Virus record (IMG/VR): IMGVR_UViG_3300048588_000276
Coordinates: 1-40,330 of that record
Origin: a virus
Direction: 5' to 3' (one strand)
Length of the DNA stretch: 40,330 nt
Every line of letters begins with the position of its first letter. Positions within the stretch are counted from its first letter, which is position 1. Of the stretch, positions 1-40,330 are shown in pieces. The notes beneath the pieces were generated by a model. The model saw only the letters and a program-made list of their open reading frames with translations. It searched no databases and had not been told where the DNA came from. Made by a program: the position numbers and the translations under genes.

Positions 1-127
1 TCGCGAACTGCCCGACGGCTCGTACTGCCACGACACGGACGGCGATGGGTGGTGCCACCCGGATTGCCCCGCATGCCCTCTCGACTGCCCGCACTCCCCC
101 TGCCCGGTGCCCTACGACGACGCCCCC
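1..127. repeat. Terminal direct repeat, left copy (circular overlap)
   Basis: These 127 bases are identical to 40204-40330. The reading frame of one gene passes cleanly from the right copy into the unique sequence after the left copy, so the two copies represent one locus. A 127-base overlap is the length left by a de Bruijn assembler using k=127, so I read this as a circular-contig artefact rather than a biological terminal repeat. A natural short terminal repeat of exactly this size cannot be excluded from sequence alone. Confidence 0.95.
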
Positions 128-394
128 ACCCCACCCCCCGCCGACGAGAGCGCGGATGTCGAGGACGCGGCCAACACGACGGCCCTGTTCATCGCGGCGC
201 TCGATGCTCTGGACAAGCCACTGAACGCGTTGGCCGACATCGCGCGTCGAGCCGTCGATGCCGTCAGGCCAGCCATCACCTGCATGCGCTGCTATGCCGG
301 GTTCACCACGATCGACGGGTTCGCCGTCCACCGCCGGGACACGTCATGCGGCGACCCCGAGCGTTCCGCCGCCCTGAAGGAGGGACCCCGATGA
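2..394 (+). CDS. 3' part of junction-spanning cysteine-rich zinc-finger-like protein
   Basis: This is the C-terminal part of a gene that begins at 39878. Joined across the circle it encodes 239 residues. The middle is rich in Cys and His, in a stretch with several CP pairs. After an acidic/proline linker and a helical segment, the C-terminus carries a treble-clef-like pattern, CMRCYAGF followed by a late His and Cys, which resembles single zinc-finger modules of phage proteins. The stop overlaps the next start (ATGA). No function is recognised. It belongs to the early operon of small proteins that follows the resolvase gene. Translated from the window start alone it would look truncated. Confidence 0.85.
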   Translation, partial: RELPDGSYCHDTDGDGWCHPDCPACPLDCPHSPCPVPYDDAPTPPPADESADVEDAANTTALFIAALDALDKPLNALADIARRAVDAVRPAITCMRCYAGFTTIDGFAVHRRDTSCGDPERSAALKEGPR

Positions 395-1029
395 GCGAGC
401 GGTGTGCGGGGGCCGGATGCACGCTGGAACCGGCTCACCCGTTCCACATCCCCGGCCATTCGACCTATCTGCACGACTTCGTGCGACGCCCCGCACCCAC
501 CCCGCCGACTGCGCACGTCCACGAGTGGTCGTATCTCGACGGCAACGAGACGGAGGGCACGGAGAGCGTCTGCCGGTGCGGTGCCGTCCGCGACGACGAG
601 TCCGGCTCCCCCGCCCCGCCGACCGACGAGGCGCTGCGGGCGCTGGTGGACGGGTTGAAGGCGAAGCACGAGCGCGGCGATTGGGCCGACGGAGAGTACG
701 GCTCCGGCGGGTTTCTGCCGTCGGATGACGGTCTGGAGTGCCACACCTGCGGGAACTGGTGCGACATCCCGGCCACCCTTGACCGCATCCTCGCCGCCGC
801 CCGCCCCGCCGGGCTGGACGCTGCGTGGTCCGAGGTGGAGCTGCTGCTGCCGAGGGGATGGCTGCTGAGTCTGGAACAGGTGTTCCCCGGCGAACACGCC
901 TCAAAGTGGCACGCCGACGCGATGAGCACGAGTGACATCACGGACGGCTCAGACGGCTGGGGTTCCACCCCCGTCGAAGCCCTCACCAACCTCGCCGCCG
1001 CCCGAGCCCGCCGGGGGTCGGAGGGATGA
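391..1029 (+). CDS. Hypothetical Cys-containing early protein, 212 aa
   Basis: I chose ATG at 391 because it overlaps the previous stop as ATGA, the usual arrangement in this operon; an in-frame ATG at 49 lies inside the upstream gene. The product has a CxxxxC near the N-terminus, a CRCG motif near residue 64 and a CHTCGNWC cluster near residue 115. The last 80 residues (after ...LAAARPAGL) look like a predicted alpha/beta domain without metal ligands. No family is recognised. Its small size, Cys pairs and tight coupling match its neighbours, so an early regulatory or host-takeover role is possible but unproven. Confidence 0.75.
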   Translation: MSERCAGAGCTLEPAHPFHIPGHSTYLHDFVRRPAPTPPTAHVHEWSYLDGNETEGTESVCRCGAVRDDESGSPAPPTDEALRALVDGLKAKHERGDWADGEYGSGGFLPSDDGLECHTCGNWCDIPATLDRILAAARPAGLDAAWSEVELLLPRGWLLSLEQVFPGEHASKWHADAMSTSDITDGSDGWGSTPVEALTNLAAARARRGSEG

Positions 1030-1301
1030 GCGGGTGGAGGCATGAAGGACCGATGGACGTGTGTTCGTTCATCATCGAACCGCCATCCCCTGATCTGTGG
1101 CTGGGCTGCGGCTGCACCGACCCGACACCCGACCCGGACTCGCCGTGTGGGCAGAAGGACTCTCCGAAAGGACTGCCGTGCGGCGCGACGGCCTCCCACG
1201 ACTGGCACGATCGCCGGATGTGGGAGGAGGAGCCCGAACTGTGGCATCCCCACCAGCCCACCCGCTGCCTGCGATGCGGACACGCCGTGGTGCCGCGATG
1301 A
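1026..1301 (+). CDS. Hypothetical small Cys/Trp-rich protein, 91 aa
   Basis: The gene starts at the ATGA overlap with the previous stop. It contains a CGC pair near residue 29, an isolated CGQ, and CLRCGH near the C-terminus, with several Trp and His residues. This suggests a small zinc-stabilised fold. No homologous family is recognised. It lies in the early operon between two other unknown proteins, upstream of the integration genes. Confidence 0.7.
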   Translation: MSGWRHEGPMDVCSFIIEPPSPDLWLGCGCTDPTPDPDSPCGQKDSPKGLPCGATASHDWHDRRMWEEEPELWHPHQPTRCLRCGHAVVPR

Positions 1302-1543
1302 GCCTGCCGCGACCGGAGCACATCGACCGGCTGGCGATCTGGGCCGTCCGGTACGCCCTGGGCCGGCGCACCTATGCCGTGGCGGATGTGGTGGGCGCCC
1401 TGACGGCGAACGTCGCCAGCCTGACGGCGAACACCCGCGCCGTCATCGTCCGGGACATCACCGAGGCCGAGGCGCGCGACGGGCTGGGCGACCCCCGCGA
1501 CGCCGCGGAGTGGATGAACCTCCGTGAGGTGCTGACCCGATGA
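1298..1543 (+). CDS. Conserved phage protein of unknown function (RYALGR family), 81 aa
   Basis: ATG at 1298 overlaps the previous stop. The sequence WAVRYALGRRTYAVADV followed by a VRDI segment, a GLGDP turn and a C-terminal EWMNLREVL matches a pattern I recall from small hypothetical proteins of many Gram-positive phages: an RYALGR-TY-V start, a central R..I..DI and a late D..W..L. The biochemical role of that group is not known to me. It is coupled to the excisionase-like gene by an ATGA overlap. Confidence 0.75.
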   Translation: MSLPRPEHIDRLAIWAVRYALGRRTYAVADVVGALTANVASLTANTRAVIVRDITEAEARDGLGDPRDAAEWMNLREVLTR

Positions 1544-1947
1544 GCGATGAGCTGCTGACGAGCGCGGAGGTGCGCAGCATCCTCGGGGTCGGGCAGAACG
1601 CGCTGACGCGCTACCTGCGCGAGATCCGGCACCTTCGTCTCGGCAACCCGAGAACGGGCCCGGTCCGGGTCAGGCGCGCTGACCTGGAGGCGTGGATGGA
1701 GCGGCGCACGGTGGCGCCGCAGGAGGAGAGGGATGGTCAGGAAGCACGGTCACGGGACGATCTACCAGCGATCGAGCGACGGCCGCATCATCGGGCGACT
1801 CCCCGACGGCCGCGGCGGGCACCGGTACGTGTCGCGCCCGGATCGGCCGGGAGCACGGGAGGAGGTCCGGCGGGAACTGGACGCGATGCGGAGGGAGAGG
1901 GACCGACGGTCCTCCGCTACCGTGCGCGGCGGGGAGCGGGTGCGTGA
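1540..1947 (+). CDS. Excisionase-like winged-helix DNA-binding protein overlapping integrase
   Basis: Residues 5-57 form a compact HTH_17/MerR-like domain: LLTSAEVRSILGV, a recognition helix around QNALTRYLR, then RVRRADLEAWM. This is the layout of phage excisionases (recombination directionality factors). It sits directly upstream of the integrase, as expected. The open frame runs 215 bases into the integrase gene in another frame. Residues beyond about 64 are Arg/Pro/Gly-rich and look like unconstrained translation of integrase DNA. Either the protein has an irrelevant tail, or an ancestral stop was lost, or a shift joins the two frames. The HTH assignment is firm; the excisionase role is inferred. 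Confidence 0.8.
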   Translation: MSDELLTSAEVRSILGVGQNALTRYLREIRHLRLGNPRTGPVRVRRADLEAWMERRTVAPQEERDGQEARSRDDLPAIERRPHHRATPRRPRRAPVRVAPGSAGSTGGGPAGTGRDAEGEGPTVLRYRARRGAGA

Positions 1948-2875
1948 CGTGACCGCCACCTTCCTCGCCATCGCCCCCCGGCGCGTCCGGGCCCGCACCC
2001 TGGAGGGCTACCACCAGATCGCGCGGGACCACGTGCTCCCCAACCTGGGCAGCATCCGCATCGCGCAGCTGGACGCCGCCGACGCGCAGTCCCTCGTGGA
2101 CCGGATGACCGCCGCCGGGCACGCGCCATCGACGGTCAGTAACGCGCTGGTCCTGCTGTCCGCGGTGCTCCGTCAGGCGATGCGCGACGGGCTGGTGGAC
2201 CGCAACGTCGCGTCCCTCGCGGTGCTGCCCAAGGCCCGCCAGCGGACGCTCCCGAGCCTCACCACCGACCAGGTGAGCGCGTTCATCGAGGCCACCCGTG
2301 GCGAGCGGTTCTGGCCCGTCTGGACGCTGGCCGCGACCACGGGCATGCGCATCAGCGAGGTGCTGGGGCTGCGCTGGGAGGATGTGGAACCTTCGGCTGC
2401 CGACCCACGGCGGCTGCGCGTCACCGGTCAGAACCGGCGCGGTGCGATCGTGGACACCGAGGACGGGCCGTATCGCGAGTGGCACCGGGACGGGCCGAAG
2501 ACCGAGCAGTCACGGCGGCTGGTGCCGCTGTCACCGTTCGGCATCGAGGCGCTCGAGGAGGCGCGCGGCGCGGCTCGCTCACCCGTCCACGTCTTCGCCC
2601 GCGCCGACGGTGGCCCGGTCGACCGGAGCGCCGTCACGAAGGCGTTCCACAAGGCGCTGACGCGGCTGGGGTACCCGTCGGTCCGGTTCCATTCGCTCCG
2701 GCACGCGGCGGCCAGCGGGATGCTGGAGGCCACCCACGGCGACCTGCGCGCGGTGTCCGCGATGTTGGGCCACCGGTCGATCAACACGACGATCCAGATG
2801 TACGGCAAGGAGGCCGATGAGGCCCGCGAGCGCGCCGCGGAGGCGTGGGGTCGGGCGCTGAGGAGGGCGAAATGA
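1733..2875 (+). CDS. int: Tyrosine site-specific integrase, 380 aa
   Basis: The gene starts at ATG 1733 behind a strong ribosome binding site, GGAGGAGAGG. Residues 1-65 resemble an arm-type binding N-terminus, 70-170 the SAM-like core-binding domain (LEGYHQIARDHVLPNLG), and 175-380 the catalytic domain. Catalytic residues are visible: R206 in TGMRISEVLGLRW, K256, H320 and R323 in FHSLRH, H347 in LGHRS and the nucleophile Y357 in QMYG. The protein is full length for the family. It integrates and, with a directionality factor, excises the phage between attP and a host attB. No tRNA fragment that would reveal attP was seen beside it. Confidence 0.97.
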   Translation: MVRKHGHGTIYQRSSDGRIIGRLPDGRGGHRYVSRPDRPGAREEVRRELDAMRRERDRRSSATVRGGERVRDVTATFLAIAPRRVRARTLEGYHQIARDHVLPNLGSIRIAQLDAADAQSLVDRMTAAGHAPSTVSNALVLLSAVLRQAMRDGLVDRNVASLAVLPKARQRTLPSLTTDQVSAFIEATRGERFWPVWTLAATTGMRISEVLGLRWEDVEPSAADPRRLRVTGQNRRGAIVDTEDGPYREWHRDGPKTEQSRRLVPLSPFGIEALEEARGAARSPVHVFARADGGPVDRSAVTKAFHKALTRLGYPSVRFHSLRHAAASGMLEATHGDLRAVSAMLGHRSINTTIQMYGKEADEARERAAEAWGRALRRAK

Positions 2876-3006
2876 GCTGGTACCGGGCTGTCCTGTTGTC
2901 TCGGCTGGGCGCGCGGCGTCTCCGCGATGGGAGGGTGCTGGCGTTCACCGGGCTGGTCATCGGGAGCCGCGCGGTCGGCGTGGTCCATCTCGTCGAGGAG
3001 AAGTGA
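2872..3006 (+). CDS. Small hypothetical protein, 44 aa
   Basis: ATG at 2872 overlaps the integrase stop (ATGA), and the stop overlaps the next ATG (TGATG). The product begins MSWYRAVLLSRLGARRL and has a moderately hydrophobic middle (VLAFTGLVIG), too short and basic to be called a membrane segment. No family is recognised. The two-sided overlaps with neighbours are the main support that it is translated. Confidence 0.6.
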   Translation: MSWYRAVLLSRLGARRLRDGRVLAFTGLVIGSRAVGVVHLVEEK

Positions 3007-3284
3007 TGAGCGGAGCGGAGCGCATCGCGGCCGAGCGCCGAAGGCAGATCGAGGTGGAGGGCTACGACGCGGAGCACGATGCAAAGCAAAAAGCGGCGCT
3101 GGTCTACGCCGGTATCGCCTACGCCATCGCCGCGCTAGAACCGTCCGGGCCAAGTTACGCGGCGTGGGACTGGTGGCCGTGGAGTAGTGAAGCGTGGAAG
3201 CCGACAGGCGATGTGGTGCGCGACCTGACAAAGGCGGGGGCACTTATCGCGGCCGCTATCGACGCTGCGGAAGGTGCGAAGTGA
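3006..3284 (+). CDS. Conserved phage hypothetical protein (AERRRQIEVEGY family), 92 aa
   Basis: The product begins with RIAAERRRQIEVEGYDAEHD, continues with a helical AGIAYAIAAL and a WWPW...WKP motif, then VVRDLTKAGALIAAAID. This arrangement is common among small hypothetical proteins in tailed phages and prophages of very different hosts (ER.RQI..EG...EHD, later WPW and DL.KAGALI..EI). No experimental function is known to me. ATG 3006 is preferred to the in-frame GTG at 3003 because of the TGATG overlap with the upstream stop. Confidence 0.8.
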   Translation: MSGAERIAAERRRQIEVEGYDAEHDAKQKAALVYAGIAYAIAALEPSGPSYAAWDWWPWSSEAWKPTGDVVRDLTKAGALIAAAIDAAEGAK

Positions 3285-3598
3285 CCAGGTACACGTTCGA
3301 GAAGGTCCAGCTTCGGTGGTCGAAGCGTGTCCCGTGCTCCGAGTGCGGCAAGAAGCTCAGCCGGAGCAAGACGTTCATGCAGACCGTCAACCCGTGGAAC
3401 GCCCACCCCGACGGAACGCCGAGGACCTATGAGGAGATCCGGGCCAACGTCATCGCCGAGGCGAGGGAGTGGGAGAAGAAGCCTGAGGCGTGCAGTCGAT
3501 GGCCTACAAGCTCACCGAGTCCGGAGCCCTGCGCTGCATCCGCATCGGCCGCTCGGTCCGGGTGCGACCTGCCGACCTGGACCGGTTCATCAACGTGA
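3281..3598 (+). CDS. Zinc-ribbon-like small phage protein with anomalous C-terminus
   Basis: GTG at 3281 overlaps the previous stop. Residues 1-70 resemble a small actinophage protein: VPCSECGKKLSRSKTF (one CxxC), then TVNPWNAHPDGTPRTYEEI and a helix ending REWEKKP. From about residue 72 the sequence turns into low-quality Ser/Pro/Ala-rich text, and exactly there another frame (3487-3609) encodes the C-terminal half of an HTH_17 protein. The tail is therefore probably read-through into DNA acquired from another gene. The original stop seems to have been lost at a recombination junction near 3484. Confidence 0.65.
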   Translation: MTRYTFEKVQLRWSKRVPCSECGKKLSRSKTFMQTVNPWNAHPDGTPRTYEEIRANVIAEAREWEKKPEACSRWPTSSPSPEPCAASASAARSGCDLPTWTGSST

Positions 3599-3609
3599 AC
3601 GAGCCATGA
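3499..3609 (+). pseudogene. Remnant of an excisionase-type HTH gene (C-terminal half)
   Basis: ATG at 3499 opens 36 codons beginning MAYKLTESGALRCIRIGRS and ending RPADLDRFI plus a short tail. This is the second helix and wing of an HTH_17/excisionase domain. Similarity extends back in frame to GVQS at 3487, but a TGA lies at 3484, so the first helices (usually LLTVEEAAERL) are missing. It overlaps the end of the preceding gene in another frame. It could be a broken directionality factor left by recombination, or a translated fragment from GTG 3490. A complete HTH protein of the same class lies at 1540. Confidence 0.7.
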
Positions 3610-3813
3610 TTGCACCCGGAAGCGCAAGCAGAGGTCCCGACGAATGACCGGAATCGTGCTCAGAAACGAGACGAGACCCCCGGTGATGGAGACCGGGGGC
3701 GTGCGAACGGGCGTTCCATCCGGAGCCACGTTCCATGGTCACCATCAAGCACCCTGTAGCCCTGCCTGTCCTCCGTCTCCGGCATCCGTCTGCACCGGAA
3801 AGCGAGAGAAGGG
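3610..3813. other. 204-bp non-coding spacer near integrase; candidate attP/regulatory region
   Basis: No convincing gene is seen here. It separates the integration/early operon from the next gene cluster. It carries one perfect hairpin (3677-3699) and ends in a GAGAGAAGGG ribosome binding site for the gene at 3814. As the only sizeable non-coding stretch close to the integrase, it is the best place to look for attP or a promoter, but no recognisable tRNA end or clear promoter is visible. Confidence 0.5.
3677..3699. terminator. Perfect 8-bp GC-rich hairpin, possible terminator
   Basis: Left arm 3677-3684 (CCCCCGGT) and right arm 3692-3699 (ACCGGGGG) pair perfectly around a 7-base loop. It lies after the last early-operon reading frame. 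No T-run follows, so termination would have to work without one, as is often proposed for high-G+C hosts. It could equally be part of an attachment or regulatory site. Confidence 0.45.
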
Positions 3814-4287
3814 ATGAGCGCCCGCGGCTACCGCCCCGAGAACGTCACCGACCACCAGCGCCGCTGCTGGGACGCGCTGCACCGGCACAGGAACGTCCGC
3901 ACGGCCGCGCTCGAGCTGGGCATCAACGGCTACTCGCTCCGCGACGCCTGCGAGGCGTACATGCGGCACATGGGCCTGTCCGGGCCGCTGCCGTTCGTCA
4001 AGGAGTACCGGCAGCGCACCGACGCCCGCGAGCTCGTGGAGACGCGCGCATCCAACGCCCGGCTGTCCGAGGAGAACGCCCGGCTCCGGCTGACGATCGA
4101 GCGGCTGGAGGCGCGCATCGTCGACCTGGAGGCGATGGCCCATCCGTGGGTCGGGGTGCATGCCCGGCTCGAACGCATCGAACGGGCCGTCAGCGTGCCG
4201 CGTGTCGTCACGCATCGGCGTCAGGCCGATGGCGGGGTCGGTGGCAAGCGGGAACGGAAGCCCCGACCGATGGCGATCCCGGCATGA
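3814..4287 (+). CDS. Hypothetical protein with HTH-like N-terminus and coiled coil, 157 aa
   Basis: ATG 3814 follows a GAGAGAAGGG ribosome binding site. Residues 10-50 (HQRRCWDALHRHRNVRTAAL, then LGINGYSLRDACEAY) look like a helix-turn-helix that pairs an ALHRHRNVRTAALELG helix with a recognition helix. Residues 70-105 form a leucine-rich coiled coil (SNARLSEENARLRLTIERLE). The basic tail is low complexity. A DNA-binding regulator that dimerises through the coiled coil fits these features, and its position at the head of a new gene block would suit a regulator of the lysis/late genes. This is inference; no named family is recognised. Confidence 0.7.
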   Translation: MSARGYRPENVTDHQRRCWDALHRHRNVRTAALELGINGYSLRDACEAYMRHMGLSGPLPFVKEYRQRTDARELVETRASNARLSEENARLRLTIERLEARIVDLEAMAHPWVGVHARLERIERAVSVPRVVTHRRQADGGVGGKRERKPRPMAIPA

Positions 4288-4685
4288 CCACCCCCGTCCG
4301 CATCCAGCTCCGGCGCTCCAAGGGCTGGCGGATGCCTGCGGGCGCCGTCAAGGTCGACCGGACCACACCGTTCGGCAACCCGTTCGTCGTCGGCCGCGAC
4401 GGGACCCGCGAGGAGTGCGTGCGGTGGCACAGGCTGCTGCTCCACGGCTACATCCTGCTGTCAGGCCGGACCGGCCCCGGTGAGCTCAGGGGCCACATGC
4501 ACTGGGTCTACCGTCACCTGCACCTGCTCCGGGACGCGACCGCCCTGGCCTGCTGGTGCCCCGAAGGCGCTCCCTGCCACGCGGATACCCTCATCGAGGT
4601 GCTGGCAGCCGTCGAGGCCGAGCGGCTGGACGCGGCACGCCGGAGACGCGCGGTGTACGCGCAGCGCCGACGGTTGGCGGCATGA
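4284..4685 (+). CDS. DUF4326 family protein, 133 aa
   Basis: The family signature is clear: RIQLRRSKGWRMPAGAVKVD, then TPFGNPFVVG and, after a helical section, ALACWCPEGAPCHADTLIEV. The two Cys of CWC, the Cys of PCHAD and the GNPF turn are all present. DUF4326 proteins are small, widespread in phages and bacteria, and of uncertain function. An Arg/Ala-rich helix of about 25 residues extends beyond the usual C-terminus. The start overlaps the previous stop (ATGA). It lies two genes before a SLOG-family protein; both types are discussed in the context of nucleotide or ADP-ribose metabolism, but no reaction can be assigned here. Confidence 0.88.
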   Translation: MTTPVRIQLRRSKGWRMPAGAVKVDRTTPFGNPFVVGRDGTREECVRWHRLLLHGYILLSGRTGPGELRGHMHWVYRHLHLLRDATALACWCPEGAPCHADTLIEVLAAVEAERLDAARRRRAVYAQRRRLAA

Positions 4686-4963
4686 CCACCACCCCCGGCC
4701 TCCGCTCCGTCGTCGGCAGCCTGCTGGCCCACGTCCGCGACTTCGGCACCCCCGAGCCCGACACGCCCGAATACGCGGCGTTCATCGACGGCTGGGGCGA
4801 CCGCCTGATGAAGGCGTCCGGCTACTTCCGCGAGCAGGAGCGGCTGGCGAGGGTGATGCCCGTCGTCTCGGCCGCGGTCGGCTTCCGGGACGGTGAGCAC
4901 CTGGACGGCCGGCCGTTCCGGGGCGGCGACCTCGTGGAATCGCTGCGGAGGGCCGGACTGTGA
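4682..4963 (+). CDS. Hypothetical protein, 93 aa
   Basis: ATG at 4682 overlaps the DUF4326 stop. The product is mostly helical (SVVGSLLAHVRDFG, FIDGWGDRLMKASGYF, EQERLARVMPVV) and has no Cys clusters, signal peptide or membrane segment. No family is recognised. It sits between DUF4326 and the SLOG gene, coupled to both by four-base overlaps, so the three may be co-translated. Confidence 0.65.
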   Translation: MTTTPGLRSVVGSLLAHVRDFGTPEPDTPEYAAFIDGWGDRLMKASGYFREQERLARVMPVVSAAVGFRDGEHLDGRPFRGGDLVESLRRAGL

Positions 4964-5310
4964 GCGGTAGGCTGCTCGTGACCGGTTCCCGCGACTGGTC
5001 CGACGTCTCGGCCGTCGATCGCGTCATCCGGCACCATGCCCCGGATGCGCTGATCCACGGCGCCCAGCGTGGCCTTGATGCCATCGCCGCCGACGTGGCG
5101 TTCCTGCTCGACGTGCCGGTCATAGAGGCGTACCCGGCGTGGTGGGAATGGGAGGGCAAAGCCGCGGGTGGGCTGCGGAACCAGCGGATGCTCGACCAGG
5201 GGTGTCCTGACGAAGCTGTGGCGTTCCCGCTGCCGTCCAGCCGAGGGACATGGGACATGGTCAGACGGTGCGAGCGGGCGGGCGTGGCGACATGGGTGGC
5301 TGACCGATGA
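4960..5310 (+). CDS. SLOG-family (YspA/DUF2493-like) nucleotide-binding protein
   Basis: GTG at 4960 overlaps the previous stop. The Rossmann-like SLOG pattern is complete: LLVTGSRDWSDVSAV at the N-terminus, ALIHGAQRGLDAIAADVA (the glycine-rich helix), VIEAYPAWWEWEGKAAGG, LRNQRMLDQG, then PDEAVAFPLPSSRGTWDMVR. The length (116 aa) is normal. SLOG proteins bind nucleotides or nucleotide-derived ligands, and some bacterial antiviral systems sense ADP-ribose-like signals with SLOG domains. A ligand-binding or salvage role is likely; a counter-defence role is only a hypothesis. Confidence 0.88.
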   Translation: MSGRLLVTGSRDWSDVSAVDRVIRHHAPDALIHGAQRGLDAIAADVAFLLDVPVIEAYPAWWEWEGKAAGGLRNQRMLDQGCPDEAVAFPLPSSRGTWDMVRRCERAGVATWVADR

Positions 5311-5402
5311 CCGGCTTCACCCTCCCCGGCCTCGTCATCGTCGCCCTGCCGCTGGCCGTGCTGCTCCTCGGGCGGCGGCTCATCGGGTGGGATGGGGTGT
5401 GA
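5307..5402 (+). CDS. Tiny single-pass membrane protein, 31 aa
   Basis: ATG 5307 overlaps the SLOG stop (ATGA). About 19 hydrophobic residues (PGLVIVALPLAVLLL) are followed by GRRLIGWDGV, giving a positive C-terminal flank. It is one of five small membrane proteins around the lysis-like peptidase, so a lysis-regulatory or spanin-like role is possible. It is too short to match a family. Confidence 0.55.
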   Translation: MTGFTLPGLVIVALPLAVLLLGRRLIGWDGV

Positions 5403-5407
5403 ATCTC

Positions 5408-5623
5408 ATGACCGACTCCCCGATCCATCGCCTCACCGTCGGGCAGCGCCACGTGCTGCGCACCCTGTTCGACTGCGGCTGGAACTACGCCGAGGCGGCC
5501 CACCGGCTCCAGAAGTCCGAGGCTGCCGTGCGGCGCATCATCCCGCGCGCCGTCCGCCGAGCGAAGGTGCCGTCGTCACACCACCTGACCTACTGGCTCC
5601 GGGCCGAGGACGAGGCGGCATAG
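5408..5623 (+). CDS. Small helix-turn-helix protein (sigma-like HTH), 71 aa
   Basis: ATG 5408 lies five bases after the previous stop. The product has LTVGQRHVLRTLFDCGWNYA and EAAHRLQKSEAAVRRIIPRAVRRAKV, the layout of a region-4 or LuxR-type HTH: a T.GQ..VL helix, then a helix-turn-helix that ends in basic residues. It is followed at once by a region with nested GTCC/GGAC dyads (5624-5656), which could be its binding site. A transcriptional regulator of the downstream late operon is a reasonable inference. Confidence 0.72.
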   Translation: MTDSPIHRLTVGQRHVLRTLFDCGWNYAEAAHRLQKSEAAVRRIIPRAVRRAKVPSSHHLTYWLRAEDEAA

Positions 5624-5656
5624 GTCCGTTCTGGACACCTTGTCCCCCCTGGGACA
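5624..5656. promoter_or_regulatory. Nested GGAC/GTCC dyads, candidate operator
   Basis: Three overlapping inverted repeats use the same half-site: GTCC/GGAC at 5624-5636 (5-base spacer), GGACA/TGTCC at 5633-5645 (3-base spacer) and TGTCCC/GGGACA at 5641-5656 (4-base spacer). The cluster opens the 199-bp gap between the HTH gene at 5408 and the membrane/lysis genes. This could be a protein-binding array or alternative RNA hairpins. No convincing -35/-10 pair is visible. Confidence 0.5.
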
Positions 5657-5767
5657 CGCGTCACTCGACGCCCGCCCCGCGCGCGCGCATCGTCGGGAGC
5701 GTGAACGCCTCGACCGGTTCCCACGTGCTCCTGGCGCTCGCGTCCGTTCTCCCCTCCTCGGGCCGCT

Positions 5768-5798
5768 GCCCCGCCGGTGCTCGGGTCGCCGGCGGGGC
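5768..5798. terminator. Perfect 10-bp GC hairpin before lysis genes
   Basis: Arms 5768-5777 (GCCCCGCCGG) and 5789-5798 (CCGGCGGGGC) pair perfectly across an 11-base loop. It lies 24 bases before the GTG of the next gene. No T-tract follows. It may be a terminator/attenuator between gene blocks or a structured leader. Confidence 0.55.
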
Positions 5799-5822
5799 GC
5801 GCTCCCACTCAGAGGCCCCCAC

Positions 5823-5939
5823 GTGGACCTGATCACCTTCGCCTGGTTCGGCGGCCTGTGCTACGTGCTCGGCGTGGTATCGGGGAAGTGGCTGCTGCCC
5901 TGGCTGGTCGACCACTACCCGCTCATCCGTGACCGGTGA
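5823..5939 (+). CDS. Small membrane protein, 38 aa
   Basis: GTG 5823 opens VDLITFAWFGGLCYVLGVVS and then a second apolar stretch KWLLPWLVDHYPL. One transmembrane helix is likely. The following gene overlaps its end by 11 bases. It belongs to the group of small membrane proteins around the peptidase gene; a holin or antiholin role is possible but not assignable. Confidence 0.6.
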   Translation: MDLITFAWFGGLCYVLGVVSGKWLLPWLVDHYPLIRDR

Positions 5940-6147
5940 GCCGCCCGCTCCGCGCCAGGGCGACTACCGATACGCCCGCATCGGCGCAGCCGCTGCGCTG
6001 ACGGGCCTGCTGTCCCTGCTGTTGATCACCGACGCCCTGAGCAAGGACTACGAGGCCCCGCTCCCGATCGCGTTCGGCCTGATCCTCGCCATCGGCGGGC
6101 TCCTCTCCGTCGACCTGGCCGCCTACATCAAGGGAGGCACCCGATGA
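5929..6147 (+). CDS. Two-helix membrane protein, 72 aa (holin-like)
   Basis: GTG at 5929 is the only suitable start in frame. After a polar N-terminus of about 18 residues come two hydrophobic segments, IGAAAALTGLLSLLLITDAL and IAFGLILAIGGLLSVDLAAY, separated by a short charged loop (SKDYE). The stop overlaps the peptidase start (ATGA). Two helices, small size and position directly before a putative lysis enzyme fit a class II holin or antiholin, but there is no sequence match to a named holin. Confidence 0.65.
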   Translation: MTGEPPAPRQGDYRYARIGAAAALTGLLSLLLITDALSKDYEAPLPIAFGLILAIGGLLSVDLAAYIKGGTR

Positions 6148-6851
6148 CCACCCAGTACATCCCCGACCAGGTCACGCAGCGCGACGGCTCCCCCTGCCAG
6201 TGGGCGAACTGCTGGGCCGCGCTCGGCGCCTGGCTGCACGACGGCGCCACCGGCGGCACGGCATCGGTCACCCCGACCGAGTTCCGGCGCCATGCGGGTG
6301 GCGGCTCCGGCCGCGCGAACAAGCCCGGCTGCCCGAGCGGCTTCGAATCGGACGTCGTCGCGGGCCTGCGCGCCCTGGGCGTCAAGGCGTCCATCATCAA
6401 GGTCAGTCCCGCCGACGCTCGCCGGCTGCTGAACACCCCGAGCCGCGCGCTCTACGGCATCTCCACCGACTTCGACCGCTGGCCGGACGCGAAGGACTGC
6501 GCCATCGGCGACTTCGACGGGAACCACGCGATCGGCTACATCCCCGGCCTCTCCTCCCCGGGCAAGCCGGTGATGAACCCGCTGTGCAAGGGCTACCAGA
6601 ACGTGTCGCTCAACACGGTGCTGGCGTCGGCTGCGAAGTTCGCGAAGGACCACGGCCGGGTCACGGATGCCGGGGCCGCACAGATCTGGCTCATCCGGGT
6701 CCGGAGACCTGCCCCGCCCCGCCCGCAGGTCGACCCCGCCCAGACGGCGCTGGTCGAGCAGCTCCGCGAGCAGCTCGCCGAGCGTGACGAGTGGATCGCC
6801 CGGGCCCGCGCGCTCATCGCCGAGCTGGGGACGCTGGAGGTGCCGACGTGA
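6144..6851 (+). CDS. Papain/C39-like cysteine peptidase, candidate endolysin
   Basis: The 235-residue product has a papain-fold signature: CQWANCWAALGAWL with likely nucleophile C23 and a Gln at 19, and a downstream GNHAIGYI with H128, followed by an N145 in VMNPL as a possible third catalytic residue. Residues 190-235 form a charged coiled coil (ALVEQLREQLAERDEWI). There is no signal peptide. No other lysozyme, amidase or NlpC/P60 protein is seen in the genome, and small membrane proteins flank this gene, so it is the best candidate for the cell-wall hydrolase. It could instead be a virion-maturation protease or act on another target. Confidence 0.6.
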   Translation: MTTQYIPDQVTQRDGSPCQWANCWAALGAWLHDGATGGTASVTPTEFRRHAGGGSGRANKPGCPSGFESDVVAGLRALGVKASIIKVSPADARRLLNTPSRALYGISTDFDRWPDAKDCAIGDFDGNHAIGYIPGLSSPGKPVMNPLCKGYQNVSLNTVLASAAKFAKDHGRVTDAGAAQIWLIRVRRPAPPRPQVDPAQTALVEQLREQLAERDEWIARARALIAELGTLEVPT

Positions 6852-6964
6852 CCCGCCTGCTGGCCCTGGCGGCCTCCGCGGCCGCCGTGGTCCTGTCCGC
6901 CTTCCTGGCGGGGTTCATGGCCGGCGCCTTCGCCGAGCTGCTCTGGTACGACGAGGAGGACTGA
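6848..6964 (+). CDS. Small single-pass membrane protein, 38 aa
   Basis: GTG 6848 overlaps the peptidase stop (GTGA). The sequence TRLLALAASAAAVVLSAFLA with GFMAGAFAELL forms one long hydrophobic helix, and the C-terminus is acidic (WYDEED). The N-terminal signal-like segment and acidic tail would suit a spanin- or antiholin-type partner in the lysis cassette. This rests on position and topology only. Confidence 0.6.
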   Translation: MTRLLALAASAAAVVLSAFLAGFMAGAFAELLWYDEED

Positions 6965-6967
6965 ACC

Positions 6968-7345
6968 ATGGAAGCCGCCATCCGCGCGATGCTGAAGGAC
7001 CCGGCCTTCGGCCTGCCGATCCTGCTGCTGCTCATCGTCCTGGTCGCCCACGTCGCGGTGTACCTGCGCTCCGTGGCCCAGGGCGCGACGCCCATCATCC
7101 CGAGCCTGCGCGTGTTCTCGGCCGATATCGCGATCGTGCTGCTGTCCGCCCTGATGTTCGCGATGAGCAAGGCCGTGACGCTGTTCACGCCCGATGAGGG
7201 CACCACCATCGCGGGGCTCGACGTCGCACCGGTCTACGCCACCGTCGGGCCGCTCGTGTTCGGTGCAGCGGGGCTCGGCCTCGCGGGATGGCTGCTCGTC
7301 AAGAAGGCGCAGGCCATCCGCGATTCCGTCACGCCGCCGCCGTGA
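6968..7345 (+). CDS. Three-helix membrane protein, holin candidate, 125 aa
   Basis: ATG 6968 lies three bases after the previous stop. Hydrophobic segments are at about residues 14-33 (LPILLLLIVLVAHVAVYL), 50-68 (ADIAIVLLSALMFAM) and 88-110 (YATVGPLVFGAAGLGLAGWLL), with a basic C-terminus (VKKAQAIRD). Three helices, 125 residues and proximity to the peptidase are typical of class I holins, which form the membrane lesion that releases or activates the endolysin. Confidence 0.65.
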   Translation: MEAAIRAMLKDPAFGLPILLLLIVLVAHVAVYLRSVAQGATPIIPSLRVFSADIAIVLLSALMFAMSKAVTLFTPDEGTTIAGLDVAPVYATVGPLVFGAAGLGLAGWLLVKKAQAIRDSVTPPP

Positions 7346-7557
7346 CGGTGGCCGTGTCTGACAAGCTTCGACTCACGCCCCGCCAGTCGATCGTGGTCCA
7401 GCTCCGTCTGCGCCGACTGGGACGGCGAGAGATCGCGCATCAGCTGGGCATCAGCCCGGAGACCGTGCGGGATCATCTGGACGACGCTCGTGCAGCCAAC
7501 GGCTTCGAGGACGAGACCGCCCTGCTCATCGCTGCGGACCGTGAGACGCGACGGTAG
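7342..7557 (+). CDS. LuxR/sigma-type HTH protein, possible small terminase
   Basis: GTG 7342 overlaps the holin-like stop; GTG 7354 is an alternative. The 71-residue product reads LRLTPRQSIVVQLRLRRLGR followed by REIAHQLGISPETVRDHL, a canonical LuxR/region-4 HTH. It stands before the HNH and large terminase genes, where the small terminase is usually found, and no other small subunit is seen. It may therefore bind pac DNA as a compact TerS, or be a transcription factor. The DNA-binding call is strong; the terminase role is inferred from position. Confidence 0.7.
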   Translation: MTVAVSDKLRLTPRQSIVVQLRLRRLGRREIAHQLGISPETVRDHLDDARAANGFEDETALLIAADRETRR

Positions 7558-7909
7558 CGTGGGGGGGGGCCCCTCCCCGGAGCGGCTTCCAGACCGGCGC
7601 TCGGCAATCTCTACACACAGGGAGCGCCGCACGGACCGGCGGTACCACTCGTCGCGCTGGCAGCGCGCTCGGGCGGCCGTCCTGCGCCGCGATCACCGGG
7701 TGTGCCAGGTCGTCAAAGGCTGCACGACACCCGCCAACGTCGCGGACCACATCCGTCCGGTCCACCCCGGGATGCCCGACGCCGAATTCTTCTCGCTCGG
7801 CAACCTGCGCGCGTCCTGCCGGAAGCACAACATCGCGCGTGGGTTCGCGGCGCAGCTCGACGGCACCGACGCGGCGCCCTCCGCGATCCTGACGGGCGAC
7901 CTCTCGTGA
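7541..7909 (+). CDS. HNH endonuclease adjacent to terminase
   Basis: The HNH core is clear: RRYHSSRWQRARAAVLRRDH, then VADHIRPVHPG, FFSLGNLRASCRKHN. It has the D-H pair, the Asn of NLRASC and the final His. Phages often carry an HNH gene beside the terminase, where the nuclease can assist DNA packaging. Starts in frame are GTG 7541 or GTG 7559; both require reading through a run of nine G (7561-7569), a place where an indel would break the gene. The end overlaps the terminase GTG (GTGA). Confidence 0.85.
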   Translation: MRRDGSVGGGPSPERLPDRRSAISTHRERRTDRRYHSSRWQRARAAVLRRDHRVCQVVKGCTTPANVADHIRPVHPGMPDAEFFSLGNLRASCRKHNIARGFAAQLDGTDAAPSAILTGDLS

Positions 7910-9408
7910 CCATCGCTGTGGCTTCCACGTCACGCACCCGGAGACCGAAGCCGCCCTCGCTGGTGGGCAGTCCCTCTCCCCGCCTCGCTCCGCCCGTCCC
8001 AGCGAGGTCCGACGTCCCGGCGCTCGTCGCCGTCGCCGAGTCGATGGGCATCCGGCTGATGCCCTGGCAGGAATCCGCGGCGCGCTACCTGACCGCCACA
8101 TCGAAGGACGGCATGCACCTCTACCGGGAGGTGTGCATCGTGGTGGCCCGCCAGAACGGCAAGACCGCGCTCATGAAGCCCTACATCGTCCAGGCGCTCA
8201 AGGCCGGCCGCCGGGTGCTCCACATCGCGCAGAACCGGGAGCTGCCACGCGAGATGTTCGGGCTCGTCGCCGACGCCCTCTCCGCCGAGCCCGACCTGTT
8301 CCAGACACGCAGGGGCAAGATCATCTGGCCTCGGTATGGCAGCGGCCAGGAGGAGATCCTTCTCAAGAACGGGGCCAAGTACCGGATCGCCGCATCGAAC
8401 CGAGGTGGAGCCCGCGGCAAGGACGCCATCGACCTGCTCATCATCGACGAGCTCCGGGAGCAGGTGGACTGGGACGTCATCAGCGCGGCCGAACCGACGA
8501 TGACGATGTCGGCGGACCCGCAGACCGTCTACCTCTCCAACATGGGCGACGACGATTCCGTCGTCCTCAACTCCCTCCGTGCGCGAGCCGGCCATGACCC
8601 GCATCCGCTCGGAGCGGGACCGTTCGAGCCGGATGCGAGCCTGGCGTATCTGGAGTGGAGCGCAGCACCGCACCGGGCCGATGACGACCGCGAGGGATGG
8701 GCCGAGGCGAACCCCGCGCTGGGGCACTTCCCCCAGGTCCTCCGTGAGCTCGAGCGCACGCACCGCGCCCGGAAGGCTGACGGGCAGATGGGCATCTTCG
8801 AGACCGAGCGGCTGTGCCGGCGGTCGCGGACGATGCGCGAGCCGCTCGTCGCGGTCGCGACGTGGGTCGCCTGCGCCGAGCCGGCGCTCCCGCCGCCCGT
8901 CAAGCCGTACCTCGCGGTCAGCATGGACCCCAGCGGCGGCAGGGCCAGTGTCGCGATGGCCTGGCGCTTGGACGATGGCCGGGTGGCGCTGCGGATGCTC
9001 GGTGACTTCACGGGCAGCGCGGACGGCAAGCCCATCGACACGGACAAGCTGGGCCGGATCATCAAGGAGCAGGCCCGCGAGCACAGGGCTCAGGGCCTCG
9101 GCTTCGACCCGATGACCGACACCGCTCTGTCCCGCTTCGCCGACCGATCCCATCCGATCAGCGCGACCACGTTCGCCAACGCCTCGGCGCGGTTCGTGAC
9201 CGCCATCGCGGCAGGGACGCTCCGCTGGACGGACGCGGCGCCCGTCACCGAGGACCTGCTGTACACCACCCGCAAGGTGAACGACGAGAAGGGCAGCTTC
9301 GAAGCTGTCCGCGGCAAGGACGACCGCCCCATCACCGCCAGCCTCGCCGCCATCCGCGCCGTGTGGCTGGCATCCGATCCGCCGAAGACGAAGCGGGCCT
9401 CGTTCTGA
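7906..9408 (+). CDS. Terminase large subunit, 500 aa
   Basis: GTG 7906 overlaps the HNH stop. The ATPase domain shows a LMPWQ adenine-type motif, Walker A ARQNGKT at residues 81-87 and Walker B LLIIDE at 177-182. The C-terminal half carries RNase-H-fold nuclease features: VSMDPSGGRASVAMAW, then LGFDPMTDTALSRFADRS and a late NDEKGSFEAVRGKDDRP. The protein is full length. It cuts concatemeric DNA and powers translocation into the prohead through the portal. It resembles actinophage siphovirus terminases more than lambda or T4 types, which is a recollection and not a computed match. Confidence 0.96.
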   Translation: MTIAVASTSRTRRPKPPSLVGSPSPRLAPPVPARSDVPALVAVAESMGIRLMPWQESAARYLTATSKDGMHLYREVCIVVARQNGKTALMKPYIVQALKAGRRVLHIAQNRELPREMFGLVADALSAEPDLFQTRRGKIIWPRYGSGQEEILLKNGAKYRIAASNRGGARGKDAIDLLIIDELREQVDWDVISAAEPTMTMSADPQTVYLSNMGDDDSVVLNSLRARAGHDPHPLGAGPFEPDASLAYLEWSAAPHRADDDREGWAEANPALGHFPQVLRELERTHRARKADGQMGIFETERLCRRSRTMREPLVAVATWVACAEPALPPPVKPYLAVSMDPSGGRASVAMAWRLDDGRVALRMLGDFTGSADGKPIDTDKLGRIIKEQAREHRAQGLGFDPMTDTALSRFADRSHPISATTFANASARFVTAIAAGTLRWTDAAPVTEDLLYTTRKVNDEKGSFEAVRGKDDRPITASLAAIRAVWLASDPPKTKRASF

Positions 9409-9410
9409 CC

Positions 9411-9426
9411 TCCCCATCCATGGGGA
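9411..9426. promoter_or_regulatory. 16-bp dyad between terminase and portal
   Basis: TCCCCAT and ATGGGGA face each other across two bases in the 54-bp gap between terminase and portal. The loop is too small for a good RNA hairpin unless inner pairs open, so a protein-binding site or processing element is as likely as a terminator. Confidence 0.4.
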
Positions 9427-9462
9427 TAGGCGGACCGGGCCGGTCACGCTGAGATTGGCTTG

Positions 9463-10812
9463 ATGATGCTCTCCGCCGAGCAGGCCGTGACGCGAGCCCA
9501 GAAGCTGCACGAACAGCGTGAGGCGGAGCGGCTGCGTCTCGACGAGGTCCGACGGTACTGGGTCGGCCGTCAGAAGCTGCCAGCGGTCATCCCCGCCGCG
9601 TCGCCCGACGAGGTCCGTCTGCTCGCCCGCCTCTCGCGGGTGAACGTGGTGGGCATCGTGGTCGAGAGCCTGGCACAGAGCCTGGCCGTCGAGGGGTTCC
9701 GGGGCAAGCGGCAGCCGGACAACACCGAGGTGTGGAGCATCTGGCAGGCAAACCGGCTTGATGCTCGGCAGTCGATCATCCACCGCGCCGTCCTTGCCTA
9801 TGGCGTCGCCTACGCCGTCGTGACGCCGGGCTCGCCCGCTCCGGTCATCCGGGGCCTGTCGCCGCGGCGCCTGACCACGCAGTACGAGACCGTTGACGCC
9901 GACTGGCCGACCTACGCGCTCGAGCACCGGTCTGGGAAGTCCTGGCGTCTCTACGACGCCGGCGGCGTGTACGAGCTGACCGGTGACAGCGGGAGGTTCG
10001 AGTTCGTCGCTCACGCGGAGCACGGCGCAGGCGTGACGCCGGTCATCAGGTACCTGGAGGTCCAGGACCCTGACTGGGATGACGAGCCGTCCAACGAGAG
10101 CCACACCGGGGCCTATGCCGCGGACCGACAGGTCATCGGCGAGGTCGCTGGCCTGATGACCATCCAGGACCAGATCGACCTGATCACGTTCAACCTGCTC
10201 GTGGCCCAGCACTACGCCGCGTTCCGGCAGCGGTTCGTCATCGGGTGGCTGGCGCCGGACGAGCAGACCCGCATGAAGATGGGCGCCTCGACCTGGCTGA
10301 CGTTCGAGGACGAGCCGGACAAGGTCAAGGTCGGGGACCTCGAGGCGACCCCGCTGGACGGCTACCTGGCGAGCCGGCAGGCCAGCTTCCGTCAAGCGGC
10401 CTCTCTCTCGCAGACGCCGGCCCATGAGCTGATCGGGGAGCTCGTGAACCTCTCCGCCGAGGCGCTCGCGGCAGCCGAGGCCGGACGGGATCGCAAGGTC
10501 GCCGATCGCCAGACCACGATCGGAGAGGCCCACGAGCAGACGCTCTCCCTGGCCGGGAGGCTCGCCGGCATCACTGTCCCGCAGGATGCGCAGGTCGTCT
10601 GGCGTGACACCTCGGCGCGCAGCTTCGCCGCCACGGTCGACGGGCTCGGGAAGCTCGCGCAGATGCTCGGGGTCCCGCAGGACGAGCTCTGGGAGCGCAT
10701 CCCCGGTGTCAGCCAGCAGGACGTGCAGCGTTGGCGCACGGAGCGCCAGTCCCGTGCCGCGGCCGCGGCCGGCTTCGGTGCCCCGACGGTCAGCCGGCCA
10801 GGGGGCGCATGA
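9463..10812 (+). CDS. Portal protein (SPP1 gp6-like), 449 aa
   Basis: The sequence follows the gp6 portal family. There is a helical N-terminus, then a conserved SRVNVVGIVVESLAQSLAVEG. A wing region follows, then FNLLVAQHYAAFRQRFVIG and a long crown helix containing SASLSQTPAHELIGELVNLS-like residues around 325-350. ATG 9463 or 9466 could start it; a TTG at 9460 is also in frame, and no ribosome binding site is obvious. The protein forms the dodecameric ring at one capsid vertex through which DNA enters and to which the connector binds. Its place between terminase and scaffold is standard. Confidence 0.93.
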   Translation: MMLSAEQAVTRAQKLHEQREAERLRLDEVRRYWVGRQKLPAVIPAASPDEVRLLARLSRVNVVGIVVESLAQSLAVEGFRGKRQPDNTEVWSIWQANRLDARQSIIHRAVLAYGVAYAVVTPGSPAPVIRGLSPRRLTTQYETVDADWPTYALEHRSGKSWRLYDAGGVYELTGDSGRFEFVAHAEHGAGVTPVIRYLEVQDPDWDDEPSNESHTGAYAADRQVIGEVAGLMTIQDQIDLITFNLLVAQHYAAFRQRFVIGWLAPDEQTRMKMGASTWLTFEDEPDKVKVGDLEATPLDGYLASRQASFRQAASLSQTPAHELIGELVNLSAEALAAAEAGRDRKVADRQTTIGEAHEQTLSLAGRLAGITVPQDAQVVWRDTSARSFAATVDGLGKLAQMLGVPQDELWERIPGVSQQDVQRWRTERQSRAAAAAGFGAPTVSRPGGA

Positions 10813-10904
10813 ACCGAGGAAGGGCCCGACAGGGCCTTCGTGACCCATCACCAGTGTCCCCCGCCATGGGGGTTCACACCACCCGACAGGGAGGAAGACC
10901 ATGA
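10809..10904 (+). CDS. Possible 31-aa ORF bridging portal and scaffold
   Basis: ATG 10809 overlaps the portal stop and the ORF ends with an ATGA overlap on the scaffold start, the same coupling used elsewhere in this genome. The product is basic (MNRGRARQGLRDPSP) with no family. The same 96 bases hold two hairpin-forming repeats: AAGGGCCC/GGGCCTT, with one bulged base, and CCCCC/GGGGG around GCCAT. The region may therefore act as a structured leader that adjusts scaffold and coat expression, and translation is uncertain. Confidence 0.4.
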   Translation: MNRGRARQGLRDPSPVSPAMGVHTTRQGGRP

Positions 10905-11443
10905 CCGAGGAGTCCGGGAAGACCGAGGCCGCCGCCGCCGACACGGATGGCGCGGACGAGGCCGCCGTGGCGACCGTCGACCACGAGGCGGAGGCCGCCA
11001 AGTGGAAGGCGCTCGCTCGCAAGCACGAGGCCGACGCCAAGAAGAACGCGGCAGCAGCCAAGCGCCTGGGAGAGGTCGAGGACGCCGACAAGTCGGAGAT
11101 CCAGCGAGCCACCGACAAGGCGGCCGCCGCAGAGGCACGGGCCATCGCAGCCGAGCTCAGGGCCGACAGGCTCGAGGTCGCGGCCGCGAAGGGCCTCTCG
11201 CCGTCACTGGCGGCACGGCTCGTGGGCCAGACCCGCGAGGAGCTCGAGGCGGATGCCGACGAGCTGCTGAAGGTCGTTAAGCCGGCAGCCGGTGAAGCGA
11301 CCAAGGACACCACCCAGCAGGCAGCGAACGGAACGGCCGAGCGTGGCCGGCCCCGGGAATCCCTGCGCTCGGGCACGGCCCCCCAGGTCGAGCCCGAGGA
11401 GAACGACCCCACCAAGCTCGCGGCACTGATCCCGCGAGGCTGA
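10901..11443 (+). CDS. Capsid scaffolding protein, 180 aa
   Basis: A GGGAGGAAG ribosome binding site precedes ATG 10901. The product is highly charged and Ala/Glu/Lys-rich. A coiled-coil core at about residues 27-100 (EAEAAKWKALARKHEADAKK and AEARAIAAELRADRLEVAA) leads into AAKGLSPSLAARLVGQTREE and a flexible Pro/Gly/Thr tail. This is the standard GP20/scaffold pattern in siphoviruses. It would organise the coat protein during prohead assembly and then leave. The gene lies between portal and coat as expected. No protease gene is seen, so scaffold release rather than cleavage is likely. Confidence 0.9.
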   Translation: MTEESGKTEAAAADTDGADEAAVATVDHEAEAAKWKALARKHEADAKKNAAAAKRLGEVEDADKSEIQRATDKAAAAEARAIAAELRADRLEVAAAKGLSPSLAARLVGQTREELEADADELLKVVKPAAGEATKDTTQQAANGTAERGRPRESLRSGTAPQVEPEENDPTKLAALIPRG

Positions 11444-11461
11444 TCGAGTTAGGAGACTTCG

Positions 11462-12658
11462 ATGGCCTTCCTGAAAGCCGAGCGGATCGTCAGCACCGCG
11501 CTGGGGCTGCTCGCCCGCGAGACCGTGCTCCCCCGCACGGTCTGGCGCGACCCCGTCGGCGACTTCGCCGGCGCCAAGAACGACACCATCAGCGTCCGTC
11601 TGCCCGCCTATGCGCCCGCGCGGACCCGCGTCCTGCGCTCGGGCACGTCGCGAACGAAGGACACCCTGAACGAGCGGAAGGTCGACCTGACGCTCGACGT
11701 CGACATCTACAAGGACGTCGGCATCACGGACGAGCAGTACAGCCTCGACATCGTCGACTTCGGGGTGCAGGTCCTGAACCCGATCATCGCCGGCGTCGTC
11801 CAGGAGATCAGCTCCCAGCTCGCCGCCGAGATGTCCGGTGCGACCTACGCCCGATCGATCGCCTACACGTACTCGTCGGGCAACGCCTGGACGCAGATCA
11901 TCCTCGCGGCACGCGAGTACCTGAACAAGGCGCACGTGCCGATGAGCGACCGCTACCTCGCGGTCGGGGCCGCCATCGAGACGGAGATGCTGTCCACGGA
12001 CCTGTTCGTCAAGGCGAACGAGTCCGGCAGCGCGACCGCGCTCGCCGAGGCTACCCTCGGCCGCAAGGGCGGCTTCACGATCGTGTCCGCCCCCGAGCTC
12101 CCGCCGAACGAGGCGTATGCCTATCACAAGACCGCGTTCGCGCTGTCCAATCGAGCGCCTGCATCGCCGGTCGGACAGTACGCCGCGCAGATGTCGTCCG
12201 GCGGCTTCGCCATGCGCCTGGTCCGAGGCTTCGACCTCGACACGGTCGAGCACCGCACCATCTTCGACTCGTGGCTCGGCACGGCCGCCGTGACCGACGA
12301 GGGCTACTTCGACGGCGATGGCGTGTGGACGCCGGCGACCCTCGACGTGGGCGCGGCGGTCACCCTGGCCACGTCCGCACACGCGGACGACATCTTCGAC
12401 ACCGCGGCGGCGCACGGCTTCGAGGCCGGCGACCCCGTGGTGTTCACCTCCCTGACCGGCGGTGATGCCTCCACGGCCGCCTTGATCGGTCGCGTGGTGT
12501 ACGTGATCGCCACGAGCCTCGGGTCCCAGACCTTCCGGGTCAGCCTGACCCCGGGCGGTTCGGCCTTCGCGTGGGGCACCGCGGACATCTCCGCGGGCAC
12601 CGTCCGCAAGGGCGGCGCCGCTCAGATGGTCCGCGCAGTCAAGATCGTCGGCTCCTGA
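11462..12658 (+). CDS. Major capsid protein, P22-coat-like HK97 fold, with C-terminal beta domain
   Basis: A TTAGGAGACTT ribosome binding site precedes ATG 11462. Residues 1-285 match the P22-type coat pattern seen in many siphoviruses: LLARETVLPRTVWRDPVGDF, NDTISVRLPAYAPART, then VDLTLDVDIYKDVGITDEQY and LDIVDFGVQVLNP. Residues about 290-385 form an added domain (HGFEAGDPVVFTSLTGGDAS, then VYVIATSLGSQTFRVSLTPG) of a type I usually associate with tail or decoration proteins. This extra domain probably projects from the capsid surface and may stabilise or decorate it. Confidence 0.93.
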   Translation: MAFLKAERIVSTALGLLARETVLPRTVWRDPVGDFAGAKNDTISVRLPAYAPARTRVLRSGTSRTKDTLNERKVDLTLDVDIYKDVGITDEQYSLDIVDFGVQVLNPIIAGVVQEISSQLAAEMSGATYARSIAYTYSSGNAWTQIILAAREYLNKAHVPMSDRYLAVGAAIETEMLSTDLFVKANESGSATALAEATLGRKGGFTIVSAPELPPNEAYAYHKTAFALSNRAPASPVGQYAAQMSSGGFAMRLVRGFDLDTVEHRTIFDSWLGTAAVTDEGYFDGDGVWTPATLDVGAAVTLATSAHADDIFDTAAAHGFEAGDPVVFTSLTGGDASTAALIGRVVYVIATSLGSQTFRVSLTPGGSAFAWGTADISAGTVRKGGAAQMVRAVKIVGS

Positions 12659-12679
12659 TCGGGCAGGCGACACGCAGCC

Positions 12680-13078
12680 ATGACCGTCCTCATCACCAGC
12701 GAGCAGCTGCAGGCGCGGCTGGGCGCTGACCTGGCCGGTCAGCCCACGGCCGAGGCGCTCATCGAGGACGCCTCGGCCGTGGTGCGCCAGATCGCTCGCA
12801 CCGATCTCGGTGACCCCGTTCCCGCCGTGATCGTGGCCGTCGTCGCGCAGATGGTGCGGCGGGCCCTCCAGAACCCATCCGACCTCGAGTCTGAGACCAT
12901 CGGCGACTACTCCTACCAGACGCGCTCGGGCATGAACGAGGCCACGAAGGGCAGTGCCCTGTACGTGACCCGCGAGGAGCGGCTCCTCATCCGTGAGGCC
13001 GCAGAACGCCCGGCGGTCATCACCATCCCGTCCGACACGGGCCTCCTGGACCCGTGGTCCACCGCGACCGACGGATGA
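12680..13078 (+). CDS. Head-tail connector (Gp19/Gp15-like adaptor), 132 aa
   Basis: The helical N-terminus (LITSEQLQARLGADLAGQ, then AEALIEDASAVVRQIA) and the central VIVAVVAQMVRRALQNPS are followed by the IGDYSYQTR motif and a REERLLIREAA helix. This is the usual pattern of the adaptor ring that docks under the portal (HK97 gp6 / SPP1 gp15 class). The location directly after the coat gene agrees. Confidence 0.88.
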   Translation: MTVLITSEQLQARLGADLAGQPTAEALIEDASAVVRQIARTDLGDPVPAVIVAVVAQMVRRALQNPSDLESETIGDYSYQTRSGMNEATKGSALYVTREERLLIREAAERPAVITIPSDTGLLDPWSTATDG

Positions 13079-13404
13079 AGCTCCCCCACCGGATCCTGAT
13101 CGAGCGTGCGACCGCCGGCGCCGAGGATGAGCGCGGCATGCCCGGGCAGACGTGGGCCACGCTCGCGGACGGCATCCCGGCCTTCGTCCAGCCGCTCCAG
13201 TCCGAGGAGCTCGCGCAGCTCTCCCAGGGCGGACCGGTCGCCAGCGATCACGCCATCTACCTGCTGCCGACGGACCTTCGCGAGTCCGACCGCATCCGCT
13301 TCGATCCGTCCGACGGCCGCGTCTTCCAGGTCGACGGCATCCGCGACGAGGCCGGCCTCGGCCACCACCTCAAGGTCATGGCTCACATGGTCGAGGCGCA
13401 GTGA
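13075..13404 (+). CDS. Head-tail stopper (SPP1 gp16-like), 109 aa
   Basis: ATG 13075 overlaps the adaptor stop. The sequence opens LPHRILIERATAGAEDERG, then TWATLADGIPAFVQPLQSEE, and ends with GRVFQVDGIRDEAGLGHH. This is the small beta-barrel pattern of phage head-tail joining (stopper) proteins, which seal the capsid exit channel after packaging. Its order between the adaptor and the gp10-like gene supports the call. Confidence 0.85.
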   Translation: MKLPHRILIERATAGAEDERGMPGQTWATLADGIPAFVQPLQSEELAQLSQGGPVASDHAIYLLPTDLRESDRIRFDPSDGRVFQVDGIRDEAGLGHHLKVMAHMVEAQ

Positions 13405-13913
13405 TGGCGCGCGGGAGGGTCCAGGGCCCGAGGTTCAAGAAGCTGCGCGGCCGCGCGCTCAACCGGAACCTCCTCAGCCAGGGCATCGTCCGTCGGCGGA
13501 CCGGCAAGGGCACCTTCGTCGACCTCGACGTGTCACCGCTCTGGACCGCCGTCGCGGACGGTGTCGCGGCTGCCGCGGCCGAGCAGCTCGCCGATGCCAC
13601 CTCGCACGCTCCCGATGACGAGACCACGCCCGGCAGCCGGATCCAGGACTCCGGGATCTGGGGCGTCTATGGCTTCGGTGGCCTGCTGGAGACTGGCGGC
13701 CCGGGCGAGTGGCGCAAGCCGCGATCGTTCCGGCCACAGCGCGAGGGCATCGACGCGGTCATCAGCTTCAAGAGCGGGCTCCACCACCTCCATGAGCTCG
13801 GCACGGTGTACCAGAAGGCCCGCCCGTACCTGGGCCCGGCCCGCCTGCGGATGGCCGACCGGCTGCCCGCGATCCTCGCAGCCCACTTCCCGAAAGGAGG
13901 ACCCGACGCATGA
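13404..13913 (+). CDS. HK97 gp10-like neck/tail-completion protein, 169 aa
   Basis: ATG 13404 overlaps the stopper stop by one base. After a basic N-terminal extension (RGRVQGPRFKKLRGRALNRN), the body carries the gp10-type C-terminal signature LHELGTVYQKARPYLGPARL followed by a final helix. The basic extension of about 35 residues is longer than I expect and could contact DNA. The family acts at the head-tail interface or in tail completion. Confidence 0.8.
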   Translation: MARGRVQGPRFKKLRGRALNRNLLSQGIVRRRTGKGTFVDLDVSPLWTAVADGVAAAAAEQLADATSHAPDDETTPGSRIQDSGIWGVYGFGGLLETGGPGEWRKPRSFRPQREGIDAVISFKSGLHHLHELGTVYQKARPYLGPARLRMADRLPAILAAHFPKGGPDA

Positions 13914-14206
13914 GCATCTGGAAGAACACCGGCGCCGAGCCGGTCGCGTTCCGTGACGACGCCGGCAAGCGCATCGTGGAGCCGGGCGGCACGTTCGTCC
14001 TGGCCGGCGACCAGCACGCGCCGCTCGCGGAGACGATGGGCCTCGCCCGCCAGCCAGACCCCGAGCCGGTGGCGCCCGACGCCAACCTCGACGAGCTCCA
14101 GGCTCAGGCCGAGGCGCTCGGTGTGAAGCCGGCCAGCCGTCGCAAGGCCGACGTCCGCGCCGCCGTCGTGGCCGTGACGGGCGAGGCCGAGCGAGAGCCG
14201 GTCTGA
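13910..14206 (+). CDS. Small protein with SAP/Rho-N-like C-terminal motif, 98 aa
   Basis: ATG 13910 overlaps the previous stop. The first half (WKNTGAEPVAFRDDAGKRIV, EPGGTFVLAGDQ) looks like a small beta fold. The C-terminus NLDELQAQAEALGVKPASRR and KADVRAAVVAV is a helix-extension-helix pattern like SAP or Rho-N modules, which often bind nucleic acids or act as docking parts. It lies within the head-tail connector genes, so it is probably a minor structural or assembly protein. Confidence 0.68.
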   Translation: MSIWKNTGAEPVAFRDDAGKRIVEPGGTFVLAGDQHAPLAETMGLARQPDPEPVAPDANLDELQAQAEALGVKPASRRKADVRAAVVAVTGEAEREPV

Positions 14207-14207
14207 C

Positions 14208-14633
14208 ATGGTCGATCCCCTCGGTGCCGCCATCACCCTGCTCCGATCCGATGCGGCCGTCGCCGCCATCGCCGGTGTCAAGGTGCGTGGCGAGGTGCTC
14301 ACCGGGGAGGCACCACCGCTCGTGGTCATCGTCGAGAACGCCACCACCCGCCGCCCGTTCGGACCCGGCTCCGGTCGCATCGGGATGGCGTTGTCCACCC
14401 TCGTCGCCCGGTGCTACGGCCCGGATGCGACCGGGGGCGCCATCACGGCCCGGCAGCTCGCGGGCGCCGTGAGCGATGCCTTCCACGGGCTGCCGCCGAC
14501 CACGGTCGGCACGAAGTACCTCGCCCGGGGATACGCCCCGGAGATCGGCGGTCTCGAGAGGGACCCGATCACCAAGTGGCCGTTCCACCCGGTGACGGTC
14601 GACATCTACCACGCGACGGAGGCCGTCGCCTAG
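14208..14633 (+). CDS. Tail terminator-like protein (DUF3168/gp17-like), 141 aa
   Basis: The layout is typical: DPLGAAITLLRSDAAVAAIA with a conserved GVKVRGEVLTGEAPPLVVIV, then long beta strands separated by ARCYGPDATGGAITARQLAG, and a closing strand FHPVTVDIYHA. Tail terminators cap the growing tail tube and attach it to the head. The gene stands just before the major tail protein, the conserved position. Confidence 0.8.
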   Translation: MVDPLGAAITLLRSDAAVAAIAGVKVRGEVLTGEAPPLVVIVENATTRRPFGPGSGRIGMALSTLVARCYGPDATGGAITARQLAGAVSDAFHGLPPTTVGTKYLARGYAPEIGGLERDPITKWPFHPVTVDIYHATEAVA

Positions 14634-14663
14634 CCCGGTACGCCGGGAGGAAGGGACACCACG

Positions 14664-15461
14664 GTGCCCGTCAACGCTGTCACGCCGGCGCTCTTCGTGA
14701 TCGGGCCGGCCCTCGTCTACTACCGCGCGGTCGGCGTCAACACGCCGTGGACGTCCGTCGGCGCCACCCTCGACGATGCCGTGATGCGGCTGCCGACGTC
14801 GTGGGCCGGCACGCAGGAGCAGCTCTCGGGTGTCATGGGTCCGGTGATGGGCCTCGACGTCCTGACCCGCGTCGGCTGCGAGATCGAGTTCACGCTGCCC
14901 GAGATGGCAGGCGAGAAGCTCGGCCTCGCGATCCCTGGCGCCGTCTACACCGCCCCTGTCAGCGCGGACGCCGGCGGCTCGCCGCTGAACACGACCCTTG
15001 CGGCGGCCGCCGCCGCGGGCGCGACCACGATCAGCGTGGCGTCCGCGACCAACGCCGCCGTGGGTGACTACGTCCACATCGCGGGCGCGGCCGGCGTGGA
15101 ATATCGGCAGATCACGGCGATCAGCGGCACGGACCTCAGCTTCCGCGACCCGCTGCTCTTCGCTCACGCCAGCGGCCAGGTCGTCAAGGAGGCCACCGGC
15201 GACAACCGGTCCGTGGTCACGATGCCCACGGTCCGCCGCCAGCCGGACAGCGCCTACCGCGAGTGGGCGCTGGTCTCGGAATCCGGGAAGTCGGGCGTGA
15301 CGGAGCTGCGCATCCCGCGCGCCATCAGCCAGACGACCGGCGCCGAGGTCACCATCGGTGACGATGCGATCGCGGGCCTCCGCGTCACCATCGCCGGCCG
15401 GCTGGATCCGACCAACCTGCAGGCGTCGATCTTCCAGCTCTTCGCTCCGAACCCGGCCTGA
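14664..15461 (+). CDS. Major tail (tube) protein with inserted domain, 265 aa
   Basis: GTG 14664 follows GGAGGAAGGG. The N-terminal and C-terminal parts (LFVIGPALVYYRAVGVNTPW; SAYREWALVSESGKSGVTEL and ending LDPTNLQASIFQLFAP) form the beta-sandwich of a tube protein. Residues about 103-181 are an insertion (TTLAAAAAAGATTISVAS, VGDYVHIAGAAGVEYRQITA). A very similar domain lies at residues 813-888 of the large tail protein encoded at 18746. The domain is probably exposed on the tail surface. Position before the tail chaperones and tape measure supports the call. Confidence 0.9.
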   Translation: MPVNAVTPALFVIGPALVYYRAVGVNTPWTSVGATLDDAVMRLPTSWAGTQEQLSGVMGPVMGLDVLTRVGCEIEFTLPEMAGEKLGLAIPGAVYTAPVSADAGGSPLNTTLAAAAAAGATTISVASATNAAVGDYVHIAGAAGVEYRQITAISGTDLSFRDPLLFAHASGQVVKEATGDNRSVVTMPTVRRQPDSAYREWALVSESGKSGVTELRIPRAISQTTGAEVTIGDDAIAGLRVTIAGRLDPTNLQASIFQLFAPNPA

Positions 15462-15463
15462 TC

Positions 15464-16084
15464 GTGGTGGAGCGCACCGAGGACCTCGGCCTGGCCGGGG
15501 TCCTCCCCCTCACCGTTGGGGGCGCCCGGCGCGACGTCCCTGTCCTGTCCATCGAGCAGTCGGAGCGCTGGCTGCGCCATCTCGGCACGCTCGCCGAAGG
15601 CATCACGATGCCCGAGCGCCTTGGCGACCTGTTCACCGTCCTGGGCCCGCGGCTCGTGGATGCTGTCGCGACCTACGAGACGTTCGGTGCCTGCCCGGAG
15701 ATCTGCCCGGACCGATCCACGGCGCCGGGCCCCGAGCACGCCCATGCTGGCGTCCTGGGGGGCGAGGCAGAGATCCGAAGGCGCATGACGAAGCGCGAGC
15801 TTCGCGACGCATTCGAGGCGATGGTGCTCGCAGAGAACCCTTTCGCGACGGACCTGCGTTCGGTGGTCGAGGCGTCTGGGCCCCAGCTCCGGGCGATGGT
15901 CCCGCTGCTGGTCGCGACGCTGGCCGAGCGGCTGGTCCAGGCGAACTGGCGGCCTACGCTCTCCGGGAGTGGGGACTCGACCCCGCCGCTCTCCGGCGAC
16001 GGCTCACCCGGGAGCAGCTCGTCATCCTCGCCCGGTACGACCAGCGCCGACGACACGACGAATGGCGGGAGCGCCGCGACGTGA
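15464..16084 (+). CDS. Tail assembly chaperone (lambda G-like), 206 aa
   Basis: GTG 15464 (or 15467) starts right after the tail protein stop. The body (residues 1-160) includes a beta N-terminus LAGVLPLTVGGARRDVPVLS and helices ending PLLVATLAERLVQANW. The last 45 residues are Ser/Gly/Thr-rich and look unstructured. They overlap a second frame that encodes a good helical domain without its own start. This is the classic G/GT arrangement, in which most ribosomes make the short form and some shift -1 into the T-like extension. Both forms would coat the tape measure during tail assembly. Confidence 0.82.
   Translation: MVERTEDLGLAGVLPLTVGGARRDVPVLSIEQSERWLRHLGTLAEGITMPERLGDLFTVLGPRLVDAVATYETFGACPEICPDRSTAPGPEHAHAGVLGGEAEIRRRMTKRELRDAFEAMVLAENPFATDLRSVVEASGPQLRAMVPLLVATLAERLVQANWRPTLSGSGDSTPPLSGDGSPGSSSSSSPGTTSADDTTNGGSAAT
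15838..15844 (+). promoter_or_regulatory. CCCTTTC heptamer, candidate -1 frameshift site
   Basis: In the chaperone frame the codons are AAC CCT TTC, so C-CCT-TTC fits the X-XXY-YYZ slippery pattern exactly. Slipping back one base puts ribosomes into the frame that encodes the T-like domain and ends at 16341. It is the best heptamer I see in the overlap. However, the zero frame still looks protein-like for about 100 bases downstream, so the true site could lie closer to 15940. Confidence 0.5.
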
Positions 16085-16341
16085 TCGCGGACGGCGTCGC
16101 GTTCGGGATGCTCGAGGCGCATGGCAGGGTGGGGCGCGATGCACGACCGTGGGCCGCCGCCTCGGGAGCCAAGCGATCCGACATCGTGACGGGCCTCTCA
16201 CGGCTCGCGCAGCGGCCGGGTGCGGAACGTCTGGCCCCGATCCCGTTCGCTTCCTCCGATGGTCCCGTGACCACCGGTCTCGATGTGGCTGCGGAGATCG
16301 CGCGCCAGCGGGCGCAAGCGATCGCCGGGCGGGTGCACTGA
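15844..16341 (+). CDS. T-like extension of tail chaperone reached by -1 frameshift
   Basis: This frame has no start codon where its convincing protein sequence begins (about 15943): LAAYALREWGLDPAALRRRL, TREQLVILARYDQRRRHDEW, then DVIADGVAFGMLEAHGRVGR. Fusion at 15844 would give a 292-residue GT-like protein. A GTG at 16081, overlapping the upstream stop, could start an 86-residue version but would drop the best helices. In lambda-like phages the T domain links the chaperone complex to the tail tube protein. The tape measure start follows at once. The boundaries are uncertain; the existence of the second product is likely. Confidence 0.72.
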   Translation, partial: RDGPAFGGRGVWAPAPGDGPAAGRDAGRAAGPGELAAYALREWGLDPAALRRRLTREQLVILARYDQRRRHDEWRERRDVIADGVAFGMLEAHGRVGRDARPWAAASGAKRSDIVTGLSRLAQRPGAERLAPIPFASSDGPVTTGLDVAAEIARQRAQAIAGRVH

Positions 16342-16342
16342 C

Positions 16343-18742
16343 ATGGCAGGGCTGTCCATCGGGGAGATCTGGAGCGCGCTCCGGGTCGACGGATCGAAGG
16401 CGAAGGCCGACGCCGCCAAGGCGGGCGGCGAGGCTGGGGATGCCGCGAGCAAGGAGATGGGCAGCCGCCTCAAGAAGGGCGCTGCGGTCATCGCCGGGGC
16501 GCTGTCGGGGGCCCTCTCCGTGGCGCTCATCGGCCGGTTCGCCGCGCTCGAACGGGCCACGGCGAAGTTCCGCCAGGAGACCGGTTCCACGGCAGAGGAG
16601 GCCGAGCGGGCCGGGCGCGCCATCAACGACATGGCCGGGCGCAACCTCCAGCCCGTCGAGGAGATCGGCGACACCCTCGCGCGGGTCACCACGGACCTCG
16701 GGCTGACTGGAGACGAGGCGTCACGCACCGCCGAGCAGTTCCTGCGCTTCGGGCAGGCGACGGGCCAGAACGCGGCGCAGGCGGTGTTGGCGTTCGACGA
16801 CATCCTCGATGCCTGGGGTCTGACGGCGCAGGACGCGCAGGGCGTCATGGATGCGCTTGTCCTCAGCCATCAGAAGTACGGCGGCTCGATCGAGGAGAAC
16901 CAGCGCACCCTCGCGGAGCTGGCGCCGGCGCTGACCGCCGCGAACCTCTCATGGGAGGACGGGGTCGGCATCCTGAACATGTTCAACGCGGCGGGCGTCG
17001 ATGCAGGCTCCGCCGTCACGGGCATGCAGAAGGCGCTCACCCAGGTGAAGTCGCCCGAGGAGCTTCAGGCGCTGCTCGATGACATCACCGCGACCGAGGA
17101 TCCGTTCCTGCGGGCTACGAAGGCGGCGGACCTGTTCGGCACGCGGGCGGGCGCGAAGCTCGCCACGGCCCTCGGGAACGGCGGACTTGACGACTATCGC
17201 GTTAACCTCGACGAGGCCGCGGGCGCCACGGACCGCGCCGCGGACGCCAGCAAGACGATGGTCGACCGCATCCGCCAGGCGTTCTCGGGGTTCATCAGCT
17301 GGTCGGTGGACACCCTGGGACCGGCCGGACCACTGCTCACCGCGGTGGGATCGCTCGGCACGCTCTTCGCCCCCGCGCTCTCGAAGGTCTGGAAGGCGCT
17401 GGTGGGCAACGCGGGTATCAAGGGTGCCATCGCGCTGGCGGGGGCAGCGGCAGGCGGGGTCTACTCCGCAGCCGCAGCGGGCGTCTCGCTGCTGGCGACG
17501 GCGTTGTCCGGGGCGTGGGCTGCGATGGGCCTGCCGACCTCCAAGGCCATGATCGCTGCCGTCACCACCGGGCGAGCGCTCGGACTGGCGGCCGGCGCGG
17601 CCGCCGCAGCGGCCATCCTCACGATCCCGTTGATCGTCGCGGGCGACCGCGGTCCGACCGAGGATCCAATGTTCCGTATCCAGGAGATCGAGCGTGCGCT
17701 CCAGCATCTGCGCACGCTCGATCCGACCGCCTCGTGGGGGACAGGAACCGTGGCGGACACCATCGCGAATCTCGAAGCCCAGATCGAGGCGCTGCGCGAC
17801 GGCAACGTGGATCTGGCGAACTCGATCCGCGACCACGGCATCCCGGCGATCGAGGACCTGGGCAGGTCGGGGGAGGACGCAGGCCGAGCGCTCACCAAGG
17901 ACGTCTGGGGCCTCATCAATGGGATTGGCGACCAGATGGCGGAAGGCATGGGCGAGGCAGGAGAGAGGGGTGGCCGGTCGCTCGAGCAGGGTGTGCGACA
18001 GACCGTCCCCCAGATGCGGGCTCAGTGGCGCCAGATGGCGCACGACCAGGTGGGGATCATCTACCTCGGGATGCGCGAGTCGGTGGACGCGATGCGGACC
18101 GGTGTCGTGGACATGAAGGACCGCGTGAGGACCGGCAAAGCCGCGATCGTCGAGCAGTTCCGCGACCTCGCATGGCAGAGCAAGCACCCATTCCGCGAAG
18201 AGAACTACGCCAAGTGGTTGGAGGGCCGCTACCAGGACGCGATGAACAAGGCGGAGCGCGCCGCGAAGCGCGGCAAGCCTGGCGTCGCGGCGCAGTACCG
18301 CCAGCTCGCGGATGAGATCAAGGCCGAGATGAACAGCCTGCCGGGCGTCGCGGCCGAGAACGCACGCAGGGCGATCGCGGCGCTTGCTCCGCTAATCGCT
18401 CGGGTGGGCACCATCCCCGAGATGTTGAGCAATGCGATCTCGGGAGTCTTCGGCGGGCCTCGCGTGCCGGGCTTCGCCGACGGAGGAGTCCCACCGCGGA
18501 CCGGCCCCTTCTGGGTCGGTGAGCGCGGTCCGGAGCTGATGACCCTGAACCCGCCGCGTATCTACGACGCCCAGACCTCCGCTGCGATGGCCATGGGCCC
18601 GACGCAGGTCGTCGAGCACATCCACCGTGCCGATCGCGAGACCGTCCAGCTCGCCCGCGACATGGGTGTCCCGCTCGGGGACGTCCTCCTCGCCGCGGAG
18701 CGCTCCGCCGGCGCGTCGTACAGCGAGCCCCGGAGGTTCTGA
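16343..18742 (+). CDS. Tail tape measure protein, 799 aa
   Basis: The protein is long and helical. An N-terminal LKKGAAVIAGALSGALSVAL precedes a TP901-type core: EAERAGRAINDMAGRNLQPV, FNAAGVDAGSAVTGMQKALT and DPFLRATKAADLFG. Hydrophobic segments lie at about 330-435 (VYSAAAAGVSLLATALSGAW; LGLAAGAAAAAAILTIPLIV). The C-terminus has the common tape-measure ending FADGGVPPRTGPFWVGERGP. It sets tail length and enters the host envelope during DNA ejection. By the usual 1.5 angstrom per residue rule, 799 residues imply a tail near 120 nm, which is inference. No lytic transglycosylase or peptidase module is visible. Confidence 0.95.
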   Translation: MAGLSIGEIWSALRVDGSKAKADAAKAGGEAGDAASKEMGSRLKKGAAVIAGALSGALSVALIGRFAALERATAKFRQETGSTAEEAERAGRAINDMAGRNLQPVEEIGDTLARVTTDLGLTGDEASRTAEQFLRFGQATGQNAAQAVLAFDDILDAWGLTAQDAQGVMDALVLSHQKYGGSIEENQRTLAELAPALTAANLSWEDGVGILNMFNAAGVDAGSAVTGMQKALTQVKSPEELQALLDDITATEDPFLRATKAADLFGTRAGAKLATALGNGGLDDYRVNLDEAAGATDRAADASKTMVDRIRQAFSGFISWSVDTLGPAGPLLTAVGSLGTLFAPALSKVWKALVGNAGIKGAIALAGAAAGGVYSAAAAGVSLLATALSGAWAAMGLPTSKAMIAAVTTGRALGLAAGAAAAAAILTIPLIVAGDRGPTEDPMFRIQEIERALQHLRTLDPTASWGTGTVADTIANLEAQIEALRDGNVDLANSIRDHGIPAIEDLGRSGEDAGRALTKDVWGLINGIGDQMAEGMGEAGERGGRSLEQGVRQTVPQMRAQWRQMAHDQVGIIYLGMRESVDAMRTGVVDMKDRVRTGKAAIVEQFRDLAWQSKHPFREENYAKWLEGRYQDAMNKAERAAKRGKPGVAAQYRQLADEIKAEMNSLPGVAAENARRAIAALAPLIARVGTIPEMLSNAISGVFGGPRVPGFADGGVPPRTGPFWVGERGPELMTLNPPRIYDAQTSAAMAMGPTQVVEHIHRADRETVQLARDMGVPLGDVLLAAERSAGASYSEPRRF

Positions 18743-18745
18743 GCG

Positions 18746-21700
18746 ATGGCGATCAAGAGCAGGTCCATCGCGCTCAAGCGATCCACCCGGCTCGCCAAGG
18801 AGGGCTCGTTCGAGGCGGGCGCCGGCAAGGACGACCGCCTCGCCATCGGCATCCTCTCGAGCGACAGCCGGCGGCAGCGCGCCTACGCCCGCCTGGCGGA
18901 CAACCGCTTCCCGGCGACGTTCTGGGACGGCATGTTCAAGGTCGACCGCGTCGAGCTCTGGGGCTACAAGGTCTCCTACTACCGGACGACCGAGGGCGGC
19001 CCTGGCCGTGTCCGCGTCCGGCGGGCGACGGCCGGCCAGGCGGAGGGCACGAGCCCCACGCTCTCCTCGAGCAACGGCGGCGGCGCCGTCTGGCCCGGCC
19101 CTGCGACCCACGCGGGATCCGAGGTCCGGGGTCCGGCGATCCCCTCGGGCACCGGGAAGTGGGTGAAGATCGCCGACGTCACCACCCCGTCGAAGGTCTG
19201 GTGGCCGCAGTCGCTCGGCGGGACCGGCTCGAAGGTCAACGGCGACGACATGCTCGGCCTCGTGCTGGCCCAGGACGGCGACGACTGGTCCGGCAGCCCG
19301 GGCTTCACCAGCACCACCGACAACGTCGAGTTCGCCTCGGACGACTGGGGCGATGGCTCCAAGCGCCTCGAGCTCCGCGTCTTCTACGACGACAACCGCC
19401 CGCCGAGCACCCCGACCGTGACCAGCCCGGAGCCGGGCAGCACGGACGGCGTGGTGGTCGGCACCACGGCGGGCACCGAGCTGTCGGTCGAGTACACCTA
19501 CGCCGACCAGGACGGCGACGCGATCGGCGCCCACGAGCTCGAGGTCTACCCCCAGAGCGTCACCGATGAGACGGCGACCACGGCGAACCGCACGGCCACG
19601 ACCGGCGCGGTCGCGCCGGGCGACGCGATCGCGTTCCTCAAGTACCGGGCGACCATCGCCAACCTGCCGGCGAGGGCGGACCTCCGGTACCGGCTCCGGG
19701 TGCGCGACGCGCGCGGCGCCTGGTCGGGCTGGACATCGCTCGCCGACGGCCGCTTCCAGACGGCCCACCGCCCGGGCGCGCCGCTCCAGTCGGTGATGAC
19801 GACGAACCCGGAGGCGGTCACGATCGCGGGCACCCTCAACGGCCCGGGCACGATCTCGGGCTGGGAGGGCGAGTTCTACCGCGACACCCAGCAGGGGTCC
19901 GTGACCCTGTGGGCGCCGGGGATGCAGGACATCGGGGGGGCCTCGACGCGCTCCTCGGTCCCCTGGGCCGGCGTCCAGTTGAACGACGGCGATGTGGTCC
20001 GCTGGCGCCACCGGCACCGGAACGAGGACGGCGTGGTCGGTGACTGGTCGTCCTGGCTGACCACCACGATGCGGACGCCGGTCGGCACCACGATCTCGCC
20101 GGCGGACACGACCACCAAGCTGACGACCCGGACACCGACGCTCACCCTCACCTTCCCCGAGGCGTCCGACGCGTACCGGCTGCTCGTCCGCCGCAACGGC
20201 GAGCAGATCTGGGATTCCGGCACCGTGGCCTGCACCCCCGGCACGAGCGCCTCGGCCGTGATCGCGGCGGCCGCGGGGCTCACCTGGGGCGACACCTTCG
20301 AGGTGCAGGCGGCGGGGCGCCCGAGCGGCACGAGCGCGGCGCCGGGCCCCTTCGGCCCCTGGACCACGCTCTACATCACCACCCTGCCCACGACGTCGAT
20401 CGCGGCCAGCGATGGCGACGTGGCGGGCTCCGTGGTGCCGACCACCGACATCCTGTGGGAGACGCCCTACCTTGATCCCGACGCGGTCCGGTACGGGGAG
20501 ACGCCGGCGGCCAAGGAGCTGGAGCTGCGGGTCGCGGCCAGCCCGCCCGGCTCGGGGACACGGATCACCAAGCGGACCTCGGTGTCGCGCATCCTCGAGG
20601 CGGAGCGCACGGGACGCCGGATCCTGGCGCTCACCGATGCGACGGGCTGGTCGGCCGCGTCCAACGTCACGGCGGACACCGAGGCGATCGCGCCGACCGG
20701 CTACTCGGGGAACAGCCTGCGCATCCGGGCGACCGGCGGCAGCTCCACCGACCGGGCGGCGACGTACACCTTCCCCACGCCGCTCGACCTCTCCGACCTC
20801 GGCGACGGCGCCGTGCTCCGCATCTGGGTCCGCTGCACGTCGACGACGAACCTCACGCGCTGGGACCTGCGGCTGCGGACCGATTCGGGGAACCTCGTGC
20901 TCTACGAGCTCTTCGCCGCGGCGGGCACGCCGGACACCTGGGTGGAGATCGCCGTCCCCCTGGGGAAGACCACGAGCGGCTCCGGGACCGTCGACTGGTC
21001 GAGCATCGCCAGCATCCAGTTCATGGCGGACGTCTCGGGCGCGTACACCGGAGACCTCCAGGTCCGGGACCTGCGCATCGGCACGGTGCGGACCGCGAAG
21101 GACACGCCCGATGGCCACATTGCGTCCGAGGCCTTCTACGACACGCGGGCTCGCTTCCGTGACAACGCCGACGGGAAGATGCTCACGACGCTCGCGGCCG
21201 CGGTGTCGGCCGGGGCGACGAACGTCAAGGTGAACAACGTCGTGGGGATGTCGGTGGGTGACGAGCTCACCATCGGCACGACGCACCCGATCGAGACACG
21301 CCGCATCACCGCCGTCGGGACGTCGGGCTCGGGTGGCACCGGGGTCACCGTCGCGGAGGCGTTCGACTTCAACCACGACAGCGGCAAGAACGTCCGGATC
21401 TGGTACTGGGGCCCGTGGACGCCCTGGCTGACCGTCAAGGCGTCCCTGCCGCCCGAGGTGGCCGCGGACACGCCGGCGGATGCCGCGGTGCTGGCGGACC
21501 CGACGCCGGCGCTCGCCCACACGTACAGCAGCCCGGGCAGCAAGGCCCAGGCGCTCCGGACCACACGTCTGTACCGGCGCCTCGGGTTCGCGAAGCGCGT
21601 CGCCGCGATGGCGCCGGCGTCGTGGTGGCGGCTGGGCGAGGCCTCCGGGTCCGTCCTCGACTCGGCGGGATCGATCGCCGGGACGGCGGGCGGCACCATC

Positions 21701-23098
21701 ACGCGCGCCACGGCCGGCGCCTTCGGGGCCCTCGACGCGGACGGGTCCATCACCCTCGGATCGGACGGCTACATCCAGTTCGGCGACGTCCACGACTTCG
21801 GCGGCACCGACCCCTTCACGGCGGCGATCCTCATCAAGCCGTCCACCCCGTTCCAGGTCGGCGACCGGATCTGGAGCAAGGAGGGCACGGGTTCGGGCTG
21901 GGCGGTCCGGCTGACCGGCACCAGCGGAGCGGTCCGATTCGAGCGCTTCGATGGTGCGGGTTCGGACTTCATCGCGAGCACCGATCTGCTCGTGGCGGAT
22001 GCGTGGAACCTGGTCATCGCGAAGTACGACGGGAGCACGCTCCGCCTGACCATCAACGGAGGCACCGCGGTGTCGGGCGCCTCCGCGCGCAGCAACCCCG
22101 GCAACACGGGCCAGCTGCGGATCGGCGCCAACTCGGTGGGTGGCAGCTACCTGTCCTGCCCCGTGGACGAGGGCATCATCTGGACGCGCTCGATCACGGC
22201 CGCGGAGGAGGCGGCGCTCTGGGCCGCGATCACGGAGACGCCGACCGAGGAGCTGGTCGACGAGCGCGATGCGAGCGGCGCCGGGCTGACCGACACGGTG
22301 GTGCGGCTCCTGCTCGCGGACGGCGGCACCTATGGCTGGGAGAAGACCGCCTACGACACGGACGGCCTGGCCGACACCACGGCGCGCCGCTGGTTCCTCG
22401 CGGACCTCACGGCGCCGGCGGCCGTGGCCGACCTGGTCGCCACGGCGGACGCGGCCTCGGGCGCCATCACGATCACATGGACGGCGTCGGTCGACCCGTA
22501 TCTCGACCACTACCGGGTCTACTGGCGCAACGGCGCCGGCGAGCGGATCCGCATCGACGGCGGGCCGGCGGAGGTCGATGACGGGCGCGAGCCGCTGACC
22601 GAGGCGACCTTCACCTGGTATGGCGGGCGCCTGGGCGACAACGATCTCGAGGTCACCGTGCACAACGGCTCGCAGGAGTCCGAGCCCACGACCGTCTCGG
22701 TCAGCCTTGACCCCATCCGCGCCGGAGCGTGGGCACTGGTCGGGGACGATGAGGACCGGTACACGTTCGCGTTCGACCCGACGCGCGCACCACGGGTGCA
22801 CAACCCCCACATCGAGACGATGCGACCACCCGGTCGACGCAGGCCGGTCCATCTCCTGTGGGGGACGTCGGGGAAGCGGGTGTCGGTGACCTTCGCCTAC
22901 CTGCCGTCCGAGGATGGCGACCTCGCGACGATCGTCGGCGAGCTCCTCGAGCGGGGCGTCGCGACGTGGCTCAAGGCGCCCGAAGGGTACGTCCAGGACC
23001 CGCTCCGCGTCCGGACGGTGGATGCCCGGGACGAACCCGAGACGGGCGGGTGGGTGTCGGTCAGCATCGAGCTCGACGAGGTCGCGATCGATGTATGA
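18746..23098 (+). CDS. Large multidomain minor tail protein with LamG and Fn3 domains, 1450 aa
   Basis: Several modules follow each other. An N-terminal 1-220 beta region comes first, then Ig/Fn3-like repeats to about 630 and a carbohydrate-binding-like jelly roll at about 635-780. Residues 813-888 repeat the domain inserted in the major tail protein. A LamG/concanavalin-like domain spans about 950-1165 (MAPASWWRLGEASGSVLDSA). An Fn3 domain lies at about 1218-1312 (AAVADLVATADAASGAITIT), and a C-terminal 1325-1450 segment resembles a distal-tail-type core. The protein probably sits at the tail tip and binds surface glycans. The combination of distal-tail-like and adhesin-like parts in one chain is unusual. 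The next gene overlaps its end by eight bases. Confidence 0.85.
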   Translation: MAIKSRSIALKRSTRLAKEGSFEAGAGKDDRLAIGILSSDSRRQRAYARLADNRFPATFWDGMFKVDRVELWGYKVSYYRTTEGGPGRVRVRRATAGQAEGTSPTLSSSNGGGAVWPGPATHAGSEVRGPAIPSGTGKWVKIADVTTPSKVWWPQSLGGTGSKVNGDDMLGLVLAQDGDDWSGSPGFTSTTDNVEFASDDWGDGSKRLELRVFYDDNRPPSTPTVTSPEPGSTDGVVVGTTAGTELSVEYTYADQDGDAIGAHELEVYPQSVTDETATTANRTATTGAVAPGDAIAFLKYRATIANLPARADLRYRLRVRDARGAWSGWTSLADGRFQTAHRPGAPLQSVMTTNPEAVTIAGTLNGPGTISGWEGEFYRDTQQGSVTLWAPGMQDIGGASTRSSVPWAGVQLNDGDVVRWRHRHRNEDGVVGDWSSWLTTTMRTPVGTTISPADTTTKLTTRTPTLTLTFPEASDAYRLLVRRNGEQIWDSGTVACTPGTSASAVIAAAAGLTWGDTFEVQAAGRPSGTSAAPGPFGPWTTLYITTLPTTSIAASDGDVAGSVVPTTDILWETPYLDPDAVRYGETPAAKELELRVAASPPGSGTRITKRTSVSRILEAERTGRRILALTDATGWSAASNVTADTEAIAPTGYSGNSLRIRATGGSSTDRAATYTFPTPLDLSDLGDGAVLRIWVRCTSTTNLTRWDLRLRTDSGNLVLYELFAAAGTPDTWVEIAVPLGKTTSGSGTVDWSSIASIQFMADVSGAYTGDLQVRDLRIGTVRTAKDTPDGHIASEAFYDTRARFRDNADGKMLTTLAAAVSAGATNVKVNNVVGMSVGDELTIGTTHPIETRRITAVGTSGSGGTGVTVAEAFDFNHDSGKNVRIWYWGPWTPWLTVKASLPPEVAADTPADAAVLADPTPALAHTYSSPGSKAQALRTTRLYRRLGFAKRVAAMAPASWWRLGEASGSVLDSAGSIAGTAGGTITRATAGAFGALDADGSITLGSDGYIQFGDVHDFGGTDPFTAAILIKPSTPFQVGDRIWSKEGTGSGWAVRLTGTSGAVRFERFDGAGSDFIASTDLLVADAWNLVIAKYDGSTLRLTINGGTAVSGASARSNPGNTGQLRIGANSVGGSYLSCPVDEGIIWTRSITAAEEAALWAAITETPTEELVDERDASGAGLTDTVVRLLLADGGTYGWEKTAYDTDGLADTTARRWFLADLTAPAAVADLVATADAASGAITITWTASVDPYLDHYRVYWRNGAGERIRIDGGPAEVDDGREPLTEATFTWYGGRLGDNDLEVTVHNGSQESEPTTVSVSLDPIRAGAWALVGDDEDRYTFAFDPTRAPRVHNPHIETMRPPGRRRPVHLLWGTSGKRVSVTFAYLPSEDGDLATIVGELLERGVATWLKAPEGYVQDPLRVRTVDARDEPETGGWVSVSIELDEVAIDV

Positions 23099-24209
23099 CG
23101 TCGATGCCGCGGTGCTGGCCGCGATCCGGAGCTCGCACGTCACGGTGCTGGCACGCGTCTCGGCGCTGACCGCGGACGGCTCGATCGTGGGCACCTGGGG
23201 CGCGGGCGACGAACGCCTCGAGGATGGCTCGGTCACCTTCGACCGGACGCGCGCGGCGCGGCGGTCTGCGGTCCTGACGCTCGCGAACCCGACGGGCGAC
23301 CTGGCACCCAGGGAGGCGGGGGACCCGTTCTTCACCGGCGAGCGGATCCGGTGCGAGCGGGGGATCGTGCTGCCGTCCGGCATCGCCTGGATCCCGCTGT
23401 TCGAGGGCGTGGTGACCGACTTCCGGGCGACCAGCACCGGGCACCTGGCGGTGTCGGCGCAGGATCCCTTCTGGCTGTGCCAGCAGCCCCTCGGGGACCT
23501 GGTCACCCTCTCGACCGGCACGCGGGCGGAGGACGCCGTCAGGACGTTCCTGGAGCCTGTGCTGGGCGATGACTCCCCCTGGTCGCTCGACGGCTACGGA
23601 CGCACCCTGACGGCCCCGCGCTCCTTCCTCGAGGACGATGACCGCCTCGCGTCGATCGTGGGCCTGGTGAGCGACCTGGGGCTCGAGCTGTACGCGGACC
23701 GGCGCGGCCGACCGGTGCTGCGGCCGCGGACGGACCCGACCACGGCGGCCACCGTCCGCACGTTCCGGGACGACGAGGACGCCTGGATGCTGGAGCTGTC
23801 GCGCTCGGGTGCCCGGCTGCCATACAACCGGGTCATCGTGGTGAGCGCGAGCCCGTCGGGTGCCGTGCTGCGCGCGGAGGCGGAGGTCACCGATCCCGCA
23901 TCGCCCATCCACCGGGACCGGATCGGCCTGCGCACCGCGCCCATCCATCGCTCGGCGCAGATCCCGGACCAGGCGACCGCCAACGCCGTGGCCCGGGCGC
24001 TGCTCGTGGAGTACGCGCTCGTCGTCGACGCGGTCGGCGGATCCGCGGTCCCGGACCCGACGCTCGACGAGGACGACGTCGTCGCCTTCGAGGACGAACC
24101 GAGCGGCACGGCCGGCCGGTATCGCATCGACCAGGTGACGCACCCCCTGGCCATGGGGCCGATGTCGCTCGCGACCACCCGGGTCGCGCCGATCTTCCTG
24201 ACCGCATGA
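23091..24209 (+). CDS. Tail hub / DUF5047-like minor tail protein, 372 aa
   Basis: ATG 23091 overlaps the previous stop (ATGTATGA). The N-terminus (SHVTVLARVSALTADGSIVG, then VTFDRTRAARRSAVLTLANP) and the central FLEDDDRLASIVGLVSDLGL, ELYADRRGRPVLRPR follow the pattern of actinophage minor tail proteins of the DUF5047/hub class, which resemble the gp27-like domain of baseplate hubs. It would close the tail tube and bind the fibre. No enzymatic motif is visible. The fibre gene overlaps its end (ATGA). Confidence 0.78.
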   Translation: MYDVDAAVLAAIRSSHVTVLARVSALTADGSIVGTWGAGDERLEDGSVTFDRTRAARRSAVLTLANPTGDLAPREAGDPFFTGERIRCERGIVLPSGIAWIPLFEGVVTDFRATSTGHLAVSAQDPFWLCQQPLGDLVTLSTGTRAEDAVRTFLEPVLGDDSPWSLDGYGRTLTAPRSFLEDDDRLASIVGLVSDLGLELYADRRGRPVLRPRTDPTTAATVRTFRDDEDAWMLELSRSGARLPYNRVIVVSASPSGAVLRAEAEVTDPASPIHRDRIGLRTAPIHRSAQIPDQATANAVARALLVEYALVVDAVGGSAVPDPTLDEDDVVAFEDEPSGTAGRYRIDQVTHPLAMGPMSLATTRVAPIFLTA

Positions 24210-25834
24210 ACGCCGAGCTCATCCGCCGGCTGCACCGCATCGTGGATGCGCGCATCGACGCACGCGATCGCGACCGCCCGCGCCTCGAGCGGCTGCGGGG
24301 CGTGGTGACCGCGGTGTCGCCGCAGCTGCGGGTGGTGTCGGCCCGGCTCGACGGCTCCCGGCGCGAGCACCCCTTCATCCCCTACGGCGCGCTGCCGGTC
24401 CAGCCGGTGGTGGGCGACGAGGTCGTGGTGGAGCGGACGCGCGACGGCTGGGCATTCCTGTCGGACGTGCTGGGCCGCGATCCCATCCGCTTCCCCCACC
24501 CGTCCGACTGGGGCGTCACCGGGCTCGGGGTCAAGGACGACACCGACGCCCTGGTGCGGATGTTCGAGGACGGCGGGGAGGGCATCCTCATCATCCCCGA
24601 GGGCTCCTACCTGGTCGCCCACGCGGGGGCCAATGCCGGCGGCGTCTCGGCGTACCTGGACCGGAGTCTGCGGGTCATCGCCTCCTCGAGGGCGCGCTTC
24701 TTCACCGACGGGCTCGACAACGACATGATCGGCCTGTCGTGCGGGCCCGGCATCGCCACGGGCGACTGGATCCAGGTGGACTGGTGGGGCGGCCACTTCG
24801 ACATGCGCCGCCAGAAGGGCTCCACGTCCAAGCCGTTCGACGCCTACTACCCGGCGGTCGACCAGGGCGAATCGGCGACCTGCGACGGCCTGTCGTTCCA
24901 TGGCACCTACACCCGGAGCGGCACCCCCTACGTCGGCATGTTCGCCCGGGTCACCGCGGCGGTGTTCCACGCCGGGACCCACTGGGAGACGGGCGGCGGG
25001 GACAGCGCGATCTACATGCAGGCGCGCGGCGAGATCGTCGGGTGCGACTTCACCGGGTGCCGCGACCTCGCGGTCTATGGCTCGGGCGATGGGACCGGCC
25101 TGGCGTACCCGATCACCGTCCGGAGCAGCCACTTCGTCAACTGCTTCCACGGGGCGGGCGTGAAGCGCGGGGTGCGGGGCTTCCAGATCCTCGACAACGA
25201 CTTCACGAACTGCGTGCGAGCCATCACCATCGACCCGGTCACCGAGCACCTGATGCAGGGCATCGTGCGCGGCAACACCGGGCGTCGCTGCAACGTCGCG
25301 GTGCACCTCAACTACTGCGAGGATTCCGTGGTCGTCGAGAACCTCTTCGAGGACGCCGGCGCCACGACGCAGGACGGGACGCCCGAGGAGCTCGCGGTGG
25401 CCATGGCGGGCGTGAAGCTCCAGGCATGCACCCGGGTCGACGTCATCCGCAACCGGAACATGGGCGTGGACGCGGCGTCCGCGGCAGCCTGGTCATCGGA
25501 CCGGCCCATGCTCGTGGCCGGTGCGATGAACCCCGGCAGCGGCAGCGTGGCCAGCACCGACTGCCGCTTCGAGCGCAACCGGGGGTCGGGCTGGAAGTCC
25601 GTCGGCCCGGCGGACGACGCGACCAACGTGTGGATAGACAACACCGACCCGACCGCCACCACGGCGTCGGTGGCCACCGGCGCCACCTTCGAGCGGGCCG
25701 GGACGTTGCCCACCGCGGCCGCTGCCTACCGGGGGAAGACGGTGATCGTGGCAGGCGGCGCAGGCGTGGCCGATGCCGTGTGGGTGTGCATCAAGAACGC
25801 GGCCGACGCCTTCGAGTGGGTCCAGGCGGCGTAG
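24206..25834 (+). CDS. Beta-helix tail fibre / tailspike, 542 aa
   Basis: Residues 1-90 form an OB-like adaptor (LRGVVTAVSPQLRVVSARLD, VVGDEVVVERTRDGWAFLS). From about 100 the pectate-lyase-3 start is seen (GVTGLGVKDDTDALVRMFED, GILIIPEGSYLV). A parallel beta-helix runs to about 470, with coils such as FVNCFHGAGVKRG and GFQILDNDFTNCVRAITID. The C-terminus (YRGKTVIVAGGAGVADAVWV) resembles a small receptor-binding tip module common in fibres. It may bind or cleave cell-surface polysaccharide. Catalytic residues cannot be assigned from sequence alone. Confidence 0.87.
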   Translation: MNAELIRRLHRIVDARIDARDRDRPRLERLRGVVTAVSPQLRVVSARLDGSRREHPFIPYGALPVQPVVGDEVVVERTRDGWAFLSDVLGRDPIRFPHPSDWGVTGLGVKDDTDALVRMFEDGGEGILIIPEGSYLVAHAGANAGGVSAYLDRSLRVIASSRARFFTDGLDNDMIGLSCGPGIATGDWIQVDWWGGHFDMRRQKGSTSKPFDAYYPAVDQGESATCDGLSFHGTYTRSGTPYVGMFARVTAAVFHAGTHWETGGGDSAIYMQARGEIVGCDFTGCRDLAVYGSGDGTGLAYPITVRSSHFVNCFHGAGVKRGVRGFQILDNDFTNCVRAITIDPVTEHLMQGIVRGNTGRRCNVAVHLNYCEDSVVVENLFEDAGATTQDGTPEELAVAMAGVKLQACTRVDVIRNRNMGVDAASAAAWSSDRPMLVAGAMNPGSGSVASTDCRFERNRGSGWKSVGPADDATNVWIDNTDPTATTASVATGATFERAGTLPTAAAAYRGKTVIVAGGAGVADAVWVCIKNAADAFEWVQAA

Positions 25835-25838
25835 GCTG

Positions 25839-25855
25839 GCGCGGGCTTTCCGCGC
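25839..25855. terminator. Small 6-bp hairpin after the fibre gene
   Basis: GCGCGG (25839-25844) and CCGCGC (25850-25855) pair around GCTTT in the 35-bp gap between the fibre and the last tail gene. It is weak for termination and may only modulate expression of the downstream gene, whose AAGGAGTG ribosome binding site follows directly. Confidence 0.35.
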
Positions 25856-25869
25856 GGAAGGAGTGAACG

Positions 25870-26244
25870 ATGGCAGCAGAGCGCCTCGAGGCGATCGCCG
25901 ACGAGCGGATCCGCCTGTGGCAGGCCGTGGATGTGAGTGATGCCCGGGCGTGCGTGATCGAGGGCAACACCTTCCTGGACTGCCGGGCCATCGTCGGTCC
26001 GGGAGAGGACGCGCAGGCCTGTCTGGGGTCGCCTGGCGCGGCGGCACCAGGGACCGTCCGGATCTCGATGGCGCCCGTGTTCTCGTGGGGCTCGCCGCTG
26101 GCCATCGAGCCTGAGCCGGGGATCACCATCACCATGGACTTCAGCGGTGGTCCGATGGTCGTCCGGACCAAGCCACGCTGGTGGCAGCTGCTCGCTTGGA
26201 TCCGCGCGTTCCGCGACCTGGCCCGGATGCCGGTGGAGCGGTAG
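25870..26244 (+). CDS. Last late gene; beta-helix-like fragment protein, 124 aa
   Basis: ATG 25870 follows GGAAGGAGTG. Residues 18-42 (AVDVSDARACVIEGNTFLDC) read like one coil of the beta-helix in the preceding fibre. The rest is different (APVFSWGSPLAIEPEPG, then PRWWQLLAWIRAFRDLARMP). It could be a fibre-associated accessory protein, a fibre chaperone or a decayed duplicate of the fibre. No family is recognised. It ends the rightward late operon. Confidence 0.6.
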   Translation: MAAERLEAIADERIRLWQAVDVSDARACVIEGNTFLDCRAIVGPGEDAQACLGSPGAAAPGTVRISMAPVFSWGSPLAIEPEPGITITMDFSGGPMVVRTKPRWWQLLAWIRAFRDLARMPVER

Positions 26245-26354
26245 GATCGGACCCTGCGCCGGTAGACCAGCTGCAGAGGTCTGCGAAGCCCGCGATTCAG
26301 GGCTAGTGGGTCAAGCCGAGGGGAAGCTCTCACCTCATCGCCCGGTCATCCGGA

Positions 26355-26372
26355 GCTGGGTGGCCACCCAGC
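26355..26372. repeat. Perfect 18-bp palindrome between late operon and cargo unit
   Basis: GCTGGGTGGCCACCCAGC reads the same on both strands, with no spacer. It lies 111 bp after the last tail gene and 25 bp before the strong terminator hairpin. It could be a protein-binding site, a second stem adding to bidirectional termination or part of an attachment or resolution site. Nothing else in the sequence decides between these. Confidence 0.6.
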
Positions 26373-26396
26373 CGGCGCAGGTCGCGACCGGAAAGA

Positions 26397-26433
26397 CAGG
26401 AGCCCCACCCATGGCCGATGGATGGGGCTCCTG
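26397..26433. terminator. Strong bidirectional terminator, 16-bp stem
   Basis: Arms 26397-26412 and 26418-26433 pair with one mismatch around a 5-base loop (GGCCG); the outer 11 pairs are perfect. It lies between the converging late operon (plus) and the glycosyltransferase unit (minus). On the minus strand the stem is followed by TCTTTCC, a short T-rich stretch. The position and stability make termination for both directions very likely. Confidence 0.82.
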
Positions 26434-26460
26434 CCGCGCTGACCGGACCCCGTCCCTCAC

Positions 26461-26661
26461 TTAAGTGGACGTTCTGCCCTGGCCGCGGCAGGCAGATGGC
26501 TGATCCGGCTGGGGGCATGCTACCACCACGGGTGGCACCGGACGCCGGGGACTTCCGGGGTAGGCCAGGCTGTACCGTCGGGGCTCGATGCAGCGGCGCA
26601 CGGCGCGGACCTGCTCGGCGATGCGGCGGACCGTGGTCGGGTCGGACGGGTCCTGCTTCAT
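26461..26661 (-). CDS. Small basic protein coupled to glycosyltransferase, 66 aa
   Basis: The start at 26661 overlaps the glycosyltransferase stop (ATGA), which supports real translation. The first 35 residues are helical and basic (MKQDPSDPTTVRRIAEQVRA, then VRRCIEPRRYSLAYPG). The rest is Pro-rich and has two Cys. No family or membrane segment is recognised. It may be an accessory factor of the transferase. The strong terminator lies 28 bases after its stop. Confidence 0.65.
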   Translation of the reverse strand: MKQDPSDPTTVRRIAEQVRAVRRCIEPRRYSLAYPGSPRRPVPPVVVACPQPDQPSACRGQGRTST

Positions 26662-27599
26662 CCGTCGGTGTACAGCCCGGCACGGTCGCGGACGCCGGAC
26701 CAGTGCCCGGCGGCGTTGTAGCTCGCGGGCTGGCGTCGCATCCATCCGCCCTGTCGGTCCGCCGTCCCCCACGCGGTCTCCGACGGCACGACCAGCACCT
26801 CGCGAGACGCCCCGTCGCCGAGACGATGCAACAGCCGTTTCGGGATCTGGGCGCCCGTCACCGCCGACACGCCCGCCTCCAGCCGACCCTCGACATTCGA
26901 GAGGGCGATCCCGAGCGCATCGCTCCAGAACCGGTGGCCGGGCGGTCCGGCGATGAACGAGACGGAGACCTCGGTCCGCCAGTTCGGGACCGTCGGCGCG
27001 TGTCGCGTGAGGACCGCGCGCGTCTCGGCCGTGAGCCCACCCAGGAACGAGACCAGCGGTCGGTTCTTGAGGTCGGCATAGGCGCCACCGTGGTGCACCA
27101 TCAGGGCGAGCCGGTACAGGTCGGACCGCATCGCGGGCAGCCGACACGCCCGGACGGCGGCGTGCAGCCGGTCTGTCGAGGGCCCGAGGTCCTCGCGTTC
27201 CAGCGCCGCGCGATCCCAGACGCGCACGTCATGCGCCGGGTGCAGCCGACGCCATCCGTCGATGGTGGCCGCGACGTCGTCCGGCGGTGGCGCGCCACCG
27301 TCAGCAGGGTCCAGCCAGATGGTGTGGAGGACACGGGGGATGTGGGCGACCCCTCCGGGCGTCGCGATCGTGTCCAGCACCATCCCGCTGGCGACCGTCC
27401 GGCGCGCCCATTCTGCATCGCGCGTCACGACGTACATGCGATCGGTGTCGCCGGTCACCGGATCGGTCGCTCCGACCGCGAAGACGTGGTGGTCCGGCAG
27501 CAGTACCGGGTACCGGGCCTCGAAGTCGCGCCCGAACACGCGGTAGTGGTGTCGCACATGCAGATATCCGTGCAGGTGCACCACGGCAGGCCGCAACAC
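26658..27599 (-). CDS. OCH1/Gly_transf_sug-like glycosyltransferase, 313 aa
   Basis: GTG at 27599 follows GAGGAGG. Residues 87-98 (IPRVLHTIWLDP), 115-129 (GWRRLHPAHDVRVWD), 158-175 (RSDLYRLALMVHHGGAYA) and the later FIAGPPGHRFWSDAL match the sugar-binding-DXD glycosyltransferase family (GT-A fold). The metal motif, usually Y.D.D, is here YADLK: D176 is kept but the second Asp is replaced by K178. An 86-residue N-terminal extension of unknown fold precedes the domain. The gene runs against its late neighbours, with its own candidate promoter and terminator, as expected for a lysogeny-expressed cargo gene. It may modify a cell-surface or virion glycan. The acceptor is unknown. Confidence 0.85.
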   Translation of the reverse strand: MLRPAVVHLHGYLHVRHHYRVFGRDFEARYPVLLPDHHVFAVGATDPVTGDTDRMYVVTRDAEWARRTVASGMVLDTIATPGGVAHIPRVLHTIWLDPADGGAPPPDDVAATIDGWRRLHPAHDVRVWDRAALEREDLGPSTDRLHAAVRACRLPAMRSDLYRLALMVHHGGAYADLKNRPLVSFLGGLTAETRAVLTRHAPTVPNWRTEVSVSFIAGPPGHRFWSDALGIALSNVEGRLEAGVSAVTGAQIPKRLLHRLGDGASREVLVVPSETAWGTADRQGGWMRRQPASYNAAGHWSGVRDRAGLYTDG

Positions 27600-27739
27600 T
27601 CCGGCGCCTCCTCGGCTCTGGCCTCACCCATCCCAGGCTCCTCCATCACACCTTCGTCCCCCCGTCCATCCGCATTCCCGGCTACGTACACAACCCGTGG
27701 CCCGGTGACGTTTCCATTTCGCTCACAGACCTTGCGTGT

Positions 27740-27768
27740 GCCATACAGCTGACGCGACCATTTGCCAA
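27740..27768 (-). promoter_or_regulatory. Candidate promoter for glycosyltransferase unit
   Basis: On the minus strand TTGGCA (27768-27763) and TATGGC (27745-27740) are separated by 17 bases. The -35 box has five of six consensus matches and the -10 box three. The predicted leader to GTG 27599 would be about 130 bases. The surrounding 27640-27818 spacer is less G+C-rich than its neighbours, as is common for promoter regions. Confidence 0.45.
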
Positions 27769-27818
27769 CATCCCGACTCCGAAGGAACCACGGACGCTGG
27801 TGATGGAGGGACGCCTGG

Positions 27819-28037
27819 ATGGATGAGCTGGACCCGCGGGTGCGGGCGATCCTGGATGAGCACGAGGCGGACGCGGTCATCGCGGAGCTCATGCTGACCG
27901 TCTTCGAAGCGAAGGCGCTGGCACGGCGGAGATTGGCCGGGCTGGAGCCGGTGCCCGTCCCGCGTCCTGCCGCTCTAGCTCTTCTGCATCGCGCACGGCA
28001 TCGTCCAGGCGCTCATCGTCAGTCAGCGGCGGGTTGA
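27819..28037 (+). CDS. Small hypothetical protein convergent with repressor, 72 aa
   Basis: A GGAGGG ribosome binding site stands eight bases before ATG 27819. The first 50 residues look genuine and acidic/helical (MDELDPRVRAILDEHEADAV, then IAELMLTVFEAKALARRRLA). The end (from about residue 50) is poor-quality sequence opposite the repressor gene. It overlaps the repressor's 3' end by about 149 bases, tail to tail. It sits between the cargo unit and the repressor, so a lysogenic function is possible. No family is recognised. Confidence 0.55.
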   Translation: MDELDPRVRAILDEHEADAVIAELMLTVFEAKALARRRLAGLEPVPVPRPAALALLHRARHRPGAHRQSAAG

Positions 28038-28263
28038 TCAACCACGCGGGCGGGAGCGATAGCAGCCGCGCGAGCGGCTCCAGCTTGTCGCTCGGCACGG
28101 GGCGCTCGCCCGACTCCCATCGCGACACCGTGGAGATGGACTTAGCGCTGTAACCGAGCGCCTCGCAGACGGCCTCCAGGGTGAGGTCGCGACGCAGGCG
28201 GGCGCGCTCGATCCAGTAGCCACGTCGGCGTCTGGTCGCGAGCTGCTCTTCCTTGGTCGCCAT
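27889..28263 (-). CDS. CI-like XRE repressor, 124 aa
   Basis: The start at 28263 is preferred to an in-frame ATG at 28362 that lies inside the divergent gene. Residues 17-77 form an XRE HTH: RRDLTLEAVCEALGYSAKSI, SRWESGERPVPSDKLEPLAR, ending LLSLPPAWLINP. A short acidic helix follows (DDERLDDAVRDAEELERQ) and the last 25 residues are low complexity. There is no LexA/S24 peptidase domain, so induction should not use self-cleavage. It faces the Cro-like gene and probably maintains lysogeny. The -10-like TAGTTT lies eight bases before the ATG, suggesting a leaderless message. Confidence 0.88.
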   Translation of the reverse strand: MATKEEQLATRRRRGYWIERARLRRDLTLEAVCEALGYSAKSISTVSRWESGERPVPSDKLEPLARLLSLPPAWLINPPLTDDERLDDAVRDAEELERQDAGRAPAPARPISAVPAPSLRRRSA

Positions 28264-28371
28264 CACGGCAGAAACTAGCCGGAGTGGCGGATGGTGGACT
28301 GACATGCACCCGTCCGCTTGACAAGTCAAAACCTTGTCGGCTAGTGTACGCCAATGCGGCAAGAACTTGTC
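28264..28371. promoter_or_regulatory. Divergent immunity promoters and operators
   Basis: On the plus strand TTGACA (28318-28323) and TAGTGT (28342-28347) with an 18-base spacer end six bases before ATG 28354, predicting a leaderless Cro-like mRNA. On the minus strand TAGTTT (28277-28272) lies eight bases before the repressor ATG. Both -10 boxes lie in the same context, CGGCTAGTnT. Dyads are TTGAC-AA-GTCAA (28318-28329) over the -35, GACAAG/CTTGTC (28320-28338), and CAAG-AA-CTTG (28360-28369) in the start of the Cro gene. These are likely repressor and Cro operators. Confidence 0.72.
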
Positions 28372-28572
28372 ACCCCCACCGATCCGGTCGGCCTCCGGCT
28401 CAAACTGGCCCGCATCCGGGCGAACCGGAAGCAGTACGAGGTCGCCGCCAAGGTCGGCGTCTCGGGCACGATCCTGTCACGCATCGAGGCGGGCGTCATC
28501 GAGCCGAAGCCCGACCTGCTGGTCCGTCTCTGGGCCGAGCTGGGCGGTGAGCCCGTCGAGGCAGTGGCATGA
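28354..28572 (+). CDS. Cro-like XRE regulator, 72 aa
   Basis: ATG 28354 lies six bases after a -10 box, so translation is probably leaderless. The product is a single XRE HTH: VGLRLKLARIRANRKQYEVA, AKVGVSGTILSRIEAGVIEP, then a helix DLLVRLWAELGG. Small size, divergent orientation to the repressor and position at the head of the early operon all match Cro. It would repress the repressor gene and commit to lytic growth. Confidence 0.87.
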   Translation: MRQELVTPTDPVGLRLKLARIRANRKQYEVAAKVGVSGTILSRIEAGVIEPKPDLLVRLWAELGGEPVEAVA

Positions 28573-29499
28573 CCACGGACACCCTCGCCCGGTATGTGGT
28601 CGCCCATCCTCGCAACACCGAGTGTCGCTACCGCCACGGCCCCGACGCGTATGTCCGCGCCGACGATGGCCGCCCGCGTTGCCGCGTCTGCCAGGTGCGG
28701 CGCCAGTCCGGGAAGTACCGAGCGACGGGGGTGCCGGCCCGGGCCACGAGCGCGCGCATCGGTCAGGCCACGGCCACCAAGACCGAGCGCAACGCGGCCA
28801 TCGTCGCGGGCATCGCGGCAGGCCGCATGGCCTCGGACGTCGCCGCCGAGCACGGCATCTCGCGCGAGCGGGCACGCCAGATCTGGACCCGTGCGACGGG
28901 GCTCCCCGTCCCGTCATCGGGTCAGCTTTGCCGCCGCTGCGGTGGCCGGTTCGTCGGCGACCCGGGCGAGCACACGAAGGACCCCGACCACCTGGCAGCC
29001 ATCGACCGGCGCAGGGCGATGCGGCGCGAGCGGACCATCCAGCGGTGGTGGGACTCGCTGATGGTGGGCGACTGCTGGGAGGGCCCGCGTAGCTCGATCG
29101 GCTACGCGACCTCACCGCTGAGTCGTCCCCGGCAGGGGGCACCAATACGTCTGGGAGACGCTGGTCGGTCCCATCCCCGCCGGCCTCGAGCTCGACCACC
29201 TGTGCCGGAACCGAGCGTGCGTCAACCCCGACCACCTGGAGCCGGTGACCCACGCGGAGAACATCCATCGGTCACCCATCCACATCATGTCGCGGATCTC
29301 GATGCGCCGCCCGCAGCTACGGCGGCAGCGTTCGACCCGCACCCACTGCAAGCACGGCCACAGCCTTGCGGACGCCTACGTCTCGGATGGCTACCGCCAG
29401 TGCCGCCCGTGCCAGCAGGCCGCCGTGCGCCGCTATCAGGAGCGCCGACGTGCCGCTCGCATGACCACCCCCGCCCCCGTCCCCCAGGAGGCCGCATGA
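28569..29499 (+). pseudogene. HNH_3 endonuclease gene interrupted by a one-base frameshift
   Basis: The frame from ATG 28569 encodes a Cys/His module (CRYRHGPDAYVRADDG, then CRVC), an HTH-like helix (MASDVAAEHGISRERARQIW) and the start of an HNH region (VGDCWEGPRSSIGYATSP). The HNH core continues in the +1 frame: [20 protein letters not shown], then [14 protein letters not shown], with a second Cys/His module [20 protein letters not shown]. The shift lies between 29122 and 29142, probably one extra G in GGGGG (29135-29139). The +1 frame has a stop at 29119 and no usable start, so the halves belong together. The next gene overlaps its stop at 29499 (ATGA), showing the +1 ending is the original one. 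It could be an assembly error, a real lesion or a programmed shift. Confidence 0.85.
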
Positions 29500-29708
29500 C
29501 CGCCCGCGCCCGCAGCCCGCGCCTGCCACGCCACCGGATGGCGCCGGGGCAGCTGACCCTTGAGAGCGCGATGGCCCGCGCCCAGCAGCGGTACCCGGAG
29601 GCCGTGCGCTTCCACCGGACCCGGAACGCCGAGCAGGTGCTCGCGCTCCTCCCCGGTGGCTCGCAGGTCCCGGCGGCACCCGCGGCCGCGAAGGCGGTGG
29701 CGGCGTGA
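29496..29708 (+). CDS. Small hypothetical protein, 70 aa
   Basis: ATG 29496 overlaps the HNH stop. The sequence is basic at first ([20 protein letters not shown]), then helical ([20 protein letters not shown]), with an Ala/Pro-rich tail. It shares its frame with the first half of the shifted HNH gene, so automatic annotation will fuse the two into one false 379-residue protein. No family is recognised. Confidence 0.65.
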
Positions 29709-29959
29709 GCAAGACGCTGTCCGTCGGCGAGATCTGGGCTCGCGAGCACGGGCGCCCCTTCCCAGAGGCGGACGCGACCAACCGGAGCATGTGCCGCATC
29801 TTCGCCAGCGCCCATGAGGAAGGCGCTCAGATCGTGCTCGACGTCACGCCGGAGATGTTCGAGGCCATCTTCCTCGAACTGGAGGCGGACGCCCCGTGCG
29901 GCATCTGTCACCGGAACCCCTGCGCATGGCAGGCCGACCCGAAAGCGGCCCGCGCATGA
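29705..29959 (+). CDS. Hypothetical protein with CxxC, 84 aa
   Basis: GTG 29705 overlaps the previous stop. The product reads SVGEIWAREHGRPFPEADAT, a helical middle QIVLDVTPEMFEAIFLELEA and a Cys-rich end APCGICHRNPCAWQ (CxxCxxxxC), which may bind zinc. No named family. It is part of the early operon of small proteins. Confidence 0.68.
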   Translation: MSKTLSVGEIWAREHGRPFPEADATNRSMCRIFASAHEEGAQIVLDVTPEMFEAIFLELEADAPCGICHRNPCAWQADPKAARA

Positions 29960-30123
29960 CCGCCTACCAGTTCCGCCCCATCCGCGGCCGCCGCTTCGAC
30001 GGGTGGCGCCTGCTGGGCACGGGCATCGTCATCGGTGCCGGAGCGTTCGGCGCTGGACTGCTCGTCGCGATCGCGTGGGCCGTCTCGCTGCTGCTCCCCG
30101 CGGCCGAGAGGTATCTGCCGTGA
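29956..30123 (+). CDS. Small membrane protein, 55 aa
   Basis: ATG 29956 overlaps the previous stop. After a polar, basic start (YQFRPIRGRRFDGWR) come about 30 hydrophobic residues, GTGIVIGAGAFGAGLLVAIA and AWAVSLLLP, forming one or two transmembrane helices. Early small membrane proteins of temperate phages often act in superinfection exclusion or host physiology; here this is only a possibility. Confidence 0.65.
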   Translation: MTAYQFRPIRGRRFDGWRLLGTGIVIGAGAFGAGLLVAIAWAVSLLLPAAERYLP

Positions 30124-30386
30124 GCGACGAGAAGCGCGGCACCCAGCCAGAGACACGCAACCCTTTGCTCGCGCTTCCGGCCGCACGAGAACTCGCAGCG
30201 CTTGCCGCGAGCGACCCCCGTCTCGGAATGGCCGTTCACCGGCTGCTGCGCCAGTTGGGCGACCAGGCGCATGAGCGGGCAGAGGCGAGCTGGCGCCAGC
30301 GCAAGGGACCGATGGCTGCCTATTGGCGTGCTGTGTCGATCTATGCCCGGCACGCCGCCGCAGCATCTCGGAAGGGGAACGCATGA
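30120..30386 (+). CDS. Hypothetical helical protein, 88 aa
   Basis: GTG 30120 overlaps the previous stop. It contains NPLLALPAARELAALAASDP and RLGMAVHRLLRQLGDQAHER, followed by SWRQRKGPMAAYWRAVSIYA. It is soluble, basic and almost all helical. The repeated helices and conserved Trp/Tyr could be a DNA-binding or adaptor fold. No family is recognised. Confidence 0.65.
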   Translation: MSDEKRGTQPETRNPLLALPAARELAALAASDPRLGMAVHRLLRQLGDQAHERAEASWRQRKGPMAAYWRAVSIYARHAAAASRKGNA

Positions 30387-30880
30387 CCGAGGCACGGGAC
30401 GCGCTGGCGACGGCGGTCAGGCAGGCAGGTGTCGGCAGGTTCGGCGCCGGGTGGGACAGTCGCGCCGTCGATGACTTCATCGACGCCATCCTCGCCGCCC
30501 TTGACGGCTGGACCCTGGTCCGGACGGAGGACGCGGAGGACCCGTGCCCGTGGTCATGGCGTGGGCTGCCCTGCGCCCTGCGTCGAACGCATCCGTCACC
30601 GCATCACATCGTCGGTGAGCAACCGCAGTTCGCCGCCATCGAGGCGGACGGGGCGGCCGGAAGGGTCATCAACCGGCAGACACCCTCGCCGAACGTGCCC
30701 GGCTGCACCTGCGACCGGGACAACGAGGACACGGAGGAGCCGTTCCCGTTCTGCGACATGCACGAGGAGCGGTTCCGGCCCCTGCGCCGGGAGACGTTGG
30801 CGCTGCTGGTCATCGACTACGAAGCGGTGCTGCATGAGGCCGCCGCCGCCGCCCGCAAGGCGAAGGACGGTGGGTCGTGA
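30383..30880 (+). CDS. Hypothetical protein with CxC/His zinc-like motif, 165 aa
   Basis: ATG 30383 overlaps the previous stop. The N-terminal helix (ALATAVRQAGVGRFGAG, then AVDDFIDAILAALDGW) resembles the start of small phage proteins that carry DFIDAIL-type motifs. The centre contains CPWSWRGLPCALRRTHPSPH and GCTCDRDNEDTEEPFPFC, which may bind one or two metals. The C-terminus is helical (ETLALLVIDYEAVLHEAAAA). The role is unknown. Confidence 0.68.
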   Translation: MTEARDALATAVRQAGVGRFGAGWDSRAVDDFIDAILAALDGWTLVRTEDAEDPCPWSWRGLPCALRRTHPSPHHIVGEQPQFAAIEADGAAGRVINRQTPSPNVPGCTCDRDNEDTEEPFPFCDMHEERFRPLRRETLALLVIDYEAVLHEAAAAARKAKDGGS

Positions 30881-30942
30881 GGCGACCGCGAGGACTCCGC
30901 TGGCACCGGCTGTTCTGCCGCCTCTGCCGGACCGCCCGATGA
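30877..30942 (+). CDS. Possible 21-aa peptide with CxxC
   Basis: GTG 30877 overlaps the previous stop and the stop at 30940 overlaps the next ATG. The product is RRPRGLRWHRLFCRLCRTAR after the start. Very short, but the double overlap fits the translation-reinitiation style of this operon. It may only serve to couple its neighbours. Confidence 0.4.
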   Translation: MRRPRGLRWHRLFCRLCRTAR

Positions 30943-31040
30943 CCCCCGATTCCGCCGCGCTCCTGGTCGTGCTCGGTGCCGTGGCCTGGGTGTTCCTGCT
31001 GCTGACCGCGGTCGTGGAGCGGCGGGGGTGGCTCCGATGA
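30939..31040 (+). CDS. Tiny single-pass membrane protein, 33 aa
   Basis: ATG 30939 overlaps the previous stop. After TPDSA a hydrophobic helix follows (ALLVVLGAVAWVFLLLTAVV) with a basic end (ERRGWLR), predicting N-out, C-in topology. Unknown role. Confidence 0.5.
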   Translation: MTPDSAALLVVLGAVAWVFLLLTAVVERRGWLR

Positions 31041-31132
31041 CCGACCCGTGGCTCGCCGAGCGCGTGGTCATCCCGCTGCTGCTGCTCGGGTTGATCCTGG
31101 CCGCCGGGATGTCGGGTGGGCCGTCAGCATGA
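31037..31132 (+). CDS. Tiny single-pass membrane protein, 31 aa
   Basis: ATG 31037 overlaps the previous stop and the next gene starts at 31129 (ATGA). One hydrophobic helix is seen, VVIPLLLLGLILAAGMSG, after a charged start (TDPWLAER). It is the second of three tiny membrane peptides around the SpoU gene. Unknown role. Confidence 0.5.
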   Translation: MTDPWLAERVVIPLLLLGLILAAGMSGGPSA

Positions 31133-31650
31133 CCGCCGTCCGCGAGCAGACCCGGTACATGACGCGGCGCGCGTTCCGCAACCTGACCCGCGCCGACTAC
31201 CCGACCGCGCCGCGACACTCCGTCCGGCTGGTCACCTACGCCACGGACCCGGCCAACATCGGCGGGATGGTCCGCACGGCGGAGGCGTTCATGGCGGACC
31301 GCCTGACGGCATTGAAGTCTCCAGGTGCGACCGCCGTCGGCACCGACCGGTGGCAGCCGGCGGAATACGGCTGGCATCTCGTCGAGGCCATCGCCGCCGC
31401 AAAAGCTGACGGCTACACCATCGTCGCGCTGGAACAGGCGACCGATGCCCACCGACTGCCGTGCGACCTGCCCGAGCGCATGTGTCTCGTGAGCGGCAAC
31501 GAGGGCAGCGGTATCCCGGCGTCCGTGCTTTCCGCCGCTGACCTCGCGATCGAGATCCCGCAGTACGGGTTCGTGGGGTCGCTGAACGTCGTCACCGCCA
31601 CCAGCATCGCCCTCTACGAGTGGGCGTCGCAATGGGCCCGCCCCCGATGA
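31129..31650 (+). CDS. SpoU/TrmH-family 2'-O-ribose RNA methyltransferase, 173 aa
   Basis: All three SPOUT motifs are visible. Motif 1 is PANIGGMVRTAEAF (residues 41-54, with N43 and R49). Motif 2 is CLVSGNEGSGIP (119-130). Motif 3 is IPQYGFVGSLNVVTATSI (143-160), ending in ALYE. This is the minimal catalytic domain with only a short basic N-terminus. The enzyme should form the trefoil-knot dimer that binds S-adenosylmethionine and methylates a 2'-OH in tRNA or rRNA. The target cannot be told; the intact motifs argue that it is active. SpoU enzymes are uncommon in phage genomes. It lies among small membrane peptides in the early operon, coupled on both sides by ATGA overlaps. Confidence 0.92.
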   Translation: MTAVREQTRYMTRRAFRNLTRADYPTAPRHSVRLVTYATDPANIGGMVRTAEAFMADRLTALKSPGATAVGTDRWQPAEYGWHLVEAIAAAKADGYTIVALEQATDAHRLPCDLPERMCLVSGNEGSGIPASVLSAADLAIEIPQYGFVGSLNVVTATSIALYEWASQWARPR

Positions 31651-31772
31651 CCGAACCCCTGGCCTACGTCATCGCCGCCCTGGCCGTCGTGCTGCTCGCG
31701 GTGCTGGCGATGGAATCGACGGAACCGGCACCCGAGCCGGTGGACACGAGCCGCGGGCTGGCCGCGGAGTAG
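31647..31772 (+). CDS. Small membrane protein, 41 aa
   Basis: ATG 31647 overlaps the methyltransferase stop. A single hydrophobic helix (LAYVIAALAVVLLAVLAM) is followed by an acidic, Pro-rich tail (ESTEPAPEPVDTS). The purine-rich ribosome binding site of the next gene begins in its stop region. Unknown role. Confidence 0.55.
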   Translation: MTEPLAYVIAALAVVLLAVLAMESTEPAPEPVDTSRGLAAE

Positions 31773-31786
31773 GAGGAGGAGGAGAG

Positions 31787-32155
31787 ATGGACAGGCCCTA
31801 TTGGTATCCGGCGGGCTCGCTGCCCGCTCCATATCTACCGGTCGCTCTGGACGATGCCGCTGTCGCGTTCCCGGCCAGTGTCGGCGCGCTGATGCCGCCG
31901 GTCGAGGCCATCCCAGAGGAGTTCGGACGGTTCCCTGGCACCAAGTGGAACCGCTTTGTGGTTGACCGTTTCTTCTCCGGGATCAAGTCCTGCAACGCGA
32001 CCCCGCGCGAGGGCATCGACCCGGGTACCGCGTGGCGGCACTTCCACGCCGTCATCGGCAGTTGGGAGCCGAAGCACGAGTACAAGGAGGCCGCCGCTGC
32101 CTACCTGCTGTCCCTGTGGTTCGAGGACATCGAATGGGTCAAGGCAGCTGCCTGA
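31787..32155 (+). CDS. Unrecognised early protein with strong ribosome binding site, 122 aa
   Basis: The start ATG 31787 follows a long purine tract (AGGAGGAGGAGGAG), one of the strongest ribosome binding sites in the window. The N-terminal half is Pro-rich (YWYPAGSLPAPYLPVALDD). The second half is a compact helical domain with conserved-looking aromatic residues: WNRFVVDRFFSGIKSCNATP, then WRHFHAVIGSWEPKHEYKEA and LLSLWFEDIEWV. No family is recognised. High expression is implied, and a stable hairpin follows the gene. Confidence 0.72.
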   Translation: MDRPYWYPAGSLPAPYLPVALDDAAVAFPASVGALMPPVEAIPEEFGRFPGTKWNRFVVDRFFSGIKSCNATPREGIDPGTAWRHFHAVIGSWEPKHEYKEAAAAYLLSLWFEDIEWVKAAA

Positions 32156-32165
32156 CCAAGTGAAT

Positions 32166-32206
32166 GGCCCGGTGGCGCTTCCCGACAAGAGCGCGCCGAC
32201 CGGGCC
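32166..32206. terminator. Long hairpin after the strongly translated gene
   Basis: GGCCCGGT (32166-32173) pairs with ACCGGGCC (32199-32206), and GGCGC (32174-32178) with GCGCC (32193-32197) after a one-base bulge. The loop is 14 bases. It lies in the 75-bp gap before the next gene and its GAGAGGAGG ribosome binding site. It may terminate part of the transcripts or protect the 3' end of the upstream mRNA. Confidence 0.6.
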
Positions 32207-32230
32207 GGAGTGGAGAGGAGGAAGCATCTC

Positions 32231-32455
32231 ATGAGCAGGATCAAGGACACCGCCATGACGCCCAGCGTCGAAGGGCAGGCGTTGATGCCTGTGAAGGTCC
32301 ATGGGGCGTCACGCTCGGTGTGTCCGGTCTGTGGCGACGACGTGCGGACGACAGCCGTCGTCAGGCTGGCGTACACGCATGAGCCGTGCGACTGCCCGGC
32401 CGCTCCGTATGTCCATCTGACCGAGCAGCTCTGGCACCGGAACCACGTCCGATGA
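32231..32455 (+). CDS. Small zinc-ribbon-like protein, 74 aa
   Basis: ATG 32231 has a GAGAGGAGG ribosome binding site; upstream in-frame starts lie in the hairpin region. It carries VCPVCGDDVRTTAVVRL, then EPCDCPAAPYVHL: two Cys pairs spaced as in a zinc ribbon. No named family. The gene begins a new set of overlapping small genes before the SSB-like gene. Confidence 0.68.
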   Translation: MSRIKDTAMTPSVEGQALMPVKVHGASRSVCPVCGDDVRTTAVVRLAYTHEPCDCPAAPYVHLTEQLWHRNHVR

Positions 32456-32667
32456 GTCTCGCCATCAGAGGGTCGGGCTGCACCTACCCGGCCAACCGAC
32501 CGACCGGCATCTGCGGGCACCGGGCCGTGCGCGTCTACATCGGGCGCGGCGGGCTGGAGTGGCGCTGCACCGCCCATGACGGCCCGGAGGCGGAGGCGGA
32601 GGCCATCCGGCTGGGCTACAAGGCGCAGCGCATCGCGGCGCTGGAGCGGGTGGAGGGGCTGGCGTGA
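32452..32667 (+). CDS. Small Cys/His protein, 71 aa
   Basis: ATG 32452 overlaps the previous stop. The sequence GCTYPANRPTGICGHRAVRV followed by GLEWRCTAHDGPEAEAEAIR contains three Cys and two His that could bind zinc, then a basic helix. No family is recognised. Confidence 0.65.
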   Translation: MSLAIRGSGCTYPANRPTGICGHRAVRVYIGRGGLEWRCTAHDGPEAEAEAIRLGYKAQRIAALERVEGLA

Positions 32668-32924
32668 GCGCGCCAGCCACCACCCCCACGGCCGCCCTGC
32701 TGCTCACCACGTTCGAGGCGGAGGCCAGCCACTGGAACGCCATCGCCACCGACCCGGACGACCAGAACCGGTTCCTGCGGGAGGCGGCGCGCGCCCGTCG
32801 TGACCAGCTCGATTGGGCGGTCGCACAGCTCAAGGTCGCGCTGCCCGCCATCGAGGCGGAGGCGGTGGAGCGTGCCGTCGAGGAGAGCACGCGCATCGAT
32901 GCGGTGCTGGAGTCGGTGGCGTGA
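32664..32924 (+). CDS. Helical hypothetical protein, 86 aa
   Basis: GTG 32664 overlaps the previous stop. It is predicted to be a long helical hairpin: LLTTFEAEASHWNAIATDPD, then RFLREAARARRDQLDWAVAQ and a second helix IEAEAVERAVEESTRIDAV. It is acidic and lacks Cys, unlike its neighbours. Unknown role. Confidence 0.62.
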   Translation: MSAPATTPTAALLLTTFEAEASHWNAIATDPDDQNRFLREAARARRDQLDWAVAQLKVALPAIEAEAVERAVEESTRIDAVLESVA

Positions 32925-33238
32925 GTTACCGCTGCACCCGCTGCGGCAAGGATGGCGCGGCGGCGCCGGCGCATCCCAGCCTCGATGACCGCTACGCCGT
33001 CGGCTACTGCTCGGGAGCCTGTACGCCCGTCCCGGAGACCATCGCCGGCTACACCCCCCCCCGCCCGACGGTGCAGCTCATCCGGGACGACCTGTTCGAC
33101 CCACAGAGCCTGAACGAGCCACGGCGCCAGCGGCGCCGGTCACAGCTCATGCGGAAGTACGTCGACGGTCGACCGATGACCGACGCCGAGCGAGCCGAGG
33201 CCGAGGCCGTCTTCGCGGAGGTCTGGGCTGACCGATGA
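32921..33238 (+). CDS. Zinc-finger-like protein, 105 aa
   Basis: GTG 32921 overlaps the previous stop. The start YRCTRCGKDGAAAP and later YCSGAC give two Cys pairs, typical of a zinc-ribbon. The second half is basic and helical (NEPRRQRRRSQLMRKYVDGR, then MTDAERAEAEAVFAEVWADR). A run of nine C (33054-33062) lies in the linker. It may be a small nucleic-acid-binding protein. No named family. Confidence 0.66.
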   Translation: MSYRCTRCGKDGAAAPAHPSLDDRYAVGYCSGACTPVPETIAGYTPPRPTVQLIRDDLFDPQSLNEPRRQRRRSQLMRKYVDGRPMTDAERAEAEAVFAEVWADR

Positions 33239-33459
33239 GCACCGAGCCAGGCGTCTCCCCGCACACGCCCACCCTCACCTTCACCCACGCCTCCGGTCAG
33301 CACGACGGCGAGTGCCAGGCGTGCCTCGACGAGGCCGCCATGGGCACCGGCTACCCCATCTGCGCGGACGCCCAGCCGTCCGACGACATCGACCCCGAGC
33401 TCGCGGCGCTGTGCGCCTGGTGCGGGCACACCGTGGAGGAGGTGGAGCCCCGGACCTGA
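33235..33459 (+). CDS. Small Cys-containing protein, 74 aa
   Basis: ATG 33235 overlaps the previous stop. It contains ECQACLDEAAMGTGYPICAD, then LCAWCGHTVEEVEP: two CxxC knuckles separated by an acidic linker, as in a treble clef. Unknown role. A 53-bp leader with repeated AGACCGA(A)CC follows before the SSB-like gene. Confidence 0.65.
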   Translation: MSTEPGVSPHTPTLTFTHASGQHDGECQACLDEAAMGTGYPICADAQPSDDIDPELAALCAWCGHTVEEVEPRT

Positions 33460-33512
33460 ACCACCGACGGAAGCGAGACCGACCACCTGACAGACCGACC
33501 GGAGACCGAACC

Positions 33513-34055
33513 ATGGAAACGACCATCGAAGCCCAGTCCACACCCATCGGAGCCATCACCATCACCCGCGGCGGCAAGCCCAACGGCTACCGCGGCGATC
33601 CCGGCGTCTTCGCGGCCACGCTGGTCGCCGGCACTCGGAACGGGCCGTTCAAGTCGAAGGACCCCAAGAAGCCGGGTGAGGTCTTCTACATGCTGGAGTG
33701 GACCTTCGAGATCCACGGCCAGCCCGAGGACAACGCGCTCGTCTGGTACTCGACCACGGAGAGCACCGGCCCCAAGTCGGCGCTCTACGGGCTCATCTTC
33801 GCGCTCACCGGGAAGCAGCCCCCGGTCGGCGCCCAGCTCGACCCGAACCGCCACCTCATCGGCCGGATGTGCCTGGTGGACGTCCGGGAGAACGAGCGAG
33901 GCTACATCGACGTCCACGACGTGACGCCGATGCCAGCGGCGATGCTCGCGGCGATGGCCCCGAACGGGGCGGCCGCCGACGCGAAGGCCGCCTTGCCGCC
34001 CCCCGTGCCGGTCGCGAACGCCAACCCCGACCCCGACGACTCGCTCCCGTTCTGA
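33513..34055 (+). CDS. SSB-like single-stranded DNA-binding protein, 180 aa
   Basis: ATG 33513 is preferred because the longer frame runs through the preceding gene. The core is beta-rich (AITITRGGKPNGYRGDPGVF, then LEWTFEIHGQPEDNALVWYS), compatible with an OB fold. A flexible Ala/Pro linker ends in DPDDSLPF, which copies the acidic, aromatic-ended tip of bacterial SSB (usually DDDIPF) that docks partner proteins. Its neighbours are nucleases and the primase-helicase. I infer that it coats ssDNA and recruits replication or recombination proteins. The core does not match a named SSB by eye. Confidence 0.72.
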   Translation: METTIEAQSTPIGAITITRGGKPNGYRGDPGVFAATLVAGTRNGPFKSKDPKKPGEVFYMLEWTFEIHGQPEDNALVWYSTTESTGPKSALYGLIFALTGKQPPVGAQLDPNRHLIGRMCLVDVRENERGYIDVHDVTPMPAAMLAAMAPNGAAADAKAALPPPVPVANANPDPDDSLPF

Positions 34056-34471
34056 TGGATCTGGCTCCTCGCCCGATCGGGCGACCCCGTTCCTGCTCCT
34101 GTGGCACCTGCTCGAAGTGCAAGCACGCCGACTACATGCGGCGCTGGTACCAGAGCAAGACCATCAAGGAGCGACGAGCGTGGGTCGCGCTGCGCGACCC
34201 CGAGAAGGTGGCACAGCGCGAGAAGGCGAGGAGCGCCTCTCCGGGTAAGCGGCAATCGCTCGAGCGGTCCGTCGCCCGACACCCCGAAAGGTTCGCGGCC
34301 CGTAGGGCGGTCCATTCGGCGATCGCCGGTGGCCGCCTGACGCGGCTTCCCTGCTGGTGCGGCAACCCGAAGTCCGAGGCCCACCACCCTGACTACGCAC
34401 GCCCGCTCGACGTCGAATGGCTGTGCCGTCGGCACCACGCCGACCGGCACATGGAGCTCGCAGCCGCATGA
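34055..34471 (+). CDS. HNH-like zinc protein, 138 aa
   Basis: ATG 34055 overlaps the previous stop by one base. The N-terminus has CSCGTCSKCKH. The C-terminal half carries LPCWCGNPKSEAHHPDYARP, then LDVEWLCRRHHADRH. This is a small phage family pattern (C.CG....EAHH.DY..PLDV.WLC..HH) related to HNH/treble-clef folds. It could be a nuclease or a DNA-binding protein. It is followed at once by a full HNH gene. Confidence 0.78.
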   Translation: MDLAPRPIGRPRSCSCGTCSKCKHADYMRRWYQSKTIKERRAWVALRDPEKVAQREKARSASPGKRQSLERSVARHPERFAARRAVHSAIAGGRLTRLPCWCGNPKSEAHHPDYARPLDVEWLCRRHHADRHMELAAA

Positions 34472-34854
34472 CCATCACCACTCCGAAGCCCACCCGAGCC
34501 CCGAACCTGCGAGAGCGCTACGACGTGCTCGCGAGCTCGGGCTTCCGGTGCGACTACTGCGGCCGCGGCAAGGCCGATGGCGCCCGCCTGTCGGTGGATC
34601 ACGTGGTGGCGCGAGCCGCCGGGGGGACCCACGACCGCGTCAACCTGGTGACCGCCTGCACGACGTGCAACCAGGGCAAGGCCGATCGCCCCATCCCCTA
34701 CCCCCGGTGGGAGCGGATCGGCGCAGAGCGATGGGACCGCTGCGAGTGTTCCGGTGGCCCTGCGGCGCTCGAGGCATCCCCCACCGAGCCGATGCTGCTC
34801 TGCACCGCCTGCCGGTACCCAGCGTTCCAGCGCACCTTCGGCGCCGCCCGATGA
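34468..34854 (+). CDS. HNH endonuclease, 128 aa
   Basis: ATG 34468 overlaps the previous stop. The HNH motif is complete: GFRCDYCGRGKADGARLSVD, HVVARAAGGTHDRVNLVTAC, TTCNQGK, with the D-H pair, Asn and final zinc Cys residues. A second Cys pair region follows (RCECSG and LLCTACRYP). It lies between the SSB-like and primase genes. It may act in replication, recombination or as a mobile homing-type element. No intron or intein is seen nearby. Confidence 0.88.
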   Translation: MTITTPKPTRAPNLRERYDVLASSGFRCDYCGRGKADGARLSVDHVVARAAGGTHDRVNLVTACTTCNQGKADRPIPYPRWERIGAERWDRCECSGGPAALEASPTEPMLLCTACRYPAFQRTFGAAR

Positions 34855-37274
34855 CCGCGGCCGTCGCTGCCCCCCGCCCGACCAACGAGGCGCGGATCAA
34901 GGCCGCGCTCTGGTTCGCCGAGCAGGGCTTCGGCGTGTTCTCCTGCTGGTCGACCTGGCCGGATGGTCGCTGCCGCTGTCCAGGCGGGCGTGACTGCACC
35001 CCCGGCAAGCACCCGATGACGCAGCACGGGCTCGACGACGCCACCACGGACCCCAAGGCCATCCGCGCGATGCTGTCGGCCGCGTCCGACCCCAACTACG
35101 GGCTGCTGCCGCCGGATGGTGTCTTCGTCTGGGACGTGGACGGCGAGGGCTGGGAGCAGCGACTCGCGGAGCTCGAGAGCCAGCACGGCCCGCTACCGGA
35201 CACGATCCGGACCGCGACCCGTAACGGCCAGCACATCTACCTGCGGTGGCCGGACAGCCACCCGCGGCCGCTCAAGGCGATGTTCGGATGGGTGACCCGC
35301 TGGGGCACCGGCGCGTCGAACCGACGGGGGTACGTGATCGGCCCCCGATCCGTTCACGCGTCCGGCTTTGAGTACGCCCCGGTCGGCGCCTTCACGCTGG
35401 CGACGCTACCGGATGCCTGGGCCCGCGCTGCGCTGGAGGGTGAGACGGCGCTCGGGACCATCCGCATCGGTGGCTCGGCCGACCCCTCCACCGTCGCGAT
35501 CGGCGGCCGCCACGACTGGCTGCGCAACCGAGCCCGATTCCTGGCCGGTGTCATCCGGGATCCCGAGACGCTGCTCACGGTGATGCTCGCGGAGAACGAC
35601 CGGCTGCCCTCGCCGAAGACGCGCGATGATGTCGCCCGGGCCATCGGCGACGCGCTGGTGAAGTTCCCTGCGGATGAGGTGGAGACCACGGAGGATGGCG
35701 CGGAGCGCCGCGTGTCGGCCGCGACCGATGACCCCGGCATCCTGCCACCACCGACGTCCGACGCCTTCCCGGAGCCGCCCGATGCGATCGCGTTCGGCGG
35801 CCTCGTAGGCGAGTGTGTCCGGTCCTTGGCCGCGCACACCGACGCCTCCCTGGCTGGCCTCCTGGCGTCGTTCCTGGCCGTCTGTGGCGCCCTGGTGCCC
35901 TCCAGCGCCCACGCCCGCGGGGAGCAGACCAGCAGCCCGTTCATCGCGCTGGTGGGCGAGTCCGGTATCGGGCGCAAGGGCACCGCCATGAACCGGGGCC
36001 TGGGCGCCGCCCGGCTCGTCTGGCCGACCGAGGAGGTGGAAGACATCCTGCTCGACGGCCTGAACAGCGGAGAGGCGCTGGTGGCCGCCCTGCACGACCA
36101 GGCGGAAGCCAACCGGCGGTATCGCCGCGGCGATGGGCCGGTGGTCGGGCTCGTGTTCGAGGAGGAGTTCGTCAACATGCTCTCCTCCCGGGCCCGCGAT
36201 GGATCGACGCTCGACGGGAAGCTGCGCGTGGCGTTCGATGGTGGGTCGCTGTCAAACCGGAAAGCCAACGATTCCAAGGTGGTCCGCTCAGGCTACGTCC
36301 TGCCCGCCCTGGCCGGCATCACGCCACTGGAGCTCCGGCAGCGCCTGGAGAAGGACTCGGCACACACGGGCGCCGCGAACCGGTGGCTGTACGTGCCGGT
36401 CGTCAAGCGCGACGAGATCGTGCCCGACGAACCACCAGAGCTCCCGCTGGAGCTGAACGTCGCCCTCAAGAAGGCGCGGGCCGAATCACCCCGCAGGCTC
36501 ACCGTGACGCCGGCGACGGCGCGCCTGGTGTCCGAGTACGCCGAGCACGTCACGACGACATCCGCGGGTGTCGCCCGCGACCTGGTGCGGCGATACGGGA
36601 CCATCGCGGTCCGGCTGGCGATGATCCACGCCGCCGTGGAGCGGTCGCCGGTGGTCGGTGCCCAGCACCTCGAGCGAGCGGTGGCCCTGACCGAGTACGC
36701 ACGGCGCGGCATCGCGTGGGTGTTCGGCCAGACGATCGGCAGCCGCGACGCCGACCTGCTCCTGCGGCACCTCCGCCAGTCCGGGCCGCTGCGGAAGAAC
36801 ACCATCACCCGGCACATCATCCGGGACCCCCAGCGGCAGCAGGACGCTATCGACGAGCTCGTGCGCCTGGGGTATGCGGCCGTCGAGATCACCGCCCCGA
36901 CCACCGGCGGGCGCCTCACGCAGCTCCGGGCGACCGGCCTGGGGGTGGCGTTCGTCCCGTTCGTCCAAGTATTCGCGGAATCACATGGCGTGAATCACGT
37001 AAACCTTGGACGTCTGGACGAACGACCCCCGATTGAGCACGAAATGGCGGGTTTCGGACTGGACGAACGGTGGACGAACGCGGGACGAACGGTGGACGAA
37101 CGCGGTCATACGGAGCCATCCGAGGCGGTCGTCGACATCACCACCGGTGAGGTGGAGCCACGGGGGTCAGCCGAGTGGGCGGCCCCATGTCGCGCCTACA
37201 CCGAGCACCGCGACCACCACCGGAACACCCCGGCCGGGTGGGTGTGCCTGGCCTGCGCGCCACAGGAGGGATGA
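34851..37274 (+). CDS. Primase-polymerase fused to DUF3987-type helicase, 807 aa
   Basis: ATG 34851 overlaps the HNH stop. Residues 10-200 are a bifunctional primase/polymerase (archaeo-eukaryotic fold): FGVFSCWSTWPDGRC and KHPMTQHGLDDATTD, then catalytic D95 and D97 in FVWDVDGEGW, H128 in NGQHIYLRW, and GYVIGPRSVHASGFEYAP. The C-terminal part has a Walker-type loop GESGIGRKGT (369-378, K376), EEEFVNMLSSRARDGS and a winged-helix-like end. It would prime and unwind DNA at the origin. Its last 100 residues contain a chain of 11-bp DNA repeats, so the end of the gene probably doubles as an origin. Confidence 0.93.
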   Translation: MTAAVAAPRPTNEARIKAALWFAEQGFGVFSCWSTWPDGRCRCPGGRDCTPGKHPMTQHGLDDATTDPKAIRAMLSAASDPNYGLLPPDGVFVWDVDGEGWEQRLAELESQHGPLPDTIRTATRNGQHIYLRWPDSHPRPLKAMFGWVTRWGTGASNRRGYVIGPRSVHASGFEYAPVGAFTLATLPDAWARAALEGETALGTIRIGGSADPSTVAIGGRHDWLRNRARFLAGVIRDPETLLTVMLAENDRLPSPKTRDDVARAIGDALVKFPADEVETTEDGAERRVSAATDDPGILPPPTSDAFPEPPDAIAFGGLVGECVRSLAAHTDASLAGLLASFLAVCGALVPSSAHARGEQTSSPFIALVGESGIGRKGTAMNRGLGAARLVWPTEEVEDILLDGLNSGEALVAALHDQAEANRRYRRGDGPVVGLVFEEEFVNMLSSRARDGSTLDGKLRVAFDGGSLSNRKANDSKVVRSGYVLPALAGITPLELRQRLEKDSAHTGAANRWLYVPVVKRDEIVPDEPPELPLELNVALKKARAESPRRLTVTPATARLVSEYAEHVTTTSAGVARDLVRRYGTIAVRLAMIHAAVERSPVVGAQHLERAVALTEYARRGIAWVFGQTIGSRDADLLLRHLRQSGPLRKNTITRHIIRDPQRQQDAIDELVRLGYAAVEITAPTTGGRLTQLRATGLGVAFVPFVQVFAESHGVNHVNLGRLDERPPIEHEMAGFGLDERWTNAGRTVDERGHTEPSEAVVDITTGEVEPRGSAEWAAPCRAYTEHRDHHRNTPAGWVCLACAPQEG
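36950..37104. other. Iteron cluster with A+T-richer element, candidate replication origin
   Basis: GGACGAAC occurs five times directly (37016, 37061, 37072, 37083, 37094) and twice inverted (36950-36957, 36959-36966). The last four copies are exactly 11 bp apart, alternating GGT and GCG endings. Between the inverted and direct sets lies 36967-37010, with 20 G+C in 44 bases, far below its surroundings, including a GAATCAC direct repeat (36978, 36992). The 11-bp period is not a multiple of three, so the repeats are not explained by protein repeats. Iterons beside an unwinding element inside a replication gene recall lambda ori in gene O. Confidence 0.7.
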
Positions 37275-37457
37275 ATGCCCAGGGAGGTCGAGACCCACGC
37301 CCGCGAGCAGGCGAAGGCCAACGCTCGGTACGCGGTGGAGAACGCCGAGGAGAGCCCCGAGGTCGCGGCGCAGGTAGCGATCGCCTACGCGCTGCTGGAC
37401 ATCGCCGACGCACTGCGATCGGCGTCGAGGACGAAGGAGGAGGGAGCCAGACGATGA
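37275..37457 (+). CDS. Small helical protein, 60 aa
   Basis: ATG 37275 follows CAGGAGGG. The product is one helical domain: AREQAKANARYAVENAEESP, EVAAQVAIAYALLDIADALR. No Cys or membrane segment. It stands next to the primase gene and may be a replication accessory. No named family. Confidence 0.65.
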   Translation: MPREVETHAREQAKANARYAVENAEESPEVAAQVAIAYALLDIADALRSASRTKEEGARR

Positions 37458-37498
37458 ACGGTCCGGATGCGATCGACATGCGGAGGCAGGTGGCATGA
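37454..37498 (+). CDS. Possible 14-aa coupling peptide
   Basis: ATG 37454 overlaps the previous stop, and the stop overlaps the next ATG at 37495. The peptide MNGPDAIDMRRQVA has no recognisable function. CGGAGGCAGG inside it is the ribosome binding site of the next gene. It may only transfer ribosomes between genes. Confidence 0.35.
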   Translation: MNGPDAIDMRRQVA

Positions 37499-38052
37499 AG
37501 GTCACCTTCCGGCCGCTGCCCACGTGGCCGCACGCCGAGACGAAGCCGCGCCGGCACGCCCAGTTCAAGGCGCCGTGGAACGCGACGCTCCAGGACCTCG
37601 AGTACGAGATCGGGCGCCTCGACGGCAAGGGCGTCGTCGTCGGTGCCGGGTTCCGCGAGAGTGACCTCCGCATGGACGGGATGCCCCGCGCCGACCGGCG
37701 CCAGGCGCCCTACCTGCATCCCGGCGTCGAGGTCAGCTTCGACAGCCGCTACGGCCGCCTGACCTACGCCACCGACCAGTACACCGACTGGAAGGCCAAC
37801 GTGCGGGCGATCGCGCTGTCGCTGGAGGCCCTGCGCTCGGTCGACCGCCATGGGGTGAGCAAGCGCGGCCAGCAGTACGCAGGGTGGGCACAGCTCGGCC
37901 CTGGCGGCCCGGACGCCGATCGCGGCCGGCGCCTGGTCGAGCAGCACGGCGGGATCCGGCCAGCCCTCATGGCGACGCATCCCGACCACGGGGGAGACCC
38001 CCGCGACTTCGCCGACGTCCAGGCCTTCCGAGAGCGGGAGGGCGACGCCTGA
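37495..38052 (+). CDS. J-domain-like (DnaJ HPD) phage protein, 185 aa
   Basis: ATG 37495 is preceded by GGAGGCAGG. Residues 30-125 form an alpha/beta domain of unknown type (FKAPWNATLQDLEYEIGRLD, YGRLTYATDQYTDWKANVRA). The C-terminus, LMATHPDHGGDPRDFADVQA, is the second half of a J domain, including the HPD tripeptide that activates Hsp70. The same combination is common in actinophages. It may recruit the host DnaK to the replication complex, as lambda uses DnaJ/DnaK, but this is inferred. The normal first helix of a J domain is not recognisable. Confidence 0.8.
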   Translation: MKVTFRPLPTWPHAETKPRRHAQFKAPWNATLQDLEYEIGRLDGKGVVVGAGFRESDLRMDGMPRADRRQAPYLHPGVEVSFDSRYGRLTYATDQYTDWKANVRAIALSLEALRSVDRHGVSKRGQQYAGWAQLGPGGPDADRGRRLVEQHGGIRPALMATHPDHGGDPRDFADVQAFREREGDA

Positions 38053-38075
38053 TGCAGACCGAGAGGAGGCACGCC

Positions 38076-38216
38076 ATGAGCCGCGAGGCATCACGCCCCA
38101 CCCCCATGCGGCGATACGCGACCAGCGGGACACCGGCCGGGGGATTCGACGCTCCCGGTCGGGTGCCCCTCATCTGCCCGGATTGTGAGTCGGATCGGTG
38201 TGGGTGCGCCCGATGA
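38076..38216 (+). CDS. Small Cys-ending protein, 46 aa
   Basis: ATG 38076 is chosen because GAGAGGAGG stands seven bases before it; an ATG at 38052 (54 aa) overlaps the previous stop and is possible. The product is basic, then ends LICPDCESDRCGCAR, a likely zinc knuckle. Unknown role. Confidence 0.6.
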   Translation: MSREASRPTPMRRYATSGTPAGGFDAPGRVPLICPDCESDRCGCAR

Positions 38217-39148
38217 GCGAACCGACCGACATCCCCACCATCACCATCGAGACCGGGCCGCGCAACGCCCGGACCGATCCCGAGACCGGCCTGCGCTTCT
38301 ACTCGTTCGATGGACGCGATCTGCCATCCGTCACCTCGCTGCGCCGGATGGCTGGACAGCCTCACGGGCTGGTCTCCTGGCTGCTGTCCCAGGTCATCGA
38401 CCGAGCGGTCGGTGAGGTCGACACCCTCAACGCGATGCTGACCCGGGAGCGGCGCAAGCGGGAACGCGCACTGGAGACCAATCGCATCCGCGAGGCCCGA
38501 AAATGGCTGCGGGCGGCATCCACCGAGGAGCGTGACCGGAGCTCCGAGCTCGGGACCGCCGTCCATGACGCGGCCGCCCGTGGCCTGACCCCGGAGACGC
38601 TGCCGGACCCGTTCGTCTTCCGGAAGGACGGCAAGGACGTCGAGATCGCCGCGGCCGAGATCGCACCCCGACTGTCGCAGTACCTCGATTGGCTGCGGGT
38701 CTCCGGAGCCGAGATCGTCGCGTCGGAGTTCCAGGTCGCCAACCTCACCGTAGGCTACGCCGGCTCCTGCGACCTGATGATCCGGCTCCGGGACGGCTCC
38801 CGATGGATCGTGGACATCAAGACCGGCAAGGGCACCTACCCGGAGCATGCGCTCCAGGTGCTGGCCTACTCCCGGGGCGAGGTCGTCTTCACCGACGATC
38901 GGGTCGACGAGGCGCTGACCGCCGAGCTCCACGCCGCCCAGAACCTGGCCGTGCTGCATCTCGCCGACGATCACTGGGCCTTCGAGGCCATCCGGGCCGA
39001 TGAGCCCCTGTGGCGGGCGTTCCTCGGGCTCCACGCCTTCGCGATGTGGGCCTGGGCACATCAGGACATGACGTCGCTGGTGCGGGCCCGGCGAACGAAT
39101 GCGGTGAGCGTGGCTCCGAGCGACACACCCACGGAGGTGGCGGCATGA
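38213..39148 (+). CDS. RecB-like PD-(D/E)XK nuclease, 311 aa
   Basis: ATG 38213 overlaps the previous stop. The RecB/Cas4-type core is visible: GTAVHDAAARGLTPETL (H118), an acidic EFQVANLTVGYAGSCDLMIR with D187, and WIVDIKTGKGTYPEHALQVL with D201 and K203, followed by the QxxxY-like LQVLAYSRG. All catalytic residues are there. Phages use such nucleases in recombination or DNA processing. No RecT/Erf annealing protein is evident, though the SSB-like protein could work with it. Confidence 0.9.
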   Translation: MSEPTDIPTITIETGPRNARTDPETGLRFYSFDGRDLPSVTSLRRMAGQPHGLVSWLLSQVIDRAVGEVDTLNAMLTRERRKRERALETNRIREARKWLRAASTEERDRSSELGTAVHDAAARGLTPETLPDPFVFRKDGKDVEIAAAEIAPRLSQYLDWLRVSGAEIVASEFQVANLTVGYAGSCDLMIRLRDGSRWIVDIKTGKGTYPEHALQVLAYSRGEVVFTDDRVDEALTAELHAAQNLAVLHLADDHWAFEAIRADEPLWRAFLGLHAFAMWAWAHQDMTSLVRARRTNAVSVAPSDTPTEVAA

Positions 39149-39369
39149 GCATCACGATCCAGCCAGCGCCCCGACGTGCGGCGAGACACATCATCGCGGA
39201 CGTGCGCTTCCAACAGACCGCCGAGCGCGGCCTGCCGATGGAGCAGGCGCCGCTGCTCTGCGAGTGCGGCGAGGTGACCACGAGCGGCGACTGGAACCGG
39301 CACCGCGGGGTCATGGACCACGCCGAGGCATCGGCGCTGGGCGGTCGGGCACGGAAGGGTGCGGCATGA
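39145..39369 (+). CDS. Small zinc-finger-like protein, 74 aa
   Basis: ATG 39145 overlaps the nuclease stop. After a beta-like start (ITIQPAPRRAARHIIADVRF), LLCECGEVTTSGDWNRHRGV followed by MDHAEAS gives CxC and two His, a plausible C2H2-type finger. Between nuclease and resolvase genes, it may bind DNA. No named family. Confidence 0.66.
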   Translation: MSITIQPAPRRAARHIIADVRFQQTAERGLPMEQAPLLCECGEVTTSGDWNRHRGVMDHAEASALGGRARKGAA

Positions 39370-39881
39370 ACGTGCTCGCCATCGACCCTGGCACCCGGCA
39401 GTCCGGCTGGGCCGTGATGGACGCCACAGAGGCGGTCCTGGCCGCCGGCAAGACCGACAACGGATGGCTGCTCGACTGCATCGCGGTCGGCTGCATCTCT
39501 CGGTCGGACGGCACCGAGGTCCCCTTCGACCATCTCGTCATCGAGGTGATGGATCGCATCTTCGGACCGTCGGATGCCGTGGTCATCGAGACCCTGATCT
39601 GGACCGGCCGGTTCCTCGAGCGGGCCGCGTCATCGGAGCGCATCGCCCGCAAGGTCGTCCTGACCCGGCTGTTCGGCAAGGTCGTCAGGAAGGCTGACGC
39701 CGCCGTCCACCGGCTCATCGTCGATCGGTACGCCGAGCGGGCCGGGGATCCGCTCGGGGGGCGGTCCGCGGCCGTCGGCACGGTCAGGGCACCCGGCCCT
39801 TTGTACGGGGTGAAGGCCGACGCCTGGCAGGCGATCGCGGTCGGCCTGGCATGGACGGAGCGAGAGGAGGCAGCAGCATGA
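39366..39881 (+). CDS. RuvC-like Holliday junction resolvase, 171 aa
   Basis: ATG 39366 overlaps the previous stop. The RNase-H fold starts NVLAIDPGTRQSGWAVMDAT with the first catalytic Asp (D7). An acidic strand follows (DHLVIEV), then DAVVIETLIWTGRFLERA, and the end VKADAWQAIAVGLAW carries the last catalytic Asp in the usual D..A.A....W context. It would resolve branched DNA before packaging. The length fits phage RuvC family members. Confidence 0.88.
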   Translation: MNVLAIDPGTRQSGWAVMDATEAVLAAGKTDNGWLLDCIAVGCISRSDGTEVPFDHLVIEVMDRIFGPSDAVVIETLIWTGRFLERAASSERIARKVVLTRLFGKVVRKADAAVHRLIVDRYAERAGDPLGGRSAAVGTVRAPGPLYGVKADAWQAIAVGLAWTEREEAAA

Positions 39882-40330
39882 CGAACCGAACCACCCCACC
39901 GACCACCGACGACACCCTGCGCGCGGCGCTGGGTGAAGGGCTGGATCACGGTGAACTGCTCGCCATTCTTCGGCGCCATCATCCAGGCGCGGAGCCCGAT
40001 ACGAACCAGTGGCAGTACCCGGAGTGCGGTCACCTGAGCATCGTCCAGTGCTATCAGGCGCAGGTCCGTGAAGTCGCCTCCGCCCTCGCAGCCGAGCCTC
40101 GCGGGTCGGGGGAGGCGGTGAGGGTGATGACGTGCGCGGAGCATGAGCGCCTGCACCGTCCGAACTCTGCCATCGACTTTTACTGCGTGGCCCATGGAGC
40201 CAATCGCGAACTGCCCGACGGCTCGTACTGCCACGACACGGACGGCGATGGGTGGTGCCACCCGGATTGCCCCGCATGCCCTCTCGACTGCCCGCACTCC
40301 CCCTGCCCGGTGCCCTACGACGACGCCCCC
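39878..40330 (+). CDS. 5' part of junction-spanning cysteine-rich protein
   Basis: ATG 39878 overlaps the resolvase stop. The frame is open to the window end (151 codons) and continues without a break at base 128 of the left copy, ending at 394 for 239 residues in total. This part has HGELLAILRRHHPGAEP, then QYPECGHLSIVQCYQAQVRE, VMTCAEHERLHRPNSAIDF and the Cys/His-rich stretch SYCHDTDGDGWCHPDCPACP. Multiple zinc sites are likely; function unknown. Confidence 0.85.
   Translation, partial: MTNRTTPPTTDDTLRAALGEGLDHGELLAILRRHHPGAEPDTNQWQYPECGHLSIVQCYQAQVREVASALAAEPRGSGEAVRVMTCAEHERLHRPNSAIDFYCVAHGANRELPDGSYCHDTDGDGWCHPDCPACPLDCPHSPCPVPYDDAP
40204..40330. repeat. Terminal direct repeat, right copy
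   Basis: Identical to 1-127. The copy lies inside the cysteine-rich gene. Removing one copy gives a 40,203-bp circle with an intact reading frame across the joint, which supports circular closure. Confidence 0.95.

Follow-up and report, generated by a model that had tools for sequence, protein, structure and literature searches.

Positions 36950-37101 of the window very probably form a replication origin (we put the probability at about 0.86), which would be bound, opened and primed by the primase-helicase encoded by the surrounding gene. The window is the whole stretch of DNA analysed, the 40,330-base virus record IMGVR_UViG_3300048588_000276 of IMG/VR, in which tail, head and packaging genes are present. 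The origin interpretation had been put forward in a sequence-only reading of this DNA, and it is supported by the density of the repeats in the record and by the comparison with relatives. The features involved are listed in Table 1.

We infer binding, melting, helicase loading and origin activity for 36950-37101. The primase-helicase would bind the GGACGAAC iterons through its own C-terminal winged helix and assemble on both iteron sets; the A+T-richer core between the sets would be opened, the protein would load itself as helicase and its Prim-Pol domain would prime synthesis. With the frame continuing through the origin to the conserved Cys/His tail, the origin DNA would also encode a poorly conserved linker.

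Table 1. Coordinates of the proposed initiator gene, its domains and the candidate origin in the window
Feature	Position	Strand	Remarks
Primase-helicase gene, proposed replication initiator	34851..37274	+	807 aa, ATG 34851 (start codon checked)
Prim-Pol (primase-polymerase) domain	34905..35414	+	Pfam match, residues 120-289 of longer ORF
DUF3987 domain, predicted helicase of mobile elements	36141..36701	+	Pfam match, residues 532-718 of longer ORF
Winged-helix codons, C-terminal, proposed iteron-binding domain	36744..36932	+	AlphaFold2 model, Foldseek
Left iteron 1, GGACGAAC, inverted	36950..36957	-	Exact match
Left iteron 2, GGACGAAC, inverted, 9 bp from left iteron 1	36959..36966	-	Exact match
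A+T-richer core, proposed melting site, 47% G+C	36967..37015	.	Lowest-GC windows overlap
Single iteron, GGACGAAC, at right edge of core	37016..37023	+	Exact match
Right array iteron 1, GGACGAAC	37061..37068	+	Exact match
Right array iteron 2, GGACGAAC, 11-bp spacing	37072..37079	+	Exact match
Right array iteron 3, GGACGAAC, 11-bp spacing	37083..37090	+	Exact match
Right array iteron 4, GGACGAAC, 11-bp spacing	37094..37101	+	Exact match
Cys/His tail codons (CxxYxxHRDHHRNTxxGWxCLAC), probably zinc-binding	37188..37256	+	Conserved; on far side of origin

Iterons, core and the proposed initiator

The sequence-only reading had described seven copies of GGACGAAC, five direct and two inverted, four of them 11 bp apart with two alternating endings, and a stretch of 44 bases with 20 G+C. 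All of this was found exactly: the seven copies lie at 36950-37101, the endings of the right array alternate between GGT and GCG, and the 44 bases are those of 36967-37010 (45% G+C, compared with a record median of about 70%). The core is only mildly A+T-rich; the lowest-GC windows of 44, 49 and 94 bases in the record all overlap the stretch between the iteron sets.

The motif GGACGAAC occurs ten times in the window, seven of them at 36950-37101, while whole-window shuffles contain a mean of 2.2 and a maximum of seven copies. The three remaining copies correspond to the chance expectation, and closely paired copies were found nowhere else in the record. With seven copies per 160 bp, this is the densest 8-mer clustering in the record; across 200 genomes of this 40-kb length simulated by Markov models (order 3 and 5), the 8-mer maximum was three or four copies per 160 bp. 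The motif is thus not equally dense elsewhere; equal density was what the sequence-only reading had named as fatal to its proposal. The record-wide maximum of 11-bp periodicity also falls on the iteron region.

A GC-skew turn at the site, suggested earlier as a further check, is absent: the raw minimum of the cumulative skew is at 35916, but no signal remains after detrending and comparison with block shuffles (P 0.6). There are 8 DnaA boxes in the window, with 10 expected, and no TTRTNCACA-like site near 37 kb; such boxes would be unnecessary for a self-loading initiator. An exact search of IMG/VR with the GGACGAAC iteron returned an identical contig and scattered, mostly two-copy matches, the iteron being common to no relative, and BLASTN of the iteron region against phages gave only short matches at chance level. 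The sole near-identical contig (L005) is 100% identical across the overlap and hence uninformative on conservation.

In the primase-helicase, the Pfam matches to Prim-Pol (PF09250, E 2e-26) and DUF3987 (PF13148, E 1.9e-9) are both over the cut-off. DUF3987 was earlier predicted, not proven, to be a helicase, and the C-terminal winged helices of such primases were predicted to recognise origins (PMC5862659). An AlphaFold2 model of a 100-residue C-terminal piece (pLDDT 82.5) contains a winged helix with the order H-H-H-E-E, for which the best Foldseek matches are mostly MarR-type winged helices (probability 1.00, TMq about 0.6, E at least 5e-3). Neither a Pfam run on the winged helix by itself nor a sequence search of the PDB with the alignment gave a match. 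The whole-protein AlphaFold model, from four sequences, was poor (pLDDT 38) and was left out of the analysis.

Elsewhere in the window, the product of positions 37495-38052, shortly 3' of the primase gene, is related to the 'DnaJ-like chaperonin' found in phages of Gordonia, Microbacterium and M. abscessus. Two long open frames, of 1709 and 1161 amino acids, run antisense to structural genes on the minus strand (18392-23521 and 7930-11415, respectively) and are probably a by-product of the high G+C content.

Relatives and the putative reader of the iterons

The nearest relatives in cellular assemblies are found in Chloroflexi and Acidobacteria MAGs. L036 (IMG/VR) and L039 (Chloroflexi MAG) encode proteins with a full-length identity to the window protein of 46% and 49-51%, respectively, tail included. 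Their iteron is a different one, GCGCAGAAG-like, at the same position, and the plan is that of the window, with an inverted left pair at 9 bp and a right array at 11 bp. In L040 (Acidobacteria MAG), the Prim-Pol domain and the tail are as in the window, the helicase is a different, RecA-like one, and repeats are located between the winged helix and the tail. Conservation of the layout with change of both the iteron and the encoded residues, in L036, L039 and L040, bears out the check on relatives that had been proposed. In each of these three loci and in the window, the strongest lag-11 signal of the locus (9-10 kb) is at the iteron site; L036 and L039, the copies of which are degenerate, are within chance in a fixed-window shuffle test, and their support is the lag-11 test. 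Separately, L040 4001-6043 and L056 892-3426 both encode a window-type Prim-Pol domain and Cys/His tail with a different middle (RecA-like AAA_25 in L040), and the helicase appears to have been exchanged between conserved ends in the two.

Ten actinophages (Hibiscus, Tarzan, Reyja, Jojo24, Santhid, TinyDot, two M. abscessus prophages, Ayotoya and Parada) have two iteron sets flanking an A+T-rich core between a homologous primase gene and the next gene, and in each locus the 50 bp poorest in G+C fall within that core. Up to the last 75 residues, identity between the primases of Tarzan and Santhid is about 98%, and within those residues it is 69% (51/74); the iterons of the two phages, CGTGGACA and CCTGGAAA, are different. 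Hibiscus and Tarzan have the same iteron, and their winged-helix ends are 96% identical. Between the window and L036 or L039, the winged helix is 36% and the helicase 46-50% identical; no dip is seen between L036 and L039 (55%, 53%), which have their iteron type in common. Winged helix and iteron change jointly in the near-identical Gordonia phages. The divergence of the winged helix tracks the change of iteron, which suggests that the enzyme reads the iterons through its own winged helix.

For a wider sample, DUF3987 genes were taken from genomes of Acidobacteriota and Chloroflexota, with the Pfam model as the sole criterion. Repeat clusters above all 19 shuffles were present at the 3' end in 22 of 39 cases, in internal segments in 2/39 and in upstream segments in 0/19 (Wilcoxon P 4.5e-6); five of the 22 positives (L129-L133) are close kin, making the number of independent cases about 18. 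The detector, which misses degenerate repeats, gave no cluster for a number of homologues (Corndog-like phages, Ibantik, P318 and Perlina). Iterons at the 3' end are therefore common, not universal, among the homologues, and the survey suggests that many unstudied DUF3987 relatives carry such a start site just behind the enzyme gene.

Three further loci were encountered. In Rhizobium phage 16-3 (L033 7136-7505), p101 is followed by a non-coding stretch in which GCGTGACA-type repeats occur 11 times, probably an origin. A Pseudonocardia broussonetiae plasmid (L034 7525-7790) has ten GCGGGGCC copies that form two opposed sets behind the primase gene, probably another origin. In L020, an unrelated viral contig, three GTTCGTCC repeats (2422-2454) are found just upstream of an ORF starting MWSRFNALIPYFGGKRS.

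The reading frame through the proposed origin

The first iteron is located 18 bases past the final winged-helix codon and the last iteron before the Cys/His tail. The frame is open over 36930-37170, so that the iterons sit within the reading frame of the initiator, and it remains open while third-position G+C drops from about 0.95 to 0.57 across the origin. The argument that the repeats are not in triplet register is right for the right array, the four copies of which are in codon frames 2, 1, 0 and 2, but it fails for the left pair, spaced at 9 bp. The left pair encodes FxxF, which is also present in L036 and L039; because of the triplet phase and this shared motif, protein constraint may contribute there. 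Synonymous resampling of the same peptide, with the codon usage of the gene or uniform usage, yielded at most four GGACGAAC copies in 5,000 trials, and permuting the region's own codons yielded seven in 1 of 5,000 trials. Conservation within the protein is lowest in the origin-encoded stretch, which is 17% and 32% identical to L036 and L039, whereas the tail behind it is well conserved (67% and 56%, respectively) and is also found in L040 and L056.

A frame running through the origin is a special feature here; in most relatives the origin is at or just after the stop codon, as in the more distant L038, L050 and L053. A universal open frame through the origin was considered and rejected: prophiGD05-1 is an exception, and bacterial DUF3987 loci do not generally show it. 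The frame is open through the origin in 8 of the 10 actinophages tested, amounting to about four independent cases (shuffle P 0.015-0.13 each). In Gordonia phages, 'hypothetical protein' genes between the primase gene and the next gene (L028 5568-5840, L029 5565-5795, L041 5277-5627 and equivalents) coincide with the predicted origin. These small ORFs in L028, L029 and L041 have 4-bp overlaps at both ends, and there are several stops in the other frames; they may stay open for translation of the operon rather than for their protein. Left repeats that overlap the gene keep a 9-bp spacing in L096, L079 and L080 and are read as C-terminal tripeptide repeats. Tripeptide repeats at the C-terminal ends of DUF3987 proteins (GDIGDIG, ESEESEESP, NSFNSFNS, NPQNPQNSKNP and AQKAQEAQK, from L096, L079, L080, L102 and L052) either coincide with 9-bp iterons at the gene end or resemble them.

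Alternatives, known replicons and significance

Short direct repeats also act as operators and centromere-like sites, and parS repeats are present downstream of repA in mycobacteriophages (PMC7157519). The iterons might be bound by some other protein, either a partition protein or a repressor, and serve to regulate the replication operon, not to start replication. We regard this as unlikely: the iteron changes together with the winged helix of the primase, the repeats are inside the gene instead of at a promoter and flank the A+T-richest DNA of the record, and the position behind DUF3987 genes recurs across phyla. A reading in which the repeats have no role as DNA and matter only as a repetitive linker in the protein would agree with the triplet phase of the left pair and with tripeptide repeats such as ESEESEESP and NSFNSFNS in some relatives. 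It is highly improbable, given a right array in three frames that synonymous resampling fails to yield, encoded residues that are the least conserved of the protein, and the many relatives with repeats after the gene and inverted copies downstream.

Equally little weight goes to a lambda-type origin, in which an O-like initiator binds iterons that its own gene contains and brings in the helicase of the host. The likeness to lambda ori noted in the sequence-only reading holds in that iterons and A+T-rich DNA are inside an initiator gene (PMC6022878). However, O is neither primase nor helicase, whereas the gene in the window encodes its own primase and predicted helicase, and the iterons are of another type: in place of four 18-bp dyad-symmetric sites in a one-sided layout, asymmetric 8-mers spaced at 9 and 11 bp flank the core on either side. 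P4 crr and the PICI pri-rep-ori module are a closer model than lambda.

In satellite phage P4, the alpha initiator likewise combines an AEP primase with a helicase, and immediately 3' of its gene are iterons of 8 bp, which occur in either orientation and are partly spaced at 9 bp. The crr region (4291-4590) is separated from the alpha end (4636) by about 46 bp, with the crr iterons 51-306 bp beyond that end. Unlike the candidate origin, crr does not overlap the gene and follows a putative terminator; P4 also possesses a further, distant origin (ori1), and the helicase domain in the window is DUF3987. PICI origins are immediately 3' of the initiator gene, always have two iteron sets around an A+T-rich region and replicate plasmids (PMC6092414). 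The helicases of SaPI, PICI and SCC recognise iterons located shortly 3' of their own genes (PMC6092414, PMC7581432), SaPI Rep and SCC Cch2 doing so via their C-terminal domains (PMC7581432). In common with PICI and SaPI, the window has iterons at the 3' end of the proposed initiator gene, in two sets around an A+T-richer stretch; its predicted C-terminal winged helix may be the counterpart of their recognition domain. The window differs in belonging to a phage and not a satellite, in having DUF3987 instead of a DUF927 or D5-type helicase, and in having its origin inside an open frame that leads to a conserved tail. In the crenarchaeal plasmid pRN1, the origin is directly behind the Prim-Pol/helicase gene (orf904) as well, but it is a 100-nt stem-loop with no iterons (PMC4234260). 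The window also differs from iteron-plasmid Rep/DnaA origins, having no DnaA boxes beside its iterons.

The proposed mechanism is of a known kind, because of these counterparts in P4, PICI, SaPI and SCC and the earlier predictions for DUF3987 and the winged helix. By analogy, the window may be described as a P4/PICI-like replicon with an initiator gene and a 3' iteron origin, in a variant with a DUF3987 initiator and the frame running through the origin. What is new is the combination of a DUF3987 initiator with an iteron origin, the co-change of winged helix and iteron, and the placement of an origin in an open frame between two conserved segments; a literature search found no paper mentioning DUF3987 together with iterons.

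More broadly, and with the odds evenly balanced, DUF3987 proteins could be a large class of self-contained initiators with private 3' iteron origins, in which the winged helix and the origin, as a single cassette, evolve together and are exchanged together, the origin being kept as translated DNA in some phage lineages (the window, L036, L039, L040 and, via the small overlapping ORF, several Gordonia phages). If the origin is indeed translated, ribosomes would traverse it, and origin and operon would share one reading frame. The C-terminal tripeptide repeats of some DUF3987 proteins would find a possible explanation as features of the DNA, not of the protein. The matched winged-helix and iteron changes in Gordonia phages would amount to a natural experiment on how initiators choose their origin. 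An anonymous patch of 155 bp becomes a testable replicon, gene and origin on about 2.5 kb, and such a module could serve in vectors for bacteria that have none. For DUF3987, a Pfam family of 'unknown function', the analysis suggests a function: that of origin-specific initiators, the origins of which are predictable.
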